The position numbers and the translations under genes are program-made. A stretch of 64,000 bases of DNA, from contig JALHNJ010000003.1 of NCBI GenBank assembly GCA_022843585.1, positions 186,001 to 250,000 of the forward strand. Reading direction: 5' to 3'. Positions 1 to 64,000 of this stretch are shown here, in pieces. Positions within the stretch are counted from its first letter, which is position 1, and every line of letters starts with the position of its first letter. The stretch is from Chitinophagaceae bacterium (GTDB taxonomy: Bacteria > Bacteroidota > Bacteroidia > Chitinophagales > Chitinophagaceae). The notes beneath the pieces are model-generated. The model saw only the letters and a list, made by a program, of their open reading frames with translations, was not told the DNA's origin and ran no database searches.

Positions 1-346
1 CCTTGTGCAAATGTGTTAGTTTTTCCATTACAATAGGTAACGCCTTCACGGTATACTTAGCATCGCCGGTAATTTTATTATAATACCCCTTGGCAAAGAA
101 TATCGTATCCCCGTTTTCTGTTATTGCCTTAAGGTCACGCAACTTAATCGCTTTACCCACTTCGTCTATTGGCAGATTCACCTCTAGTTTCTTTTCTGTT
201 ATTTTATCATATTTCAAAAAATCAGTATTACGAAAAATAAGTACCACACCACTGATCGCATACACAGCCATAATGCCGGCCAGGAAAAACCCAAGGTATC
301 GATGCCAAATTCTCATTTGGTTGCTCATAGTTGCTTTGCTAGCCAT
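1..346 (-). CDS. PepSY-associated membrane protein (partial, 3' end off the left edge)
   Basis: The reverse strand is open from an ATG at 346 to the window edge, about 115 residues with no stop. It begins MASKATMSNQMRIWHRYLGF and runs into a hydrophobic segment at about residues 16-37, followed by a soluble part with KITGDAKYTVKALPIV and LTHLHK. An N-terminal W-H-R motif before a membrane anchor and then a PepSY-like alpha/beta stretch is typical of PepSY-associated transmembrane proteins, often linked to iron uptake or membrane reductases in Bacteroidetes. A second ATG seven codons in is an equally good start. The plus-strand reading of the same bases has no recognisable protein character. 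Family level is fairly sure; substrate is unknown. Confidence 0.6.
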   Translation of the reverse strand, partial: MASKATMSNQMRIWHRYLGFFLAGIMAVYAISGVVLIFRNTDFLKYDKITEKKLEVNLPIDEVGKAIKLRDLKAITENGDTIFFAKGYYNKITGDAKYTVKALPIVMEKLTHLHK

Positions 347-504
347 TAATTGATTTTTTAAGATGGGCAAAGAGAATGTTTACACAATCAAATAGGTATC
401 GCAAAACGGAGAGAATATTTATATAATCGGGAAAATCCACACAACGGAACAGATGATTCTGGCTGGCAATTAAAAACTACTTTTGCTGCTTATTTATTAC
501 CAGT

Positions 505-1839
505 ATGACATTTGACGAACTGAATTTAAACACCCCTCTACTCAATGCACTGAATGAGTTAGGATACATCACTCCCACTCCTATTCAGCACCGGGTTTTC
601 TCCACCGTAATGTCCGGAAGGGATGTTTGTGGCATTGCACAAACCGGAACCGGCAAAACATTAGCCTATTTACTCCCCTGCCTGCGTCAATGGAAATTTA
701 GCAAGGATAAAGCTCCGCAAATACTCATTCTTGTACCAACTAGGGAACTGGTAACACAAATTGTTGACACCGTTAAAGCATTAACACCATATATGAGTGT
801 AATCGCAATGGGTGTGTATGGTGGTGTAAATATCAATACACAGCAAATTGAAGTGATGAAGGGAGTAGATGTATTGGTAGCAACACCCGGCCGTTTTTAC
901 GACCTGGCCATGAATGGTGCTTTTAAAACAAAAGCAATTAAAAAACTGGTAATTGATGAAGTAGATGAAATGCTCAACCTTGGATTTCGTACCCAAATAA
1001 AAAACATACTGGATTATCTGCCACCAAAAAGGCAAAACCTTTTATTCTCCGCCACCATGACGGAAGATGTAGAAGCCCTCATAGATACTTATTTTAATGA
1101 TCCTGTTCGGGTAGAAGCTGCACCTACCGGTACACCGTTGGAAAATATTTCGCAACTGGGTTACCAGCTTCCAAACTTTAATACCAAAGTAAACCTGTTG
1201 GAATTATTACTGGCCGAAAATAAAACCATGACCAAAGTATTGGTGTTCGCTGCCACAAAACAATTAGCCGACCAGTTGTATGAAAAGTTAGAAGCTACAT
1301 TTTCCGGCACGGTTGGAGTAATACATTCCAATAAAGAACAGAACTATCGTTTTAATACTGTCAAACAATTTAAAGAGGGAAATTTCCGGCTTATCATAGC
1401 AACAGATATTGTAGCAAGGGGAATTGATGTGGCAGAAGTAAGCCATGTCATCAATTTTGATGTGCCGGAAGTACCTGAAAATTATATCCACCGTATTGGC
1501 CGTACTGGCAGAGCTGATAAAAAAGGTATTGCGATCACCTTCATTACTGAAAAAGAAAAACCTTCGTTGGCTGCTATTGAAACTTTGATGAAATACGAAA
1601 TACCGGTTGCTGATTTACCGTCTGATCTTACTATTTCTAATGAGCTAACGGAAGATGAAAAGCCAAAAATATTTATGAAGACCGATGCTATAAAACCAAA
1701 GAAGAAAGAAGAAGCAGGTCCGGCCTTTCATGAAAAATCAGCAAAGAATAGTAAAGTAAATGTAATCGTGAGGCATAAAGACAGGATGATGCAGAAATAC
1801 GGCAAGCCGATTAAAAGAGGTGCGAAAAAGAAAAAGTAA
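505..1839 (+). CDS. DEAD-box ATP-dependent RNA helicase
   Basis: ATP-dependent RNA unwinding or RNP remodelling in the cytoplasm. The 444-residue protein carries the helicase motifs in order: Q motif TPTPIQ (about 23-28), Walker A AQTGTGKT (45-52), PTREL, TPGR, motif II DEVD (151-154), SAT, then the second RecA domain with ATDIVARGIDV and HRIGRTGRADKKG. The tail after about residue 390 is short, lysine-rich and probably RNA-binding, ending GAKKKK. Motif II reads DEVD rather than DEAD, so Ala is replaced by Val while the catalytic Asp-Glu and final Asp are kept. RhlE-like and CshA-like subfamilies are both possible. It stands alone, with a small VF530-family gene 92 bp downstream. Confidence 0.9.
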   Translation: MTFDELNLNTPLLNALNELGYITPTPIQHRVFSTVMSGRDVCGIAQTGTGKTLAYLLPCLRQWKFSKDKAPQILILVPTRELVTQIVDTVKALTPYMSVIAMGVYGGVNINTQQIEVMKGVDVLVATPGRFYDLAMNGAFKTKAIKKLVIDEVDEMLNLGFRTQIKNILDYLPPKRQNLLFSATMTEDVEALIDTYFNDPVRVEAAPTGTPLENISQLGYQLPNFNTKVNLLELLLAENKTMTKVLVFAATKQLADQLYEKLEATFSGTVGVIHSNKEQNYRFNTVKQFKEGNFRLIIATDIVARGIDVAEVSHVINFDVPEVPENYIHRIGRTGRADKKGIAITFITEKEKPSLAAIETLMKYEIPVADLPSDLTISNELTEDEKPKIFMKTDAIKPKKKEEAGPAFHEKSAKNSKVNVIVRHKDRMMQKYGKPIKRGAKKKK

Positions 1840-1931
1840 TATTACTTCAGAGTTCTTGCTTCAGGGTTTTTAGTTTGTCGTGATGATGCAGGTTTACTCA
1901 ACTATCGTTACACCCTGGAATTTATACAACC

Positions 1932-2159
1932 ATGTTACCATCAAAAGATCCATTGCACGGCAAAACATTAGAAGCAATCGTAACCGAATTGCAGGAGTAT
2001 TATGGCTGGGAAGAACTGGCCCGGAAAATAAATATCAATTGCTTTAAAAGTAATCCCAGTGTAAAGTCAAGCCTCAGCTTTTTACGAAAAACAGATTGGG
2101 CAAGAAAAAAAGTAGAAAGTCTTTATTTGTATATGTTGCGGAAAATAAAAAGTTTGTAG
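1932..2159 (+). CDS. VF530 / DUF2132 family small DNA-binding protein
   Basis: A 75-residue protein with the signature of the VF530 family (DUF2132): [20 protein letters not shown], then [27 protein letters not shown] and [11 protein letters not shown]. The family forms a small helical domain reported to bind DNA; cellular role is not established. Length matches the usual 65-85 residues, so the gene appears complete. It follows the DEAD-box helicase on the same strand after a 92-bp gap and could be co-transcribed, though no terminator or promoter is evident in the gap. Convergent to the serine hydrolase gene 22 bp away. Confidence 0.85.
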
Positions 2160-2181
2160 TTTATCGTGATGATAGGAAATT

Positions 2182-3330
2182 TCATTTAATAAAGTTATCA
2201 TACAAACAATTCACCGTTTTCTTTATCACTGTATTAAATCCATCTGAGTACGATGGATGACAGCCATTGGAAATAACAACAATTCCAAATTTCTCTTCAG
2301 GATGAAAGAACATAGCACTAAAGAGACCATAGGCTGAACCGGTATGCCCTTTCATCGTTTTTCCGGCAATCAATTTTTCGGTGGTCATGATTGCCAGCCC
2401 ATACCCTTCTTTATCGGATAGTTTTGTTTGCATTTGTTTAGCACTGGTTTTTGATATTACTCTTTTGCCTTTATACTTACCCTGGTTCATATGCATCATC
2501 ATATAGGCAGCAAGATCGGGGGCAGAAATTTTCATACCACCGGTGGGAGAAAATATAGGCGTACTATAGCCCATGGTGTAATTCCTTATTTCTTCGCTGC
2601 GGGGAGCATAGGCCGCAGGTGCTGCAATAAATTTTTTCAACGAATCATTGTATTCATAAATCGTTGCGAAACGGGTTTTATCTAAAGAGTCCACACAATA
2701 GCCGCCATATAATTGCAAAGGGTCCAGAATATGCTGTTTTACATATTGGTCAAACCGTTTGCCGGATATTTTTTCAATAATGGTGCCTACCATATTATAA
2801 TTAAGATTACAGTATTGGTAGCCGGTGCCGGGTTCGTAATCATTATAGCATTTGGCCCAGTCTTTATTTTTATCCGGGTTGATGGCATCGAGGGTGAAAT
2901 ACCCCTGGCGGTCGTTGATAGAGCTGCGGTGCGACATCACCATTCTAAGTGTGATAACCGTTTCAGGAAATTTGGGGTTCCTTATTTTAAAGCCAACGAG
3001 TGTACTGATATCATCCTCTAATGAAATTTTCTTTGCTTCCATTAATTGCATAATGGAAGTAGCAGAAAATGATTTGGAGATTGAAGCGATACGAAACAGA
3101 TCATTATTACTTAGCGGAGTGTTCGTTTCTATATTCTTGCTGCCGAATGAATGAGTATAGATTATTTTATTATTTTTCACTACCGCTACGGAAAGCCCGG
3201 CAACTGCTGATTGCTGCATGATGTTGTTGATGCAGTCTTCCGCTTTAGCTGGTTGAGCATTACTTTTCCATAAGAAGCCAAATAAAAAGATGAAAATCAT
3301 TATAGCTTTTAAGAATCGTAATCGAATCAT
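2182..3330 (-). CDS. Secreted beta-lactamase-fold serine hydrolase (class C / esterase-like)
   Basis: A periplasmic or outer-surface serine hydrolase of the beta-lactamase/D-alanyl-D-alanine carboxypeptidase-like family. I chose the ATG at 3330 because it gives an N-terminal signal peptide (MIRLRFLKAIMIFIFLFGFL, cleavage near SNAQ); a longer reading would start 87 bp upstream with a hydrophilic extension. The SxxK nucleophile motif is S83-I-S-K86, a Y-C-N motif lies in GYQYCNLNYN, and HTGSAYG takes the place of the KTG motif. The HTG triad and 382-residue length fit esterase or peptidase homologues rather than a true resistance beta-lactamase. Substrate unknown. Confidence 0.85.
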   Translation of the reverse strand: MIRLRFLKAIMIFIFLFGFLWKSNAQPAKAEDCINNIMQQSAVAGLSVAVVKNNKIIYTHSFGSKNIETNTPLSNNDLFRIASISKSFSATSIMQLMEAKKISLEDDISTLVGFKIRNPKFPETVITLRMVMSHRSSINDRQGYFTLDAINPDKNKDWAKCYNDYEPGTGYQYCNLNYNMVGTIIEKISGKRFDQYVKQHILDPLQLYGGYCVDSLDKTRFATIYEYNDSLKKFIAAPAAYAPRSEEIRNYTMGYSTPIFSPTGGMKISAPDLAAYMMMHMNQGKYKGKRVISKTSAKQMQTKLSDKEGYGLAIMTTEKLIAGKTMKGHTGSAYGLFSAMFFHPEEKFGIVVISNGCHPSYSDGFNTVIKKTVNCLYDNFIK

Positions 3331-3511
3331 TGTGCAAGAATTTATATCTAAATATAAGCAAAGAGGCTTGCAGTAAAAATCTTTCAGAAGTCTATCATAC
3401 AGAACAAACCAAATCAATTAAAATTAATCAACAACTTTCTTCAAATTGAAATCCTTCCCCTATTTTTTCTCATCAATTTGTTCTTATCTTAACCCATTAA
3501 ACCATCCAACT

Positions 3512-4255
3512 ATGCAGTGGCAAAAAAAGATCACCGTCATCACCGGCGCCAGCTCCGGTATCGGAAAAGCAACGCTTGAATTATTAAGAGCCGAAGGAAG
3601 TATTGTTTACAATCTCGACAAGCAGCTACCCACTGCAGCTGATCCTTATTTTATACCTTGCGATGCAGGCAACAAAATCGAAATCACCAATACCATCCGC
3701 TCTATATATGAAAAAGAAAAAGGTATTGATTTTGTTTTTGCCAATGCAGGAATGCACTTGTTTGCTACACTGGAAGAAACAAGCGATGCACAATTAGAAA
3801 CTTTGGTAGCTACGAACCTGCTAGGCCCATTTTATTTATTACAAGCTGTAATACCTATTATGAAGCAGCAACAAAAAGGAAGTATTGTACTCATGGGTTC
3901 CGACCAGGCATTCGTTGGCAAAGGCAGCAGTGCGGTATATGGCATGACCAAAGGAGCCATCAGCCAACTAACAAAAAGCACAGCTATTGATTACGCTCCG
4001 TTTAATATCCGGGTTAATTGTATTTGCCCCGGCACAATTCAATCTCCCTTGCTGGACAGAGCCGTGCAACAGTTTGTAGCAAAAAGTGGAGAAGCTACCG
4101 AAGCAGTGTATACTGCTCTCGGCAAAGCACAGCCCATTGGCAGAATAGGCCAGCCGGAAGAAATTGCAAAAGCCGTTCGGTTTTTATTGTCAGATGATAG
4201 TTCCTTTACTACCGGAAGTCTTTTTGCGGCAGATGGTGGATATACCTGTCAATAA
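3512..4255 (+). CDS. Short-chain dehydrogenase/reductase (SDR)
   Basis: NAD(P)-dependent oxidoreductase of the classical SDR family, 247 residues when started at the ATG at 3512; an in-frame ATG at 3446 would add 22 unlikely residues. The cofactor motif TGASSGIG lies at residues 11-18, NAG in FANAGMH follows, a Ser sits in VLMGSDQ, and the catalytic pair is Y143-G-M-T-K147. The C-terminus has the usual PIGRIGQPEEIAKAVRFLLS and TGSLFAADGG pattern. Substrate cannot be read from sequence. It is flanked by genes on the opposite strand, so it is probably monocistronic. Confidence 0.9.
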   Translation: MQWQKKITVITGASSGIGKATLELLRAEGSIVYNLDKQLPTAADPYFIPCDAGNKIEITNTIRSIYEKEKGIDFVFANAGMHLFATLEETSDAQLETLVATNLLGPFYLLQAVIPIMKQQQKGSIVLMGSDQAFVGKGSSAVYGMTKGAISQLTKSTAIDYAPFNIRVNCICPGTIQSPLLDRAVQQFVAKSGEATEAVYTALGKAQPIGRIGQPEEIAKAVRFLLSDDSSFTTGSLFAADGGYTCQ

Positions 4256-4278
4256 TAATGTGTTCACCAACTATTGAG

Positions 4279-5787
4279 TTATTCTTTTTTATATAACACC
4301 CATGCATCATTAACAGTGGGTTTTTTCCTTGCATGTAAAAACTGGTTAATGTCCCAGAGAATTTTCGATGAAAAGGCAACGGGTTTATATCCCAGGCTAT
4401 CCATCATCAAAAGATTAGGCTTGATTTCATTAAAGGTGGTAGCGATATAAGTGCCGCTTGTTGTTAAGTAGCGGAGCGAATCAGGAGTAGAAATTTTTTT
4501 CAGGTGTAGATTCTTAACACCTTTCTGATAAAAGACCATTGGTACAGCACTCATCGTTTCAAGTGGTGTGCGGTAAAGACAATAAATCTCAACCGTTTTA
4601 TGTTTAAATCTTTCCTTCAGGCTGCGGCCAAAATCAACCGTCTGTGCATAAGGAATAAAAGTGAATAGTAACAGCAATAAAGTATTCACCACAATGGTGA
4701 TCAGCAAGGCTATTCTTATTAAACGGGCTATCCATTTTTTACAAGTTGTATAATAATGAATCAGTGCGGGCAGACTCCACCCCACTATTAATGGTAAAGC
4801 ACTGAAAACAGGATAAAGAAAACGTTCTTCTTTATGACCGATGATGCTGTGCCCGATGATGAAGAGCAGTACCGTAATAAAAACAGGGTGGCTAATTTTT
4901 TTAAACAATGTTTTTAAGCTGAAAAATAAGAGAAGAAGACTGAATGGTGGTGCTGTCATAACAGCTACAAGTAGTCCTATATATTTTAGAAAACTGGAAG
5001 TGCCGTATTCGGCTGCTTTGCCCTGTAAAATATTGGTCTGAAAATACCGGGCTGGTGTAAGTACCCATTCCCCATAAAAACCGTAGTCCAAATATAGGTT
5101 GATTAAAAAAGCAACAAGAAACCCGGCGGTGAGAGGGAGCAGTCGCTTATATTTTTTTTCAACCAACAGCAGCCACAATCCAAAACCGGCAATGGCAAAC
5201 CCAATCTGGAATCGAAAATAAAAAGACAGGCACAACAGGAACCCCACAAAAAATAAAAAAATACCCGAAGGATTATTATTTCGTTTAGCATCATATAAGG
5301 CGATGGCAGCAAAAAAGAAAAGGCCGGAAAGCATTTCAGAACTGTACAAGGTTCGGGTGTAGGGCAATATCCAGGAAAAATTCAGGATCAGTAAAACAGT
5401 ATATAAAATTTTTAATGGCTCTTTTTTAAAATAATGAAAGGCAATAAGATTAAAAATGCAAAACATCAGTAACCCCATAATAACCCGCAAAATAGTAAGC
5501 TGCAGGTAAGGGTCTTCAATACCTGCCAGCATACAAATTTTATAATAAGCAGAAAATAAATATACCTGTAAGGTGGGCCGTATCTTGCTTTCAAGTTCAA
5601 AGGCATAATGAGCAGCATTTTCATTACCTAGCTGGTAAGAAGAAAATTCAACAATAGAAAAATGCTGGTCAAAATTGGAAAAGCCAATGGCCTGGATGGA
5701 GGTGATAATTTGTATAACAATGCCCAGCAGCAAAATCATCTGCAGCCTGCGGTCTGTTTGAACTAGTTTTTTTGTGTCAGCAAACAT
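4279..5787 (-). CDS. GT22 (ALG9/PIG-M-like) mannosyltransferase, multi-pass membrane protein
   Basis: A 502-residue polytopic membrane protein with roughly ten hydrophobic segments. Near the N-terminus, FSNFDQHFSIVEFSSYQLG resembles the acidic loop (HPDE/DxHFQ-E) of GT-C mannosyltransferases, and GHKEERFLYPV near residue 320 matches the HKExRFLxP motif typical of glycosyltransferase family 22 (ALG9, ALG12, PIG-B). GT22 enzymes use polyprenyl-phosphate-linked mannose, so this protein probably transfers a sugar to a lipid or surface glycan from the periplasmic side. A C-terminal soluble part follows the last membrane segment. No other glycan genes are adjacent. Family assignment is fairly confident, donor and acceptor are not. 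Confidence 0.75.
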   Translation of the reverse strand: MFADTKKLVQTDRRLQMILLLGIVIQIITSIQAIGFSNFDQHFSIVEFSSYQLGNENAAHYAFELESKIRPTLQVYLFSAYYKICMLAGIEDPYLQLTILRVIMGLLMFCIFNLIAFHYFKKEPLKILYTVLLILNFSWILPYTRTLYSSEMLSGLFFFAAIALYDAKRNNNPSGIFLFFVGFLLCLSFYFRFQIGFAIAGFGLWLLLVEKKYKRLLPLTAGFLVAFLINLYLDYGFYGEWVLTPARYFQTNILQGKAAEYGTSSFLKYIGLLVAVMTAPPFSLLLLFFSLKTLFKKISHPVFITVLLFIIGHSIIGHKEERFLYPVFSALPLIVGWSLPALIHYYTTCKKWIARLIRIALLITIVVNTLLLLLFTFIPYAQTVDFGRSLKERFKHKTVEIYCLYRTPLETMSAVPMVFYQKGVKNLHLKKISTPDSLRYLTTSGTYIATTFNEIKPNLLMMDSLGYKPVAFSSKILWDINQFLHARKKPTVNDAWVLYKKE

Positions 5788-6547
5788 AGAAATGATGTAA
5801 AATATGTATAAAAAGCAAGTAGTACGAAAGATGGATTTCCCCGGCCTTTACAAACTTACACTTGCAGAGTAGTCCGTGTTTTTTTGGGGTGAGGATGCAG
5901 GCCACCAAAGGTGGAAGTAATTTTTTAGTACCGGATTATAGCGCAATACTACGCTACGGCTGGGCGACGGAGCAATATTTGAAAACGGATAACCCGTAAC
6001 TACAGCTAATTAAAGTTACAAAACATAATGACAATTCCTATAGCCGGGCCTTGATCCATCATCCGTCATCTTACCTTACAAATTGATACAACCCTTGGCA
6101 GTGCTGAGCGGCATACAGTGTCAGGCTCCTTAATATTATCATATGGGAATTGCGTATGTTAAAAAACACAGCAATCAATCTCCTGGTCAATAAAATTGAG
6201 TATCTTTAAGCCACATGAACAGGTTTTCAAAATATACAATTTCAATGTTTCCAGGGGCAGTCATCACCGACCTCACGGATGCTTATACCTGTTCCTTTAC
6301 AGAGTTCATGCCTTTCTGTAATCATCTTTTTTATTTTTCCAGTTTCAAAGACTTTAAGCAGCTAAACCCGGGTTCTTAATAAAGACCGGGAAGAATGTTT
6401 GTCTGCTGCGGTACCGCAGGCGGGTTGATGGTTTGTGTATGTACTCATGCATCCTATGAACTGTCACCTTCCTGTTTTACCGGAGCTGTGTTAACCGGGT
6501 TACCATTGCTGGTAAACCTGTTTTTTTAATTTATTCAATTCACTTGC
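5788..6547. other. Gene-poor stretch with two possible micro-ORFs
   Basis: No clear gene is visible in this 760-bp gap. Two short plus-strand frames exist: 6215-6379 (54 residues, MNRFSKYTISMFPG... ending QLNPGS) and 6395-6529 (44 residues, Cys-rich and hydrophobic, starting MFVCCGTAGGLMVCVCTHAS and ending LLVNLFF). Neither resembles a family I know, and both have chance-level length. The second ends only 18 bp before the next gene and could be a small membrane peptide or simply leader sequence. No hairpin terminator or recognisable repeat stands out. Confidence 0.3.
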
Positions 6548-6766
6548 ATGAACAATAATAATGTTTCTATAAGTGGAATGCTTGCAGTAGCACTCCTGTT
6601 GATAAATGCCGTAGTACTGGAAACCGCCGTTGTAAAAAATACAGACTGGTATAAAGCACTCTGGGTAACACTGCCTTTATTGGCCATTGCCATATACCGT
6701 TCTAAAAAGAGAAAAATGCCGGAAGAAAAAACTCCAGCTGACACTTTATTAATTCTTAAAAAATAA
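6548..6766 (+). CDS. Small membrane protein of unknown function
   Basis: A 72-residue protein with two predicted membrane segments (about residues 10-28 and 37-50), followed by a basic stretch RSKKRKM and a short hydrophilic tail. I do not recognise the family. It ends 3 bp before the Rnk/GreA-like gene, so the two are almost certainly one transcript and perhaps translationally coupled. The opposite strand is also open here, but the close coupling and sensible hydrophobic pattern favour the plus strand. Confidence 0.6.
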   Translation: MNNNNVSISGMLAVALLLINAVVLETAVVKNTDWYKALWVTLPLLAIAIYRSKKRKMPEEKTPADTLLILKK

Positions 6767-6769
6767 AAA

Positions 6770-7165
6770 ATGTATACTTCAAAACAACCGGTCTTACTTA
6801 GCAAGCAAGACCATTCTACAATATTGTATTACCTGCGCAATCAGTCGGTGCACAATGCAGCAGACCGTCAATCGGCCAATGCCCTGCAGCAGGAATTAAA
6901 AAGAGCCAGGTTAATGGAAGAGAAACAATTGCCTCCCGGCATGGTGCGGCTGGGCAGTCGCTTAAAAGTGAGGGACGTAGAAACCAATGCCCTGTTGGAA
7001 TTAACGATCGTTACTCCCGATGAGGCTAATTGGAAAGAAAAGAAAATATCTGTGCTATCACCATTAGGCACAGCACTTATTGGGTTTTGCGTGGGTGTCA
7101 CCGTCAACTGGATGATGCCGGCCGGCGAAAAATTATTTTTAATTGAAGAAGTAAATAATGAATGA
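6770..7165 (+). CDS. GreA/GreB C-terminal-domain protein (Rnk-like RNA polymerase-binding factor)
   Basis: 131 residues. The C-terminal half matches the FKBP-like GreA/GreB C-terminal domain: VRLGSRLKVRDVETNALLEL, TIVTPDEANWKEKKISVLSP, LGTALIGFCVGVTVNWMMPA, GEKLFLIEEV. The N-terminal part is a short helical segment rather than the full GreA coiled coil, the layout of Rnk ('regulator of nucleoside diphosphate kinase') and related factors that bind RNA polymerase near the secondary channel. It lacks the two acidic coiled-coil tip residues of GreA as far as I can see, so RNA-cleavage stimulation is unlikely. Second gene of a two-gene unit with a small membrane protein. Confidence 0.85.
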   Translation: MYTSKQPVLLSKQDHSTILYYLRNQSVHNAADRQSANALQQELKRARLMEEKQLPPGMVRLGSRLKVRDVETNALLELTIVTPDEANWKEKKISVLSPLGTALIGFCVGVTVNWMMPAGEKLFLIEEVNNE

Positions 7166-7232
7166 AAAACCAAACTTCATAATTGTGCTGGGTAGTTTAC
7201 TCAGCACAATTATTATGGATGGATGTACGATG

Positions 7233-7628
7233 TTATCTGCTGAAAAATCTTTCCCTTCTCTTCTTCCTCCAGTCATGAATGTTCAGCCACACACTCAGTA
7301 ATGCCGTAAGCAGAAAGATGCTCATGGTAACGGTATCTACTAATTGTTTACTGAAATCCTTACCGGTAAGATGCAGCAGCAGGAAATGGATATACGAATC
7401 AGACCGGTCATTATAACCTAATGAATCTCTTACCTGCCAGTGCCAATCGGTGCAGGCACAATAGCCCCATCCATACCAGATGCCCAACACAAACCAGGAG
7501 AAAGCTGTCAACAGTATTGTTAATAAATGTAGCTTCCTTGTTTTAGTAAAAGCCCAGCCTACTATATTGAATAGTGTAAAGGCGGTATGAAAAACAAAGA
7601 AGAAGATATTGAGGAACTCATTCCACAT
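7233..7628 (-). CDS. DUF2784 family membrane protein
   Basis: 131 residues with four hydrophobic segments. The diagnostic stretch GYCACTDWHWQVRDSLGY, preceded by SWFVLGIWYGWG, matches DUF2784 proteins, which carry a conserved W-G-x-C-x-x-T-D-W-H-W-x-V-R element. Function is not known. A basic cytoplasmic tail (DWRKKRRERFFSR) ends the protein. It lies 41 bp upstream of the WG/Sel1 repeat gene with no obvious terminator between them, though promoter placement is unknown. Confidence 0.8.
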   Translation of the reverse strand: MWNEFLNIFFFVFHTAFTLFNIVGWAFTKTRKLHLLTILLTAFSWFVLGIWYGWGYCACTDWHWQVRDSLGYNDRSDSYIHFLLLHLTGKDFSKQLVDTVTMSIFLLTALLSVWLNIHDWRKKRRERFFSR

Positions 7629-7669
7629 ATTTATAAAAATAATGCCGTGCTTCTATCTGCCCATTTGTT

Positions 7670-9658
7670 TTATTTTTTAATGCCATTCACATATTCTGTT
7701 ACAGTTTTATTGCCGTTTGCATCATAGCTAATCCAGGTTCCATTACCATTTTTTAATGTGCCCTTTTCCCGTTCCTTGCCATTTTTGTCAAAGGAGGAAA
7801 TAATTTCCCATCGCAAACCTCCCGGCTTTTCTGTTTCGCTAAATTTATAAACACCCTCTTGTGCTAATTGGCCATTATCATGGTACCACTGCGCTTTACC
7901 GTCGCGGCAGTGGTTGAAATAATTGCAACGATAAATTATTCTTCCATTTAAATTATATTCTAAATACACACCGCTGCCATTCGACAACATTCGGTTTCCG
8001 TTTTCATCAAAAAAATCCTCACGGGATATTAGCGTTCCGTTACTGTATTTATCGGTGCCCAAAAGTTTACCGTTAGGGTGATAGAAACTTACAGTACCAT
8101 CAATCTTAGTTTTAATATAGGTACCTGCTTGCCTTAATTTACTATTGGTAAAATAGAGTTCATATTTACCATGCAATTTCTCATCATCATCATAGCTAAA
8201 AATTCCATCCAACTCTCCTCCGGCCAAATAAAAATGCCATTCGCCAACACGTTTGCCCTTATATTCTGTGCCGATCGACTGCAGTCTTCCATTGTTATAG
8301 TAGTTCAATTTTTCTTTGCCGTTTAACTGCCCGGGAGTTTTAGCCTTTTTATCTTCTGTAGCGTTGATATTATTGTTCTTCAACCAGTCGATGGAATTTT
8401 TAGAGCCCATCGATGCCGCTTTTCGGTAGTACTCAATGGCCTTGGTCCGGTTACCGATTCTTAAAAACATTTCAGCCATACTGTCAAAACCATTCGCATA
8501 CTTGGAATCTATAGTAACCGCTTTATTCAACAACTCCATGGCCCGCCTGAAATTACCTTGTTCAAAATAGCAATAGGCAAGTGTATTGTTGTAATCCGGT
8601 TTATCCCCGTGTTTATTGGCAGCCCGGTTTAAATATTTGAGAGCCTCTGCAATATTTTTAGTGGTTCCCTCTCCTGCATATAAAAACCGGCCAGTCATAT
8701 AGGCGCCATCCGGGTTTTCCTTGTCGGCTGCTTTCTTGTACCAGGTAAATGCTTCTTTCAAATCATTTTTTATACCTAGGTCAAGACTGTACATTTCTCC
8801 CAGCGCCACCATACTGGTTGTATTTCCTTTCTCTGCTGCTTTCTTAAATAGCAGCAACGCTTCATTAGGATTTTTGCTGGTGCCGATACCTTGCAGATGC
8901 AAAACACCCAGCAGGTAGGTAGCAAACACATTGCTATTATCCGATTCCATCTTTATAATCTTGAAACCCTCAGGAATATTCTTTGGAGTACCTATACCAT
9001 CCAGGTACATAGCCCCAACCATATACTTAGAAAATTCCTCCCCTTTAGCTGCGGCCTTTTTATACCATTGGAACGCCTCCACTTCATTTTTTTGCACACC
9101 AACGCCAACCATGTACTTGTCTGCCACCAGCCTCATCATTTCTACATCTCCATTTTGGGCACTTTCTAAAGCAGTTCTAAAAGCTTTTTTCTCATTGTAC
9201 ATTCCGTCTTCTTCATCCAACGACCACCATTTATCAGGGTCAAACTGTCCCTCTTCCCTATTATACTCTTTCTCTAAGTCTTCTTCATAAGCCTTGCCCA
9301 ACACATTCATTCCTCCGCCGCTTTTTTCCGGGGTTATTTTAAACCATTTTCCGTCTTTTTTAACGATCGCAAGTTTTTCATACGAAAAGGTTCCCGCCTT
9401 ATCAAACTGATAATCATGGATAAGTTTTCCCTGCTTATCAATGTATCCCCATTTTCCACTTTTTCTTACCGCGGCATACCCGTAGGAGATGCGCCTTACT
9501 TCTGTAAACTGGGGTGCAATTACAACCTTACCCGATTCTTCTTCTTTAAATCCCCATTTACCCTGTTCATTTTTAAAAGCAGTAAGCAAGGCTTCTTGCG
9601 CCGATAGTTGGTAGCCAAGAAACATGCACAGGCAATAAAGTAGTATTCTTTGTAGCAT
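7670..9658 (-). CDS. Secreted WG-repeat / Sel1-TPR / MORN-like (YwqK) repeat protein
   Basis: 662 residues exported by a signal peptide (MLQRILLYCLCMFLGYQLSA, cleavage before QEA). Domains in order: about three WG repeats (residues about 28-110, units such as GKWGYIDKQGK), a linker, Sel1-like repeats of about 36 residues from about 155 to 345 (AFQWYKKAAAKGE, ALLLFKKAAEKGN, AFTWYKKAADKEN), ordinary TPRs to about 425, and a C-terminal run of MORN-like repeats of the YwqK type (GEWHFYLAGGELDGIF, GKYELYFTNSKL, GTVSFYHPNGKLLG). These are protein-interaction repeats, so a scaffold at the periplasm or outer membrane is plausible. No catalytic motif is visible. Confidence 0.85.
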   Translation of the reverse strand: MLQRILLYCLCMFLGYQLSAQEALLTAFKNEQGKWGFKEEESGKVVIAPQFTEVRRISYGYAAVRKSGKWGYIDKQGKLIHDYQFDKAGTFSYEKLAIVKKDGKWFKITPEKSGGGMNVLGKAYEEDLEKEYNREEGQFDPDKWWSLDEEDGMYNEKKAFRTALESAQNGDVEMMRLVADKYMVGVGVQKNEVEAFQWYKKAAAKGEEFSKYMVGAMYLDGIGTPKNIPEGFKIIKMESDNSNVFATYLLGVLHLQGIGTSKNPNEALLLFKKAAEKGNTTSMVALGEMYSLDLGIKNDLKEAFTWYKKAADKENPDGAYMTGRFLYAGEGTTKNIAEALKYLNRAANKHGDKPDYNNTLAYCYFEQGNFRRAMELLNKAVTIDSKYANGFDSMAEMFLRIGNRTKAIEYYRKAASMGSKNSIDWLKNNNINATEDKKAKTPGQLNGKEKLNYYNNGRLQSIGTEYKGKRVGEWHFYLAGGELDGIFSYDDDEKLHGKYELYFTNSKLRQAGTYIKTKIDGTVSFYHPNGKLLGTDKYSNGTLISREDFFDENGNRMLSNGSGVYLEYNLNGRIIYRCNYFNHCRDGKAQWYHDNGQLAQEGVYKFSETEKPGGLRWEIISSFDKNGKEREKGTLKNGNGTWISYDANGNKTVTEYVNGIKK

Positions 9659-9896
9659 GCAAAAACTGGTTTTGGTTTAAGTTTCGTTTATCACAACCTG
9701 AGCAGTTGTAAACCATAACACTTTAAAAATACTACGGAAAAATATTTTTTGAAATATTTGTTGAACTATTTATTACCCCCCTTAGATGTTGCGTACCCCT
9801 AATTACTCGTTCAATGTGGCGGTTACTATCTTATAAGACGGATACTGAGTTATAACGCTTAATTTGTATGCAATTCAACAATAAAAACACCCGGCC

Positions 9897-11117
9897 ATGT
9901 CATTATTTGGAACTAAAAAAAACGAAGCATCCATACAAACAAAAACTTGGACGGTGATGGGCATTGTACTATTCTGCCTGTTAGTTACCGGCATTTTTAT
10001 TTCTACGTTCCAGATATCCTTATTACTGATGGCAGGTATTGTGCTGGCAGTGTACCTGCGGATGATCGCCGATAAAATAAAAAAATGGACCGGCTGGAAA
10101 GATATGTTGTGTTATGGTTTGTCCATCCTCATCACATTAGCAATACTAACAGGGCTTGGGTGGATGATCGGTGCTAAAGTGCAAAGCCAGGCAAAAGAAA
10201 TGGTAGAAAAATTGCCAGAGATGAAACAGCGAATTGGTGTTGCTGTTGATGGATCACCATTTGTAAAAAAATTGGTTGGAAAATATACAGCCGGCTGGAG
10301 CCAGGGAGAAAAAAAAGATAGTGCTGCTGCAAAACCAACTAACCAGGCAAGTGCCGATACGGCAAAAAATAATCAGCAAAATAATAGCGCCGATTCAACA
10401 AAGCAGAATGAACAGCAAAACACAACTGCACAACCGGAAGCACCGCCATCATCCGGCAGTGGTGGAATTTCTTCCATCTTACAAAAATTATTTTCCTCTA
10501 CGTTCGGTTTGTTGGGAGATCTGTATGCCATCTTTTTTCTTGGCATCTTCCTCGCCGCAGCACCACGGGAATATGTAAATGGTATGGTAAGTCTGTTACC
10601 TGCATCCGCAAGGGATAAAGGAAGAAAGACCATGGAAAAAATGGGGCTCAACCTCAAAAAATGGTTTAAAGGAACGGTGTATAGTGTGCTTATCACTTTT
10701 GCACTTACTGCAATTGGTTTATTAATTATCGGGGTCGATCTCTGGCTTATACTCGCCATCATTGCAGGGTTATTAACTTTCATTCCCAACTTCGGGCCTA
10801 TCATAGCATTGATACCCGCTGTAATGGTTGGTTTTTTGCAAAGCCCCCAGGTAGCATTATGGATCTTTATTTTATACTTCTTTGTACAACTGGTGGAAAG
10901 TAATATCATCACACCCGCCATACAAAAAAGAATGCTCGATACTCCTGCTGCCTTGCTACTTTTCTTTCAAATGATAATGGGAGCATTAAGTGGTGGCTGG
11001 GGAGTGGTATTAGCCACACCGATACTTGTTGTACTGATGACTATCGTTAAAGAATTATACACGGGAAAGAAAGAAGAAACAGTAACGGAGGAAAAGAGTA
11101 AAGAGGGAGAGAAATAA
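9897..11117 (+). CDS. AI-2E family transporter (PF01594) with a low-complexity loop
   Basis: 406-residue inner-membrane protein with seven to eight hydrophobic segments and the AI-2E family C-terminal signature: LTFIPNFGPIIALIPAV, FVQLVESNIITPAIQKRMLD, then PAALLLFFQMIMGALSGGWG. Family members are exporters or ion/proton antiporters; naming after autoinducer-2 reflects only some members. The region between the second and third membrane segments, about residues 140-190, is a hydrophilic Ala/Gln/Asn/Ser-rich insert (for example KNNQQNNSADSTKQNEQQN) longer than usual. The C-terminal tail is highly charged. Monocistronic, with repeats downstream. Confidence 0.85.
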   Translation: MSLFGTKKNEASIQTKTWTVMGIVLFCLLVTGIFISTFQISLLLMAGIVLAVYLRMIADKIKKWTGWKDMLCYGLSILITLAILTGLGWMIGAKVQSQAKEMVEKLPEMKQRIGVAVDGSPFVKKLVGKYTAGWSQGEKKDSAAAKPTNQASADTAKNNQQNNSADSTKQNEQQNTTAQPEAPPSSGSGGISSILQKLFSSTFGLLGDLYAIFFLGIFLAAAPREYVNGMVSLLPASARDKGRKTMEKMGLNLKKWFKGTVYSVLITFALTAIGLLIIGVDLWLILAIIAGLLTFIPNFGPIIALIPAVMVGFLQSPQVALWIFILYFFVQLVESNIITPAIQKRMLDTPAALLLFFQMIMGALSGGWGVVLATPILVVLMTIVKELYTGKKEETVTEEKSKEGEK

Positions 11118-11151
11118 TTTGTTAGCCAGCTTTCTGTTCTCTGGGCAGCGG

Positions 11152-11177
11152 CTGTTGCGTCGCACTCTTGTACGTTC
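11152..11177. repeat. 26-bp dispersed repeat, copy 1 of 2
   Basis: The 26 bases from CTGTTGCGTC to GTACGTTC are identical to those at 37204-37229, about 26 kb away. Both copies lie in gene-free gaps and on the same strand. The same gap (11118-11337) also has a stretch at about 11238-11264 reading GTCATACTGACGAAGGAG, which resembles a dispersed intergenic repeat I recall from other Bacteroidetes genomes. Function unknown. Confidence 0.75.
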
Positions 11178-11337
11178 AGTTCGCTACTCGGCTATAAATA
11201 CATTTGAATAATTTACTGTACTTCAACACTCAGAGTCATGTCATACTGACGAAGGAGCCATCTCAAACTTTTAACCAATTCTTATTTAGTTGAAACTGTT
11301 GCGGAGTTAATTTTCCGATGCAGATGAGCTTTTACTT

Positions 11338-11574
11338 TTATCCCATCTCCCCCTTGATCTTTTCTTCTAAGTTCTTAAATTCCTCATACTGTTTTTTAGG
11401 ATCTCTGGGAAGTCTTGTGTTTTCTATACTTCTGTTGTGTCTTGTAATAGCATCAAACATAACTGCGGCATTTCTGATCAATGCGATATGATACTCACTT
11501 GCAGTATCAGAAAGCAAACAAACTATTTCACCCTGTTCATCGGTAACAACTCCTTTTTTAATTTCCCATTGCAT
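11338..11574 (-). CDS. Small hypothetical protein, phage-type
   Basis: 78 residues: MQWEIKKGVVTDEQGEIVCL, a segment SEYHIALIRNAAVMFDAITR and a charged tail. The central ALIRNAAVMFDAI resembles the 'ARLIAAAPELLEAL' motif of small phage proteins, so a prophage origin is possible. The first 29 codons recur, degenerate and truncated, at 12315-12418, and a shorter piece at 11638-11688. Expression is uncertain. It is the largest intact version of a sequence repeated around the truncated dinD gene. Confidence 0.5.
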   Translation of the reverse strand: MQWEIKKGVVTDEQGEIVCLLSDTASEYHIALIRNAAVMFDAITRHNRSIENTRLPRDPKKQYEEFKNLEEKIKGEMG

Positions 11575-11599
11575 AAATTAAATTTTTAGGTTGTAGAAA

Positions 11600-11630
11600 G
11601 GGTTGCCAACCTTCGGAAGGTTGGCAACCC
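11600..11630. repeat. Perfect 15-bp-arm palindrome (REP-like or terminator)
   Basis: Arms GGGTTGCCAACCTTC and its exact complement GAAGGTTGGCAACCC are separated by a single G. A run of five T follows on the plus strand, so it could end plus-strand transcription, yet both neighbouring genes are on the minus strand. A dispersed extragenic palindrome is the alternative. It lies inside the repeated segment beside dinD. Confidence 0.75.
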
Positions 11631-11637
11631 TTTTTAT

Positions 11638-11688
11638 ACAACTCCTTTTTTTATTTCCCTTGCATAAATAAATTTTTAGATCGGGTAC
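11638..11688. repeat. Short degenerate repeat copy (C) touching the 3' end of dinD
   Basis: This 51-bp piece matches the first codons and upstream leader of the 11338-11574 gene (CAACTCCTTTTTT, then TTTCCC.TTGCATAAA and AATTTTTAG). Its right end, TCGGGTAC, overlaps the truncated 3' end of dinD and corresponds to TTGGGTAC at the outer end of the copy at 12315-12418. It marks the likely break point at which dinD lost its C-terminus. Confidence 0.6.
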
Positions 11689-12221
11689 GTCGCATAGCCG
11701 TGGTTTTGAAAGATGGCATAGTCAAGTCCATCCTGCACACCTGCATTTCTTGCAGCGGCAGCAAGATAAGTATTGTGCTTACTCATTTCATTTCGTAGAA
11801 ATAACCGCCTCTCTTCTTCACTGCTTAACTGGTTGTAAGCATCCATTTGCTGTATTTCCTGCAAACGGGTTTGCACGGCAAAATAAGTTTGTCCCAGTGC
11901 AATTACTTCTTTGGTTGGGTCTGCATTTTGAACTACTAAATAACAGGCATATCGGCTAAGCTTTACACTTTCTACTTCCCGCTTAGCAGTTTTACCCAAT
12001 TCTATCATTTCGAGGATATCCTCGAAATGATGTGCTGTTTTTTGATTACTGTTTGCACAAGCCTCTTTTGCCCTTTCTATTACAGGCAAAAAGTGCCTGT
12101 ACTCTGAATATTCCAACACCCTGGATAAATCTCTGGCACTCCAGTATTCATTACCGCTTTCGTCTTGCCTTTTTATACTCTCAAAAACTGACAAGTTATT
12201 TTTTCCTATTTGCTTTGCCAT
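11676..12221 (-). CDS. dinD: DNA damage-inducible protein D (DinD), C-terminally truncated
   Basis: 181 residues from the ATG at 12221 (an in-frame ATG 24 bp upstream adds MVETKNNT). The sequence follows DinD closely: EYWSARDLSRVLEYSEYRHF, VIERAKEAC, HHFEDILEMI, VKLSRYACYLVVQNADPTKE, GQTYFAVQTRLQEI, EERRLFLRNEM, DYAIFQNHGY. E. coli DinD is about 275 residues and continues after NHGY with a GLYGGL segment; here NHGY is followed by ATYPI and stop. So roughly the last third is lost. DinD inhibits RecA in E. coli; the truncated form is probably a remnant. No LexA box was seen. Degenerate repeats lie on both sides. Confidence 0.75.
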   Translation of the reverse strand: MAKQIGKNNLSVFESIKRQDESGNEYWSARDLSRVLEYSEYRHFLPVIERAKEACANSNQKTAHHFEDILEMIELGKTAKREVESVKLSRYACYLVVQNADPTKEVIALGQTYFAVQTRLQEIQQMDAYNQLSSEEERRLFLRNEMSKHNTYLAAAARNAGVQDGLDYAIFQNHGYATYPI

Positions 12222-12535
12222 TGTATTATTTTTTGTTTCAACCAATAATGTCCTTCACTCATACATCTATCTCCGGTGTAATGCACTTAGCTCCTGCTGC
12301 AACGCAAAAATAAATGATACTCACTGGCCGTATCAGCAAGCAAACAAATTATTTCACCCTGTTCATCTGTAACTACTCCTTTTTTAATTTCCCATTGCAT
12401 AAAGTAAATTTTTAAATTGGGTACAACCCGGTGGATATAGCATTTTATTTTATGGACATGAATTAAGGCGATGATTGGTTGCAACTATACCCCTGTAACT
12501 TTTCCTGGCAGTAAGTAGCGATATTAAACCATTTA
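12222..12535. repeat. Gene-free stretch holding repeat copy B of the 11338-11574 gene
   Basis: From about 12315 to 12418 the minus strand repeats the first 29 codons and leader of the 11338-11574 gene (MQWEIKKGVVTDEQGE... to SEYH) at about 85 percent identity, then breaks off into unrelated sequence and a stop. It is a 5' gene fragment in the same orientation as the intact copy, so dinD sits between direct repeats. The remaining bases to 12535 contain nothing I recognise. Confidence 0.65.
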
Positions 12536-13369
12536 CTATGGCAATTCAATTACCATTCCTTCGGCCGCCAATTCATATTTGAACAAATAATTATTTCTTT
12601 TCTGCAGATCTTCAAATAAATTATTCAGGTCTGTATCAGAATTGGAAGGATCATGATGAGCCAGTAGTAAATGTTTTACAGCAGCCAGTTCTGCAAATTT
12701 TGCCACATCGTCCATACTGCTATGACCCCAACCCATACGATACGGGTATTGCTGTGCCGAATATTGTGCATCGTGTAATAGCAGATCGGCATCCTGCGCC
12801 AGCTCCATGCCGGATATCCATCTCTTATCTGCCGGAAATTCTTTTGCTCCCAACATCGGTTCATGATCGGGCATATATGTAAAAACGGAATGTTTTCCCT
12901 TGATCCTGTAACCAACGGTAGGACCCGGATGAATAACATAGCGGGATTCAATTTGAAAAGGTCCTATATCAAAAGAGCTGTCCCCTATTTCATGCAGGGT
13001 AAGTTTGCAAGGAAGATCCCGGAGCAGTACGGGAAAAAGTGGAGGCGAAAGATAACGGCTGAGCCGGGTACGTAAACTAATATTGCTCACAGGCCCCCAG
13101 ATATGAATATCGAGTGTGGGGTCAAAGAAAGGATTAAAAAATCCCAGTCCCTGTATATGATCAAGGTGCAGATGAGTGAGCAAAATATCAACTCGTTTGA
13201 CAGCCGTAGTCTGCAGCAAATTGAATTTTTGCATACCTGATCCACCATCAAGCACCAGTATGCAATCATCTTCCACTGCTACTGCGCAGGATGTATTGCC
13301 TCCATAATAAACCGTATCGGGACCGGTAGTGGGAATGGAACCACGAACGCCCCGTATCATTATTTTCAT
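12536..13369 (-). CDS. Metallo-beta-lactamase-fold hydrolase
   Basis: 277 residues from the ATG at 13369, chosen because it overlaps the stop of the upstream PAS gene as ATGA; an earlier in-frame ATG is 18 bp upstream. The metal-binding motif is THLHLDHIQG (HxHxDH), with later histidines in LLLHDAQY, GWGHSSMDD and LLLAHHDPSNSD. The start GVRGSIPTTGPDTVYYGGNT is typical of a group near ribonuclease Z and phosphodiesterase-like MBL proteins that often accompany sensor domains. A cyclic nucleotide or phosphodiester substrate is a guess. Translationally coupled to a PAS-domain protein, suggesting a sensory role. Confidence 0.85.
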   Translation of the reverse strand: MKIMIRGVRGSIPTTGPDTVYYGGNTSCAVAVEDDCILVLDGGSGMQKFNLLQTTAVKRVDILLTHLHLDHIQGLGFFNPFFDPTLDIHIWGPVSNISLRTRLSRYLSPPLFPVLLRDLPCKLTLHEIGDSSFDIGPFQIESRYVIHPGPTVGYRIKGKHSVFTYMPDHEPMLGAKEFPADKRWISGMELAQDADLLLHDAQYSAQQYPYRMGWGHSSMDDVAKFAELAAVKHLLLAHHDPSNSDTDLNNLFEDLQKRNNYLFKYELAAEGMVIELP

Positions 13370-13758
13370 ATGTCTTTTGCTTCCCAAAAAATTGCCACTG
13401 CACCCACAAAATTGCCTGCCCTCCCGATGATCGGGTATGAGGTTACAGAGATCTTTTCCGTATTCCCCTTCATGCTTTCTATCCAGAAAGATTTGTGATA
13501 AGGATACTGGTCTTTCAATGTTCTAACCAGCGGCAGGTTTTCAGGTGGCATCACATTGCCATCTTCGTCTTTTGGTTTAAAGATCGTTCCCCAGGTTTCC
13601 ACTTTCATTTCACCTGTTTCTTCAAAACGGGTACCCAATAAGTTTTCGGCTGGTTCATTGTAGAAAATAAGATTTCCTACAGTATCGGTAATGAATACCG
13701 GCATGGAAAGACAATCGGCCAGTTGTCTGCTTAATATGATCTCGATGGGATAAGCCAT
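13366..13758 (-). CDS. Single PAS-domain protein
   Basis: 130 residues consisting of one PAS domain: SRQLADCLSMPVFITDTVGN, LIFYNEPAENLLGTRFEE, then a C-terminal beta segment ending GAVAIFWEAKDI that resembles the PAC motif. No kinase, GGDEF or DNA-binding domain is attached. The stop overlaps the start of the downstream metallo-beta-lactamase-fold gene (ATGA), so the two are translated together and the PAS domain may sense a ligand or redox state and act on the hydrolase, or the pair may act with a separate response system. Ligand unknown. Confidence 0.8.
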   Translation of the reverse strand: MAYPIEIILSRQLADCLSMPVFITDTVGNLIFYNEPAENLLGTRFEETGEMKVETWGTIFKPKDEDGNVMPPENLPLVRTLKDQYPYHKSFWIESMKGNTEKISVTSYPIIGRAGNFVGAVAIFWEAKDI

Positions 13759-13829
13759 AACAAAACAATCTTTCTTAAATGTAAGAAAATTGGGAGAGAA
13801 AAGAAATTATTTGAACGAAGGCTATCCCC

Positions 13830-14882
13830 TCAATCAGAAGGCAGCAAAACTGCTTTGATACAGTTATCCTTTTTTTTGTCAAACACTTCGTAGGCTGTTG
13901 CACCTTCTTGTAAGGAAAATTGATGGGTAATGATATCTTCAATGGCATAACGTTGAGCTACTTCTTCCCGCAATAATTTTTCCGCATAATAATGGGCGGG
14001 GCAACGGCCGCTTTTGTAAATAAGATTTTTATCATACGCTTCGCCGGGAGAAAAAGAGAAATGTTGCGCTGTATGCACACCCACTGATGATATGGTTCCG
14101 CCGGGACGGATACAATCAATAGCCAGTTTCAATGATGCAGCACTGCCTACTACTTCCATTACCCCATCAGCACCACGGCCATGTGTGTTGTTAAGAATTT
14201 CTTCTTTAACATCCATAAGCGATGGGTTCAATGGAATAGCACCGAATTGTTTCGCCATGGCTAATCGTTCGGGTATAAGGTCAATAGCAAATACTATTTC
14301 AGCGCCAAGATGTTTTGCGGCGATGATGGTCATCAGTCCTACCGGCCCACACCCTATTACTGCATACACATTGTTGGGTTTTATCCCGGCATTGTCGGCA
14401 CAGAAATAACCGGTGGAAAAAACATCACCCAATAACAATCCTTTCTTTTCATCCAGGTCATTACTTAATGGCAGTAGTGTACTATCCGCCATCGGCACAC
14501 GGATATAGCCTGCCTGTGCTCCATGAAGGCCATGACCCTTCTCCACCCATCCAAACAAATTTCCTTTTTCGCAGCGGCAGGTGAGACCGGTGAGACAGTA
14601 AAAGCATTCGCCGCAGGAAGTAGTAAATGGGCTGAGCACTCTTGCTCCTTTTTTAAATTTCTTTACATCCCGGCCTGCTTCTTCTACAATGCCGGTAAAC
14701 TCATGTCCCATCACTGTTCCATGATCAAGGCCCGTTTCCCGGCCATGATATACATGGAGGTCGGAACCACAAATGCCCGACATCGTTATTTTCACAATAG
14801 CATCTGATGGATGTAGCAAACCAGGATCAGTAACAGTACTGTAGTTAATAATTTCTTTTCCGCCAAAGGTTAGAGCCTGCAT
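13830..14882 (-). CDS. Zinc-dependent alcohol dehydrogenase (medium-chain)
   Basis: 350-residue cytoplasmic oxidoreductase. Catalytic zinc ligands are C38 in GICGSDLHVYHG and the GHE motif (H60-E61); the structural zinc loop is CGECFYCLTGLTCRC (Cys at spacing 3, 3, 8). The Rossmann motif is GCGPVGL. The segment GNLFGW after the zinc loop and the C-terminal ending fit the broad formaldehyde/sorbitol/threonine dehydrogenase-like subfamily; the substrate cannot be fixed by eye. It is separated from the PAS gene by 71 bp and could be in the same unit. Confidence 0.9.
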   Translation of the reverse strand: MQALTFGGKEIINYSTVTDPGLLHPSDAIVKITMSGICGSDLHVYHGRETGLDHGTVMGHEFTGIVEEAGRDVKKFKKGARVLSPFTTSCGECFYCLTGLTCRCEKGNLFGWVEKGHGLHGAQAGYIRVPMADSTLLPLSNDLDEKKGLLLGDVFSTGYFCADNAGIKPNNVYAVIGCGPVGLMTIIAAKHLGAEIVFAIDLIPERLAMAKQFGAIPLNPSLMDVKEEILNNTHGRGADGVMEVVGSAASLKLAIDCIRPGGTISSVGVHTAQHFSFSPGEAYDKNLIYKSGRCPAHYYAEKLLREEVAQRYAIEDIITHQFSLQEGATAYEVFDKKKDNCIKAVLLPSD

Positions 14883-14939
14883 GCTGTGAAGGTATTTACT
14901 AAAATTCTAATTAACTTCCTATCCTAAAATGAATTCAAC

Positions 14940-15170
14940 ATGAATAAGTCAGAAGAAATTATAAAGCAATTTACCGAAGGTAATTTGTCGGAAGAAGAAG
15001 CTATTTCATCATTACCGCCCGGTTGTAAATTTGAAAAGTATTATGAAAGAGAATGGCGGATAGTTCCTGAACGTGGCGCTGTACAGTTTGAAAGAGTTTG
15101 TGGAAGAGTATATGATTGTGATGATTCCGGTAATAATAATACATCCTGCGGCGATTGGCAAGAACTTTAA
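14940..15170 (+). CDS. Small hypothetical protein with Cys-containing tail
   Basis: 76 residues: a helical, acidic N-terminal half (SEEIIKQFTEGNLSEEEAIS) then PPGCKFEKYYEREWRIVPER and a C-terminal tail with CGRVYDCDDSGNNNTSCGDW. No family recognised. It is divergently oriented from the alcohol dehydrogenase with a 57-bp gap. The leader-plus-Cys/Ser/Thr-rich tail architecture recalls modified peptide precursors, but no modifying enzyme is nearby, so this is only a remark. The opposite strand has an alternative frame of equal length with little protein character. Confidence 0.5.
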   Translation: MNKSEEIIKQFTEGNLSEEEAISSLPPGCKFEKYYEREWRIVPERGAVQFERVCGRVYDCDDSGNNNTSCGDWQEL

Positions 15171-15317
15171 ACTGCTTTCTATTATACTCACTTGTGCAAT
15201 ACCCAAACTGTTGGTGGATATACTTCTGCAAGCTCAGTAAACCAACCGAGGCATGTTGCCTTTAGCTGATAACCCGCCAAAGAGAAACGCTTTCTAGAAA
15301 CAAGCAGCAACCATTGA

Positions 15318-15923
15318 TCAGGCGGCTACTCTTTGTAAAATAACTTTACAGGGGATGTCGGAAGTTACTTTTATATGATGGTCGCTATGCAAAGGGATAG
15401 CAAAATAGTCGCCGGGAACTAATTTATTAACAGTGCCATCCACCACTATCTCGCAAGTGCCTTCTATAATTAAAAATCGTTCATGCTCATCCTTATGTAC
15501 TTCCTGTGGTGCCATTTCCTTTAACCATACAATAGCCGTTATTGCTTTTTCAGTATAACCGATGATCCTTGCAAATACATCATCAGTACCCGGTGATACC
15601 ATATCTTCTCTTTGTAACCACGCAGCAAATTCAGTAGCAGTGGATTTTTCATGCAGCAGCGGCGGTGCAGTAACCGGCTCTCCATTTTTTATCCGTTCTT
15701 CATAATTGATAGTAGCCAATAAAAACGGCCGTATAATAGGGTCGGGTGCAACAGCATTTTCCATAGCAATAGCTTCCAGTATTTCGCTGATCGCATTTAT
15801 TTCGGATTGCAAAACAGGATCAGCTGCTGCCCTTTCTTCTACTTCTTTCATTTCGGCAGGGCTGACAGTACCTAATACATACTGCTCCAAAATACCCGAT
15901 TCTATATATTCTTTCACTGTCAT
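15318..15923 (-). CDS. Anti-sigma factor with C-terminal cupin domain (ChrR-like)
   Basis: 201 residues. The N-terminal part (SGILEQYVLGTVSPAEMKEV, EERAAADPVLQSEINAI) resembles the sigma-binding helices of RskA/ChrR-type anti-sigma factors. Residues about 120-200 form a cupin beta-barrel with HKDEHERFLIIEGTCEIVV, VPGDYFAIPLHSDHHIKV. There is no membrane segment, so it is probably cytoplasmic and senses a small molecule or oxidant through the cupin, as ChrR does for singlet oxygen. The classical HxxxCxxC zinc motif is missing from the N-terminal part. Its start overlaps the stop of the sigma gene by one base (TAATG), so the pair is translationally coupled. Confidence 0.8.
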   Translation of the reverse strand: MTVKEYIESGILEQYVLGTVSPAEMKEVEERAAADPVLQSEINAISEILEAIAMENAVAPDPIIRPFLLATINYEERIKNGEPVTAPPLLHEKSTATEFAAWLQREDMVSPGTDDVFARIIGYTEKAITAIVWLKEMAPQEVHKDEHERFLIIEGTCEIVVDGTVNKLVPGDYFAIPLHSDHHIKVTSDIPCKVILQRVAA

Positions 15924-16408
15924 TATTCTACTATCTGCTGTTTTAGCTTGTTTAACGTTAAATGAATCCCAGTTTTTACTTCGGCCACTGTTGCTTGCAG
16001 GGCTGTTGCCGCTGCTGCATAGCTTAACCCCTTATAATATACCAGGTCAAAAGCTGTTTCCTGACTTGCTAAATTAGATGGCGCATTATATACGGGATTA
16101 TTGCCCGTTGAGTTTGCCTGTTGTTGCGATTGCAGGGCAGCCAAAGCTGTTTGCCTTGTTATATTGATAAGCCAGCTAAAAAAGGAGCTGTTAGCAGGAT
16201 CGAAAGTTGCCACCTGTCTCCATGCATTTATAAAACTGTCTTGTAATATCTTTTCTGCAAGTGCTTTTTCATTCACCATTCTGTTGATGATACCTCCAAG
16301 TGCAGGAGCATATTTGTCGTACACTACAGCAAGCGACTCCTGCTTACCTTCTTGAAGAGAAGCAGCCAGTTGCAGATCTGCGGCAGCATTAGCAGAATGA
16401 AGTGTCAT
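15923..16408 (-). CDS. ECF-type RNA polymerase sigma factor
   Basis: 161 residues. Region 2 is recognisable: ESLAVVYDKYAPALGGIINR, EKALAEKILQDSFINAWRQV, FDPANSSFFSWLINITRQTA. The region-4 equivalent (SQETAFDLVYYKGLSYAAAA, then TAEVK-like VAEVKTGIHLTLNKLKQQI) is short and Ala-rich with a weak helix-turn-helix, and the usual LPxxxRxxxxL lead-in is eroded. It would direct RNA polymerase to a stress regulon under the cupin anti-sigma factor encoded immediately downstream. No obvious ECF promoter was found in the 270-bp gap upstream. Confidence 0.85.
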   Translation of the reverse strand: MTLHSANAAADLQLAASLQEGKQESLAVVYDKYAPALGGIINRMVNEKALAEKILQDSFINAWRQVATFDPANSSFFSWLINITRQTALAALQSQQQANSTGNNPVYNAPSNLASQETAFDLVYYKGLSYAAAATALQATVAEVKTGIHLTLNKLKQQIVE

Positions 16409-16639
16409 TATTAAAGGTTATAGTTTTTTTGTAGGGTATAGCGGGTAAAAACTAAGCCTGCTTATTAAGTTAATTTATTCTGGCAATGTTTTTTTATCAG
16501 TTGATAAAAGTACTGCTTTTTAGATTCATAAAGGTTCTATAAAGCAATAAACAATTTACCCCGTGGTTGATATTTATATTTTCACCAACCACAAAGCCAT
16601 AGCGAGAATTAAACTATTCTATTTCACTTGCTTTATTCA

Positions 16640-16670
16640 GTTGGTGGAGGAAAACACCAATCGAGGCGTG
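16640..16670. repeat. Small hairpin repeat ending GAGGCGTG
   Basis: TTGGTG (16641-16646) pairs with CACCAA (16655-16660), followed by TCGAGGCGTG. Related copies are at 17268-17297 (CACCAACTGAGGCGTG) and 15240-15254 (ACCAACCGAGGCATG). All three lie between genes. Probably a small dispersed intergenic element; function unknown. Confidence 0.55.
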
Positions 16671-16679
16671 AAGTCAATT

Positions 16680-17228
16680 CTATATTCTTTTTAAATATGC
16701 CCTTACATCTTGCCTTAAAACTTCCTCTATTACTTTCCTGTTTACAGGAAACTTTTTATCATTTGAACCATACTGGTACCAATAAATGGTTTGCTTAAGT
16801 AAAAAAATATTTGAAGGAAGAGGATTAACTTCTATCCATTTTGATTCTCCATTTACCCCATTTTGGATTTGAGTAAAACGCTGGTTTGGGGTTTTTAAAA
16901 AATCTCTATCACTTACATTTAATTCAGCTTTATGGCTACGTTCATAAACAAACCCGTAGCTTTTATCTCCCGATCTAAAGGCAACAGTCGCAACTAAAGG
17001 AATTGTATCATTTATCTTAAAAAGCTCTCCAACATTAATTTGATGATAGGAAACTCCATTTTTTTTCAGCTCATCTATTATTACAGGAACAATATCACTA
17101 ATTCGTAGCCAATTTGTACTGCCATAGTTAACTTGAAAATCATAATAGTTTGTGTTGTCAATTTCTTGAGCATTGGATTTTGAAGAAATCAATATTAAAA
17201 CCAGCAAGACTAAAAAATACTTTTTCAT
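16680..17228 (-). CDS. Secreted protein of unknown function
   Basis: 182 residues from the ATG at 17228, chosen because it starts the signal peptide MKKYFLVLLVLILISS with cleavage near SNAQ; an upstream in-frame ATG would precede it with nine hydrophilic residues. The mature part is rich in Asn, Lys and aromatic residues, with no catalytic motif that I recognise. It stands alone between two copies of a small hairpin repeat. A periplasmic location is inferred. Confidence 0.65.
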   Translation of the reverse strand: MKKYFLVLLVLILISSKSNAQEIDNTNYYDFQVNYGSTNWLRISDIVPVIIDELKKNGVSYHQINVGELFKINDTIPLVATVAFRSGDKSYGFVYERSHKAELNVSDRDFLKTPNQRFTQIQNGVNGESKWIEVNPLPSNIFLLKQTIYWYQYGSNDKKFPVNRKVIEEVLRQDVRAYLKRI

Positions 17229-17267
17229 TTTAATGTAATTATTAACCAATGTCATTATTATGCCATG

Positions 17268-17297
17268 GTTGTGGAAAAAAACACCAACTGAGGCGTG
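17268..17297. repeat. Small hairpin repeat, second copy
   Basis: GTTGTG and CACCAAC form an imperfect stem around an A-run, followed by TGAGGCGTG. It matches the element at 16640-16670 in both loop composition and 3' flank and again lies just upstream (relative to the minus strand) of a secreted-protein gene. Confidence 0.5.
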
Positions 17298-17342
17298 TTA
17301 CTTTTTTCTGCACACCTGCCAAAGCGGAAAATATCGGGCTTT

Positions 17343-17930
17343 TCACAAGTCATCTAAAGCCTGTTTTTTTATTGCTTCGCTGTTTATTTTATCAAAGTAA
17401 ATTAACTTAATAAAACAACGAGTTACATCATCGTTCTCAATCGACAACTGGATTACCCCCTTTCCTGTTTCGAAAGTGGTAATATATTTACATCTTCCAA
17501 GTCTAACATAACTCATTTTAGTAGCATCAGTGTTTGGTGTGGATGATTGAAATTCCTCTATACTTTTTGAAGGAGTACCATATTTTTCTGTTAGCAATTC
17601 TTTTAAATTAAAGTAATTAGATGAAAGGGACGACCAATTGTCACAGTCAGGAAACATCACAGCTATTTTACTAACTAAATCCTTTTGTTTAAGTGTGGAT
17701 ACCCCAACCGTACAATTTTTATATCCTGCAAAGTCACCCTCCAAAATTGAAACGCCGTCTGTTGTACTTATGTGTCTAAACCCACTGCTTTTCATTTTGG
17801 AAACATATTCGGCAAGTGTTCCATTAATTGGTACTCCCTTAAATGTTAGGTGTTTCGATGAGTCTGTACTTTGTCCAAAGCAGGTCATTACAGTAAATAT
17901 GAAACACAGTGTGACAACTATTTTTTTCAT
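17343..17930 (-). CDS. Secreted protein of unknown function
   Basis: 195 residues from the ATG at 17930, which opens a signal peptide MKKIVVTLCFIFTVMTCFG with cleavage before QSTD; an in-frame ATG 12 bp upstream gives MHFY in addition. The mature part contains the pattern FKGVPINGTLAEYVSKMKSS and an internal Cys pair (FPDCDNW, LGRCKYI). This 'FKGVPIDG' opening is frequent in uncharacterised Bacteroidetes secreted proteins, but I cannot name a domain. Separate from the gene on its 3' side by a hairpin repeat. Confidence 0.65.
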   Translation of the reverse strand: MKKIVVTLCFIFTVMTCFGQSTDSSKHLTFKGVPINGTLAEYVSKMKSSGFRHISTTDGVSILEGDFAGYKNCTVGVSTLKQKDLVSKIAVMFPDCDNWSSLSSNYFNLKELLTEKYGTPSKSIEEFQSSTPNTDATKMSYVRLGRCKYITTFETGKGVIQLSIENDDVTRCFIKLIYFDKINSEAIKKQALDDL

Positions 17931-18049
17931 ATAGAAATGCATTTACAAGAGAGGTTAATTAAATTGATTTTCCATTGAGTGAAAATACATACACTATTCA
18001 TCACAAAACCTTTTATCCTTTATTTCATCCGCATCATACCTTTCGTTGA

Positions 18050-19036
18050 TTATTGTATTGATTTTAAAAATAAATCTGAATACGTTTTTAAATTAGTTTT
18101 TTTAATTTCAGGCTCAAAGTCAAGCAATACAGAAGATTTGATCACAATAGCAATACCCATAGGAAGTGACACCTTTGTTTCAATTTTTTTGTCCTTTTTT
18201 TCGGGTTCTTCTAAAATGGATTCTCCTACGGCGTCATAATTTCTTGAATCAGCAACAATTCCCACAAAAGAAAATCTTTTACCAAAATGAGTATTGCCCC
18301 TCTTATCAGTATAAGAAACAGGATTATAAATAAATACTGGTGATCCACTCGATCCAGGGAATATGGGGATATCAATAAGGAATCGCCTTTTATTATTGTA
18401 ATTTAGATAAATTGGAGTAGCAGTTACACCTCTTCTAAGAATTGGAATGTTATTTACAGAATCTGAAAACCCTTTAGGATAACCTACCATTATAATCTCT
18501 TCTAAGGCTAAGAATTGTTTTTCAACTGAAAGTGTAGGTATATACTCCTCTGTCAAACTAATAGTAAAAGGATTCTTTCCTGTTCTATTATTAATCACAT
18601 CCTTTATTGGTTGTAAAAAAAGAATGGCTAAATCTTCAGTTGGATGTTTAAGCCATAATTTTTCGAAATTTTTTAATTCAATACTAACAATATCCCCATA
18701 GATAGGCGTTTTATCATAGCCTGTATTATTAAACTTTAAAATCCCTCTAGTACAATTTTCAATTACATGTTTATTGGTGACTAAACATGGTATATTAATA
18801 GAATCAATAGAAAACGAAAAGACTAAGGCTGTACCTGTTGTGGATATTTTATATTTTTTCCCGTTTACTTGTCCTTCTTTAAACGCCTGAATTTTTACTG
18901 TAGTATTAAAAAACTGTTCACTAATTTCAATTTTTAAAGAATCCTTTGTCTGGCTAAAAGAAAAAGTAAAAGTAAAAAATGAGAATATTAATATAGCTGA
19001 CTTTTTATTGGTTTGTAGTATCAATAGTTTCATCAT
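18050..19036 (-). CDS. Trypsin-like serine protease, exported
   Basis: 328 residues from the ATG at 19036; an earlier ATG at 19066 is in frame but would lengthen the hydrophilic N-terminus. A hydrophobic segment (SAILIFSFFTFTFSFS, then Q) acts as signal peptide. The trypsin-fold triad is readable: His90 in VTNKHVIEN, Asp135 in EDLAILFL, Ser232 in PGSSGSPVF. No PDZ domain follows, so it differs from DegP. The gene overlaps the 3' end of the upstream membrane-protein gene by 32 bp, so they form one unit, possibly with the nuclease and type IIG genes further upstream. Substrate unknown. Confidence 0.8.
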   Translation of the reverse strand: MMKLLILQTNKKSAILIFSFFTFTFSFSQTKDSLKIEISEQFFNTTVKIQAFKEGQVNGKKYKISTTGTALVFSFSIDSINIPCLVTNKHVIENCTRGILKFNNTGYDKTPIYGDIVSIELKNFEKLWLKHPTEDLAILFLQPIKDVINNRTGKNPFTISLTEEYIPTLSVEKQFLALEEIIMVGYPKGFSDSVNNIPILRRGVTATPIYLNYNNKRRFLIDIPIFPGSSGSPVFIYNPVSYTDKRGNTHFGKRFSFVGIVADSRNYDAVGESILEEPEKKDKKIETKVSLPMGIAIVIKSSVLLDFEPEIKKTNLKTYSDLFLKSIQ

Positions 19037-19595
19037 TAGTATGGGTTTCAGTTGTAGTTTCTTCACTGGTTTTTTTTTCTTGAGGCGGCTTTCGCAAAGT
19101 TTCTAATAAAAACTTTGAAGCAATTTTAATATTAATATCAATCTCTTCCTTTCGAGACTCCATTTTCTCTTCATTGTATAATATTCCTTTTAAAAGAAAT
19201 AAATTTTTTAAAGCATCGAGATATTTTTTTTCATTAATATTTTCTTTCGAAAGATAAAAAATAGAATCTTTGTTAATATTTTTTATTAACCTTACATCAG
19301 AAAAGCTACTATCAATAATAACATTTTCAGATGCAGGACTTTCTTCCAAAATCTTTTTAGTTTGTGTTTTATTGTCTATTCCTCTAAAAAATATAATTAC
19401 TATTCCCCCAATTAAGAAAAATACACCCGGAGAAGTATTTTCTAAAACAATACTCCAATCTCTCCATACCCCTTTAATAGTTCCAGTTTTAACTTTACTC
19501 AAGCCCTTAGTTAAAAGTCTATATCCCCAGAAGATGACTAATAATCCAAAGCCAAGTTTTATAATATTGTAAATAAGTATGTTATTGTCAATCAT
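19005..19595 (-). CDS. Two-pass membrane protein with helical soluble tail, unknown function
   Basis: 196 residues. Two membrane segments (about 8-28 and 55-71) enclose a basic loop; the rest is a charged helical region (residues about 110-165) ending in a Thr/Glu-rich disordered tail (KKTSEETTTETHTNDE). No family recognised. Its 3' end overlaps the trypsin-like protease gene by 32 bp, so the two products probably work together, for example as membrane partner or substrate of the protease. Base composition is AT-rich like the rest of this block. Confidence 0.65.
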   Translation of the reverse strand: MIDNNILIYNIIKLGFGLLVIFWGYRLLTKGLSKVKTGTIKGVWRDWSIVLENTSPGVFFLIGGIVIIFFRGIDNKTQTKKILEESPASENVIIDSSFSDVRLIKNINKDSIFYLSKENINEKKYLDALKNLFLLKGILYNEEKMESRKEEIDINIKIASKFLLETLRKPPQEKKTSEETTTETHTNDETIDTTNQ

Positions 19596-19699
19596 TTGAA
19601 AGTACTTTATCTAGTTTAAAATCTAAATGAAAAATATTCTTTTATGAAAAGCTATGAATAATATTTCAAAACACCACCCCATTTATAGAAGCTCTCCCT

Positions 19700-20140
19700 T
19701 TACCAATCTTCCCATTTTCTATAATTGCTTTCATTTAGAAAATCCACAATATAGTCTGCCGTTTTTTCGGTATCCCATCTAATTAAAGAATTGGGTATGC
19801 GGAGAGTAAAATAACCTTTCAGAAAGGAGTGATAGGTACGTTTCAGGTCGGTCAAAGCTTGGTTTGCATTAAAATTATGATGCTGTCCATCAACCTCAAT
19901 ATTCACTTTTGCCTCTGGCACAGCTATATCAATTGTTTTAAAGCCATCAAATTTTTCTAACTGGGCTGGAACACCTCTTTTACGTAAAGCAAAATATAAT
20001 TCAATGGTTTCTTCAGTAGTTTCAACTTCTCTTAACCAATCCTGATGGTTTCTGCACAAAGGAACACCGAAATTTTCAAGAGAATAATTAAAGACATCCC
20101 ATTCAAGAGAATATTTACATTCAATACATTTTCGGCGCAT
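19700..20140 (-). CDS. Small PD-(D/E)XK-type nuclease with N-terminal zinc ribbon (DUF559/Vsr-like)
   Basis: 146 residues. An N-terminal four-ligand motif C5-x2-C8 ... C29-x2-H32 suggests a zinc ribbon. The C-terminal part has KTIDIAVPEAKVNIEVDGQHH (split at residues about 68-88), with E82, D84 and H87, then LTDLKRTYHSFLKGYFTLRI, the pattern of DUF559 and very-short-patch-repair-like endonucleases. It lies 26 bp downstream of the type IIG enzyme gene on the same strand, so it is likely an accessory nuclease of that system: a Vsr-like mismatch repair enzyme for the methylated site, or a second effector. HNH-type activity seems less likely. Confidence 0.7.
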   Translation of the reverse strand: MRRKCIECKYSLEWDVFNYSLENFGVPLCRNHQDWLREVETTEETIELYFALRKRGVPAQLEKFDGFKTIDIAVPEAKVNIEVDGQHHNFNANQALTDLKRTYHSFLKGYFTLRIPNSLIRWDTEKTADYIVDFLNESNYRKWEDW

Positions 20141-20166
20141 AGTTTGGCTTTCGGTTAAATAAAAAA

Positions 20167-23100
20167 TTAGTTCGCCGCTCCTTCCACAATCCTAATTTCC
20201 TTCTCCGTCAACTCATACAACTCATAAACCATCTTGTCAATTTCATTATCAGTTTCGTTTATTTCTTTTTGTATTCCGTTGGCAATAGCTTTTTGCTCTT
20301 CAAAATATTTCATCCATTCGGCTTCTTCATGCAGACTTAGTTTTATTTTTTGCTTAGAAAGTTCTTTTAAAAAATCTTTAAAGAGTAGCGAAGGCCAATC
20401 TTCTAATTTTTTTGTCAGCTTAAGGTTATCGTATTTGCCAGTTAAAAACTTTTGTGTTTGCTCGCAAATTCGAACTAAATTCATTCCTTTATCAAGCATA
20501 ATGTCTGCTTTTTCAATAAATGGCAATTGTTGGTTATTGTCAATAATCTTTATTGGAATTTTCTTGCAATTTTCAATAAGTATTTTTTGAAAAAGCTTTT
20601 TCTCCAAATCAAGAAATTTAAAACTGTGATAAAAATTAATAAGACTCGAATTTAATAAAGTCAAAATATATTTTACAGATAAAGTATTTTTTGGAATTAT
20701 TCCGAAACCATGGTGAGTATAATAGAATGGCTGATTGGCATATGAAGCATATATTCTAGGCGGATTTCCCGAAATAATTTGTCGAACTATAATTCGTTCA
20801 TTTAAAAAGAATCTTTCTTCTCTAGGCCTGCCTAACCAAGCTCCATATTTTAAAAACTCTTTGATTTGAGATGAAGTATAATATCTAGTAATATTTTCTC
20901 CTGATATCAATGGTTTATATTCATCATTTAATTTAGTGTCAGAGTGAAATACTCTATTGTTTATATCTTCCTCACTGTGTCCTTTATATTTATCATAAGG
21001 TGTAATGCCCAAAGAAAATTCTGCACAAGTTAAAAGCTCAACTGAATTATTTTCAACTTTACCTAATAAGGAATAAATATCAAAAGAAGAATATAAATTA
21101 AAGTTTAAATCACTTGAGTTTCGCCAATCATTTTTATTCGCAACAGTTTTAATATTTAAGTCAATAAAATTAATCCTCACATCATTTGGATATTTTATTA
21201 CACTAACTTCAGTAGAATTAGAATCTTTTTGAATTCTAATGATTATAGTTTCAACCTTTGCATCCTCAAAAACTGTGTCTGGTAATTTGACAATCTCTAG
21301 TATCGAGTCTAAAATAAGATGTCTAAGCTTTTTGTATGAACTATTTAATAATATTGAATTGGGAATGATGTATGAGAGCATTCCCTTACTTTTCACAATG
21401 GCAAATCCTTTTTCTACAAATGATGAGTATAAGTTGATTCGATTTTCAGATGTATTATATGTTGAGTATATATATTCCCCAATTTCTTTCTTAAGATTTT
21501 TTACATCAACATAAGGAGGATTTCCTACCACAACATCAAAGCCGCCATTTTTAAATACTGCCTTAAACTCATTTTGCCAGCTAAAAGCTTTGTTTCCCGC
21601 AATTTTTGTGTCATCTATTAAACTATTGCCACACTTAATATTGCTACTAAGATCGTTCAGCTTTCTCCCTTTTTTCGCAGTACGGAGCCAAAGACTAAGC
21701 TTGGCAATTTCTATTGCTTCTTCATTTATATCTACACCAAATAGATTGTTTTCCAAAATGGTAGTTTCCACCTCTGTTAACACCATTGCATCACCAAAGA
21801 GAGTAGCTTTTAATTCATCAACATAATGGTGTTCTGCAATCAAAAACTCCAACGCCTGGTTTAAAAAGGCACCACTACCACAGGCAGGGTCGCAAATGGT
21901 TATTTGAAATAGCCAGTTACGGTAATCGTCCAATCTTTTTAATAGTGTTCCTCTTGCATCCTTTCTCTTACGATAAGCAAATTCCTCATCAGTAATTTTT
22001 AGTTCCTCTTTTTTTTGCCTGCAGAGTTCTCCTACAGTATTTTCTACTATATACTTTGTTATATAGCGGGGTGTGTAGAAAACCCCATCCTTTTTTCTTT
22101 TCGTCTTTGTCTTTTCAATTACAGCTCCTTCAAGTTCAGCTTGTACCTCTTCAATTTCTGTAAGGCTATGTTCAAAAATATGTCCCAGTATGTTTACATC
22201 AACTTCACTTTCAAAATCATAATTGCTTAAAGTAGTAGTGCCGTTGTAAAGAATATCATCGTCAATTTTTATATTATCTAGTATTTCATCTGCCGCAAAT
22301 AATCCACCATTATAGGCAAATATTTCATGATGCTTCCCATCATGCCCGGTATTTAAATAACCAAAGTATTTTTTAAATCGGTCAAATAAGGGAACATAAT
22401 TATCAAGCTCTTTTAGTTTTTCCCAATCTGTCAATATCACTCTTACACTATTGGGCGGCACAAGTAGCCTATCTTCTGCAAAAAGAACAAATAGAAAACG
22501 GTCAAGTAGCTTTTGTGTCTTTTTAAATATTTCTAGTTTATTGTATTGTGGGTTTAATGCCACTATATTATTAAACAACACTCTTTTAAACTGAGAGTAA
22601 TCGGCATATAGTTTATTGGTTATTCCTTTTTCCTCATCTAGAGAGTTTCTTTTTATTAAGTAGGGTATATTCTTAAATATATGTTGCTGTTCTAAACAAA
22701 TAACCAGCGTTACAAATTCTTCTTTTGTTATTTTAAAAAGGTCAAACTCTATAAACTCAATGGAGTCATTAATGTAAAACCGCAGTTTTTGAAAGTTGGA
22801 AGTAATTACATAAATACATTCAGGGTGCTTATGCTTATAACCAAAGGCTTGTTTTTCTACTTTGCCAAGGTCAGTAGTATTAGTATCTTTTAACTCAAGC
22901 ACACCTGCCACTTTTCCGTTTACTAATATTGCGCCGTCGCTTTTTGTAGTATCGGCATCAGTTTTCTTTTCAAGCCTGAAATTAAAGTTGGGATTGGGGT
23001 AAACCGTATAGCCAAGTATTTTTACAAAAAGGTCATCCACAAAGCCAGCCTGGTATTCTTCCTCTTTAGCATTGCGAATATTTTCCTGAACCTCTGGATT

Positions 23101-23199
23101 ATGAAAATGAGTTTTAAACTGTTCCCATTTTTTTTCAAGGTTCTCTTTATTAAGGTCGTTGGTATATTTCTTAAGTACCGATTTCTGGAAAAGGGACAT
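20167..23199 (-). CDS. Type IIG restriction endonuclease / adenine methyltransferase (Eco57I-like fusion)
   Basis: 1010 residues combining cleavage and N6-adenine methylation. N-terminal PD-(D/E)XK nuclease: D88 (SDGAILVN) and E102-L-K104 (VLELKDT). Methyltransferase core: motif I DPACGSGAFL from residue 437, then NNLFGVDINEEAIEIAKLSL, and catalytic motif IV NPPY at 560-563. The C-terminal 350 residues are the target recognition domain (TaqI-like specificity segment with YTHHGFGIIP) and a coiled-coil. No separate methylase or specificity gene is needed. It starts a minus-strand block with a small nuclease, a membrane protein and a protease. Recognition site cannot be predicted. Confidence 0.9.
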   Translation of the reverse strand: MSLFQKSVLKKYTNDLNKENLEKKWEQFKTHFHNPEVQENIRNAKEEEYQAGFVDDLFVKILGYTVYPNPNFNFRLEKKTDADTTKSDGAILVNGKVAGVLELKDTNTTDLGKVEKQAFGYKHKHPECIYVITSNFQKLRFYINDSIEFIEFDLFKITKEEFVTLVICLEQQHIFKNIPYLIKRNSLDEEKGITNKLYADYSQFKRVLFNNIVALNPQYNKLEIFKKTQKLLDRFLFVLFAEDRLLVPPNSVRVILTDWEKLKELDNYVPLFDRFKKYFGYLNTGHDGKHHEIFAYNGGLFAADEILDNIKIDDDILYNGTTTLSNYDFESEVDVNILGHIFEHSLTEIEEVQAELEGAVIEKTKTKRKKDGVFYTPRYITKYIVENTVGELCRQKKEELKITDEEFAYRKRKDARGTLLKRLDDYRNWLFQITICDPACGSGAFLNQALEFLIAEHHYVDELKATLFGDAMVLTEVETTILENNLFGVDINEEAIEIAKLSLWLRTAKKGRKLNDLSSNIKCGNSLIDDTKIAGNKAFSWQNEFKAVFKNGGFDVVVGNPPYVDVKNLKKEIGEYIYSTYNTSENRINLYSSFVEKGFAIVKSKGMLSYIIPNSILLNSSYKKLRHLILDSILEIVKLPDTVFEDAKVETIIIRIQKDSNSTEVSVIKYPNDVRINFIDLNIKTVANKNDWRNSSDLNFNLYSSFDIYSLLGKVENNSVELLTCAEFSLGITPYDKYKGHSEEDINNRVFHSDTKLNDEYKPLISGENITRYYTSSQIKEFLKYGAWLGRPREERFFLNERIIVRQIISGNPPRIYASYANQPFYYTHHGFGIIPKNTLSVKYILTLLNSSLINFYHSFKFLDLEKKLFQKILIENCKKIPIKIIDNNQQLPFIEKADIMLDKGMNLVRICEQTQKFLTGKYDNLKLTKKLEDWPSLLFKDFLKELSKQKIKLSLHEEAEWMKYFEEQKAIANGIQKEINETDNEIDKMVYELYELTEKEIRIVEGAAN

Positions 23200-23331
23200 G
23201 GTGGTTGTATATTCTCCGAAAATAGGAAAAGATTTCCGGTGTATTTATTAGGCTGGTTTCAGGCACTTTCAATGATTTGTATCTAAAAAATAGTAGCCTT
23301 AAAATCTACTTTTCAGGTAGAAAGAAAAAAA

Positions 23332-23403
23332 TACCACTAATGAGGTATATCAAATCCTTTAAATTCTAAAGGTTTCCTCTTATAAGTACTACTAACGTGG
23401 GAT
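23332..23403. repeat. Pair of related 17-bp imperfect palindromes
   Basis: TACCACTAATGAGGTAT at 23332-23348 and TACTACTAACGTGGGAT at 23387-23403 share 13 of 17 positions and lie 55 bp apart in the gap upstream of the type IIG gene. Each has TAC...GGnAT half-sites. Such a spaced pair could be an operator for a dimeric regulator or part of the repeat array next to it; no controller gene is visible. Confidence 0.4.
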
Positions 23404-23439
23404 TTTTTGTAGTTACTTCCATTTTTACCTTCACTTTTC

Positions 23440-23949
23440 ATGAGGGCACAATCTGTCATATCAACAGTTTTATCACTTCCGGTTCACGAACAGGCAATTA
23501 CAATAGCATCTCGTTATTGCAAGGAAACAGAAACAAGCAAAACAGCAGAAGTTTGCCATCTCGGCTCAGCAGATTGCTTGCTCGGCTTGCCAGATTGTCC
23601 TCTCAGCTCAGCAGATTACCTTCTCGGCTCGTCAGAAAGCCTTCTCGGCTCAGCAGATTGCTTGCTCAGCTCAGCAGAAAGCCATCTCGGCTCAGCAGAT
23701 TGCTTGCTCGGCTCAGCAGATTGCTTGCTCGGCTCGTCAGAAAGCCATCTCGGCTCAGCAGATTGCCTTCTCGGCTCGTCAGAAAGCCATCTCAGCTCAG
23801 CAGATTGGGCAACTACCTCGGCAGAAAATTATACTACCACAAAAAAATCTGCCACTACAATTAAAAATAGAAGCAAGGTTGGCACAGGCTCAGCAACAGT
23901 GTCGCCTTTTCAAATATCTCGGCAACAGTTTTTTTTATTAACCGCTTAA
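23440..23949 (+). CDS. Possible repeat-containing protein (21-bp array translated as heptads)
   Basis: The frame starting at the ATG at 23440 gives 169 residues: an ordinary N-terminal part (MRAQSVISTVLSLPVHEQAI), twelve heptads of the form LGSADCL / LGSSESH, and a Thr/Lys-rich tail. All three plus frames stay open across the repeats, so length alone proves nothing. In this frame the differences between repeat units are mild (Gly/Ser, Ala/Ser, Asp/Glu, Cys/Ser), whereas the two other frames give harsher changes (Ile/Lys, Leu/Lys, Ser/Val). No signal peptide is seen. It could equally be non-coding. It ends 57 bp before the next gene. Confidence 0.3.
   Translation: MRAQSVISTVLSLPVHEQAITIASRYCKETETSKTAEVCHLGSADCLLGLPDCPLSSADYLLGSSESLLGSADCLLSSAESHLGSADCLLGSADCLLGSSESHLGSADCLLGSSESHLSSADWATTSAENYTTTKKSATTIKNRSKVGTGSATVSPFQISRQQFFLLTA
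23560..23811. repeat. Tandem array of twelve 21-bp repeats
   Basis: Twelve consecutive 21-base units, each beginning CTCGGCTC or CTCAGCTC, followed by AGC or GTC, then AGA, then a variable end (mostly TTGCTTG or AAGCCAT). The two end types alternate irregularly, and GTC is found only with the AAGCC end. Unit boundaries keep exact register from 23560 to 23811. No unique spacers exist, so it is not a CRISPR array. The array lies between the type IIG gene and the gene at 24007. Confidence 0.9.
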
Positions 23950-24006
23950 GCCGCTATCTCTTTTCCAAAAAGAAAAGGACGGCACAAAGCACAAACCTTA
24001 TCAATT

Positions 24007-24915
24007 ATGACAGATGAACAAAACGCCGTCTACAGCATGTTTACTGTTGTAGATGCAGTACTCGATGCTAATTCAGTAGCAGTAGCCACAGTTCCTGCAC
24101 TCGTTACCGCACAAACAAATCTTAAAGCAAAAATTGATGCCATCAGTAACACATCCGAGCAACAGCAAACAGTCACCTCGGGTATCACTCCCGACAAAAA
24201 TTTTACAAGAGATGCATTACGCAACACCACTGTTATTAATGCAGGTCTCTTGTATGCCTATGCAGTATCAGTAAATGATATTATTCTGCAATCACTTTCC
24301 AAAGTCACCATGTCAGATTTAAAATCATTAAAAGATGATGATCTGTCCGAAAGAGCACAAACCATCCACGACAATGCAAACACTCACATTGCAGCATTAC
24401 CACCTTTCGGTATCACTGCTGCCACACTCACCAGCTATCAAACATTAATAGATAGCTACACCGCAAAAGCACCGGCACCAAGAGCCAAACAAAGTCAGCA
24501 GGTAGCCTTAACAGAACAATTAAAAACGCTTATCAAAGAAACAAGAACACTTTGCAGAACCACATTGGATACATTAATGCTTAATTTTAAATTAAGCGAT
24601 GTAGAGTTTTACAATACGTACAAAGCAGCAAGAGAAATTATAGACCAGGGCAACATACCCACACAAGCTGCCGGCGTTATCACAAGCAGTAGTTCTGGCG
24701 ATGAGTTAAGTGATGTATTAGTAGAAGTGATCGGGCAAACATATACTGCCACTTCAGACGGCGATGGAGAATACAGTGTAAAAATTCCCATACCCGGCAC
24801 ATACAGTATCAAATTTTCAAAACCCGATTACATACCCCAAACAATACCCGGCATAGTTATCACACTCGGGCAAACAACAAACCTCGATGTAGAATTGGTA
24901 TTAGCACCTGCATAA
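24007..24915 (+). CDS. Helical protein with C-terminal carboxypeptidase-regulatory-like domain
   Basis: 302 residues. Residues about 1-215 are helical and Ala/Thr-rich (MTDEQNAVYSMFTVVDAVLD, SDLKSLKDDDLSERAQTIHD), with no signal peptide. Residues about 220-302 form a beta-sandwich like the carboxypeptidase regulatory-like domain: GVITSSSSGDELSDVLVEVI, TATSDGDGEYSVKIPIPGTY, SIKFSKPDYIPQTI. Similar two-part proteins occur in Bacteroidetes but I know no function. It follows the 21-bp repeat array and is ended by a strong hairpin terminator. Cytoplasmic location would be unusual for this beta domain. Confidence 0.75.
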   Translation: MTDEQNAVYSMFTVVDAVLDANSVAVATVPALVTAQTNLKAKIDAISNTSEQQQTVTSGITPDKNFTRDALRNTTVINAGLLYAYAVSVNDIILQSLSKVTMSDLKSLKDDDLSERAQTIHDNANTHIAALPPFGITAATLTSYQTLIDSYTAKAPAPRAKQSQQVALTEQLKTLIKETRTLCRTTLDTLMLNFKLSDVEFYNTYKAAREIIDQGNIPTQAAGVITSSSSGDELSDVLVEVIGQTYTATSDGDGEYSVKIPIPGTYSIKFSKPDYIPQTIPGIVITLGQTTNLDVELVLAPA

Positions 24916-24947
24916 GTAATCAATCCGTATAGCACAAATACAAAATA

Positions 24948-24972
24948 AAGAGCCGCCCTTCGGGCGGCTCTT
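24948..24972 (+). terminator. Rho-independent terminator
   Basis: Perfect 11-bp stem AAGAGCCGCCC / GGGCGGCTCTT with loop TTC, 33 bp after the stop of the 302-residue protein gene. The following bases (ATAATT) form only a weak T tract. Confidence 0.85.
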
Positions 24973-25342
24973 ATAATTAAAACCAGAACCAATCAACCAC
25001 TTCCAGCACCTTGTTCCGCCACACTATAAAAAAACTAAATCCTTTAAACACTTTCAGGCGGAACACAGTGCCTTCATGTTCTTCGCATAACACGCAGCGG
25101 AGTCTTGCACCTTGCTTCAATCATCACAAAACAAAAAATAACAGGACGGGGATAAAACAGAAAAGGGGGCGAGGGATGGCAAAGCCTGCGGAGCAATGGC
25201 GTTTGCCTTGATTTTTTTGTTTCTTTTTGCATCAAGGCAAAAAGAAAAGCAAGAAAAGTTTTATTCAAACTATAAAAGCAAAACATTTGCATTTGCCTCA
25301 ATCTTTTTGCATCAACGCAAAAAGAAAATTAAGAAAGATCAT
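24973..25342. other. Intergenic stretch with two related inverted repeats
   Basis: No convincing gene. TTTCTTTTTGC (25220-25230) pairs with GCAAAAAGAAA (25237-25247) around ATCAAG. A diverged second copy, TTTTTGC (25304-25310) and GCAAAAA (25317-25323) around ATCAAC, follows 84 bp later, and their flanks also match (TTTGCCT upstream, GAAAA..AAGAAA downstream). They look like a duplicated small intergenic element. Short open frames here look like chance. Confidence 0.5.
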
Positions 25343-25371
25343 AAAAAAAACTCCGGCAATTATTGCCGGAG
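25343..25371 (-). terminator. Rho-independent terminator of the EF-G-like gene
   Basis: Stem CTCCGGCAA / TTGCCGGAG with loop TTA; on the minus strand it is followed by eight T. It lies 40 bp past the stop of the elongation-factor gene on that strand. Confidence 0.85.
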
Positions 25372-25410
25372 CTTTATAGTAACTAATCCCTTCATCAAGC
25401 TCAGGGTATA

Positions 25411-27546
25411 TTAAGCATACTCTTCCTTCGCTGTTTTACTATACTCATCAATCAACTTCCGTTGCAGATCAAAAGGCACTGCTTCATACGCCACAAAGTT
25501 CATGGTAAATCTTGCACGGCCTTGTGTAATGGATCGCAGGGAGGATGAGTAACCATCCATTTCGGCCAAGGGTACCCGGGCCAGTATTTTTTGAAAATGG
25601 CCTTCGCTATCTATACCTTCTACTATGGCACGGCGGCTTTGCAGGTCGCCCATTACAGCACCGGTAAGATCATCGGGACATAGCACTTCTACATGATAGA
25701 TAGGTTCCAGTATTTGCGGGTCGGCCTGCTGAAAGGCAGTGCGAAATGCCTGGAGGCCTGCTATTTTAAATGATATATCGTTACTATCAACCGGGTGCAT
25801 TTTACCATCGTACACCGATACCCGTATATCCCGTGCATAGGAACCGGTGAGTGGGCCGTTGTGCATTTTTTCCATAACGCCTTTTAAGATAGAAGGCAGA
25901 AACCTTGCATCTATAGCACCACCTACAATGCAATTATAAAAAACGAGTTTGCCGCCCCAATCAAGATCATGTGTATCCCGCCCCCGCACATTGAACTCCG
26001 TGGGCTCGGGCATACCATCATACCAGGGTTCTATACGCATATATACTTCGCCAAACTGCCCGGCACCTCCACTTTGTTTTTTGTGGCGGTAACTGGCATC
26101 GGCCATTTTGCGGATGGTTTCCCGGTAGGCAATTTTGGGTTTACTGAATTTTACATCCAGCTTGTGCTGGTGTTCTATTTTCCATTTGGCTACGGCGAGA
26201 TGCATATCGCCCTGGCAATGGATGAGTGTTTGTTTTAACTCGGAAGATACTTCAACCAGCAGTGTAGGATCTTCTTCCCGCAACTGGTGCAGGGCTTGTG
26301 ATAGTTTTTCCTCCTCTCCTTTTTTAAGTGTTTCAATGGCCACCGTCATGTTGGGCGATGGAAATTCTATGGGTGGCAATTCGTAATTTTTTCCTTTTGT
26401 GTGCAGGGTATTGTTTACATGGGTGTTCTTTAGTTTTAGCGTTGCACCAATATCGCCTGCTACGAGTTCATTGGTGGCGGTTCGTTTATTTCCTTCTACT
26501 AAAAATAACTGGGTGATCTTTTCGGTAACGCCGGTGGTCTCATTCTCGAGTTCCATACCACTTTTTACCGTGCCGCTATATACTTTAAAGAAGGATAACT
26601 CTCCTACATGCGGTTCGGAAATAGTTTTATAAATAAAAATACATGCGGGGCCATTGGCATCGCAGGTGAGTGTGTCGCCTTTTTTTGTTTTTTGCGGCGG
26701 CATTTCATTGGCACTGGGGCATACATTATCTATAAAGCCCATGAGGCGGCCGCTGCCCATATTGCGTTCGGCAGAGAGACAGAAAAGCGGAAACAGATCA
26801 TGATTGATCATTGCTTTTTTGAGGCCGTTCTTCATTTCATCTTCTGTGAGTTCGCCTTGGTCGAAATATTTTTCCATGAGGCTTTCATCGTTGCTGGCAA
26901 TGGCTTCTATTAATTCTTTGTGGAGCTCATCTGCTTTTGCTTTTTCATCATCCGGTATGGCCAGCTTTTCTGGCTTGCCGCCGGTGTTGTTGAATTTATA
27001 CATGGTCATGCGCAGCACATCAATGATCTCATGAAAGCCGGCACCTGTTTGCCGTGGGTATTGTACTACCACTACATTATTTCCGAAATGTGCTTTGGCA
27101 TCCCGTACTGTTTTATCGAAGTCGGCTTTATCATCATCGAGTTTATTTACGGCGAATATCATCGGCGTTTTAAACTTGTCGGTGTATTCCCAAATGATAT
27201 CGGTGCCTACTTCTACTCCCATCATGGCATTGAGCAGCATTACGCCGGTATCGGCTACTTTTAATGCGGAGATCACTTCGCCAACAAAATCATCATAGCC
27301 GGGAGTATCAATGATATTTATTTTATAGCCTCTCCATTTGGTGTGGAGGAGCTTGCTAAAAATAGAATTACCACGGTCTTGTTCAAGTTCGTGGTAATCT
27401 CCTGTGGTGTTTCGCTCTGCGATGGAACCCCTGCGGGTGATGAGTCCGGCTTCGAACAACATGCACTCCGCTAAGGTGGTCTTACCGGAGCCGGCATGGC
27501 CCAGCAAGACAATATTTTTGACGTGTGAGGTATCAAATTCAGGCAT
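25411..27546 (-). CDS. Elongation factor G-like translational GTPase (second EF-G type)
   Basis: 711 residues from the ATG at 27546 (MPEFDTSHVKNIVLLGHAGS); an in-frame ATG 39 bp upstream is less likely. GTP-binding motifs are GHAGSGKTT (G1), DTPGYDDF (G3) and NKLDDD (G4). Domains II to V follow, with the domain IV segment YRHKKQSGGAGQFGEVYMRI and a terminal SITQGRARFTM. It has full EF-G architecture, but the G1 and switch sequences differ from the canonical FusA (AHIDAGKTT). This is the EF-G paralogue group common in Bacteroidetes; it may act in ribosome recycling or in translocation under special conditions. Not with the str operon, which supports a paralogue. Confidence 0.85.
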   Translation of the reverse strand: MPEFDTSHVKNIVLLGHAGSGKTTLAECMLFEAGLITRRGSIAERNTTGDYHELEQDRGNSIFSKLLHTKWRGYKINIIDTPGYDDFVGEVISALKVADTGVMLLNAMMGVEVGTDIIWEYTDKFKTPMIFAVNKLDDDKADFDKTVRDAKAHFGNNVVVVQYPRQTGAGFHEIIDVLRMTMYKFNNTGGKPEKLAIPDDEKAKADELHKELIEAIASNDESLMEKYFDQGELTEDEMKNGLKKAMINHDLFPLFCLSAERNMGSGRLMGFIDNVCPSANEMPPQKTKKGDTLTCDANGPACIFIYKTISEPHVGELSFFKVYSGTVKSGMELENETTGVTEKITQLFLVEGNKRTATNELVAGDIGATLKLKNTHVNNTLHTKGKNYELPPIEFPSPNMTVAIETLKKGEEEKLSQALHQLREEDPTLLVEVSSELKQTLIHCQGDMHLAVAKWKIEHQHKLDVKFSKPKIAYRETIRKMADASYRHKKQSGGAGQFGEVYMRIEPWYDGMPEPTEFNVRGRDTHDLDWGGKLVFYNCIVGGAIDARFLPSILKGVMEKMHNGPLTGSYARDIRVSVYDGKMHPVDSNDISFKIAGLQAFRTAFQQADPQILEPIYHVEVLCPDDLTGAVMGDLQSRRAIVEGIDSEGHFQKILARVPLAEMDGYSSSLRSITQGRARFTMNFVAYEAVPFDLQRKLIDEYSKTAKEEYA

Positions 27547-27681
27547 GGCAATCTGGTTTAGAGATGAGTAATGCTTTGAATTCAATGGGGTTGAAAACAG
27601 TTCTTAGTTCCTAGTTCGGAGTTCAGAGTTCGGAGTTTGGAGTTCGTTGACTTCAAACTTAGAACCTTGAACTTAGAACTT

Positions 27682-28083
27682 TTATGTTCTGCTTAGAAAG
27701 TTGCTGAATTCTGCACGGAGATCCTGCAAGGTTTGTTGAAGGGCCTGGTACTCATCATGCAATCTTTCATGACGTATCAAACTATCTTCATTCACTTTTC
27801 CATTAAAAGCTACCCGTTCAAATTCCATTTTGCGTTCATGGGCTTTGATAGATTGCTTAAGGTCGTGAATGTTGATTAGCTGGATGTGAAACTGGTTGTG
27901 TAAATGCTCTACGTCTTGTAGTTGTTCTTTGGAGAGTTGACGACCGGCTACCTGCTGTAGCTTTGTTTCGTCGGTGGTGAATTCTTCCCGATGAAGGCGA
28001 AGCTGCTCTCTCCAGGTGTTGCACTCTGAAGTTAGCTGTGAGATGTCTACCTGAACCATGTCGTTTAAGTTTTGTGTTTGCAA
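27682..28083 (-). CDS. Coiled-coil protein of unknown function
   Basis: 133 residues, almost entirely helical and charged, with heptad character throughout (for example LQDVEHLHNQFHIQLINIHD). No membrane segment, signal or catalytic motif. A later ATG at 28059 (MVQVDIS) is an alternative start. It is 135 bp upstream of the EF-G-like gene on the same strand, the gap containing several copies of AGTTCGGAGTT-like simple sequence. Similar short coiled-coil proteins occur across Bacteroidetes, role unknown. Confidence 0.65.
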   Translation of the reverse strand: MQTQNLNDMVQVDISQLTSECNTWREQLRLHREEFTTDETKLQQVAGRQLSKEQLQDVEHLHNQFHIQLINIHDLKQSIKAHERKMEFERVAFNGKVNEDSLIRHERLHDEYQALQQTLQDLRAEFSNFLSRT

Positions 28084-28553
28084 AAGGCAAACAGGTTAAA
28101 AAATAAAAGAGGCTTTTATTTTTCGGTAAGGTGACGGATTATGCTCAGGAGGTTCGGTTAAGGAACGTTAGTAAAGTAAGCCCAAATTTTAAAAAATCAA
28201 AGCATTTGTGGAAGGTATTTATAAAAAAGAAATGCACAAGTAAGTTGAGAGTTGAGAGTTTGGAGTTTGGAGCCTGCCTGTCGGCAGACAGGTTCGGAGT
28301 TGGCCTGCCGGCGGAAGGGTTACTTGCTTACGCAATTACTACTTGATTGAATTATTAAATATGAACGACTTGAAGCCCCTCCTTGGAGGCAACCGAGGTA
28401 CGAAGGTTGGGAACGAAGTTCGGGGGAGGTTACAGATTGAATACATGGCTCGCAAAGACGCAAAGGCGCAAAGAATACAATGCTATTTTACGGCTGTGGC
28501 GTCTTTGCGTCTTTGCGAGAAACAGCCTTTTTTTCAATAACTTGCCCGCCCGA
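28084..28553. other. Repeat-rich gene-free gap upstream of dnaG
   Basis: No gene seen. It holds GAGAGTTGAGAGTTTGGAGT-type simple sequence (28246-28272), a hairpin CCTGTC-GGCA-GACAGG (28277-28292), a partly palindromic CCCCTCCTTGGAGG stretch (28377-28390, with GGGGGAGG 40 bases later), and a long inverted repeat at 28449-28519. The short frames over these repeats encode no plausible protein. The upstream extension of dnaG through this region is also unlikely. Confidence 0.6.
28449..28519. repeat. 17-bp-arm inverted repeat (MITE-like)
   Basis: CTCGCAAAGACGCAAAG (28449-28465) is exactly complementary to CTTTGCGTCTTTGCGAG (28503-28519), with a 37-bp loop. It lies just before dnaG. GCAAAGACGCAAAG-type intergenic repeats are, as far as I recall, common in Bacteroidetes genomes; it may be a non-autonomous mobile element. 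Confidence 0.75.
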
Positions 28554-30587
28554 ATGATCTCGCAAAATACGATACAACAGATACTGGGCCGCCTGGATAT
28601 ATTGGATGTGGTGGGCAGTTTTGTAAAGCTGAAAAAAAGAGGCAGTAATTACCTGGGCCTCTGCCCTTTTCATAATGAAAAGACTCCTTCGTTTACGGTT
28701 TCCCCAAGCAAGGAACTATACAAATGTTTTGGTTGCGGGAAGGCCGGCAATACCATCAGCTTCATCATGGAGCATGAAAAGTACAGCTATGTGGATGCAC
28801 TGAAATGGCTGGCCGGCCGATATGGCATTGAGATCGAAGAAACATTTCAGAACGATGAGCAGCGGCAGCAAATGCAGGTGGCGGAAAGTTTGTACATCGT
28901 GAATGCTTTTGCGCAGCAATTTTTTTCTAAAGCATTGTTTGAAACAGAAGAAGGACAGGATATTGGTTTAAGCTATTTGAAAGAAAGAGGATTTAGGGAA
29001 GAGATCATTAAGAAGTTTCAAATCGGTTATTCTCCCGAACAAAGAGATGCTTTTACCAAAGAAGCATTGGCGAAACAATATACTGCTGAGATATTAATTA
29101 AATCTGGTTTGGTAGCTAACCGCAACGACCAGTTGATGGATAATTACCGTGGCCGGATCATTTTCCCGGTACACAATCATAGTGGCAAAGTGCTGGGCTT
29201 TGGTGCAAGAATTTTAAAGAGCAACGACAAAGCACCGAAGTATATCAATACACCGGAGAATGAAATTTACATTAAGAGTAAAATTCTCTATGGCTCTTAC
29301 CAGGCAAGACAGGCTATTGATAAAGCGGATGAATGTTTATTAGTAGAAGGTTATACCGATGTGGTATCATTACATCAAGCTGGTATTGAAAATGTGGTGG
29401 CGAGTGGCGGTACATCATTAACGCCGGATCAATTACGTTTGGTAAAAAAATATACCAACAATCTTACTATTATTTATGATGGTGATGCCGCTGGTATAAA
29501 AGCAGCCTTGCGGGGACTGGACCTTGCATTGGAAGAAGGGCTAAATGTAAAACTGGTATTGATACCGGATAAAGAAGACCCGGATAGTTATGTAAACAAA
29601 GTTGGTGTATCTGCTTTCCGGGATTTTGTGCAGGCGAATAAAAAAGATTTTATTCTTTTTCAATTAGAAGTGGCATTGAAAGATGCGGGAAATGATTCGG
29701 TTAAGAAATCGGAAGTGGTGAATAAGATGGCGGAAACCATTTCCAAGATCAACAAAGTAGAAGATTTTACCAAGCAGCAGGATTATATCAAGCAATGTTC
29801 TGAGATATTACGGATCGAAGAAGGTGGTTTACATGCATTGGTTAATAAATTTATCCGTGACCGGATTGCTACACAGGAAAGAAAAGATTCTTTTAATGAT
29901 GCAAAGCAAATAGAAGAAAATGCAAAGCAGGCTGAAGAAACCAATTATGATGATGCTACGTTTAACCTATTGTTTAAAGATGAGTTGCAGGAACGGGAAG
30001 TAGCAAGAATTTTACTGGAGTACGGTATTAAAAAATATGATGACGATAAACTGGTCGGCAATTATATTTTGGAAGAAATGGTGGATGAAAGTTTGATCGA
30101 TAATAAAGATGTGATACGATTGATCGCAGCTTTTAAAGAACTGTTACAAAATAGTCCGGCTACTGCTACGAGAAGTTATTTTATTCATCACCCCGATACC
30201 AAGCTGAGTGCTTTGGCTGTTTCGCTACTCAACTTCCCCTATGAAGAAAGTGACCATTGGAAAAAAGAATACAGCCAGTCAGACGGCTACCAGAAAAAAC
30301 TTTTTGAGCAACCGTACGAAGACTTCATTAAAACACTGGCCCGGGATAATGGCGACCATTTGATGAGCTTCCTGAAAATGGGGGAAGATAAAACCAATAT
30401 GGAAGTAGAATCAGCCGTGAATTATTTGAAGCTGCGTAAAATAAAACGGATGCTGCTGGAAAACCAGTTAGATATGGAAAAGCAGCACACTGCGGATGAG
30501 TACAATATGCTGCACCAGACACATGAGCATTTAAAACAAATGGAAATGGAGTTGACGAAGAAGATGGGTGCAGTGATTATCCGGTAG
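28554..30587 (+). CDS. dnaG: DNA primase
   Basis: Synthesises RNA primers at the replication fork. The ATG at 28554 gives 677 residues; a longer in-frame reading would cross the inverted repeat and encode an unlikely arginine-rich leader. The CHC2 zinc finger has C37, H40, C58, C61 ([23 protein letters not shown]). Then the RNA polymerase domain with [20 protein letters not shown] and TOPRIM motifs [13 protein letters not shown] and [10 protein letters not shown]. The C-terminal part is helical and should bind the DnaB helicase. Not in the usual rpsU-dnaG-rpoD arrangement. Confidence 0.95.
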
Positions 30588-31179
30588 TGATCAATTTAGT
30601 TCCCTCGTAAATTTCTGAAAGTGGGATAGATAGTTGAAGAACTTTTATTTCCAGTGTATCTTCTGCCCTTTTGTATTCTTCTAATTCCCAGTGACCGGTT
30701 TCGTTAATTCTAAAAGCATATGCTTTTACTGCTTCTGAATCCACCAATATATACTCTTTCAATGTTGGGATATCCCGGTACAGATCAAACTTACCACCCA
30801 TGTCGTAGTTGCGGGTTGATGAGGATAGCACCTCTACAATTACGGTTGGATTTATTGCATTCAACTCATCGTTATCTTTTGTAAGAATATCTCCGCAAAT
30901 AATTGAAATATCGGGATAGGTAAAAAGTGAGTTTTCCGGGATGTATATTCTTTGATCGCTGTTAAAAGGGTTGCAAGATTTCCCTTCTAACCTTTTCCGT
31001 AAGCCAAAATACAAATTACCTGTAGCTATATTATGAGCAAGCTTTGCACCGGACATGGCAAATACTTCACCCTGGTAATATTCATGCTTATCTTCAGCGT
31101 TTCTTTCAAACTCTAAGTATTCTTCAATTGTAAGTTTCTTCATCCCGTATACAGGGATTGGCTCTCTCAATTCATTCAT
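30577..31179 (-). CDS. Uma2 family PD-(D/E)XK endonuclease-fold protein (DUF820)
   Basis: 200 residues, Uma2/DUF820 family. Signature: [54 protein letters not shown] and the E-x-L-S motif [15 protein letters not shown], where the D in YPD and the E in VEV form the nuclease-like site. Members are widespread in Bacteroidetes and Cyanobacteria; some are thought to be restriction-like or mobile-element related, but the function is not proven. Its 3' end overlaps the end of dnaG by 11 bp (convergent). Followed upstream by a CYTH-domain gene with a 16-bp gap. Confidence 0.85.
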
Positions 31180-31195
31180 ACTTAAATTTACTTCT

Positions 31196-31717
31196 TTATT
31201 TTATTTCTGCCAACAACATATCACTGTACGATAGTTCCATTAAATCTTCTTCTTTAATTCCAAATTCATTGAGATAAAAATTGCACTGCTCATTTAATTG
31301 CTGCTGCGATAAATCAGCCAATACATTTCCTGCTTCAATTTCTACAAATTCACCTAAGCCAGGCACTTCATCAATATGAAATTTTACATTGGCAATATAA
31401 TAGATCTCTCTTCGCTTTTGTACAACTACTTTTATACCAATTGATTTTTGCAAGGCTTCTTTCAATCCTTTGGCATCTTCTACTTTTACTAAATTGAAAT
31501 GTGAGTTCTTTGGACCGGCCTGGTTTGTTCGTTCGTAGAAGATGAGGTTGTTTTCAATATTTCCTTCCCGGAGTTTTAAACGTCCGTGTTGCACATTGAA
31601 GTAAGTATCTGTTTGTTCATCTACACCTTTAAAGTCTGCGTTGTTGTCGAGTAAATATTTTCTGATTAAAGATGCATCGTTGCATCGGGCTTTTATTTCT
31701 ACGTTGAGTAATGACAT
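31196..31717 (-). CDS. CYTH-domain protein (class IV adenylate cyclase / triphosphate-handling)
   Basis: 173 residues from the ATG at 31717 ([14 protein letters not shown]). NVEIKAR at the N-terminus is the metal/triphosphate binding strand of the CyaB-like CYTH family, followed by [36 protein letters not shown] and [20 protein letters not shown]. Members are either class IV adenylate cyclases or thiamine-triphosphatase-like tunnel enzymes; the motif set cannot separate these. An in-frame ATG 36 bp upstream is possible but would overlap a terminator hairpin. Close to the Uma2 gene, probably co-transcribed. Confidence 0.8.
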
Positions 31718-31721
31718 ATGT

Positions 31722-31757
31722 TTAAAATAAAAAAGGTTTGTTGCTAGCAACAAACCT
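31722..31757 (-). terminator. Perfect palindromic terminator
   Basis: A 24-bp perfect palindrome (AGGTTTGTTGCT then AGCAACAAACCT, 31734-31757) followed on the minus strand by six T. It ends the gene at 31784-32230 just before the CYTH gene. Confidence 0.8.
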
Positions 31758-31783
31758 AAATACTTTTTGGGGTAATACCGGCC

Positions 31784-32230
31784 TTAATCAGCTAATGGAG
31801 CAGCTTCCCTTTTCCTTGTATGCGGAACATCTTCGCCCCGAACTGTTTCGCCTTTCTCAAATCGCATGGCACTCCACACATGATCCAGTTCTACCCGGTT
31901 GATACTTTCGTATCCTTCATCGGTAAGGCGGTTCCAGCTACGGTCACGATTCAAATCCGTAACAATTTTGGAGGTGGATTTTGGATAAGCTACCCAGAAT
32001 TTTGAACCATCTTTCAACGACGGCATAACATCCTTCAAAATACCATTCAATTGGTTTTCGCTTACGGCAAATACCAATGCAAAATCAATCTTCCGTGTTT
32101 TTAATAACGGAGTCATGTTTTTACAAAATGACAATTTGTTGAATTGCTTTTCGATGGAAGAGGGCAAACCCTGAATTAAGAGATTCTTTTCGTCTGCCAG
32201 TTCTAACTTTTCAAAAACAGTTTGTGACAT
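31784..32230 (-). CDS. DUF3052-like hypothetical protein
   Basis: 148 residues. The core FALVFAVSENQLNGILKDVM, DGSKFWVAYPKSTSKIVTDL and DRSWNRLTDEGYESINRVEL, DHVWSAMRF resembles proteins of the DUF3052 type ('FWVAYPKK.S'). A Lys/Arg-rich tail ends the protein. Function unknown. Single gene bounded by a terminator on the 3' side. Confidence 0.6.
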   Translation of the reverse strand: MSQTVFEKLELADEKNLLIQGLPSSIEKQFNKLSFCKNMTPLLKTRKIDFALVFAVSENQLNGILKDVMPSLKDGSKFWVAYPKSTSKIVTDLNRDRSWNRLTDEGYESINRVELDHVWSAMRFEKGETVRGEDVPHTRKREAAPLAD

Positions 32231-32352
32231 ACTTATGAAACTAATTTAAAAGGTTCTTGTCAGCTTTGGTTCGTGATATACTGACAAAGTTCTCAAAAGC
32301 GGGGATGGCAAAGGTAAACAAAATATGGGGTAGTTGAAACCTTTCTTAAACA

Positions 32353-32387
32353 AAAATCCCGTCCAGCTTGTATTTGAACGGGATTTT
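32353..32387 (-). terminator. Terminator of the M48 lipoprotein gene
   Basis: Stem AAAATCCCGT / ACGGGATTTT (32353-32362 and 32378-32387), loop 15 nt, next to an A-run which reads as T on the minus strand. Starts 20 bp past the stop. Confidence 0.75.
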
Positions 32388-32406
32388 ATTCATTTCAATC
32401 AATATT

Positions 32407-33219
32407 TTACTTGCCTACCGGCTTATAATAGGTCATCGCCTCCGGCATATATTTATTGAGTTGATCAATTCTGCGGCCTTCTGCAGGGTGAGTACTCATA
32501 AATTCTGGTGGTTTTTGTCCATTACTCAATTTTTCCATTCTTTCCCAAAGCCCAATTGCTTCCTGTGGATTATAGCCCGCCATTGCTGTCCATATTAATC
32601 CATAACGGTCAGCCTCTAACTCATGCTTGCGGGAGAAAGGAAGTATAACCGCTACATTCGAACCAACACCATAAGCTCCCAGAAATAAATTTTGTGTTTC
32701 AGCAGGTTTGTTAGCTACCGCAACAGACAATGCAACACCGCCGAGCTGCTGTAACAAGCCCTGGCTCATGCGTTGATTACCGTGCTGCAATAATGCATGC
32801 GATACTTCATGTCCCATAACTGCTGCTAATGCTGCTTCATTTTGTGTAACAGGAAGAATACCGGTATAAATAACAATTTTTCCACCCGGCATACACCATG
32901 CGTTAACGGCTGCATCATTCACCAAATTATATTCCCATTTAAAACCTGCTAATTTATCTGTCAATCCTTTATCTGCATAATAGGTTTCTACAGCTCTTGT
33001 TATTCGTTGTCCTACTCGGCGTACCATTTCTGCGTCCCTGTTACCACTTGCTGCAACCACTTTATTGGTTGAAAGAAAATTCTGGTATTCTTGTGTTGCC
33101 ATTGTTTGCAATTCTCCTTCTGGCAATAATGTAAGCTGATTTTTACCTGTCAGTGCATTTTTTGAACAGGCTACGAGGAAAGCTGCCAAAATAAAAACCG
33201 AGGTGATTTTCTGTATCAT
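32407..33219 (-). CDS. M48 family metallopeptidase, lipoprotein
   Basis: 270-residue zinc peptidase anchored in the membrane by a lipobox: MIQKITSVFILAAFLVAC with Cys at 18. Zinc-binding HEVSH is in AVMGHEVSHALLQHGNQRMS, and the third ligand glutamate lies in SRKHELEADRYGL. Closest in pattern to Oma1/LoiP (BepA-like) outer-membrane quality-control peptidases. No TPR domain follows, so it is not full-length BepA. The mature sequence begins SKNALTGKNQLTLL, common in this group. Confidence 0.9.
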   Translation of the reverse strand: MIQKITSVFILAAFLVACSKNALTGKNQLTLLPEGELQTMATQEYQNFLSTNKVVAASGNRDAEMVRRVGQRITRAVETYYADKGLTDKLAGFKWEYNLVNDAAVNAWCMPGGKIVIYTGILPVTQNEAALAAVMGHEVSHALLQHGNQRMSQGLLQQLGGVALSVAVANKPAETQNLFLGAYGVGSNVAVILPFSRKHELEADRYGLIWTAMAGYNPQEAIGLWERMEKLSNGQKPPEFMSTHPAEGRRIDQLNKYMPEAMTYYKPVGK

Positions 33220-33311
33220 TGTAGTAATTTTTTATGTAGATGCCAATCATTGTACCAAAGTTGGATGAGCCAACAATTTTCTATTTGTAAGGTACAATTT
33301 TCCAGTGTAAG

Positions 33312-33980
33312 TTAATCCTGCCGGCCGGATGACTCCCGGCGTCGTTGCCTGCGACGATCACGGCCTTTCAAAATAGGTACTTTGCTTTCGTTTCCTTTAA
33401 GCAATCGGCCAATATTTTTTTGATGTGTCAACAATACCATTAATGCTACTGCAATAGCAAATGTGCGGTAAATAGGATTTTCAACATTAAATATCACTAA
33501 TATAAAAAATGGGAAAGCAATACTTGCTAATATAGAACTTAGTGATACAAATCGGGTAAGATATAGTACTACTGTGAAAATTGCTACACAGCTAAGAGCT
33601 GTCCAGGGAGAAATTCCTAATACCAATCCAAACAAAGTTGCAATGCCCTTACCACCCCGAAAATCAGCCCATATAGGAAATATATGTCCAACAACTGCTG
33701 CAAGCCCCAACCCAGTTTGAAGGTTTTGAAGATTTACTTCACTATCTGCATATTCTGGTAATAGTAATGCCAGTTTTACGGCAACAATTCCTTTAAGCAT
33801 ATCCACTACCATTACTAATGTTCCCCATTTGGGGCCGAGTACCCGGTAAGTATTAGTGGCTCCGGCATTTCCACTTCCATAGTCACGGATGTCTATGTCG
33901 AAGAATTGCTTGCTAACCCAAACAGATGTTGGGATGCTACCAATCAAATAAGCCAAGAGAATTAATAAAAGTTCATTCAT
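33312..33980 (-). CDS. plsY: Acyl-phosphate:glycerol-3-phosphate acyltransferase
   Basis: Transfers an acyl group from acyl phosphate to glycerol-3-phosphate, first step of phospholipid synthesis. 222 residues, multi-pass. Conserved motifs: GSIPTSVWVSK near the N-terminus, DYGSGNAGATNTYRVLGPKW (motif 1), GHIFPIWADFRGGKGIATLF (motif 2). The charged tail (GRDRRRQRRRESSGRQD) after the last membrane segment is longer than usual. Lies 78 bp upstream of nothing else on its strand except prmA further upstream; a joint transcript with prmA is possible. Confidence 0.95.
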   Translation of the reverse strand: MNELLLILLAYLIGSIPTSVWVSKQFFDIDIRDYGSGNAGATNTYRVLGPKWGTLVMVVDMLKGIVAVKLALLLPEYADSEVNLQNLQTGLGLAAVVGHIFPIWADFRGGKGIATLFGLVLGISPWTALSCVAIFTVVLYLTRFVSLSSILASIAFPFFILVIFNVENPIYRTFAIAVALMVLLTHQKNIGRLLKGNESKVPILKGRDRRRQRRRESSGRQD

Positions 33981-34058
33981 AGTTCGCTGCTAACCGGATT
34001 GCAAAAATAAGCAAAATTGAGAAGTATAACCTTAATTTAATAAGCCAATAATAATGCC

Positions 34059-34874
34059 TTAATGACTGAACCTTAAGCTGATCCAGTTGTTATATAGCAA
34101 TTTTTTATTTAATGTGAGAGAAAGTTCGGTAGCCCTGCTTACAATAACAAATTCGTCTTCCTCCAGCAAGCCACTTAGTAATAATATGCCGCCAACGGAC
34201 AGTCTATTTTTCAAAGCTGAAAAATTATCCAGGATTACATTGCGATTAATATTTGCAAGAATAATATCGAACTGCTCCGCTCCTGTTACCACATCTATTT
34301 TTTCTACCTGAATTTTTTTGGCCTTATTCCTTTCAATATTTTCTTTGGTGTTTAAGATGCTCCACTCATCATTGTCAACTGCATAAACTGTTGCAGCACC
34401 CAATTTCTCTGCTAATATTGCCAGCACCCCGGTGCCTGTACCAAAATCAAAAACAATTTTATTATTAAAATTAATTTCTCTCATCTGCCGGATCATCATA
34501 AATGTGGTAGCATGATGCCCCGTACCAAAACTCATTTTCGGAGTGATCACAATTTCATGCTCCACGCCTCTTGCTTCTTCATGAAAATCGGCACGGATAG
34601 AAACAAAATCATCTACCAACACTGGTTGGAAGTTGGATTCCCAAACGGCGTTCCAATTTGTTTCTTCAATGGTTGATTGAATGAAAGAAACATTGTTGCG
34701 GGTTGCAATTTCTTTCACTGCCACTTCATCAAAATCGCTGGTGGGAATAAATGCTTTCAGATTTTTATCCGCCTCTTCAAATCCTTCGAAGCCGATCATG
34801 GTTAATTCAGCAATTATTAAATCGGATTGTTCAACCTCAATATTTTTAAATTCTATTTGTATGTATTGGCTCAT
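34059..34874 (-). CDS. prmA: Ribosomal protein L11 methyltransferase
   Basis: S-adenosylmethionine-dependent trimethylation of ribosomal protein L11. 271 residues. N-terminal substrate domain, then EIVITPKMSFGTGHHATTFM and the SAM-binding FDFGTGTGVLAILAEKLGAA, followed by AVDNDEWSILNTKEN and the catalytic-side ANINRNVI. The GTGHH motif is diagnostic for PrmA. Length and motifs are typical. It precedes plsY on the same strand. Confidence 0.95.
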   Translation of the reverse strand: MSQYIQIEFKNIEVEQSDLIIAELTMIGFEGFEEADKNLKAFIPTSDFDEVAVKEIATRNNVSFIQSTIEETNWNAVWESNFQPVLVDDFVSIRADFHEEARGVEHEIVITPKMSFGTGHHATTFMMIRQMREINFNNKIVFDFGTGTGVLAILAEKLGAATVYAVDNDEWSILNTKENIERNKAKKIQVEKIDVVTGAEQFDIILANINRNVILDNFSALKNRLSVGGILLLSGLLEEDEFVIVSRATELSLTLNKKLLYNNWISLRFSH

Positions 34875-34886
34875 AGTGAAAACTAA

Positions 34887-34908
34887 AAACCCTGATTGCT
34901 CAGGGTTT
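34887..34908. terminator. Hairpin terminator after pnp (bidirectional in shape)
   Basis: AAACCCTGA / TCAGGGTTT stem (9 bp, loop TTGC), with A-run on the left and T-run on the right, so it is a terminator in either direction. On the minus strand it follows the pnp stop by 11 bp and precedes the prmA start. Confidence 0.8.
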
Positions 34909-34919
34909 TATTTTATTAT

Positions 34920-37088
34920 TTAATTGCCTTGTGGCGGTCCTTGTTGCTGACCATCCGGTTTCGGCATTAATATCTTTCTCGACAGTTTGAATTTACCAGA
35001 TTTAGGATCGGTACCAATCAATTTCACTTTCATAACATCACCTTCATGCACTAATCCTTCCAGTGTTTCCAAACGCTTCCAGCTTACTTCGCTAATGTGA
35101 ACCAACCCTTGTTTACCCGGCATAAACTCTACAAATGCACCGAAAGGCATGATGGATTTTACTACCGCCTCATACACATCACCAACAGAAGGCACTGCTG
35201 TAATTCCCTTGATCCAGGAAACCGCTTTATCAACACCTTCTTTCTTTGTACCAAAGATGCTGATCTCACCCATATTATTTTTCTCTTCCAGGTTAACGGT
35301 TGTACCAGTTTCTCTTTGTATTTCCTGTATTACTTTACCACCTGGCCCGATCACGGCACCGATGAATTCTTTATCAATAAACAATTTCACCATTCTGGGT
35401 GCATGAGGCTTCACATCTTCTCTTGCTGCAGGTATAGTATCATACATCGCATCCAAAATATGTAAACGACCTTCTTTAGCTTGTGATAATGCTTTACGCA
35501 TTACATCCATGCTAAGACCATCCACCTTAATATCCATTTGCACTCCGCAAATACCATCACGGGTACCGGTAACTTTAAAGTCCATATCTCCCAGGTGATC
35601 TTCATCGCCTAGTATATCTGTTAATACAGCAAACTGATCGCCTTTGCTGATTAACCCCATTGCTACCCCAGATACATGTTTTGGAATTGCTATACCGGCA
35701 TCCATCAATGCTAATGAACCGGCACAAACTGTTGCCATAGATGATGAACCATTTGACTCAAGAATATCACTTACTACACGAACGGTATATGGAAAATCAC
35801 CACCTGGCATCATTTTTTTCAATGACCGCATAGCCAGGTTACCATGACCCACTTCACGACGACCAACACCTCTCATCATCTTCACCTCACCTGTTGAAAA
35901 AGGAGGAAAATTATAGTGTAAATAGAACTTTGAATAATCAGAAACCGCTGCACTTTCCAACAAAGTAGCATCTAAGGGAGTTCCCAAAGTAACTGTTGTA
36001 AGTGATTGTGTTTCACCTCTTGTAAATAAAGCAGCTCCGTGTGGAGAAGGTAAAACATCCACTTCCATATTCAAGGGACGAACTTCATCTAGTTTACGGC
36101 CATCCAAACGAACCTTATCGTTCAAGATCATATCCCGAACCACATCATACTGCAGGTCGGCATAATAAGTCTTAGCCCATTTTTTTACATCATCAGGCAA
36201 GCTTCCACCTTCTTCTTTGATATAAGTTTTTCTCAAATGCTCCATCAATTCTTCCTGAATGGCAGCAAATTTGTCTGAACGATCATGTTTTGCCAAAGCC
36301 CCTTTTGCAACCTCATACACTTTTGTTTTTGCAAAAGCATTTACATTCTCCCTCAACTCTTCGTTATGTAACGGCTTGGCGTATTCCCTTTTGGTGGTAA
36401 TGCCTTTCAATGCTCTTAACTCTTCCTGTGCTTTTACCTGCACACGAATAGCTTCATGACCAATTTCAATGGCTTTGATCAGGTCTTCTTCCTGGCACTC
36501 GTTACCCTCACCTTCTACCATCATGATGTTCTTGTTGGTAGCCGCAATGATAAATTCAAAATCTGCATTCGCTAATTCACTGCGGAATGGATTGATAACA
36601 TATTCGCCATTGATGCGGGCAACCCGTACTTCAGAAATTATTTCCTGAATGGGAATATCCGAAACAGCTAATGCAGCAGATGCGGCCAGGCAAGCCAGTG
36701 CATCAGGCATTACTTCCGGGTCGCTACTGATCAGAGAAACCAATACCTGTACTTCACACAGGTAATCCTCCGGGAATAACGGACGAAGAGCTCTGTCTAT
36801 CAAACGGCTCGTTAATATTTCATAATCGTTTAGTCTCGCTTCTCTTTTAAAGAACGAACCGGGAATACGACCTGCAGAAGCAAATTTTTCCTGGTAATCC
36901 ACTGATAATGGGAAAAAGCTTTGACCTTCTTTCGGCTCTTTGTTGGCAACAACTGTTGCAAGAATAACACAATTGCCCTGCCGAACAGTTACGGAACCAT
37001 CGGCCTGGCGGGCCAAACGGCCTGTTTCAATGATCACCTCACGGTCACCACTTATTGTAAATTTTGATTGTAATGGTTGTGAAAGCAT
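34920..37088 (-). CDS. pnp: Polynucleotide phosphorylase
   Basis: 3'-5' phosphorolytic RNase and core of RNA degradation. 722 residues: two RNase PH domains with a central helical linker, then KH (GAVIGPGGKVIQEIQRETGT) and S1 (VGDVYEAVVKSIMPFGAFVE, GKQGLVHISEVSWKRLETLE) domains. RNase PH signatures include SVDYQEKFASAGRIPGSFFK, TRGETQSLTTVTLGTP and a second-domain catalytic region with DILGDEDHLGDMDFKVTGT. Full length. rpsO lies directly upstream on the same strand, the order seen in most bacteria, although the gap here is 316 bp. Confidence 0.95.
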   Translation of the reverse strand: MLSQPLQSKFTISGDREVIIETGRLARQADGSVTVRQGNCVILATVVANKEPKEGQSFFPLSVDYQEKFASAGRIPGSFFKREARLNDYEILTSRLIDRALRPLFPEDYLCEVQVLVSLISSDPEVMPDALACLAASAALAVSDIPIQEIISEVRVARINGEYVINPFRSELANADFEFIIAATNKNIMMVEGEGNECQEEDLIKAIEIGHEAIRVQVKAQEELRALKGITTKREYAKPLHNEELRENVNAFAKTKVYEVAKGALAKHDRSDKFAAIQEELMEHLRKTYIKEEGGSLPDDVKKWAKTYYADLQYDVVRDMILNDKVRLDGRKLDEVRPLNMEVDVLPSPHGAALFTRGETQSLTTVTLGTPLDATLLESAAVSDYSKFYLHYNFPPFSTGEVKMMRGVGRREVGHGNLAMRSLKKMMPGGDFPYTVRVVSDILESNGSSSMATVCAGSLALMDAGIAIPKHVSGVAMGLISKGDQFAVLTDILGDEDHLGDMDFKVTGTRDGICGVQMDIKVDGLSMDVMRKALSQAKEGRLHILDAMYDTIPAAREDVKPHAPRMVKLFIDKEFIGAVIGPGGKVIQEIQRETGTTVNLEEKNNMGEISIFGTKKEGVDKAVSWIKGITAVPSVGDVYEAVVKSIMPFGAFVEFMPGKQGLVHISEVSWKRLETLEGLVHEGDVMKVKLIGTDPKSGKFKLSRKILMPKPDGQQQGPPQGN

Positions 37089-37404
37089 ACGTTTAAAAGT
37101 TTGAAGTTTAGGGTTCGATGTTTGAAGTCAAAAGCACCCAAACTATTTGAGATAAATTTTATTTACCCTGCTGTCTCGCCTCAGGCGAGACTACTATCTT
37201 CTTCTGTTGCGTCGCACTCTTGTACGTTCTGTCCATTACTGAGCATTTGCGAAGAGTACTTGAACACCGAAAAGTCTGTAGTCCAAAAACAGTTATTCCC
37301 AACATCAGGAAGAAGTTGGGAATAGCTTATAATGAAATTCAATTGTTGATTAAACTTCGGAATATAATGACTCTCCCAAAACTCCCCTTTAGGGGTTGGG
37401 GGTT
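37089..37404. other. rpsO-pnp gap with repeats
   Basis: Between rpsO and pnp, 316 bp with no gene. Positions 37204-37229 are the second copy of the 26-bp repeat also at 11152-11177. A CTCCCC-TTTA-GGGG stretch followed by TTGGGGG (37376-37400) belongs to the GC-rich intergenic element family also seen near 28377, 39185 and 43902. Close to the pnp start there is simple sequence of AAGTTTGAAGTTTAGGG type. Confidence 0.6.
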
Positions 37405-37674
37405 TTATTTTCTAATTCCTAATTTCTCAATCAACTGGCGATAACCAGTCAGGTTGTTCTTTTGCAAGTAGTTCAGCAAACTTTTACGTTCACCAACTAA
37501 TTTCATCAAACCACGGTGTGTAGAGAAATCTTTTTTGTTTTGTTGTAAATGTGTACTGATCTGGCTGATTCTTTCAGTCAACAGGGCAATCTGACCCTCA
37601 GTAGAACCGGTATTAGTTGCAGACCCGGCGTAGGCAGTTAAAACTGTAGCTTTTTTTTCTTTAGTTAAAGGCAT
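37405..37674 (-). CDS. rpsO: 30S ribosomal protein S15
   Basis: 89 residues, complete S15: MPLTKEKKATVLTAYAGSAT, NTGSTEGQIALLTERISQIS, HLQQNKKDFSTHRGLMKLVG, ERKSLLNYLQKNNLTGYRQL. Binds 16S rRNA and nucleates the platform of the small subunit. Upstream of pnp on the same strand. The helix-loop DFSTHRGL region is standard and no autoregulatory pseudoknot can be judged by eye in the leader. Confidence 0.97.
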   Translation of the reverse strand: MPLTKEKKATVLTAYAGSATNTGSTEGQIALLTERISQISTHLQQNKKDFSTHRGLMKLVGERKSLLNYLQKNNLTGYRQLIEKLGIRK

Positions 37675-37848
37675 CTTTAATTTTTTTTAGAATTTCATCT
37701 TTTTTATTCATCCACTTATTGCGGCGGCAAAGGTAAGGTATAAATCTTAAAATTGGCAAGTCTACTTTAACAATATTCTCGAAAATCTATCCCCCACTAA
37801 TTGCTTGCTTTGTGGCACGAAATCAATTGATTAAACAAAACAAACAGT

Positions 37849-38487
37849 ATGAAAACAAAAACAATCCTGCTCTCCGCATTCGCTTTGGTATCTATTTCAG
37901 CAACGGCTCAAAAAGGCTCCTGGTATTTGGGAGGAAATGCGGGGGTATCCAGTACGCAAAGTAAGAGAGAAGCCGGTAACACCACCACTAAAGAAGGAAA
38001 AGGTACTTCCTGGTCATTTTCGCCTGAAATCGGCACTTTTTTAACTGAACATCTTCAAGTAGGTCTCGGCTTAACTTTAACGGGTTCTAAATTTGACGAC
38101 CAAGACACACCAACACCGGGCATTAACAGAAACAATAGCTATGGAGCTACGCTGTACAGCCGTTATTTTTTTGGCAAAGAAGCTTTCAAACCTTTTGTGG
38201 GAGTTAACATATCTGCAGCACCCGGTAAAAGCAAATACGAAGAAGGGAATTTTTCATCTGAATCGAAAACATTCAATTTTGGCGCAAATATTAACGCCGG
38301 ATTCGGGTATGCCATTAGCAAAAGATTTACAACAATAGGATCCTTTGGCTTTTTGGGATACAGCCACAATACATCTGAACAGGTTGGCTCCAATGTAAAG
38401 AACAAATCATCTTCATTTGGATTAGATGCAGGAACACTTGGAAGCCGGTTCAATATTGGATTTTATTACACTATTTGCCAGAAGTAA
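37849..38487 (+). CDS. Outer-membrane beta-barrel protein
   Basis: 212 residues with signal peptide MKTKTILLSAFALVSISATA (cleavage before QKG). The mature part alternates hydrophobic and polar residues typical of a small eight-stranded barrel (GSWYLGGNAGVS, FSPEIGTFLTEHLQVGLGLT, FNFGANINAGFGYAISKRFT) and ends in an aromatic residue pattern (RFNIGFYYTICQK). Similar to OmpW/OprF-like or 'outer membrane beta-barrel domain' proteins. Function unknown. Followed by a terminator. Confidence 0.8.
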   Translation: MKTKTILLSAFALVSISATAQKGSWYLGGNAGVSSTQSKREAGNTTTKEGKGTSWSFSPEIGTFLTEHLQVGLGLTLTGSKFDDQDTPTPGINRNNSYGATLYSRYFFGKEAFKPFVGVNISAAPGKSKYEEGNFSSESKTFNFGANINAGFGYAISKRFTTIGSFGFLGYSHNTSEQVGSNVKNKSSSFGLDAGTLGSRFNIGFYYTICQK

Positions 38488-38506
38488 TTCAATTAGGTTA
38501 AGAAAT

Positions 38507-38540
38507 AAATCCGTTTCGATTTAAATCGGGACGGATTTTT
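38507..38540 (+). terminator. Rho-independent terminator
   Basis: Stem AAATCCGT / ACGGATTT extended by TCGATTT-AAATCGG, 19 bp past the stop of the beta-barrel gene, followed by TTATTTT. Confidence 0.8.
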
Positions 38541-38565
38541 ATTTTGGTAGTAATATTGCAACCCA

Positions 38566-39174
38566 ATGGATTTATCACAAGACACTAAAAACATACTTGG
38601 TCTTAAACTACCAACCGATCCACGTTGGGTTAGTCTAGCAGAAATATCACTGGAAGATATATTAACCGACCATGCTTATTGCGAACAGAAAGCAGCCCTT
38701 ACCTGCATTTCACTCATTCAACGATATAGCGACAGGGAAAAAATGGTGATTGAACTCTCTCCGATTGTTACTGAAGAATGGGGGCATTTCAGATTAGTGC
38801 TTGCTGAATTACATAAACGGGGATTGAAACTCGGCAAGCAACGAAAAGATGAATATGTAAATGCATTATTGGCTTTTCAAAAAAAAGGCGGACACATTAA
38901 CGACCGTTTTTTAGATCAGATGCTAAGCATGGCATTAATAGAAGCCCGGAGTTGTGAACGTTTTAAACGATTAAGTGAGGGATTGAATGACCCATACATG
39001 CAAAAATTCTATCGACGCTTTATGGAAAGTGAAGCAGGACATTATACGTTGTTTATTGATCTGTCTGAAACTTATGTTGGCAAAGAAAAAGTAAGGAAAC
39101 GCTGGGAAGAATGGTTGCAATATGAAGCGGAGATAATTCAACAACTTACTGTGAGGGGAGATAGGATACATTAA
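38566..39174 (+). CDS. miaE: tRNA-(ms2io6A37)-hydroxylase-like protein
   Basis: 202-residue ferritin-like diiron protein of the MiaE family, which hydroxylates the isopentenyl group of ms2i6A37 in tRNA. Motifs: LTDHAYCEQKAALTCISLIQ (first ExxH-type ligands), TEEWGHFRLVLAELHKRGLK, MALIEARSCERFKRLSEGLN, and MESEAGHYTLFIDLSETYVG. The diiron ligands E and ExxH are all present. Start ATG at 38566 is close to a terminator hairpin, so it has its own promoter. Confidence 0.9.
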   Translation: MDLSQDTKNILGLKLPTDPRWVSLAEISLEDILTDHAYCEQKAALTCISLIQRYSDREKMVIELSPIVTEEWGHFRLVLAELHKRGLKLGKQRKDEYVNALLAFQKKGGHINDRFLDQMLSMALIEARSCERFKRLSEGLNDPYMQKFYRRFMESEAGHYTLFIDLSETYVGKEKVRKRWEEWLQYEAEIIQQLTVRGDRIH

Positions 39175-39177
39175 GGC

Positions 39178-39200
39178 CTCCCTGCCCTCCGAAGGAGGGT
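39178..39200. repeat. GC-rich hairpin of the CCCTCC-GAA-GGAGGG family
   Basis: CCCTCC (39185-39190), GAA, GGAGGG (39194-39199), close to the end of miaE. Related GC-rich intergenic repeats are at 28377-28390, 37376-37400 and 43902-43930. Could act as a terminator of miaE, but the following T tract is poor. Confidence 0.5.
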
Positions 39201-39264
39201 TCTTAGTCTCCGATTGTAGAATGGCTCTTATTGTTCACTCAACTCACTATAACTAATTCAAGAA

Positions 39265-39498
39265 CTAATCCTTTTTCTTTAGCTTTTCATCCATTTCGTT
39301 TGGGCCATACAGCCGACCAAAGAATACATCAAGACCAAACTTTCTTCTGATATATTCGGCAAATACAATTCCCGCTACCCCTCCTATAACAATTGATACA
39401 ATAGATAAATCCTTAGTAATTCCAAAACCAATTGCTACGCAGATAATAAACGGGCATAAGAAAGCTTGCAACCAAAAAATGATAGTCACTAACCACAT
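39265..39498 (-). CDS. Small membrane protein of unknown function
   Basis: 77 residues, two hydrophobic segments (about 2-25 and 29-48) with a charged tail ending KKKD (GRLYGPNEMDEKLKKKD). No family recognised. It sits 3 bp downstream of the GSCFA gene, probably co-transcribed as the last gene of that unit. Confidence 0.55.
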   Translation of the reverse strand: MWLVTIIFWLQAFLCPFIICVAIGFGITKDLSIVSIVIGGVAGIVFAEYIRRKFGLDVFFGRLYGPNEMDEKLKKKD

Positions 39499-39501
39499 AG
39501 G

Positions 39502-40503
39502 CTACGTTTTTAAAAAATAATCCAACTCTGCTTGTAAATTAAGAAAAGGAAATTTTTGTTGCAGCTCTTTTGTTTTCTCAAAATGTGAAAGCAAAAATTG
39601 CTGGTGTGCTTTTGTTTGCGGCTGAAAGGCTTTATGTTTTCTTGCAATAACAATTTTCTTCACCTCCTTCATTAGTTGTCTTGATTCATCGTCAATACAA
39701 AATTCAGCAAACTTGTCCAGCACAAATTCTGTAGCCGGGTAATTAGGATGCACCATGTCAATATCATAAAAGCGATAGTCCCTCAATACATCAATCACTA
39801 ATTCATACGCCGGAAAATAAAATGCTGATTCAAACTTGCTGACGATATGATGAACTGATTCGATCAATCTTGCTTTGCTTCGATTGTTCTCCACCACCCC
39901 ATCCCGTATATGTCTTACCGGGCTTATTGTAAATAAAAAATTCAATTTTGGGTTAAATGCTTTCAATTGCTTCAAACAATCTTCCAGCATTGCTTTTATA
40001 TTGTCTATCTCCAGCATTTCTTTTGTAAACCAATTGGCAGGTGCTCTATGACAGTTAGCCACTGTATTTCCCGAAGTTTCAGATGCTGTATCAGCAATTT
40101 GAGATAGTTGGTAGGTGTATGAAGAACCTAAGGTTATAATTAACCAATCTGCATCTTTCAAAAACTCATGAGCTTTCTGTTGAGATTGATTAATATTCGC
40201 AACTGCATCATCTGCATTTATATTTGAAAACCTGGAATGATGCTGCCAGCTATTCCATACCTCATTCAATTGAAATAGATCTGCTTTTGTGTATTGTTTG
40301 TTCTGGATATAGGAAAGAAGACTTTTGCAAACACTATCCGGTCCAAATAAAATACCATTAGGGTTTTGAAGAACCGGGTATTTTAATTCTTGTAATGCAT
40401 TGCCAATATGCTCCGTAAAACAAGAACCAATTAATAAAATATTGCTTTTGTAATTGATCGGCTCCGGTAATTTTTTAATATCAATGTTTACCATCAACTC
40501 CAT
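39502..40503 (-). CDS. GSCFA domain protein
   Basis: 333 residues. The name-giving GSCFTEHIGNALQELKYPVL motif lies near residue 26, followed by NPNGILFGPDSVCKSLLSYI and DWLIITLGSSYTYQ. The fold resembles SGNH/GDSL hydrolases (Ser in GSCF, a later DxxH in DIDMVHPNYPATEFV), so it may be a carbohydrate esterase or acyltransferase, but activity is not known. Six bp downstream of the HMG-CoA lyase gene, on the same strand. Confidence 0.9.
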   Translation of the reverse strand: MELMVNIDIKKLPEPINYKSNILLIGSCFTEHIGNALQELKYPVLQNPNGILFGPDSVCKSLLSYIQNKQYTKADLFQLNEVWNSWQHHSRFSNINADDAVANINQSQQKAHEFLKDADWLIITLGSSYTYQLSQIADTASETSGNTVANCHRAPANWFTKEMLEIDNIKAMLEDCLKQLKAFNPKLNFLFTISPVRHIRDGVVENNRSKARLIESVHHIVSKFESAFYFPAYELVIDVLRDYRFYDIDMVHPNYPATEFVLDKFAEFCIDDESRQLMKEVKKIVIARKHKAFQPQTKAHQQFLLSHFEKTKELQQKFPFLNLQAELDYFLKT

Positions 40504-40509
40504 AATCAG

Positions 40510-41376
40510 CTATATAAAAAGTTTACCTGCCAGAGCCAGGCTTTTATTTAATGCCTCTTCATTTAAATCAGTAATTAAATTTCGTTCCTTAAAATAAGGT
40601 ATCATCAATTCTGTATCCATATTACCTACCAGTTCATCATCTGCCATGGGGCAACCACCAATTCCTTTTAAGGCTCCATCAAATCTTTTGCAGCCTGCCT
40701 TTACGGCTGCTGATAATTTTTCTTTCCAGTTTTCAGGCGTTGAATGTAAATGAACACCGATTTCTGTTCCGGGTAATGATTCAACTAAAAAGCTGGTCAT
40801 GTCATACACTTGCTCCGGAGTTGCTACACCCACTGTATCAGCTAAAGAAATAATTCCAATATCCATTGCTACTAACTGATTCACCCATTCAAAAACAATT
40901 TCTTCATCATACGCATCGCCATAAGGATTGCCAAATCCCATTGACATATAAACCACTAATTGTTTTCCTGTTTTTATACAAAGATTTTGTATCTCCTCCA
41001 CCCTATTTAGTGATTCGCTGATGGATGAATTAGTATTTCGTTGCTGAAAAGTTTCAGATACAGAGAAAGGAAACCCGAGATAAGTTATTTCATCAAAAAT
41101 ACTGGCTTCTTCCGCACCCCGCATGTTAGCTACTATAGCAAGAAGCTTTGTACTCCCGGCTCCTAACTCAAGACTCCTGACTACTTCACTTGTATCTGCC
41201 ATTTGCGGAATTGCCTTAGGCGAAACAAAACTTCCGAAATCGATTGTATCAAATCCAACTTTCAACAAAGAATTAATGTATTCGATTTTCTTTTCCGTAG
41301 GAATAAATGCTTTCCAGCCCTGCATAGCATCACGGGGACATTCGATGAGTTTTATATGTTGTTGATCCTGGTTCAT
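40510..41376 (-). CDS. mvaB: Hydroxymethylglutaryl-CoA lyase
   Basis: Cleaves 3-hydroxy-3-methylglutaryl-CoA to acetyl-CoA and acetoacetate (leucine catabolism). 288 residues of the HMGL/DRE-TIM barrel family: KLIECPRDAMQGWKAFIPTE replaces the usual EVGPRDGLQ region, with conserved FGSFVSPKAIPQMADTSEVV, SLADTVGVATPEQVYDMTSF, VHLHSTPENWKEKLSAAVKA and the signature CKRFDGALKGIGGCPMADDE containing the catalytic Cys. The R in PRD, D and H metal ligands are kept. Forms a unit with the GSCFA gene. Confidence 0.85.
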   Translation of the reverse strand: MNQDQQHIKLIECPRDAMQGWKAFIPTEKKIEYINSLLKVGFDTIDFGSFVSPKAIPQMADTSEVVRSLELGAGSTKLLAIVANMRGAEEASIFDEITYLGFPFSVSETFQQRNTNSSISESLNRVEEIQNLCIKTGKQLVVYMSMGFGNPYGDAYDEEIVFEWVNQLVAMDIGIISLADTVGVATPEQVYDMTSFLVESLPGTEIGVHLHSTPENWKEKLSAAVKAGCKRFDGALKGIGGCPMADDELVGNMDTELMIPYFKERNLITDLNEEALNKSLALAGKLFI

Positions 41377-41570
41377 TGATTTTCAAAGCAAATTTAGGGT
41401 GGTCTTTCCTTTGTTGCGTAAGCAATAAATAAGTTCGAAAAAGTCATTTTGCAAATTCTGCAACTCCGGGTTATGCTACCGCAAAATTCAATTAGTAATA
41501 CGGGACACACAAAATTAAGTTTGGGTTGCTATTTCATAGAAAAGAATAACAATCAATCAAACTAAAAATT

Positions 41571-42356
41571 ATGAAAAAGACTCATAACTCCTCTTGCTAC
41601 ATATTAATTTGCCTGGGTATGGTTTTTGGTCTTTGCTCCTGCTGGCCGGGGGGTGCCATTACCAATCCATATATTATAGCGGAATCAAGGCAAAAAGAAA
41701 ACTTCTATTATGTCCCTTCTACACCCAATACTCCGTTACATTCCAAAAAGAATGATATAAACTTCTCTATTTTGTCAGCATCTCATTCAAAATATTCGGG
41801 TGCTGATTTACAGGCATCCTATATGCCCGGAAAGCATGTGGGAATTATGGCCAGTTATTCGTTTGCCAATGACTTTGCAAAATACAATCGATTTGAGTTG
41901 GGCTCCGGTTTTGTAACAGCGCTATCTGACAACTGGCATTTTGAGACCTATGCAGGATTTGGAAAAGGGAAAATTTCTAATAACCACTCTACGGGCACCT
42001 CCAATATAAATCTCACACACTTTTTTATTCAACCGGCTGTTGCTTTAAGTACGGAGAACAAAAACATTCAATTTGCCATTGTATCAAAGTTTGCCGGCGT
42101 CAACTTCACTGTAAAAGACACTTTATTTAATACGGACCGTGAGCCTTTCAGTACCAGCCAGATAAAAAGTTTGTATGACCAGCCATTTCATATTATGTGG
42201 GAACCCGGTTTTGTATTTCGGGCTGGTTGGAAAAATTTTCAATTTCATACCGGGTATTCCTTTTCCGCTGATCTATCAAATCCAAACCTGCATAAAGCAA
42301 ATGGTAATTTTTCTTTAGGTATTTCATTGCGAATTAACACGCAGAAAAATAATTAA
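41571..42356 (+). CDS. Lipoprotein, putative outer-membrane beta-barrel
   Basis: 261 residues. Signal peptide with a lipobox (GLCSCWPGG, Cys at about 29) suggests a lipoprotein, yet the remainder looks like a small beta-barrel (MPGKHVGIMASYSFANDFAK, RFELGSGFVTALSDNWHFET, HIMWEPGFVFRAGWKNFQFH) ending in FSLGISLRINTQKNN. No family is recognised. Followed 60 bp later by another lipoprotein on the same strand. Confidence 0.7.
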   Translation: MKKTHNSSCYILICLGMVFGLCSCWPGGAITNPYIIAESRQKENFYYVPSTPNTPLHSKKNDINFSILSASHSKYSGADLQASYMPGKHVGIMASYSFANDFAKYNRFELGSGFVTALSDNWHFETYAGFGKGKISNNHSTGTSNINLTHFFIQPAVALSTENKNIQFAIVSKFAGVNFTVKDTLFNTDREPFSTSQIKSLYDQPFHIMWEPGFVFRAGWKNFQFHTGYSFSADLSNPNLHKANGNFSLGISLRINTQKNN

Positions 42357-42416
42357 GCATTTCATTATTCGTTTTGCCGGCAATTTAAAATATCTATAAT
42401 CTTAAAATTAAACAGC

Positions 42417-43028
42417 ATGAAAAAAGAAGTCACCACTCTAACTCGTTTGATAATATTACCAGCCATTTTATTAATTAGCAGTTGTAAAAAGAACGCTACA
42501 CCAATGGCAAGTATCCAGGTAAAAGATGCCATAACCAGTTCGATGGTAAACGGGGCTGTTGTGGGTCTCCACCGCTGTACAATTTTTGAGGCTTTATGCG
42601 GACTTATTGCTTACAGATCCAATACCACTGGCAATGACGGCAGTTGCAGCTTCAATCAGCAAGATTATGATCAAACAAAATCAATAACAGTTAGCAAAAA
42701 TGGCTATTGGTCAGTATTTGAACCAAAAACTCGTTTTATTAATTTTTATCCTGATGGGTGGCTACGGCTTCGGATAATAAAAGGTTCCAATTATCCAACC
42801 AGTTCAGTATTGAAGCTGGTTGTTAATTATGTTCCTGATCATAAATCTAATGCCTTGTTGGTAAATACTGCTGCAGACAGCACAATTTTATTACGTTGTT
42901 ACGGAGGAGCATCCAACAGGATTGACTGGTTTGTAGAAACAACAACACCATTTACCCAACATAACAATGGTTCTTTTCTACAAAACATAACCAGACAAGA
43001 TACAGTGACCGCTATTCTTAATTATTAA
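42417..43028 (+). CDS. Lipoprotein with possible carboxypeptidase-regulatory-like domain
   Basis: 203 residues with a lipobox at LLISSCKKN (Cys about 23). The mature part begins ASIQVKDAITSSMVNGAVVG and continues with NDGSCSFNQQDYDQTKSITV, SKNGYWSVFEP, suggestive of an Ig-like/carboxypeptidase regulatory-type beta-sandwich. The rest of the protein shows no clear family. Same strand as the previous lipoprotein gene. Convergent to rlmB 23 bp away. Confidence 0.65.
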   Translation: MKKEVTTLTRLIILPAILLISSCKKNATPMASIQVKDAITSSMVNGAVVGLHRCTIFEALCGLIAYRSNTTGNDGSCSFNQQDYDQTKSITVSKNGYWSVFEPKTRFINFYPDGWLRLRIIKGSNYPTSSVLKLVVNYVPDHKSNALLVNTAADSTILLRCYGGASNRIDWFVETTTPFTQHNNGSFLQNITRQDTVTAILNY

Positions 43029-43051
43029 AGCAAATACGGTGAATAAAAAAC

Positions 43052-43813
43052 TTATCCCCGCTGCTTCATCGCTTCATACAAAATAATACCTGTGGCTACT
43101 GAAACATTTAAACTTTCAAAATCCCCTACCATGGGGATTTTTATTTTCTCATCACATATTTTCATTAATGCAGGATATATACCATTGTCTTCGCTACCCA
43201 TCACAATTGCACAGGGTTCTTTAAAATCAACGTCAGCAATATTTTTTGCTGCTTTCATTTCAGTCGCAAATACTTTAATGCCATTCAGGTGTAATTCATC
43301 CACTGCTTTCATTAAACTGTTTACACGGCATACAGCAATCTGCTCCAATGCTCCGGCAGATGTAAGTATTGCATCTTCATTCAATGCCCCCACTCCTTTT
43401 TCAGGAATAATGATTGCATGTACTCCGGTACAATAAGCTGTACGGGCAATGCCACCAATGTTTCTGATATCCGTAATACCATCGAGAATTAAGAATAAAG
43501 GAGCTTCACCGCTTTCTGTTACCAGCGAAATCACATCCTGAAGGTTCTGGTATTGCACTTTGGCAATTTGAGCCACGCAGCCTTCATGGTCGGTAATATT
43601 GAACCCATTCAATTTTGCAACGGGTACATAGTTAATCGGAACTCCATTCTGCGAAGCCAGTTTTTTTATTTCACTGATGTCTTCTCCCTGGGCTCTTGCA
43701 TCAAGGTATATTCTGTCTAATTGTTGTCCGGATTGTAATGCTTTAATTATGGCATTACGGCCGATTACAAGTGTGTTCTTTTTGGGTCTTTGTTGTTGTC
43801 TGAAATTTCTCAC
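43052..43813 (-). CDS. rlmB: 23S rRNA (guanosine-2'-O-)-methyltransferase RlmB (SpoU/TrmH family)
   Basis: 253 residues, TrmH family: an N-terminal L30e-like domain (NTLVIGRNAIIKALQSGQQL), then the SPOUT fold with motif 1 NIGGIARTAYCTGVHAIIIP, motif 2 IVMGSEDNGIYPALMKICDE and motif 3 IPMVGDFESLNVSVATGIIL. These specify a 2'-O-ribose methyltransferase; G2251 of 23S rRNA is the usual RlmB target. SpoU family members for tRNA are alternative but the N-terminal domain favours RlmB. Confidence 0.9.
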   Translation of the reverse strand: MRNFRQQQRPKKNTLVIGRNAIIKALQSGQQLDRIYLDARAQGEDISEIKKLASQNGVPINYVPVAKLNGFNITDHEGCVAQIAKVQYQNLQDVISLVTESGEAPLFLILDGITDIRNIGGIARTAYCTGVHAIIIPEKGVGALNEDAILTSAGALEQIAVCRVNSLMKAVDELHLNGIKVFATEMKAAKNIADVDFKEPCAIVMGSEDNGIYPALMKICDEKIKIPMVGDFESLNVSVATGIILYEAMKQRG

Positions 43814-43863
43814 TTATCAAATTTAATGGTTTGCTATCGAAGCGTAAGAGACAGGAACAATAA

Positions 43864-43894
43864 ACCCTGAATGATTTTTTCAACCATTCAGGGT
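43864..43894 (-). terminator. Hairpin after metK
   Basis: ACCCTGAATG / CATTCAGGGT stem around 11 nt, between metK and rlmB, both on the minus strand. The U-tract on that strand is weak, so efficiency is uncertain. Confidence 0.6.
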
Positions 43895-43901
43895 CTTTCT
43901 T

Positions 43902-43930
43902 AAGCCCCTCCTTCGGAGGGGTTTGGGGAG
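43902..43930. repeat. GC-rich CCCCTCC-TTC-GGAGGGG hairpin
   Basis: CCCCTCC (43905-43911), TTC, GGAGGGG (43915-43921), then TTTGGGGAGG. Directly downstream of metK. Same family as 28377-28390, 37376-37400 and 39185-39199; together with the neighbouring hairpin it may end metK transcription. Confidence 0.6.
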
Positions 43931-43937
43931 GCTGTTT

Positions 43938-45194
43938 TTATTTCAATCCAAATGCCTTCTTCACCTTAGTTACATAATCTAATTTCTCCCAGGTAAACAA
44001 TTGTACTTTCTTAGTTACTTTCTTTCCATCAGGAGAAACAAATGTTTTTTCTACTACTGCTGGAGTACGGCCCATATGTCCATAGGCTGCAGTTTCGCTG
44101 TAAATTGGATTGCGTAATTTCAACCGCTGTTCAATAAAGTAAGGACGCATATCAAATACACTTTCAACAATTTTGCTTATTTGGCCATCCGTTAATTCAA
44201 CTTTAGCAGTGCCGTAGGTATTTACGTTGATGCTGGTAGGTTGTGCTACACCAATAGCATAAGAAACTTGTACCAATATCTCATCTGCTACACCCGCTGC
44301 TACAAGATTCTTAGCGATATGTCTTGTTGCATAAGCTGCAGAACGATCCACTTTAGAAGGGTCTTTACCGCTAAAAGCTCCACCACCATGTGCTCCTTTT
44401 CCACCATACGTATCAACAATAATTTTGCGACCGGTCAATCCTGTATCACCATGTGGTCCGCCTATAACAAACTTACCAGTTGGGTTAACATGGTATTTAA
44501 TATCCGTGTTAAAAAGCTTCGCATATTTTTTATATTTCGCTTTTATTCTTGGTATCAAAATATTGATCACATCACTTTTAATTTTAGCCAGCATTTTTGC
44601 TTCGCTGTCAAAATCATCATGCTGTGTAGAGATTACAATCGCATCAATACGAACTGGCTGGTTATTATCATCATATTCCAATGTTACCTGGCTCTTTGCA
44701 TCAGGACGCAGATAAGGCATTTTTGAATTCTTTTCTCTGCGAATAGCAGCTAATTCGATCAACAGGTTATGTGCAAGATCCAATGCCAAAGGCATATAAT
44801 GTTCTGTTTCATTGGTGGCATAACCAAACATCATTCCCTGGTCGCCGGCTCCTTGTTCTTCTTTTTTCTTTTTGTCGACACCCTGGTTAATATCAGCAGA
44901 CTGTTCATGTATTGCAGATAACACACCACAACTGCTTGCTTCAAACATATATTCACTCTTCGTGTACCCAATCTTACGGATAACACCACGAGCAATCTCC
45001 TGCACATCTAAATATGCCTTAGATTTTACTTCACCTGCTAATACTACCTGACCTGTAGTTACTAATGTTTCGCAAGCCACTTTTGACTGTGCATCAAAAG
45101 CAAGAAAATTATCGATTAGGGCATCAGAAATTTGATCAGCTACTTTATCCGGGTGTCCTTCGCTTACAGATTCTGATGTAAATAAATACGGCAT
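43938..45194 (-). CDS. metK: S-adenosylmethionine synthetase
   Basis: Makes S-adenosylmethionine from ATP and methionine. 418 residues with motifs [60 protein letters not shown] and [20 protein letters not shown]. Slightly longer than E. coli MetK (384 residues), a feature of Bacteroidetes enzymes, caused by insertions such as DKKKKEEQ. Supplies SAM for prmA and rlmB nearby. I saw no SAM riboswitch upstream, only a short gap. Confidence 0.97.
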
Positions 45195-45240
45195 GTTTTA
45201 AATTTTGAGGTGCAAAGATAAGGGGCAATGTATAATGAAA

Positions 45241-45270
45241 AAAGCCCACCCTTCTTAATTGGTGGACTTT
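45241..45270 (-). terminator. Terminator after the DUF4270 gene
   Basis: Stem AAAGCCCACC / GGTGGACTTT (one G-T pair), loop CTTCTTAATT. On the minus strand a T tract follows. Located 31 bp past the stop of the DUF4270 gene and upstream of metK. Confidence 0.75.
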
Positions 45271-45301
45271 TAAACATATCTTGATAACTAAATCTTTAAT
45301 T

Positions 45302-46801
45302 CTAAAGTTTTGAATAGATAAGGCGAAGCTTCATTTTTTGAGTGGGATGATTTCCGCCTCCTAATCTTATTCTTCCTTTTATAGCTGCCGGATTTACTGA
45401 CACAGTGGTAAGCACATTACTTCCCGGAGGTATACCAAACTGAAGAGGATATCTAAATGCAGGGAAGAGTCGTAAATCGTACACCGGTAAAGTACCGGTC
45501 AACACATGTTGCACATATCTTGAAATATTAAAACGCCAAATCCTTATTCTATTTCCTAATGGATCGGTTCCAATAACAGGTACTACGCCAAACTGCGACA
45601 GGTTAAATGCCCCATTGTTAGGATCGAATGTAAAATCGTAAGGAACTGTTCTGAATTTTATTGGATCTGTAATGGTTGGGTCTATTGCATCAATAAACAG
45701 GAAATCCGGGGAACGAAAGGTACTGTCGCTTATATCATAAATCTGCTCCATCACCAATTCTGCACGATGTATTACCCTATTATTAATAGCTCCTAAACCT
45801 GGGAATTTAACCGTGGTAAAAAATCCAGGAGTGTTTTGCAAATAAACGATCTGGTCTTGTGCTGCCCCATTATTCAGTGAAGCTTCGGCCGGGGTACCTG
45901 CATAGTTACGTATTGCATAATTAGCACTTGCAGATAATGAACCGAAAGTAAAATAAGCAACCGTTGTATCTATATTAGGTAATGAATTTGCATATTTATA
46001 ATAGATCGCCAATTTAGTGTTAGGCCCCGGAAGGTTAAAGCCCATTAAAGCATTTCCACCTGCAACTGATTTTATGGCAAATCCTTTAACCTTGCTATTA
46101 AATACGGAATCATTAGCGTAGGCACCTGTGATAGTTGAATCGTACATCAATAGTCTTTGTCCAAAACTATCATTAAGCCTGATTCGAAGCTGGTTCGCTG
46201 TTGTATCACCTCCAAATGCTTTAACCGAGTCTTTTAGCATTGCCGGAGTAAAGGTTCGGGAACCAAGAGGGGGTCCAAGAAATGTTGTTAGATTATTTCT
46301 GCGCAACAGAAAAACAGAATCATACCTGAAACCTGAATTGGCAGGCGATTGATCCAGTTCCTGAACAGTGACAGTTTGAGGTGCAAGTGTATCACCATAT
46401 GTTTCTACATAATCAAGTATCAATACCACAGAGTCAATAAACAAACTATCAGGATGTGGTTTATTTCTAAATGCGTATGGAAAGTTAGATGGCTTTAGCT
46501 GTAAGAAAATTTGTGCTTCACTGGCCCCAAAGAATGGATCGTTCGTTATTTTTCCAAGAAAAAATTCATCAAAAAAGCCAGTAATATTATTGCCGATTCT
46601 TGTTGAATCATTAACAATTGAAAATGTGTCATTATAAGTCTGCACATCTATCAATGTGTCAAATGTAGTAATATTATCAACCGGCGGAATTAACCCTCCG
46701 CCCAAATCTGTAGATTCATTTATCTTTTTGCAAGCGGAAAATACAATAGCAATCGTTGTTACGATTGCTATAAAAGAAAGTGCAAGATGTCTGTTCTTCA
46801 C
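45302..46801 (-). CDS. DUF4270 family lipoprotein
   Basis: 499 residues. Signal peptide with lipobox FSACKK (Cys about 25), then the DUF4270 opening TDLGGGLIPPVDNITTFDTL and DVQTYNDTFSIVNDSTRIGN. Rich in beta strands, surface-lipoprotein-like. The family is specific to Bacteroidetes with unknown role. It lies 30 bp downstream of the short GT5-like gene on the same strand, as in other Bacteroidetes, so the two are likely co-transcribed. Confidence 0.9.
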   Translation of the reverse strand: MKNRHLALSFIAIVTTIAIVFSACKKINESTDLGGGLIPPVDNITTFDTLIDVQTYNDTFSIVNDSTRIGNNITGFFDEFFLGKITNDPFFGASEAQIFLQLKPSNFPYAFRNKPHPDSLFIDSVVLILDYVETYGDTLAPQTVTVQELDQSPANSGFRYDSVFLLRRNNLTTFLGPPLGSRTFTPAMLKDSVKAFGGDTTANQLRIRLNDSFGQRLLMYDSTITGAYANDSVFNSKVKGFAIKSVAGGNALMGFNLPGPNTKLAIYYKYANSLPNIDTTVAYFTFGSLSASANYAIRNYAGTPAEASLNNGAAQDQIVYLQNTPGFFTTVKFPGLGAINNRVIHRAELVMEQIYDISDSTFRSPDFLFIDAIDPTITDPIKFRTVPYDFTFDPNNGAFNLSQFGVVPVIGTDPLGNRIRIWRFNISRYVQHVLTGTLPVYDLRLFPAFRYPLQFGIPPGSNVLTTVSVNPAAIKGRIRLGGGNHPTQKMKLRLIYSKL

Positions 46802-46831
46802 AAAGTAAATTTATATCGGGTTAGTGATTTT

Positions 46832-47653
46832 TTATTTGCTCGCAAGGTCGCTATACAGTTGTAAATAGTCTGTTAAATCTCCTTCGGGGTTAAAGAGCAA
46901 TGTTTTCTTACCTCTTACCTTAGAGAATTCATCTGTTAGCTTCTTTTCAATTTTTTCAGCTCCAAAAGTTATTGCATCAGCAAAAGTGGCACCGCCCCGC
47001 AACATCGCTGTATTATTTGCATCCTTATAAACTTCCAAATCCTTTTCTTTTAACGAAGCATGAATAAGTGCTTTTTTTACGAAATCACTACCCAACTTTT
47101 CTTTAAATGTGTTTTGCCCAACAGTATAAACAACTTTGCTATGTGCAAATACAGGCTCTTTCTTATATACTGTTTTTAAGTAAAAAGGAACCAATCCTGT
47201 CATCCAGCCGCTGCAATGAATAATATCCGGAGGCCAGCCAAATTTCTTTACGGTTTCTAATGCCCCTTTACAAAAGAAGACAGTTCGAAGACCATTATCA
47301 CTATACCACTTATCTTCTTCGTCGTTAAACACAAATTTGCGTTTAAACAAATCTTCATTGTCTAAAAAGTAAACCTGCAATCTTGCACTTGGCAAAGAAG
47401 CCACCTTGATCTGCAATGGCATATCTTCATTATCAACCGATACATTGATACCAGATAACCGGACTACCTCATGCAGGCGATGGCGACGTTCGTTTATAAT
47501 ACCAAAACGGGGCATTATACAGCGAACCTCCAGGTTATTATCGTTGGCTTTAATGGCCAGCTTGTTCACAATCTCAGAAAATTCCGTCAGCTCCAGGTAG
47601 GGCGACATCTCGTTAGCTATAAATAAAATTCTTTTCTTTGCTGACATGGGCAT
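46832..47653 (-). CDS. Short starch/glycogen synthase-like protein (GT5 N-terminal domain only)
   Basis: 273 residues matching the N-terminal Rossmann half of GT5 glycogen synthases: KRILFIANEMSPYLELTEFS, RCIMPRFGIINERRHRLHEV, DNGLRTVFFCKGALETVKKF, GWPPDIIHCSGWMTGLVPFY, HSKVVYTVGQNTFKE. The KxGGL ADP-glucose loop is absent and the whole nucleotide-binding C-terminal domain is missing, so normal glycogen synthase activity is unlikely. Such short proteins are widespread in Bacteroidetes beside panC. A second ATG two codons downstream is an equally good start. Divergent from panC with a 99-bp gap. Confidence 0.75.
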   Translation of the reverse strand: MPMSAKKRILFIANEMSPYLELTEFSEIVNKLAIKANDNNLEVRCIMPRFGIINERRHRLHEVVRLSGINVSVDNEDMPLQIKVASLPSARLQVYFLDNEDLFKRKFVFNDEEDKWYSDNGLRTVFFCKGALETVKKFGWPPDIIHCSGWMTGLVPFYLKTVYKKEPVFAHSKVVYTVGQNTFKEKLGSDFVKKALIHASLKEKDLEVYKDANNTAMLRGGATFADAITFGAEKIEKKLTDEFSKVRGKKTLLFNPEGDLTDYLQLYSDLASK

Positions 47654-47752
47654 CTGTTTAATTTAGCTCCCTTTTGTAAAAGGTGGCAAAGGTAATTAAT
47701 TTATAGCTAAATAGTTAAGTTTACATTAAACAGAGCATCCATTACATCGTAT

Positions 47753-48601
47753 ATGATTTTATTTAAAAAGACAGCTGACCTCGATAAATGGCTTGATGCT
47801 CAACGAAAAAAAGCCAATATCATTGGATTTGTACCCACGATGGGGGCATTACATCCGGGTCATCTTTCGTTGATAGCAGCCGCAAAAAAATGCAATGACC
47901 TGGTTGTTTCCAGCATTTTTGTTAACCCAACTCAATTCAACAATCCGAGGGATTTTGAGAAATATCCCATTACTATCGAAAAAGATATTGAGATGTTGGA
48001 GCAGGCAGGTTGTGATATACTATTTCTTCCTTCTGTTCATGAAATATATCCGGATGGTTTTTCCACCACGAAAAATTATGATTTAGGATTTGTAGAAACC
48101 ATATTAGATGGAAAGTTTAGACCCGGCCATTTTCAGGGTGTATGCATGGTAGTACATCACCTCTTAGATATTGTAAGCCCCGATAATCTTTACCTGGGCC
48201 AAAAAGATTACCAACAATGCATAATTATAAAAAAACTCATCCGCATAATTGGTAAGTCCACTATCAACATTCAAATTTGTCCTACCCTACGAGAGACCGA
48301 TGGACTAGCCATGAGCAGTCGTAATATGCGACTGAATGCCAAAGAAAGAGAAACGGCTGTTACTATTTATCATTCCCTCCTCTTTATAAAAAACAATATT
48401 TCGAAAGGTGATGTAACTGCCATTAAAAACAAGGCTAAAGAAATACTGGACAATGCAGGTTTTAAAACTGATTATGTTGAGATAGCAGATGCTACCGATC
48501 TTACTTTAGTGAATGAGTGGGACGGACAGCAAAAAATAGTTGTGCTGGTGGCTGCTTTCCTGAATGAGATTCGATTGATCGATAACATGGTTCTTAATTA
48601 A
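47753..48601 (+). CDS. panC: Pantothenate synthetase (pantoate-beta-alanine ligase)
   Basis: Joins pantoate and beta-alanine with ATP to make pantothenate. 282 residues. ATP-binding FVPTMGALHPGHLSLIAAAK (HxGH type), substrate region IFVNPTQFNNPRDFEKYP, YLGQKDYQQCIIIKKLI and the KMSKS-like MSSRNMRLN. Complete. First gene of a plus-strand run; panD, which often follows panC, is not in this window. panB, encoding the preceding enzyme, lies 4.6 kb downstream after four other genes. Confidence 0.95.
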   Translation: MILFKKTADLDKWLDAQRKKANIIGFVPTMGALHPGHLSLIAAAKKCNDLVVSSIFVNPTQFNNPRDFEKYPITIEKDIEMLEQAGCDILFLPSVHEIYPDGFSTTKNYDLGFVETILDGKFRPGHFQGVCMVVHHLLDIVSPDNLYLGQKDYQQCIIIKKLIRIIGKSTINIQICPTLRETDGLAMSSRNMRLNAKERETAVTIYHSLLFIKNNISKGDVTAIKNKAKEILDNAGFKTDYVEIADATDLTLVNEWDGQQKIVVLVAAFLNEIRLIDNMVLN

Positions 48602-48622
48602 TAGTAATATTTTACAACAGAA

Positions 48623-48653
48623 TTTGACAATCCACCACATCGTTATACTTTCG
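48623..48653 (+). promoter_or_regulatory. Candidate Bacteroidetes promoter (TTTG-N19-TACTTTCG), near leaderless
   Basis: TTTG (48623-48626), 19-bp spacer, then TACTTTCG (48646-48653), one base from the TAnnTTTG consensus. The expected start of transcription falls at about the ATG of the next gene (48661), which would make it almost leaderless. Confidence 0.35.
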
Positions 48654-48660
48654 GCCCTGC

Positions 48661-49674
48661 ATGAATAAAAAAGTACGCACCATACTCCAATATTTTTTCT
48701 TCCTGGGACTCGGCATTTTCTTTGGCTGGCTTTCATTGAAGAGTTTGAACAAGGAAAATATGGCGCAGATTAAAACTGCTTTTGCTAATGCCAGGCATTG
48801 GTTGATAATACCAGTACTTGTAATTTTATTGCTGAGCCATTTTGTGAGAGCCTTACGCTGGAGATTATTAATTGAGCCCCTTGGCTACAGCACTTCAAAA
48901 GCCAATGCATTTTTTGCAGTAATGATTGGATATCTTGTAAACCAGGGTGTACCACGACTTGGTGAAGTAGTTAAGTGTACAGTTCTTTCCCGCTACGAAA
49001 AAATTCCGGCCGAAAAATTAATCGGTACAATCATTCTCGAAAGACTGATTGATGCGATGACCTTGTTAGTTATTTTCGGTATAACTTTAATTATTCAGCC
49101 AGAACTGTACTCCCGCATTATTGATACGTTTTTTAATTCGTCGCAGGAAAAAGAAGGAAAAAAAGTTTCCACCTTACTCATCAGTGCCATTCTTTTAGGA
49201 ATAGTTGTAATACTACTGGTCTTGTGGATGTTTATAAAAAAGAAATCATTCAGTGATTTATCGGCCATTGCAAAAAAAATATGGAAAAGTGTTTTACAAG
49301 GTGTGGGCAGCATCCGACATTTAAAAAAAAGAAAGCTGTTTATTTTTTTCACTATCGCTTTATGGGCACTTTATCTTTCCGGCGGTTATATTGGATTTAT
49401 GGCCTTCCAGGATACCAGTCATTATGGAATTAAGGAAGCTTTTACTGTATTATCAGCAGGAAGTGTGGGTATGATTGCATCTCCCGGTGGACTGGGTGCT
49501 TATGCCTACCTGATAGAAAAAACAATGGAGCTATATGGTCTTAACACCACCATTGCTATTGCATTTGGATGGATATTGTGGCTGGCAACAACTGCTGTAA
49601 TAGTATTTGGAGGTTTGATTAGCTTTGTAGCAATGCCTTATTACAATAAACAAAAAATAAGTGAAAAGAGCTGA
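48661..49674 (+). CDS. Lysylphosphatidylglycerol synthase transmembrane-type protein (UPF0104)
   Basis: 337 residues with about seven to eight membrane segments and the family signatures LLLSHFVRALRWRLLIEPLG and VMIGYLVNQGVPRLGEVVKC, plus SAGSVGMIASPGGLGAYAYL (PGGLG loop). It corresponds to the membrane flippase part of MprF, without the cytosolic aminoacyl transferase, so the substrate may be a lipid or glycolipid. Its stop overlaps the start of rfaE2 by 14 bp. Confidence 0.85.
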   Translation: MNKKVRTILQYFFFLGLGIFFGWLSLKSLNKENMAQIKTAFANARHWLIIPVLVILLLSHFVRALRWRLLIEPLGYSTSKANAFFAVMIGYLVNQGVPRLGEVVKCTVLSRYEKIPAEKLIGTIILERLIDAMTLLVIFGITLIIQPELYSRIIDTFFNSSQEKEGKKVSTLLISAILLGIVVILLVLWMFIKKKSFSDLSAIAKKIWKSVLQGVGSIRHLKKRKLFIFFTIALWALYLSGGYIGFMAFQDTSHYGIKEAFTVLSAGSVGMIASPGGLGAYAYLIEKTMELYGLNTTIAIAFGWILWLATTAVIVFGGLISFVAMPYYNKQKISEKS

Positions 49675-50152
49675 CATTATACCACAGAAGATTTTCACTG
49701 CACCGGAGTTATTGAAACGAATCTTGCAATGGAAAGTATTAGACAAGAAAATTGTATTCACTAATGGTGTATTTGATATTATTCACCAGGGACATATATA
49801 TTCATTAAGCGAAGCTGCTAAAGAAGCTGACTACCTAATTGTAGGATTAAACACAGATGCTTCGGTAAAAAGATTAAAAGGTGAAAGCCGCCCTATAAAT
49901 AATGAAGGGGCAAGATCATTGGTGATGGCATCTCTGCTAATGGTAGATGCAGTTGTATTATTTGATGAAGATACCCCGCTTGCGTTAATCAACTTTATCA
50001 TGCCTGATGTACTGGTAAAGGGCGGCGATTATACCATTGAACAAATAGCTGGCGCAAAAGAAGTACTCGCTGCTGGTGGCAGAGTGGTCATCAACCCAAT
50101 ACTGGATGGATTTTCCACAACCGGAATAATTGAACAGGCTCGCAAAGGCTGA
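49661..50152 (+). CDS. rfaE2: D-glycero-beta-D-manno-heptose 1-phosphate adenylyltransferase-like protein
   Basis: 163-residue cytidylyltransferase-type enzyme: IVFTNGVFDIIHQGHIYSLS (HxGH motif), LIVGLNTDASVKRLKGESRP, VVLFDEDTPLALINFIMPDV, KGGDYTIEQIAGAKEV and GRVVINPILDGFSTTGIIEQ. It corresponds to the C-terminal half of HldE, which adenylylates heptose-1-phosphate for LPS core synthesis. The start is GTG at 49661, inside the previous gene, giving an overlap of 14 bp. Heptose or a related sugar is the likely substrate. Confidence 0.85.
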   Translation: MKRADIIPQKIFTAPELLKRILQWKVLDKKIVFTNGVFDIIHQGHIYSLSEAAKEADYLIVGLNTDASVKRLKGESRPINNEGARSLVMASLLMVDAVVLFDEDTPLALINFIMPDVLVKGGDYTIEQIAGAKEVLAAGGRVVINPILDGFSTTGIIEQARKG

Positions 50153-50221
50153 TGGTTTCCCTTAAAACTTAATATCAAATTCTACTGCTTCTCAATAATT
50201 TTATCCTGAATAGAATATCAT

Positions 50222-52321
50222 ATGGCACAAAATACTACTAAAAGAAAAACAATTGCCCGGGACATAAGCTGGCTCTCTTTTAACGCAAGAGTACTTCAGG
50301 AAGCAGCAGACAATAGTGTCCCGTTGAGAGAGCGGATACGATTTCTTGGCATCTTCTCTAATAATATGGATGAGTTTTTCCGGGTTCGTGTAGCTACACT
50401 GCGTCGTATGATACAGTTTGGGTCAAAAGCCAATATGCATCTGGAAAATGACCCGCAGCAGATTATTGATGAGATACAAATGACGGTATTAAATCACCAG
50501 GGAGAATTTAATCGTATATGGGAAGAGGTGCTGCAGCAATTGAATGAGCAAAAAATATTTCTCCGCACTGAAAAAGAATTAAACACTGAACAACAAAATT
50601 TTGTCCGCAATCACTTTGAAGAAGAAGTAAGTTCTGATGTAATTCCATTAATGATTGAAAACATCCCCATTTTCCCAATGCTGCGGGATAAATCGATCTA
50701 CCTGGCTGTAGTAATGTGGAAGAAAGAGAATGCATTGAAAAAGAAATATGCATTAATAGAAGTGCCGAGCAGAAGCTTGGGGAGGTTTACACTACTACCC
50801 TCACCTAAACCAGATGAAAGTCATATTATTTTATTGGAAGATATTATCCGATTTAATTTGCCTGACATATTTTCTTACTTCGGGTACGACCAATATCAAT
50901 CACATGTTTTTAAAGTGACCCGTGATGCAGAAATAGATATAGATCAGGATGTTTCTACCAACATCATTCAAAAAATTGAAAAAGGAATTAAGAACCGCCG
51001 CAAGGGTAAACCTGTACGCTTTGTTTATGACAGAGAAATGGATCCGGGATTGTTAGAATATTTAGTGCGCCGTTTAAATCTTTCTAAAAGAGATAATTTG
51101 ATACCGGGTGGTAGAATACACAATTTCCGCCACTTTATGGATTTTCCTGACCAGGTATTTAAAGAGAAAAGGTTACGCAAAAAACCGTTTGATCATCCGC
51201 TACTCACGGTTCGTCGTGTTACAGATGTTATTTTAGAAAAAGATGTGATGCTTCATTTTCCATACCATTCTTTTTTACCATTAATAGATCTTATTCGGGA
51301 GGCTGCATTTGACCCGGATGTAACAACTATAAAAATCACTTGTTACAGACTGGCGCAAAATTCAAAAATCATCAATGCATTGATCAACGCCGTTCGTAAT
51401 GGAAAAGAAGTGGTGGTGATGCTGGAGTTAAGGGCACGGTTTGAAGAAGAAGCTAATATAGAATGGAAGAACAGGCTGGAAGAAGAAGGTGCCAAGGTAT
51501 TGATTGAAATACCAAACATGAAAGTGCATTCGAAAATATGTGTAATTAAAAAAAGAACGAAAGACAACAACTTCTTGCTGTATGGATTTGTAAGCACCGG
51601 CAATTTGAATGAAAAGACATCTAAAGTATATGCTGATCATTGCCTGCTTACAGCCAATCAAAAAATTATGGCAGATGCAAATCGCATCTTCAGCTTTTTG
51701 GAACAACCCAAAACAGGTATGCATTTTCTGCGGGATTGTAAAGTGATTATCCCCAGTCCGATGTTTGTAAAAAGAGAAATGCTCAAACTCATTGATGAAG
51801 AAATAAAGCAAGCCCGTAAGAAAAAGCCAGCCGCCATTACTTTAAAAATGAATTCCCTGAGCGATGAAGAGATGATACAAAAATTATATGAGGCGGCCCG
51901 TGCAGGAGTTGAAATTAAACTAATCATTCGTGGTGTTTATTGCATGTTATCAGAAAATAAAAAATTTGAAAAGCCAATCAAGGCCATTAGTATTGTTGAT
52001 GAATATCTTGAGCATGCAAGAGTGTGGGTATTTCATAACAGAGGTAAAGAGAAAGTTTATATATCTTCGGCAGACTGGATGCGAAGAAATTTAGAACATC
52101 GGGTAGAAGCAACTTGTCCTATATGGCATGAGGAATTGAAGCAAGAATTGAAAGACATTCTTGATATACAATTGCAGGACAATGTAAAAGCAAGGTGGCT
52201 GGATAATGAACTAAGTAATGAATATGTTCGCACCACCAAAAAGAAAATAAGATCGCAGGTAGAAACCTATAACTACCTGTTCAAAAAAACACAGACAAAC
52301 CGTGAGACTGGCAGCAATTGA
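50222..52321 (+). CDS. ppk1: Polyphosphate kinase 1
   Basis: Reversibly transfers the gamma phosphate of ATP onto polyphosphate. 699 residues with the PPK1 layout: N-terminal RDISWLSFNARVLQEAADNS, head domain FLGIFSNNMDEFFRVRVATL, then two catalytic domains. H436 in MKVHSKICVIKK is the autophosphorylated histidine and H605 in VWVFHNRGKEKVYISSADWM the second conserved histidine. Overlaps the ppx start by 20 bp, so synthesis and breakdown enzymes are coupled. Confidence 0.95.
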   Translation: MAQNTTKRKTIARDISWLSFNARVLQEAADNSVPLRERIRFLGIFSNNMDEFFRVRVATLRRMIQFGSKANMHLENDPQQIIDEIQMTVLNHQGEFNRIWEEVLQQLNEQKIFLRTEKELNTEQQNFVRNHFEEEVSSDVIPLMIENIPIFPMLRDKSIYLAVVMWKKENALKKKYALIEVPSRSLGRFTLLPSPKPDESHIILLEDIIRFNLPDIFSYFGYDQYQSHVFKVTRDAEIDIDQDVSTNIIQKIEKGIKNRRKGKPVRFVYDREMDPGLLEYLVRRLNLSKRDNLIPGGRIHNFRHFMDFPDQVFKEKRLRKKPFDHPLLTVRRVTDVILEKDVMLHFPYHSFLPLIDLIREAAFDPDVTTIKITCYRLAQNSKIINALINAVRNGKEVVVMLELRARFEEEANIEWKNRLEEEGAKVLIEIPNMKVHSKICVIKKRTKDNNFLLYGFVSTGNLNEKTSKVYADHCLLTANQKIMADANRIFSFLEQPKTGMHFLRDCKVIIPSPMFVKREMLKLIDEEIKQARKKKPAAITLKMNSLSDEEMIQKLYEAARAGVEIKLIIRGVYCMLSENKKFEKPIKAISIVDEYLEHARVWVFHNRGKEKVYISSADWMRRNLEHRVEATCPIWHEELKQELKDILDIQLQDNVKARWLDNELSNEYVRTTKKKIRSQVETYNYLFKKTQTNRETGSN

Positions 52322-53198
52322 TATTGGAAGTAACGCAGCAAGATTATTAATAACTGATGTAATTACCGGGCCGCAAGGAGTTCCTGAATTTATTAAAACT
52401 GTTCTGGTCAGAGTACCACTACGTCTCGGCTTTGATGTTTTCGATAAAGGTGAAATTTCTGCAGGTAAAACAGAAAAGATCATCAAGACCATAAAATCTT
52501 ACAAGCTGCTATTGGATGTGTATGAAGTAAAGCATTTAAAAGCTTGCGCTACCTCTGCCATGCGGGATGCAATGAACGCAGCCGACATCATTAAAAAAGT
52601 AAAAGCAGAAACTGGTATCGAAATAAAAGTGATAAGCGGACAAGAAGAAGCTTCTTTTATTTATGAAAACCATGTTGCAGAAGCAATGACTGCTGATGAA
52701 TCCTATTTATATGTAGATGTTGGTGGCGGAAGTACGGATATTACTTTTTTTAGCGATGGCAAATTGATTTTTAAGGAATCTTTCAATATTGGCACTATAC
52801 GTCTACTAAAAAACCAGGTTGCAGAGGCTGCATGGGATGAGTTGAAGGAATACATTCGTACAAAAACAAAAGGCTATCACCATGTAACTGCAATTGGCTC
52901 CGGTGGTAATATCAATAAAATATTCTCTCTTTCTAAACGCAAGGAAGGAAAGCCTTTGTCGCTTGATTTACTCAGAGACTACTATAAAGAATTTAGCAAC
53001 CTATCGATGGAGCAAAGGATAAGTTTGCACAAATTAAGAGAGGACAGGGCTGATGTGATTGTTCCTGCTTTGCTTATTTATATAAACATAATGCGATGGG
53101 CAGATGCTGAAGAAATTTATGTTCCAAAAATTGGCTTGGCAGATGGATTAATACAACACCTCTACGAAGAAGTAAGGCTGAAAGATCTTGAAGTTTGA
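52302..53198 (+). CDS. ppx: Exopolyphosphatase (Ppx/GppA family)
   Basis: Removes terminal phosphate from polyphosphate, or from pppGpp in the GppA members. 298 residues, start GTG at 52302. ASKHA-fold motifs: AIDIGSNAARLLITDV (phosphate 1), ACATSAMRDAMNAADIIKKV, DVGGGSTDITFFSDG (phosphate 2), and HVTAIGSGGNINKIFSL. It lacks the C-terminal HD-like domain of longer Ppx proteins, so it is the short form. Overlaps the end of ppk1 by 20 bp. Confidence 0.9.
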   Translation: MRLAAIDIGSNAARLLITDVITGPQGVPEFIKTVLVRVPLRLGFDVFDKGEISAGKTEKIIKTIKSYKLLLDVYEVKHLKACATSAMRDAMNAADIIKKVKAETGIEIKVISGQEEASFIYENHVAEAMTADESYLYVDVGGGSTDITFFSDGKLIFKESFNIGTIRLLKNQVAEAAWDELKEYIRTKTKGYHHVTAIGSGGNINKIFSLSKRKEGKPLSLDLLRDYYKEFSNLSMEQRISLHKLREDRADVIVPALLIYINIMRWADAEEIYVPKIGLADGLIQHLYEEVRLKDLEV

Positions 53199-53230
53199 TT
53201 TTGAATACATTTATACTCTAAATTTTCCGC

Positions 53231-54046
53231 ATGTCAGTTAATAAAGAAGTAAAGAAAGTAACGACCAATACATTGCTAAAAATGAAAGCTGCTGGCGAAA
53301 AGATCAGCATGTTGACGGCATACGATTTTTCCTTTGCAAAAATTATTGATGGAGCAGGGATTGATGTGATACTAGTGGGAGATTCAGCATCTAATGTTAT
53401 GGCCGGGCATGAAACAACTTTGCCAATAACTTTAGACCAAATGATTTATCATGCCTCTTCAGTTATTCGTGGCATTGACCGTTGTTTGGTAGTAGTTGAT
53501 TTACCTTTTGGCTCCTATCAGTCTAATTCCGACATTGCTCTTGCATCTGCCATTCGCATTATGAAAGAAACAGGCGGACACTCCATCAAATTAGAAGGTG
53601 GTGAAGAAGTACTTGATTCGATTAAAAAAATTGTTTCGGCCGGCATCCCGGTAATGGGACATTTAGGATTAACTCCACAATCAATTTATAAATTCGGCAC
53701 TTACACTGTAAGGGCTAAAGAAGAAGAGGAAGCGAATAAGTTAAGAAGAGATGCCAGGCTGTTGGAGGAGGCTGGTTGCTTCGCCATTGTGCTCGAAAAA
53801 ATTCCGGCAATACTGGCTAAAGAAGTATCTGAAAGTTTATCTATTCCAACTATCGGAATTGGTGCTGGCGGCCATTGCGATGGACAAGTTTTAGTAATGC
53901 ATGATATGCTGGGTATAATCACGGAGTTCAAACCCCGCTTTCTTCGTCAATATCTTAATATTCATGAGCAGGCTACAAAAGCAGTGCAGCAATATATCAG
54001 TGATGTAAAATCAAAAGATTTTCCGAACGATAGTGAGCAGTACTGA
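53231..54046 (+). CDS. panB: 3-methyl-2-oxobutanoate hydroxymethyltransferase
   Basis: Makes ketopantoate from alpha-ketoisovalerate and methylene-tetrahydrofolate, the first committed step of pantothenate synthesis. 271 residues with motifs [80 protein letters not shown] and [20 protein letters not shown]. Metal ligands D and E are in place. 32 bp after ppx on the same strand. Confidence 0.95.
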
Positions 54047-54108
54047 CATGTTACGGTAAACTTCAGCGTACTACCTACACATAAGAGTTTTCTTTACAAC
54101 CACTCCCC

Positions 54109-54116
54109 TATTTTTG
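54109..54116 (+). promoter_or_regulatory. -7 box TATTTTTG upstream of the TonB receptor
   Basis: TATTTTTG matches TAnnTTTG exactly. A TTTT tract 17-19 bp upstream could serve as the -33 element. Start of transcription would lie about 9 bases before the ATG at 54132. Confidence 0.4.
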
Positions 54117-54131
54117 CGATAAAATTGATGC

Positions 54132-56057
54132 ATGCAATTCCGAAAGGGTTTATTATTACTCGTCTCTTATTATCTAATTACAGATCTCTATTCACAACAA
54201 ACGGATGTGGAAATGGAGAATGTAATTATTACCGCTAATCAATCCGCACAGCAACAAAAAGAAAGTGGAAGAAATGTAATTAGCATAAAAGGTGAACTGT
54301 TTAAATCACTACCTGTCAATTCTATTGATGAATTGCTTCGCTATTTACCTGGCATTGAAGTGCAAATGCGGGGACCGCAAGGGTCACAGAGCGATATTGT
54401 AATTCGTGGAGGAACATTTCAACAAGTATTGATAATTATTGATGGTGTAAAATTGAACGATCCGTTAACAGGGCACTTCAATAGTTATTCTCCTATTCAT
54501 CCATCAGAAATAGAAAGAATTGAAATTTTAAAAGGGAGTGCTTCTGCAATTTATGGCTCTGAGGCAGTAGGTGGGGTTATTAATATAATCACTAAAACTT
54601 TTGCTAATAAAGTTGAAAAAAGAAAAAATCAATTTATGGGCAGATTAGTTGGTGGCGAATACCAACTCTTTAATGCTGACGCAGCTTTTAGTTATACAAA
54701 AGACAAAACGACTTTTTCCGGAGGATTTGCATCCAACAATGCAAATGGTCCACAACTGCGGGGCACGGATGGATTTTTTCATCTCACAACTGCTAATATT
54801 GCATTATCACAACAATTAAAAAAAGATTGGACACTCAATTTTAGAACCGCTGTTGATTTTAGAAAATTTAATGCGCAAAACTTCTACACTACTTTTGCCA
54901 GTGATACCGCTAATGAAAAAGTAAATACCTGGTGGAATCATTTGAACCTTATAAAAAAAACTACAAAAGGCAGTTTGGTTTTTGATGTAGCCTATAAAAA
55001 ATTGAGAGATCAGTATTGGTTCAGACCAGCTACTATTCCCAATGACAATAAAAGCAATCTCTTTACTTCGCAATTATATTATTCCGGAATTATTACAACT
55101 CAACACAGCTTCACGACAGGGTTGCAAGCACATAGAAAAGCAATCAAATCAAACGACAGGGGAAACCATACGTTGTGGCATGGAGCTATGTATGGAATAT
55201 TTCGTCACAAATTTCGAAATGAATTCTATATAAATGAAAGTGTACGATTAGATTGGGATGAAAGCTATGGCGTAGTATTAGTACCGCAGGTAAATGCAGC
55301 CTGGTCATCTTCAAAATTTACTGTAAGAGCTTCAGCAGGTAAATCGTTCAGGGATGCAGATTTTACAGAACGATATAACAACTATGGTAAAGCTCTTGTA
55401 ACTGGTGGTAGCATCGGCAATCCTGATTTAAAGGCAGAACAATCATGGAATGTTGAAGCCGGTGTTGATTATAATGCAGGAAATGGTTTTAAAATTGCCA
55501 GCACTATTTTTTATCGTGACCATAATGATCTAATTGATTGGACTCCTACTCCATATGCAGAAATGCCAAGAAAAGAAAATCTTAGTCCCGCTGGAAACTA
55601 TGCCTTAGCCAAAAATGTAGAAACTGTAAAAACAACCGGTGTTGAAATTGATCTGATGTACAATAAAAAAATCAATGCTAATTCAGAATTATTTGTCACT
55701 GCTGGATTTACTTGGCTACGATCAAAAAATGATGCTCCGGTTCCATCATTTTATATTTCATCTCATGCAAAATATTTACTGAATTTCGCTGCGGCCTATC
55801 GCTTTCAAGCTTTCAGTATTTCCGTAAGTGGTGTTTATAAAGAACGGACGGCACAAAAAGCAAATCCTATCAATGCAGAAATTACTCCCTCTTACTTTGT
55901 GTTTAATACAAAAGTTGCTTGGCAGTTCTTAAAAAAAAGTGGGAAACTATTTATACAGGCAGATAATTTATTTGATAAGAAATATAGTGATCTTCTGGGC
56001 AGCAAAATGCCGGGCCGATGGTTATCAGCCGGAATTGAGGTAGCTTTGCAACCCTAA
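54132..56057 (+). CDS. TonB-dependent receptor (BtuB-like)
   Basis: 641-residue outer-membrane receptor for TonB-driven uptake. After a signal peptide comes the plug domain: VIITANQSAQQQ, LPVNSIDELLRYLPGIEVQM, RGPQGSQSDIVIRGGTFQQV, IIDGVKLNDPLTGHFNSYSP, IEILKGSASAIYGSEAVGGV. The rest is a beta-barrel ending in LGSKMPGRWLSAGIEVALQP. It is short for the family and lacks an N-terminal carboxypeptidase-like domain and a SusD partner, so siderophore or cobalamin uptake is more likely than polysaccharide uptake. Ligand unknown. Confidence 0.9.
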   Translation: MQFRKGLLLLVSYYLITDLYSQQTDVEMENVIITANQSAQQQKESGRNVISIKGELFKSLPVNSIDELLRYLPGIEVQMRGPQGSQSDIVIRGGTFQQVLIIIDGVKLNDPLTGHFNSYSPIHPSEIERIEILKGSASAIYGSEAVGGVINIITKTFANKVEKRKNQFMGRLVGGEYQLFNADAAFSYTKDKTTFSGGFASNNANGPQLRGTDGFFHLTTANIALSQQLKKDWTLNFRTAVDFRKFNAQNFYTTFASDTANEKVNTWWNHLNLIKKTTKGSLVFDVAYKKLRDQYWFRPATIPNDNKSNLFTSQLYYSGIITTQHSFTTGLQAHRKAIKSNDRGNHTLWHGAMYGIFRHKFRNEFYINESVRLDWDESYGVVLVPQVNAAWSSSKFTVRASAGKSFRDADFTERYNNYGKALVTGGSIGNPDLKAEQSWNVEAGVDYNAGNGFKIASTIFYRDHNDLIDWTPTPYAEMPRKENLSPAGNYALAKNVETVKTTGVEIDLMYNKKINANSELFVTAGFTWLRSKNDAPVPSFYISSHAKYLLNFAAAYRFQAFSISVSGVYKERTAQKANPINAEITPSYFVFNTKVAWQFLKKSGKLFIQADNLFDKKYSDLLGSKMPGRWLSAGIEVALQP

Positions 56058-56067
56058 ATACTACGAA

Positions 56068-57591
56068 ATGGATTTTTTGAAAGCATTAAAAATTGAAACA
56101 TTAAATAAAGGTGTAAGCACCGGAACACATTGGTTAGAATCTGTAGGCGAAACAATTGATTCCTTCTCTCCTGTTGATGGGAAAAAGATAGGCTCTGTAA
56201 TTTCAGCCGATAAAGCAAGCTATGAAGCAGTAATCAAAAAAGCTGAAGAAGCTTTTATCACTTGGCGTTTAATGCCTTCGCCAAAAAGAGGTGAAATTGT
56301 ACGGCAGGTTGGTGATGCATTAAGACAATATAAAGAACCATTAGGCAAACTTGTATCATATGAAATGGGCAAAAGTTTACAAGAAGGTTATGGTGAGGTG
56401 CAGGAAATGATAGACATCTGTGATTTTGCTGTTGGTCTTTCCAGACAATTACATGGATTGACGATGCATAGTGAACGGCCGGGGCATAGAATGTATGAGC
56501 AATATCATCCGCTTGGAATCGTAGGAATTATTTCTGCTTTTAATTTTCCCGTAGCAGTTTGGAGTTGGAACACCATGCTTGCATGGGTTTGTGGTGATGT
56601 GTGCATCTGGAAGCCTTCAGAAAAAACTCCATTGTGTGGTATAGCTTGTCAAAATATAATTACTGAAGTATTTAAAAAGAATAATGTACCAGAAGGTGTT
56701 TGTGGTTTAGTAATTGGTGGTCGTGAAGTTGGCGAGTGGATGAGTGCCGATGCAAGAGTTCCATTATTATCTGCTACCGGTTCCACAAGAATGGGTAAAG
56801 CAGTTGGCGCTACTGTAGGTGCAAGATTAGGAAGAGCATTATTAGAACTAGGTGGAAACAATGCCATCATTATTTCAAAAGATGCCGACCTGGATATTGC
56901 AGTACTCGGTGCTTTATTTGGTGCGGTTGGTACAGCCGGTCAGCGTTGCACTACTACAAGAAGATTGATTATTCATGAAAGCATTTATGAATCAATAAAA
57001 GATAAATTGGTTGCTGCATATAAACAGCTTCGCATTGGCGATCCGCTGGATCAAAACAATCATGTGGGACCATTGATCGATAAAGATGCAGTAGCGATGT
57101 ATTTAAAAGCCATTGAACAATGTAAAACCGAAGGTGGCAACTTTGTTGTAGAAGGTGGCGAATTAACAGGAAAAGGATATGAAAGTGGCTGTTATGTAAA
57201 ACCTTGTGTGGCAGAAGCACAGCCTGGATATAAAATTGTACAACACGAAACTTTTGCACCAATACTTTATTTGTTGAAGTATAAAACCATTGATGAAGCA
57301 ATTGCTATACAAAATGAAGTGCCGCAAGGATTATCTTCTTCTATTATGACTTTAAACCTTAGAGAAGCGGAACAATTTCTTTCTCATGCCGGTAGTGATT
57401 GTGGTATTGCCAACGTTAACATTGGTACTTCTGGTGCAGAAATTGGCGGTGCTTTTGGTGGCGAAAAAGAAACTGGAGGTGGCCGTGAAAGCGGAAGCGA
57501 TGCATGGAAAGTATATATGCGCAGACAGACGAATACCATCAATTACAGCACATCCCTTCCATTGGCGCAAGGTATAAAGTTTGATATATAA
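56068..57591 (+). CDS. Aldehyde dehydrogenase, ALDH7 type (aminoadipate-semialdehyde dehydrogenase-like)
   Basis: NAD(P)-dependent aldehyde oxidation. 507 residues with FNFPVAVWSWNTMLAWVCGD (ALDH7 type), WKPSEKTPLCGIAC, SATGSTRMGKAVGATVGARL, catalytic Glu in LELGGNNAIIISKDADLDIA and catalytic Cys in GTAGQRCTTTRRLIIHES. The ALDH7A1 group oxidises L-2-aminoadipate-6-semialdehyde in lysine catabolism; several aldehydes are accepted. Only 10 bp after the TonB receptor gene, followed by a terminator. Confidence 0.85.
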   Translation: MDFLKALKIETLNKGVSTGTHWLESVGETIDSFSPVDGKKIGSVISADKASYEAVIKKAEEAFITWRLMPSPKRGEIVRQVGDALRQYKEPLGKLVSYEMGKSLQEGYGEVQEMIDICDFAVGLSRQLHGLTMHSERPGHRMYEQYHPLGIVGIISAFNFPVAVWSWNTMLAWVCGDVCIWKPSEKTPLCGIACQNIITEVFKKNNVPEGVCGLVIGGREVGEWMSADARVPLLSATGSTRMGKAVGATVGARLGRALLELGGNNAIIISKDADLDIAVLGALFGAVGTAGQRCTTTRRLIIHESIYESIKDKLVAAYKQLRIGDPLDQNNHVGPLIDKDAVAMYLKAIEQCKTEGGNFVVEGGELTGKGYESGCYVKPCVAEAQPGYKIVQHETFAPILYLLKYKTIDEAIAIQNEVPQGLSSSIMTLNLREAEQFLSHAGSDCGIANVNIGTSGAEIGGAFGGEKETGGGRESGSDAWKVYMRRQTNTINYSTSLPLAQGIKFDI

Positions 57592-57631
57592 TTGATAAAG
57601 CTGGCTTAAAGCGTTAATATACAACACCTTT

Positions 57632-57661
57632 AAAGGGCTTTGGTTTTCGCCGAAGCCCTTT
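57632..57661 (+). terminator. Rho-independent terminator
   Basis: Stem AAAGGGCTTTGG / CCGAAGCCCTTT (12 pairs with one G-T), loop TTTTCG, 41 bp after the aldehyde dehydrogenase stop and followed by ATTTAT. Confidence 0.85.
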
Positions 57662-57743
57662 ATTTATGCGGTCTTTTGCTTTGATTTATGAGAAATATTT
57701 GCAACTTTTACACCCCCAATCCACCAAATCAACAACTTAACCC

Positions 57744-59318
57744 ATGAAAAAAAATGGCCTTCTCTCCCTAATAATAATATGCTGCAGTATAATCTCTCAG
57801 GCACAACTCAGAATTGCTCTTGCCGGTGGTGGCCATCAATCAAGTGTGATTGAAACAAACGATCTGCCAAATTGGAACGATATAAAGGATAGTTATAAAG
57901 GGAGAACCGGGCTGCATCTGGGCTTTATTGCAGATTTACAATTCGGAATGAATTCCAAATTTTACTTTCAGCCGGGTGTGCTTTATCATCATAAAGGAAG
58001 AAAATTTGATCAGCGATTTGATCCTTCCACAAGCACCATCATAAGCCAAAAAAACACCCAGTATGTAAATTATATAGATGTTCCTTTAAACATAGTTCGG
58101 AAGTTTGGTACTAAAACGAAATTCTTGATTGGTGCTGGTCCTTATGCATCCTTCTTTTTTAATGGCCAGGAAACTTCGCAAACTATCACACAAACCGGCG
58201 TGTCGCAATCAGAGGAGAATAACGATCTGCCTGTTGGAAAAAAACCGGGGCAATACGAAGTATTAAATTTTGGTGTTAATGGTTTGATTGGTGTTGAGTT
58301 TGGCCGTGTGTTTCTTACCGCTAATTATAGCCGTAGTTTAAATGATTTCTATACAGCAATAGACTACAATGGAACTTTTAAACATCAGGTTACTGGTATC
58401 ACATTAGGTGTTTTTCTTGGCAAACCAGTTGCTATTGAAAAAATAAAAGATAAAGACAGAGATGGTATTCCTGATGATCAGGATAGCTGCAAAACAGAGC
58501 CAGGTCCTGCAATTACAAATGGATGTCCCGATACAGATGCGGATGGTATAGCCGATCATAAGGACGAATGCCCCACAGAATCTGGAACATTAGCAACTAA
58601 TGGCTGTCCGGATAAAGATGTTGATGGGGTGGCTGATAAAGATGATAAGTGTCCTGACATTAAAGGGCCGCAATCCAATAACGGTTGCCCTATTCCAGAT
58701 AAAGATTCAGACGGTGTAGCAGATGATGTTGATAAATGTCCGGATGTGGCTGGAGTTGCACTATACGGCGGCTGCCCTGTTCCAGATACTGATAACGATG
58801 GTGTAGATGATCATAATGACAGATGCCCAACAGTGGCAGGCTTGGCAAAATATAACGGCTGCCCGATTCCCGACACAGATAGAGATGGTGTGAATGATGA
58901 AGAAGATAAATGTCCAAAAGAAAAAGGGACAAAAGAAAATAGTGGGTGCCCGGAAGTCAAAAAGGAAATTGTAGATAAAGTAAATTTTGCTGCTCAACGG
59001 ATACAGTTTGAACATGCAAAAGCTGATTTATTACCAGGATCTTTAAAGGTTTTGGATGATGTAGCTAAGATTTTGCTGGAAAACCCATTATTAAATGTTT
59101 TAATTGAAGGACACACCAGTAATGATGGAGTTTATGCCGCCAATATGATTTTGTCGGAAAAAAGAGCCGAAAGAGTAAAATCTTATCTTGAATCAAAGGG
59201 AATTGAGGCAAGCAGGCTTACCACTAAAGGTTATGGTCCTGATCAACCACTTACTACTGGTAAAACGGCTGCAGAAAAATCACAAAATCGCCGGGTTGAA
59301 TTGAAGCTAAGCAACTAA
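57744..59318 (+). CDS. OmpA-family protein with beta-barrel and thrombospondin type 3 repeats
   Basis: 524 residues. Signal peptide MKKNGLLSLIIICCSIISQA, an eight-stranded-type barrel to about residue 230, six calcium-binding thrombospondin-3 repeats (about 232-405, units such as DTDADGIADHKDECP and DTDNDGVDDHNDRCP), and a C-terminal OmpA peptidoglycan-binding domain (VLIEGHTSNDGVYAANMILS, EKRAERVKSYLESKGI). It should tether the outer membrane to peptidoglycan. The Cys in each repeat may pair in the periplasm or outside. Confidence 0.9.
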   Translation: MKKNGLLSLIIICCSIISQAQLRIALAGGGHQSSVIETNDLPNWNDIKDSYKGRTGLHLGFIADLQFGMNSKFYFQPGVLYHHKGRKFDQRFDPSTSTIISQKNTQYVNYIDVPLNIVRKFGTKTKFLIGAGPYASFFFNGQETSQTITQTGVSQSEENNDLPVGKKPGQYEVLNFGVNGLIGVEFGRVFLTANYSRSLNDFYTAIDYNGTFKHQVTGITLGVFLGKPVAIEKIKDKDRDGIPDDQDSCKTEPGPAITNGCPDTDADGIADHKDECPTESGTLATNGCPDKDVDGVADKDDKCPDIKGPQSNNGCPIPDKDSDGVADDVDKCPDVAGVALYGGCPVPDTDNDGVDDHNDRCPTVAGLAKYNGCPIPDTDRDGVNDEEDKCPKEKGTKENSGCPEVKKEIVDKVNFAAQRIQFEHAKADLLPGSLKVLDDVAKILLENPLLNVLIEGHTSNDGVYAANMILSEKRAERVKSYLESKGIEASRLTTKGYGPDQPLTTGKTAAEKSQNRRVELKLSN

Positions 59319-59345
59319 GCTTGTTAATCAAGCGTCAAAAATGCG

Positions 59346-59371
59346 ATAAAGCCCTATAATCGGGGCTTTAT
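59346..59371 (+). terminator. Rho-independent terminator
   Basis: ATAAAGCCC / GGGCTTTAT stem with an 8-nt loop, 27 bp after the OmpA-family stop, followed by TTATG. Confidence 0.8.
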
Positions 59372-59446
59372 TTATGTAAAAATGTATGAATGGTAATCAT
59401 TATTTTTAACAGCTTTACCAATTTTGAAGATTATAAAATAAGACAA

Positions 59447-61150
59447 ATGAATAGTTTAATGAAGCGTCTCTCTTTGTTTACGATTGGCAGTTTATTATTT
59501 GCCCTTGCTTTTGCCCAAACCTCTCAACCTGATGAAGTGCCAAAGGGTTGGCATTTATTGGATAAACAAGCGAACGGCTACTATGGAATCAGTATAGATA
59601 AGGCTTACGATTTTGTACAATCAAAAAAACTGAAAAGTAAAACGGTTATTGTTGCGGTTATCGACTCGGGTATTGACACCCTGCATGAAGATTTAAAAAC
59701 TGTATTGTGGAAAAATCCCAAGGAAATCCCGGGCAATGGTATCGATGATGATAAGAATGGTTATGTAGATGACATATATGGCTGGAATTTTTTAGGCGGC
59801 CGTGATGGAAGAAGTGTGGAGCAAGATTCATATGAAGCTGCAAGAGTATATCATAAATATAAAAGTAAATATGATGACAAAACAATTACGGTTGCAAATC
59901 TTTCGAAGGAAGAAGTCAATGAATACCAGATGTGGAAAAGGGCAGAAAAGGAAATTGTTGGCAACAGTAAGTCAAGCGGATTGGAATTTATGTTTTTGAA
60001 AAGAGCATATACTAATTGTCTTAAAAGCGATAGTATACTTCGCAAGGCCATGGGTAAAGAGAAATTTACCGGAATAGAATTAGGAGAATTCACTACTACA
60101 GACGCTGATGTTAAAAAAGCAAAGAATGCCTTATATGGCCTTATGTCAGGTAATGATGCATTAGAAGCAACAAACCAGGAATTTTTAGAGGGCTTTGGTG
60201 ATTATGTAAATGGAGAAGAGAAGAAGGCAACGGCGGCAAGTACTCCTCCAAAAACTTATAGGGCGGATATTGTAAAAGATAATTATGACGATTTTAATGA
60301 TAAGTTTTATGGCAATCCCGATGTGATGGTTAACAACAAATCTGCATTGCATGGCACCCATGTCTCTGGTATTATTGCAGCATCCAGAACAAATAATGTT
60401 GGAATGAAAGGTGTAGCTGATAACGTAAAAATTATGACCTTAAGGGCTGTGCCGGATGGAGATGAACATGATAAAGACATTGCCTTAGCTATTCGTTATG
60501 CAGTCGATAACGGTGCACAGGTTATCAATATGAGTTTTGGCAAAAGCTTTTCGCCAGAAAAAAAATGGGTAGATGAAGCTGTAAAATATGCTGATAGCAA
60601 AGGTGTATTATTAGTTCATGCCGCAGGTAATGATGCAAAAAATCTTGATACGTCCTACAATTATCCATCCCCTGTTTTTGACGCTAATAATGAAAGAGCT
60701 GCCAATTGGATAACTGTTGGTGCCAGTGGTGACCCTAAAGCAGGAGGACTGACAGCAAGTTTTTCTAATTATGGAAAAAAGGAGGTGGACGTTTTTGCTC
60801 CTGGTGTTCGTATTTACTCCACTGTTCCTGGTGGCAATACATATCAAAATTTACAAGGCACTAGCATGGCATCTCCGGTTGTAGCAGGAGTTGCTGCATT
60901 TATATTGGAGTACTATCCCAACCTTAGCCCTGCTCAGGTTAAGATGGTTATTGAAAAATCATCTCAAAATCCGGGGGTAAAAGTAAAAAATCCTGAAACG
61001 GGTGATGATGTTGACCTAAGTGAATTAAGCAAAGCAGGAGGTGTTATCAATGCATATGAAGCAATAAAATTGGCTTCTACGCTTAAAGGCGAAAGAAAAC
61101 CAGCTCCTGTCAAACCAACAACAACAGTAAAGCCCAAAATAAAAGGATAA
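59447..61150 (+). CDS. Secreted subtilisin-like (S8) serine protease
   Basis: 567 residues from the ATG at 59447; an in-frame start at 59390 would lengthen the N-terminus with residues unfit for export. Signal peptide MNSLMKRLSLFTIGSLLFAL, cleaved near AFAQ. Catalytic triad: D73 in VIDSGIDTLHEDL, H305 in LHGTHVSGIIA, S473 in GTSMASPVVAGV. About 230 residues separate Asp and His, compared with some 30-60 in simple subtilisins, because of a large helical insert. The proline/threonine tail (KPAPVKPTTTVKPKIKG) is not a type IX secretion domain. No prodomain is clear. Confidence 0.9.
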   Translation: MNSLMKRLSLFTIGSLLFALAFAQTSQPDEVPKGWHLLDKQANGYYGISIDKAYDFVQSKKLKSKTVIVAVIDSGIDTLHEDLKTVLWKNPKEIPGNGIDDDKNGYVDDIYGWNFLGGRDGRSVEQDSYEAARVYHKYKSKYDDKTITVANLSKEEVNEYQMWKRAEKEIVGNSKSSGLEFMFLKRAYTNCLKSDSILRKAMGKEKFTGIELGEFTTTDADVKKAKNALYGLMSGNDALEATNQEFLEGFGDYVNGEEKKATAASTPPKTYRADIVKDNYDDFNDKFYGNPDVMVNNKSALHGTHVSGIIAASRTNNVGMKGVADNVKIMTLRAVPDGDEHDKDIALAIRYAVDNGAQVINMSFGKSFSPEKKWVDEAVKYADSKGVLLVHAAGNDAKNLDTSYNYPSPVFDANNERAANWITVGASGDPKAGGLTASFSNYGKKEVDVFAPGVRIYSTVPGGNTYQNLQGTSMASPVVAGVAAFILEYYPNLSPAQVKMVIEKSSQNPGVKVKNPETGDDVDLSELSKAGGVINAYEAIKLASTLKGERKPAPVKPTTTVKPKIKG

Positions 61151-61160
61151 AACATTTCTA

Positions 61161-61195
61161 AAGTAAACCCCGGATATAAACTCTGGGGTTTACTT
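61161..61195 (+). terminator. Rho-independent terminator
   Basis: AAGTAAACCCC / GGGGTTTACTT stem with 13-nt loop, 10 bp past the subtilase stop. Confidence 0.85.
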
Positions 61196-61252
61196 TACTA
61201 TTCCTTTTTAAAAGTGTTAGAAAAGTTGAGTATTTTGCAAACCAAATCATTA

Positions 61253-61990
61253 ATGAAATCTAAACTGTCCATCATGAGATATATAAATTTGTGTATAGCT
61301 ATCGCCACTTCAATTGTATTAGCAAGTTGTGGCTCATCTGATAGTGAAACTCAAACAACGCCCCCTGCAACATTAAATGGTAGTACAACTCCAGATACTA
61401 CAAGCACCAGCAATACTACAACACCAGGTACTATACCTGCTCCAACTATTGCAACAACTCCGGGAACTCTTTCCACACAATCTGCCGCCACTACCAATTC
61501 TGGCATTAATCCTCCGCATGGTCAGCCAGGGCATCGTTGCGATATTGCTGAAGGAGCTCCTTTAAACGGCAAGCCTGCGGCTCCTGCTGTTACAACACCT
61601 ACTGTAAGTAGTTCACCGGCTACTATTTCTCAGCCAGTTGTTACACAAAATACACCGGCTATAAATAGTAGTAAAACTGCCGCAGGCATAAACCCTGCGC
61701 ATGGACAACCTGGCCATAGATGTGATATTGCTGTTGGCGCTTCACTTGATAGCAAACCCATTCAAGCTTCTATTCAACAACCTGCTACTACCACAAACCC
61801 AACACCAGCTACTTCGGTTTTGCCTTATACTCCTACAACTACACAACCCGCCGCAGCATCAGTTGCAAAAGGAATGAATCCAGCACATGGTCAGCCGGGG
61901 CATCGTTGCGATATATCTGTAGGTGCACCTTTGGATAGCAAACCAATTACCCCAGTTGTAACAACTGAAGCAAATAAGCCGAAACAATAA
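61253..61990 (+). CDS. Lipoprotein with three HGQPGHRCD repeats
   Basis: 245 residues from the ATG at 61253 (ATGs at 61214 and 61274 are alternatives). Lipobox in IVLASCGSSD. The mature protein is Thr/Pro/Ala-rich and low in complexity, interrupted by three nearly identical modules: INPPHGQPGHRCDIAEGAPL, INPAHGQPGHRCDIAVGASL and MNPAHGQPGHRCDISVGAPL, each followed by (N/D)(G/S)KP. His and Cys in the module suggest metal or heme binding, or a crosslink. I recall this motif in other Bacteroidetes proteins without known function. Followed 5 bp later by a DinB-fold gene. Confidence 0.75.
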   Translation: MKSKLSIMRYINLCIAIATSIVLASCGSSDSETQTTPPATLNGSTTPDTTSTSNTTTPGTIPAPTIATTPGTLSTQSAATTNSGINPPHGQPGHRCDIAEGAPLNGKPAAPAVTTPTVSSSPATISQPVVTQNTPAINSSKTAAGINPAHGQPGHRCDIAVGASLDSKPIQASIQQPATTTNPTPATSVLPYTPTTTQPAAASVAKGMNPAHGQPGHRCDISVGAPLDSKPITPVVTTEANKPKQ

Positions 61991-61995
61991 TAAAA

Positions 61996-62505
61996 ATGTC
62001 CCGACCAGATATTAGCCGGGTTCCTGAATGGTATCATCGTTATATCAATCAGGTATCTGAAACTGATTTAGCTGAAGCTATTCGAAATCAAACGAGTGAT
62101 TTTATTTCGTTTCTGGCATCACTACCTGCTGATAAAATAGATTATCGGTATGCAGAAGACAAATGGACTATTAAAGAAGTATTGCAGCATATTATTGATG
62201 CTGAAAGAATATTTGCTTACCGGGCACTTTGCTTTGCAAGAAAAGACACTACCCCCCTACCCGGCTTTGATGAAAACAGTTATGCGGAAAATTCTAAAGC
62301 TTCAGGTAGAGATTGGAATGAAATGCTGGAAGAATTTAAAGCAGTTCGTCAATCAACAGCTATACTTTTTAAAAGTTTTGATAGCGATCAATTAGAAACA
62401 AACGGGATTGCCAGTGGCAAAACTGTATATGTTTTAGGAATAGGATTTATTATTGTTGGCCATATCAACCATCATATAGCAGTAATAAAAGAAAAATACT
62501 TATAG
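61996..62505 (+). CDS. DinB superfamily protein
   Basis: 169 residues, four-helix DinB/YfiT fold: KIDYRYAEDKWTIKEVLQHI, IDAERIFAYRALCFARKDTT, PLPGFDENSYAENSKASGRD and a C-terminal VGHINHHIAVIKEKYL. The three metal-binding histidines (HIID near residue 66, and HINHH) are present. Such proteins are metal-dependent transferases, some using bacillithiol or glutathione. Immediately downstream of the HGQPGHRCD lipoprotein gene, so a joint transcript is likely. Confidence 0.85.
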   Translation: MSRPDISRVPEWYHRYINQVSETDLAEAIRNQTSDFISFLASLPADKIDYRYAEDKWTIKEVLQHIIDAERIFAYRALCFARKDTTPLPGFDENSYAENSKASGRDWNEMLEEFKAVRQSTAILFKSFDSDQLETNGIASGKTVYVLGIGFIIVGHINHHIAVIKEKYL

Positions 62506-62522
62506 ATAAATCGATACTAAAT

Positions 62523-62551
62523 AAAAATGCCCGGAATTGCCGGGCATTTTT
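62523..62551. terminator. Bidirectional terminator
   Basis: AAAAATGCCCGG / CCGGGCATTTTT perfect 12-bp stem, loop AATTG, between the convergent DinB and protease genes. A-run and T-run on either side serve both directions. Confidence 0.9.
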
Positions 62552-62570
62552 ATTTATGGTTAAAAGGAAA

Positions 62571-64000
62571 TTAAAAGGCCTTTTTAGCTGGCTCTTCTGT
62601 CTTACCTTTTACAAGATTCTGTTGACCAATCATATCATTCATCACTTTTACAGCCTGGTCAAGATAAATATCTTTTTGCAAGCCTTTTAACCATTGATTA
62701 AATCGGTCTTGCTTGGCTTTGTCCTCTGCCCAACGATTTGTTTCAGCAGGTAAAGCCGCAACATTTATTTCTCCTTTCAATTTTAATAATGTCTCTAACT
62801 GCTTGATTGTAGAACGCAATTTGGCTTGTTCTGCTTTATATTTATCAATTTGCAAAGAATATTCTTTATCGTTCTGTTGAGAAAGCCACTCTGTACTTTC
62901 TTTGATCAATTTAAAAGTAGGGTCATTTTCGAGACGCTGATCGCTGAATTTTTTAATTGTTTCCAGGTTATAACCAGGATTCCAACTAGCGTAGGGAGAT
63001 TTTCCAATTTCATCCCAGCTCAATGCATCTTCGTTATCCTTTTCTCTTACTTTCAGGTATTCCAAATTATCTGGCAACACAATGTCAGAGCTAACACCTT
63101 TTAATTGAGTAGAACCTCCATTGATTCTATAGAATTTTTGCAGCGTAAGTTTTACTGTTCCTAATTCTGCATTAGACATAGAGAATCCTGTTTTAGGATC
63201 AAGACCAATATTACGTTGCACCGTTCCTTTGCCATAAGTAGATGTGCTTCCGATTACAACGCCACGGCCATAATCTTGAATTGCTGCTGCAAAAATTTCA
63301 GATGCAGAAGCACTAAACTCATTTACCATTACGGCAAGCGGACCAGAATACAAAACTGTTTTGTCTTTATCTTTTAATACACTGGCATTGTCTTCCCTGT
63401 CTTTTACCTGCACTATTGGGCCCTCATCTATAAAAAGACCTGCCATTTGTACCACATCGTATAAAGAACCACCGCCATTATTACGAAGGTCAATAACTAT
63501 TCCATCTACTTTTTCTTCTTTCAGTTTAATTACTTCTTTCTGAACATCAATGTAACTGCGGTTTCCATTTGGTCTGTCAAAATCTGCATAGAATTCTGGA
63601 AGGAATATGTAACCGATTTTAGACCCGCCTTCTTGCACAATAGCACTACGGGCAAATGTTTCGTCCTGAACAATTTCGTCACGGATCAATGAAACTACTT
63701 TAATAGTGCCATCTTGTTTCTTCAATGTAAGTTTTACTTCTGTTCCTTTTTTTCCACGAATCAATTTCACTGCATCTGTTACAACAAATCCTGTCAATTC
63801 AACGGGCTCTTCTTTTCCCTGTGCCACTTTCATCACATAATCTCCAGCTTGTATCTCGCCAGACTTCCAGGCCGGGCTGCCTGATAATACACTGCTGATC
63901 TTAATGTTTCCATCATCATATTGTAATGAAGCACCAATACCATAAAATCGACCACTCATTTCCTCATCAAAATATCTTTTGTCTACCGGGGGAAAAAATT
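62571..64000 (-). CDS. Carboxy-terminal processing protease, Prc/S41 family (N-terminus off the right edge)
   Basis: Reading past the ATG at 63959 upstream, the frame stays open to the window edge with FFPPVDKRYFDEE, which belongs to the family (a 'FPPxDKR.F' region before MSGRFYGIGASL), so the true start is outside. It contains a PDZ domain (residues from GIGASLQYDDGNIKISSVLS), the S41 catalytic core with Ser in NEFSASASEIFAAAIQDYGR and Lys in STSTYGKGTVQRNIG, and a C-terminal region with VREKDNEDALSWDEIGKSPY as in tail-specific protease Prc. Periplasmic protein degradation and peptidoglycan-hydrolase control are known roles. Convergent to the DinB gene. Confidence 0.9.
   Translation of the reverse strand, partial: FFPPVDKRYFDEEMSGRFYGIGASLQYDDGNIKISSVLSGSPAWKSGEIQAGDYVMKVAQGKEEPVELTGFVVTDAVKLIRGKKGTEVKLTLKKQDGTIKVVSLIRDEIVQDETFARSAIVQEGGSKIGYIFLPEFYADFDRPNGNRSYIDVQKEVIKLKEEKVDGIVIDLRNNGGGSLYDVVQMAGLFIDEGPIVQVKDREDNASVLKDKDKTVLYSGPLAVMVNEFSASASEIFAAAIQDYGRGVVIGSTSTYGKGTVQRNIGLDPKTGFSMSNAELGTVKLTLQKFYRINGGSTQLKGVSSDIVLPDNLEYLKVREKDNEDALSWDEIGKSPYASWNPGYNLETIKKFSDQRLENDPTFKLIKESTEWLSQQNDKEYSLQIDKYKAEQAKLRSTIKQLETLLKLKGEINVAALPAETNRWAEDKAKQDRFNQWLKGLQKDIYLDQAVKVMNDMIGQQNLVKGKTEEPAKKAF

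Follow-up and report, generated by a model that had tools for sequence, protein, structure and literature searches.

A 21-bp tandem repeat array recurs beside an orphan gene family in Bacteroidota and may serve as a helically phased protein-binding element

Does the 21-bp tandem repeat array found in this Chitinophagaceae contig encode a repeat protein, or is it a non-coding DNA element, and is it connected with the genes that flank it? In the window (the whole 64-kb stretch of DNA that was analysed), the array occupies positions 23546-23807 of the plus strand, where Tandem Repeats Finder reports a period of 21, 12.5 copies, 73% matches and a score of 265; the program can also read it with a period of 42 or 63. 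The array of about 12 units described in the first-pass annotation is thus real, and the two main unit types that it distinguished are present. The proposed linkage of GTC to one type of unit end is strong, but not absolute: GTC stands before AGAAAGCC in three of three cases, and one of the four AGAAAGCC units is preceded by AGC. No other stretch of the window reaches a lag score of at least 25 at any period tested (11 to 60), and the array DNA has no second match anywhere in the 4.49-Mb genome to which it belongs. A short 7-bp/21-bp repeat of the AGTTCGG type, unlike the main array, lies at 27599-27646, and heptamer runs similar to it occur near several loci of G016 and G030.

As had been stated, all three plus-strand frames are open across the array, an ORF of 169 aa (23440-23949, plus strand) passes through it, and its neighbours are an Eco57I/MmeI-type restriction-modification gene upstream and the gene of a two-domain protein downstream. 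The annotation had left the choice between a repeat protein and a non-coding array of variable copy number open. The non-coding reading is favoured by the analysis described below, in which the units are taken as direct repeats oriented with the downstream gene and the ORF as probably not a gene; the array is, however, more than a repeat of variable copy number, as it recurs together with the downstream gene family. A restriction-modification gene like the one at the window locus is not a general neighbour, being found at 3 of 87 loci. The window's gene (20167-23199) is duplicated together with the array and the partner gene in the same genome, a related gene also lies near locus L086, and a small DUF559 gene (19700-20140) adjoins it in the window. 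The duplicate copy (locus L032) and the window share a near-identical block 5' of the array (23367-23460, plus strand, as judged by alignment), which exceeds the array itself in conservation between the two copies and is possibly a promoter or binding region.

The partner gene (24007-24915, plus strand, 302 aa) is separated from the array by a spacer (23808-24006, plus strand) and encodes an orphan all-alpha N-terminal domain (residues 1-211) followed by a CarboxypepD_reg/transthyretin-like C-terminal domain (residues about 219-301). The C-terminal domain matches PF13620 (CarboxypepD_reg) at residues 223-297, with an E value of 8.4e-14 and 52.1 bits against a gathering score of 32.3, and its model is transthyretin-like (Z 15.3 to 5aq0, 82 residues, 1.2 A); shorter members of the family stop before this domain. 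For the N-terminal domain, no Pfam family scored above the cut-off in the window protein or nine relatives. It is predicted to be an alpha-helical bundle with high pLDDT (about 89), but with a pTM of only 0.56 and, in another model, 0.47. A Foldseek search with this domain returned generic bundles only, none of them significant (best E 0.49), and the VIA comparison (Z 9.2, 103 aligned residues, 3.1 A) again gave only generic bundles; Avd and S23-family proteins (Z 7.0 and 7.5) were considered as relatives and not accepted. Neither Pfam nor the fold searches revealed a recognised DNA-binding fold or winged-helix match in the domain, and a positive charge is not a consistent feature of it, with pI values from 4.7 to 9.9 across 77 relatives. 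No toxin family, including the ToxN/CptN/TenpN-type endoribonucleases, was matched above cut-off by family proteins in Pfam, NCBIfam or PADLOC. PHROGs gave two weak matches, each in one of 21 family members, and PADLOC gave one match, in one of 21. The window protein had no match among 72,556 plasmid and 50,697 phage records, and no relative of the family was found in viral contigs with search patterns built from close sequences only.

The partner gene has one paralogue in its own genome, the L032 gene (80% identity), which is likewise preceded by an array of about 12 units of 21 bp, built from a different unit. Genus-level relatives of the protein occur in several copies in some genomes. As the paralogue and many of these relatives have unlike 21-bp arrays, a family set of 78 loci, L005 and the window among them, was assembled. 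A segment of period 21 or 42 lies within 900 bp of the gene at 61 of these loci (52 upstream, 9 downstream), 54 of which have at least five units; the count becomes 59 once two 7-bp repeats that also score at 21 (L035 and L042) are removed, and 17 loci have no array that passes. The downstream cases include a group in G016 and G030. When the 700-bp flanks are scored with a threshold of 25 (chosen after inspection of the data), the best lag is 21 or 42 for 49 of the 76 sequences upstream of the gene and for 7 of the 75 downstream of it, and other best periods at this score number three upstream and four downstream. By comparison, nothing with a period of 21 or 42 reached this score in 400 kb of control DNA (20 stretches from 13 family genomes, including the window's own). 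Moreover, none of 16 genus loci that match the C-terminal domain only has an array, one run of N aside. In a second set, which draws on further families of Bacteroidota and on named records, 21 of 33 loci have an array, all upstream (20 without the 7-bp-like L198), and arrays of equal pitch are present in named records of other Bacteroidota. The array is one half of a widespread two-part module of Bacteroidota, the other half being the adjacent orphan gene. Text searches, which covered few subscription papers, found no description of this module.

Several properties of the sample define how these counts are to be read. Sixty regions of the first set come from the upper part of a longer match list. 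The second set partly overlaps the first: it represents 13 clusters, and its other members join first-set clusters. Loci already included (L138, L139, L141, L143, L145-L147, L149, L153, L178, L187, L188, L194 and L200) and fragments (L154, L156 and L193) were dropped from it, and the 33 loci kept include the partial genes L190, L191, L192 and L201. Loci are not independent, in that the 73 arrays of at least five units fall into 44 clusters at 45% protein identity. An N-terminal domain match was found in 16 of 395 Bacteroidota genomes drawn. A tally of 272 of 394 is not a module frequency, because many of those matches hit the C-terminal domain alone. Named relatives include records from Chitinophagaceae, Bacteroidales, Lentimicrobiaceae and Cytophagales; among them is Lacibacter cauensis, which has a weak array. 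Across the family, arrays hold about 5 to 27 units; for those that lie upstream and have at least five units (66 arrays, both sets), the median length is 218 bp, or about 10 units, and the median gap to the gene is 138 bp. In the spacers of L044, L078, L079 and L082, a word of the GTATTGCAAAA type recurs, beside an inverted repeat in L044 and L078, and is a possible operator or promoter.

The pitch of the arrays is nearly invariant. In the 54 first-set arrays of at least five units, which also served for the folding, six-frame and 54-array harmonic counts, 547 of 553 unit spacings are exact multiples of 21, a count that is somewhat biased because the lag matching used for array detection favours constant pitch. 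The six off-register spacings (20, three times, and 41, 43 and 62) are all off by 1 bp and none by 3 bp. Conservation within the unit is periodic as well: the 10.5-bp harmonic has a power share of 0.266, against 0.10 in column shuffles (54 arrays), with z values of 12.9 for the 54 arrays, 8.1 for 31 clusters and 10.1 for the 44 clusters of both sets; in the second set, z is 7.2 for 19 arrays and 5.2 for the 13 clusters that it represents. Family units thus have two conserved boxes one helical turn apart, and twice per unit the majority base reaches about 0.9 in conserved columns against about 0.65 in variable ones, a contrast that phase alignment itself sharpens. The pattern is a property of the family; 10.5 bp is the top harmonic in only 18 of 44 clusters, and the window array fits poorly, with a 10.5-bp share of 0.15 and a 5.25-bp share of 0.55. 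Conserved columns hold more A than T when read on the gene strand (132 versus 86, p 0.002, 44 representative arrays). Phased A-tract curvature is unlikely, as consensus units have an A/T autocorrelation of -0.09 at lag 10.

In contrast to the pitch, the sequence of the units changes freely and is mostly private to each locus. The units of both arrays in the window's own genome are confined to their own array, with the exception of one site with three mismatches. Copies within one genome whose proteins share less than 45% identity have an array similarity of 0.326, compared with 0.327 between genomes (31 versus 2537 pairs), and a shared genome-wide binder was rejected on this ground. Since unit sequences are unrelated even within a genome, no single sequence-specific host factor reads all arrays, which implies a locus-specific partner. 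No conserved neighbour gene was found across 87 loci, the widest neighbour cluster spanning 10 of them and consisting of large proteins; the natural candidate binder is, we infer, the product of the adjacent gene. Array similarity climbs with protein identity, from 0.40 at 45-55% to 0.72 at 75-85% and 0.63 at 85-100%, a co-divergence that common descent would by itself be expected to produce as well. A bipartite unit, TTACA....(A)AGAAA, in which (A)AGAAA begins about ten bases after TTACA, is common in one orientation to the distant loci L140, L157, L205, L094 and L090, whose proteins are 22 to 41% identical, and the L032 unit includes TTACAT. Among pairs of clusters, 7 of 946 exceed a similarity of 0.6, against 0.25 expected, and two of the seven match in opposite orientation. 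Small proteins that resemble HTH regulators by eye lie near L110 (1220-1564), L117 (3014-3379) and L126 (1276-1608; gene-oriented coordinates).

The regularities described above could arise in other ways. One such reading takes up the heptad-repeat idea of the first-pass annotation: the array would be coding sequence for a protein of that kind and would share an operon with the gene that follows it. Seven codons make 21 bp and 3.5 residues make 10.5 bp, and so pitch and conservation fit a coiled coil equally well. The ORF at 23440-23949 is attractive in this respect: its frame reads heptads of the LGSADCL type, the matching frame of the paralogue L032 reads LTSADWP-type heptads, the stop codon of the L032 ORF overlaps the start of the gene, and at L110 a 100-aa ORF that starts with MNKLPYYFF passes through the array. 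Furthermore, the gene strand has more open frames than column shuffles predict, both in the first set (38 of 54 arrays versus 29.2; 19 of 24 upstream clusters versus 12.6) and in the pooled upstream clusters (27 of 37 versus 19.2), though the second set by itself lacks this excess (11 of 19 versus 9.3 on the gene strand; 15 versus 11.6 on the other). This count is the sole coding test that favours coding. In a codon substitution test between units, run on 58 arrays of at least four units, synonymous changes were not over-represented on the gene strand of the 50 upstream arrays (Fisher p 0.38), and on their opposite strand the corresponding p value is 0.04. The unit differences had been taken as conservative, and as a sign of a heptad protein; across the arrays, amino-acid changes in open frames are no more conservative than in shuffles and tend, if anything, to be more radical (z -0.43, BLOSUM). 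The three codon positions of open frames do not differ in variability, there is no 3.5-residue hydrophobic moment of the kind seen in an amphipathic pattern (z 0.16 +/- 0.19, 27 clusters), 11 of 54 arrays are closed in all six frames, and the off-register spacings never equal a codon. The 3-bp harmonic is at its null value (share 0.088 versus about 0.10); simulated coding arrays gave shares of 0.383 at an omega of 0.2, 0.147 at 0.6 and 0.096 at 1, so that unconstrained translation would escape this test. The 5' flank of the array, compared between the window and L032 over a 216-bp ungapped block, is near neutral expectation in three frames, with no clear synonymous excess. Taken together, a heptad protein is unlikely, at roughly one chance in seven by our judgement. 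A synonymous count can detect coding at such loci: five related ones have a short ORF ahead of the array in which, over all pairs, 73 changes are synonymous and 18 non-synonymous, where 24.8 synonymous changes would be expected. This ORF encodes a short hydrophobic peptide (about 28 aa in L106, ending in ASSIHCPP), possibly a third component of the module at these loci; it lies, in gene-oriented coordinates, at L106 1514-1570, L107 1628-1684, L108 1630-1686, L115 1285-1341, L105 1652-1708 and L133 1390-1446, of which L133 was left out of the count. At L033 (3585-4940, minus strand), a stop-free frame of 451 aa with heptads like SMLAVSG extends from the array across the whole partner gene.

The array might instead act as RNA, transcribed into a repetitive molecule that binds or inhibits the neighbouring protein in the style of type III toxin-antitoxin systems. 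The anatomy is that of ToxIN, CptIN and TenpIN in that a tandem array, of constant unit length and varying sequence and number, lies mostly upstream of a single gene, a likeness of anatomy only, with 9 of the 61 module arrays downstream. In the sections of PMC5086642 consulted, ToxI is described as conserving its unit length while the sequence and number of its units diverge, with units of 34-36 nt in ToxIN; because of this parallel, the type III anatomy stays a serious rival. It is also consistent with the excess of A over T on the gene strand, with the several unrelated copies per genome, and with spacers between array and gene whose hairpins are more stable than mononucleotide shuffles (mean z -0.93 +/- 0.23; 13 of 63 under -2). 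The arrays themselves, however, show no excess of folding on either strand (mean z 0.06 and 0.05; 54 arrays, column permutations, pseudoknot-free model), Rfam gave no match at 11 loci, and the module protein is unrelated by family search to the type III toxins. The unit of the module arrays is 21 nt rather than the 34-36 nt of ToxIN as given in that source, and a Rho-independent terminator between array and gene is not the rule, terminator-like hairpins by the criterion used here being present in 3 of 63 spacers (0.8 expected). Few two-part sites of the Bacteroidetes-type promoter consensus were seen. Single-stranded RNA does not predict a 10.5-bp pattern, but two half-sites per unit could give one. 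An RNA role is accordingly judged improbable, about as much so as the heptad protein. Another possibility is a helix-phased spacer or rheostat, in which slippage inserts 21-bp units between the gene and a site farther away and only whole turns are tolerated. Such a spacer would account for the strict pitch, the mostly private sequences and the usual position of the array a short distance upstream of the gene, but leaves unexplained why units have two conserved boxes, why distant loci have a unit in common and why some arrays lie downstream; it is given only a slim chance. A neutral minisatellite or an assembly artefact, unconnected with the gene, would suit units that look unrelated between most loci, and some family genomes do carry further short repeats near the partner gene, with 3 of the 82 arrays counted in both sets being 7-bp-like. 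This last reading is made very unlikely by the association and the control counts, as well as by the fixed period and the equal-pitch arrays of other Bacteroidota.

The preferred reading, which has in our estimate about an even chance of being correct, is that the array is a non-coding, cis-acting, protein-binding DNA element, iteron-like in design and paired with the orphan gene. Computed support for it comes from the association, the fixed pitch, the 10.5-bp pattern of the family, the restriction of units to their own arrays in the window's genome and the co-divergence of the array with the neighbouring protein, from which we infer that a protein binds the array DNA, which protein this is and what the binding is for. 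According to this model, each unit would be a direct-repeat binding site that covers 21 bp, or two turns of B-DNA, and offers two boxes for protein contact at a distance of 10.5 bp, or one turn, although two equal patches per 21 nt could alternatively be two RNA half-sites or alpha-helical heptads. Bound protomers would all face the same side of the DNA, and neighbours could bind cooperatively. The product of the adjacent gene would be the locus-specific binder that travels with its array, and occupancy would either control the adjacent gene or anchor a nucleoprotein complex. A simple operator role does not suit every locus, since nine arrays are located downstream.

Systems of this general design are known. 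In plasmid centromere arrays such as parC and tubC, direct repeats at helical spacing adjoin the gene for the protein that binds them. For the module, a comparison of the neighbourhoods of 87 loci by protein clusters found no neighbour gene that they have in common. Iterons are described, in the portion of PMC4980987 consulted, as sequence-specific direct tandem repeats of about 17-22 bp, to which cooperative binding is lost when two sites lie half a helical turn apart and whose DNA the Rep protein contacts through two winged-helix domains. The module arrays are likewise direct repeats, and their 21 bp fall within the range given there; the helical phase of the sites is also shared, at the level of the family and weakly in the window's own array. 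In contrast to iterons, the module lies on chromosomal contigs, has several unrelated copies in some genomes, with about 5 to 27 units, and is partnered by a predicted alpha-helical bundle without a winged-helix match. The context is not that of a replicon, as the module is located in a 336-kb contig and the window protein has no plasmid or phage match. The resemblance to iterons would therefore be one of design only, with no Rep and no replicon found.

A broader proposal is more tentative and, in our view, rather less probable than the binding element itself: the locus may represent a new class of chromosomal two-part module, in which a helical protein sits on a private, phased 21-bp address array by an undescribed mode of DNA recognition, and in which copies within a genome are mutually blind. 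As part of the same joint proposal, this class might be a bacterial self-recognition, centromere-like or addiction-like system.

As a genetic signature, it is unusual for a fixed pitch and a freely changing sequence to go together with a single uncharacterised gene family throughout a phylum. Should the protein recognise its own array, the many natural pairs would show how a helical bundle alters its DNA specificity; should the partner be RNA or protein instead, the module would add a new system of the toxin-antitoxin-like or repeat-protein kind. In both cases, an N-terminal domain without a Pfam family gains a testable partner.
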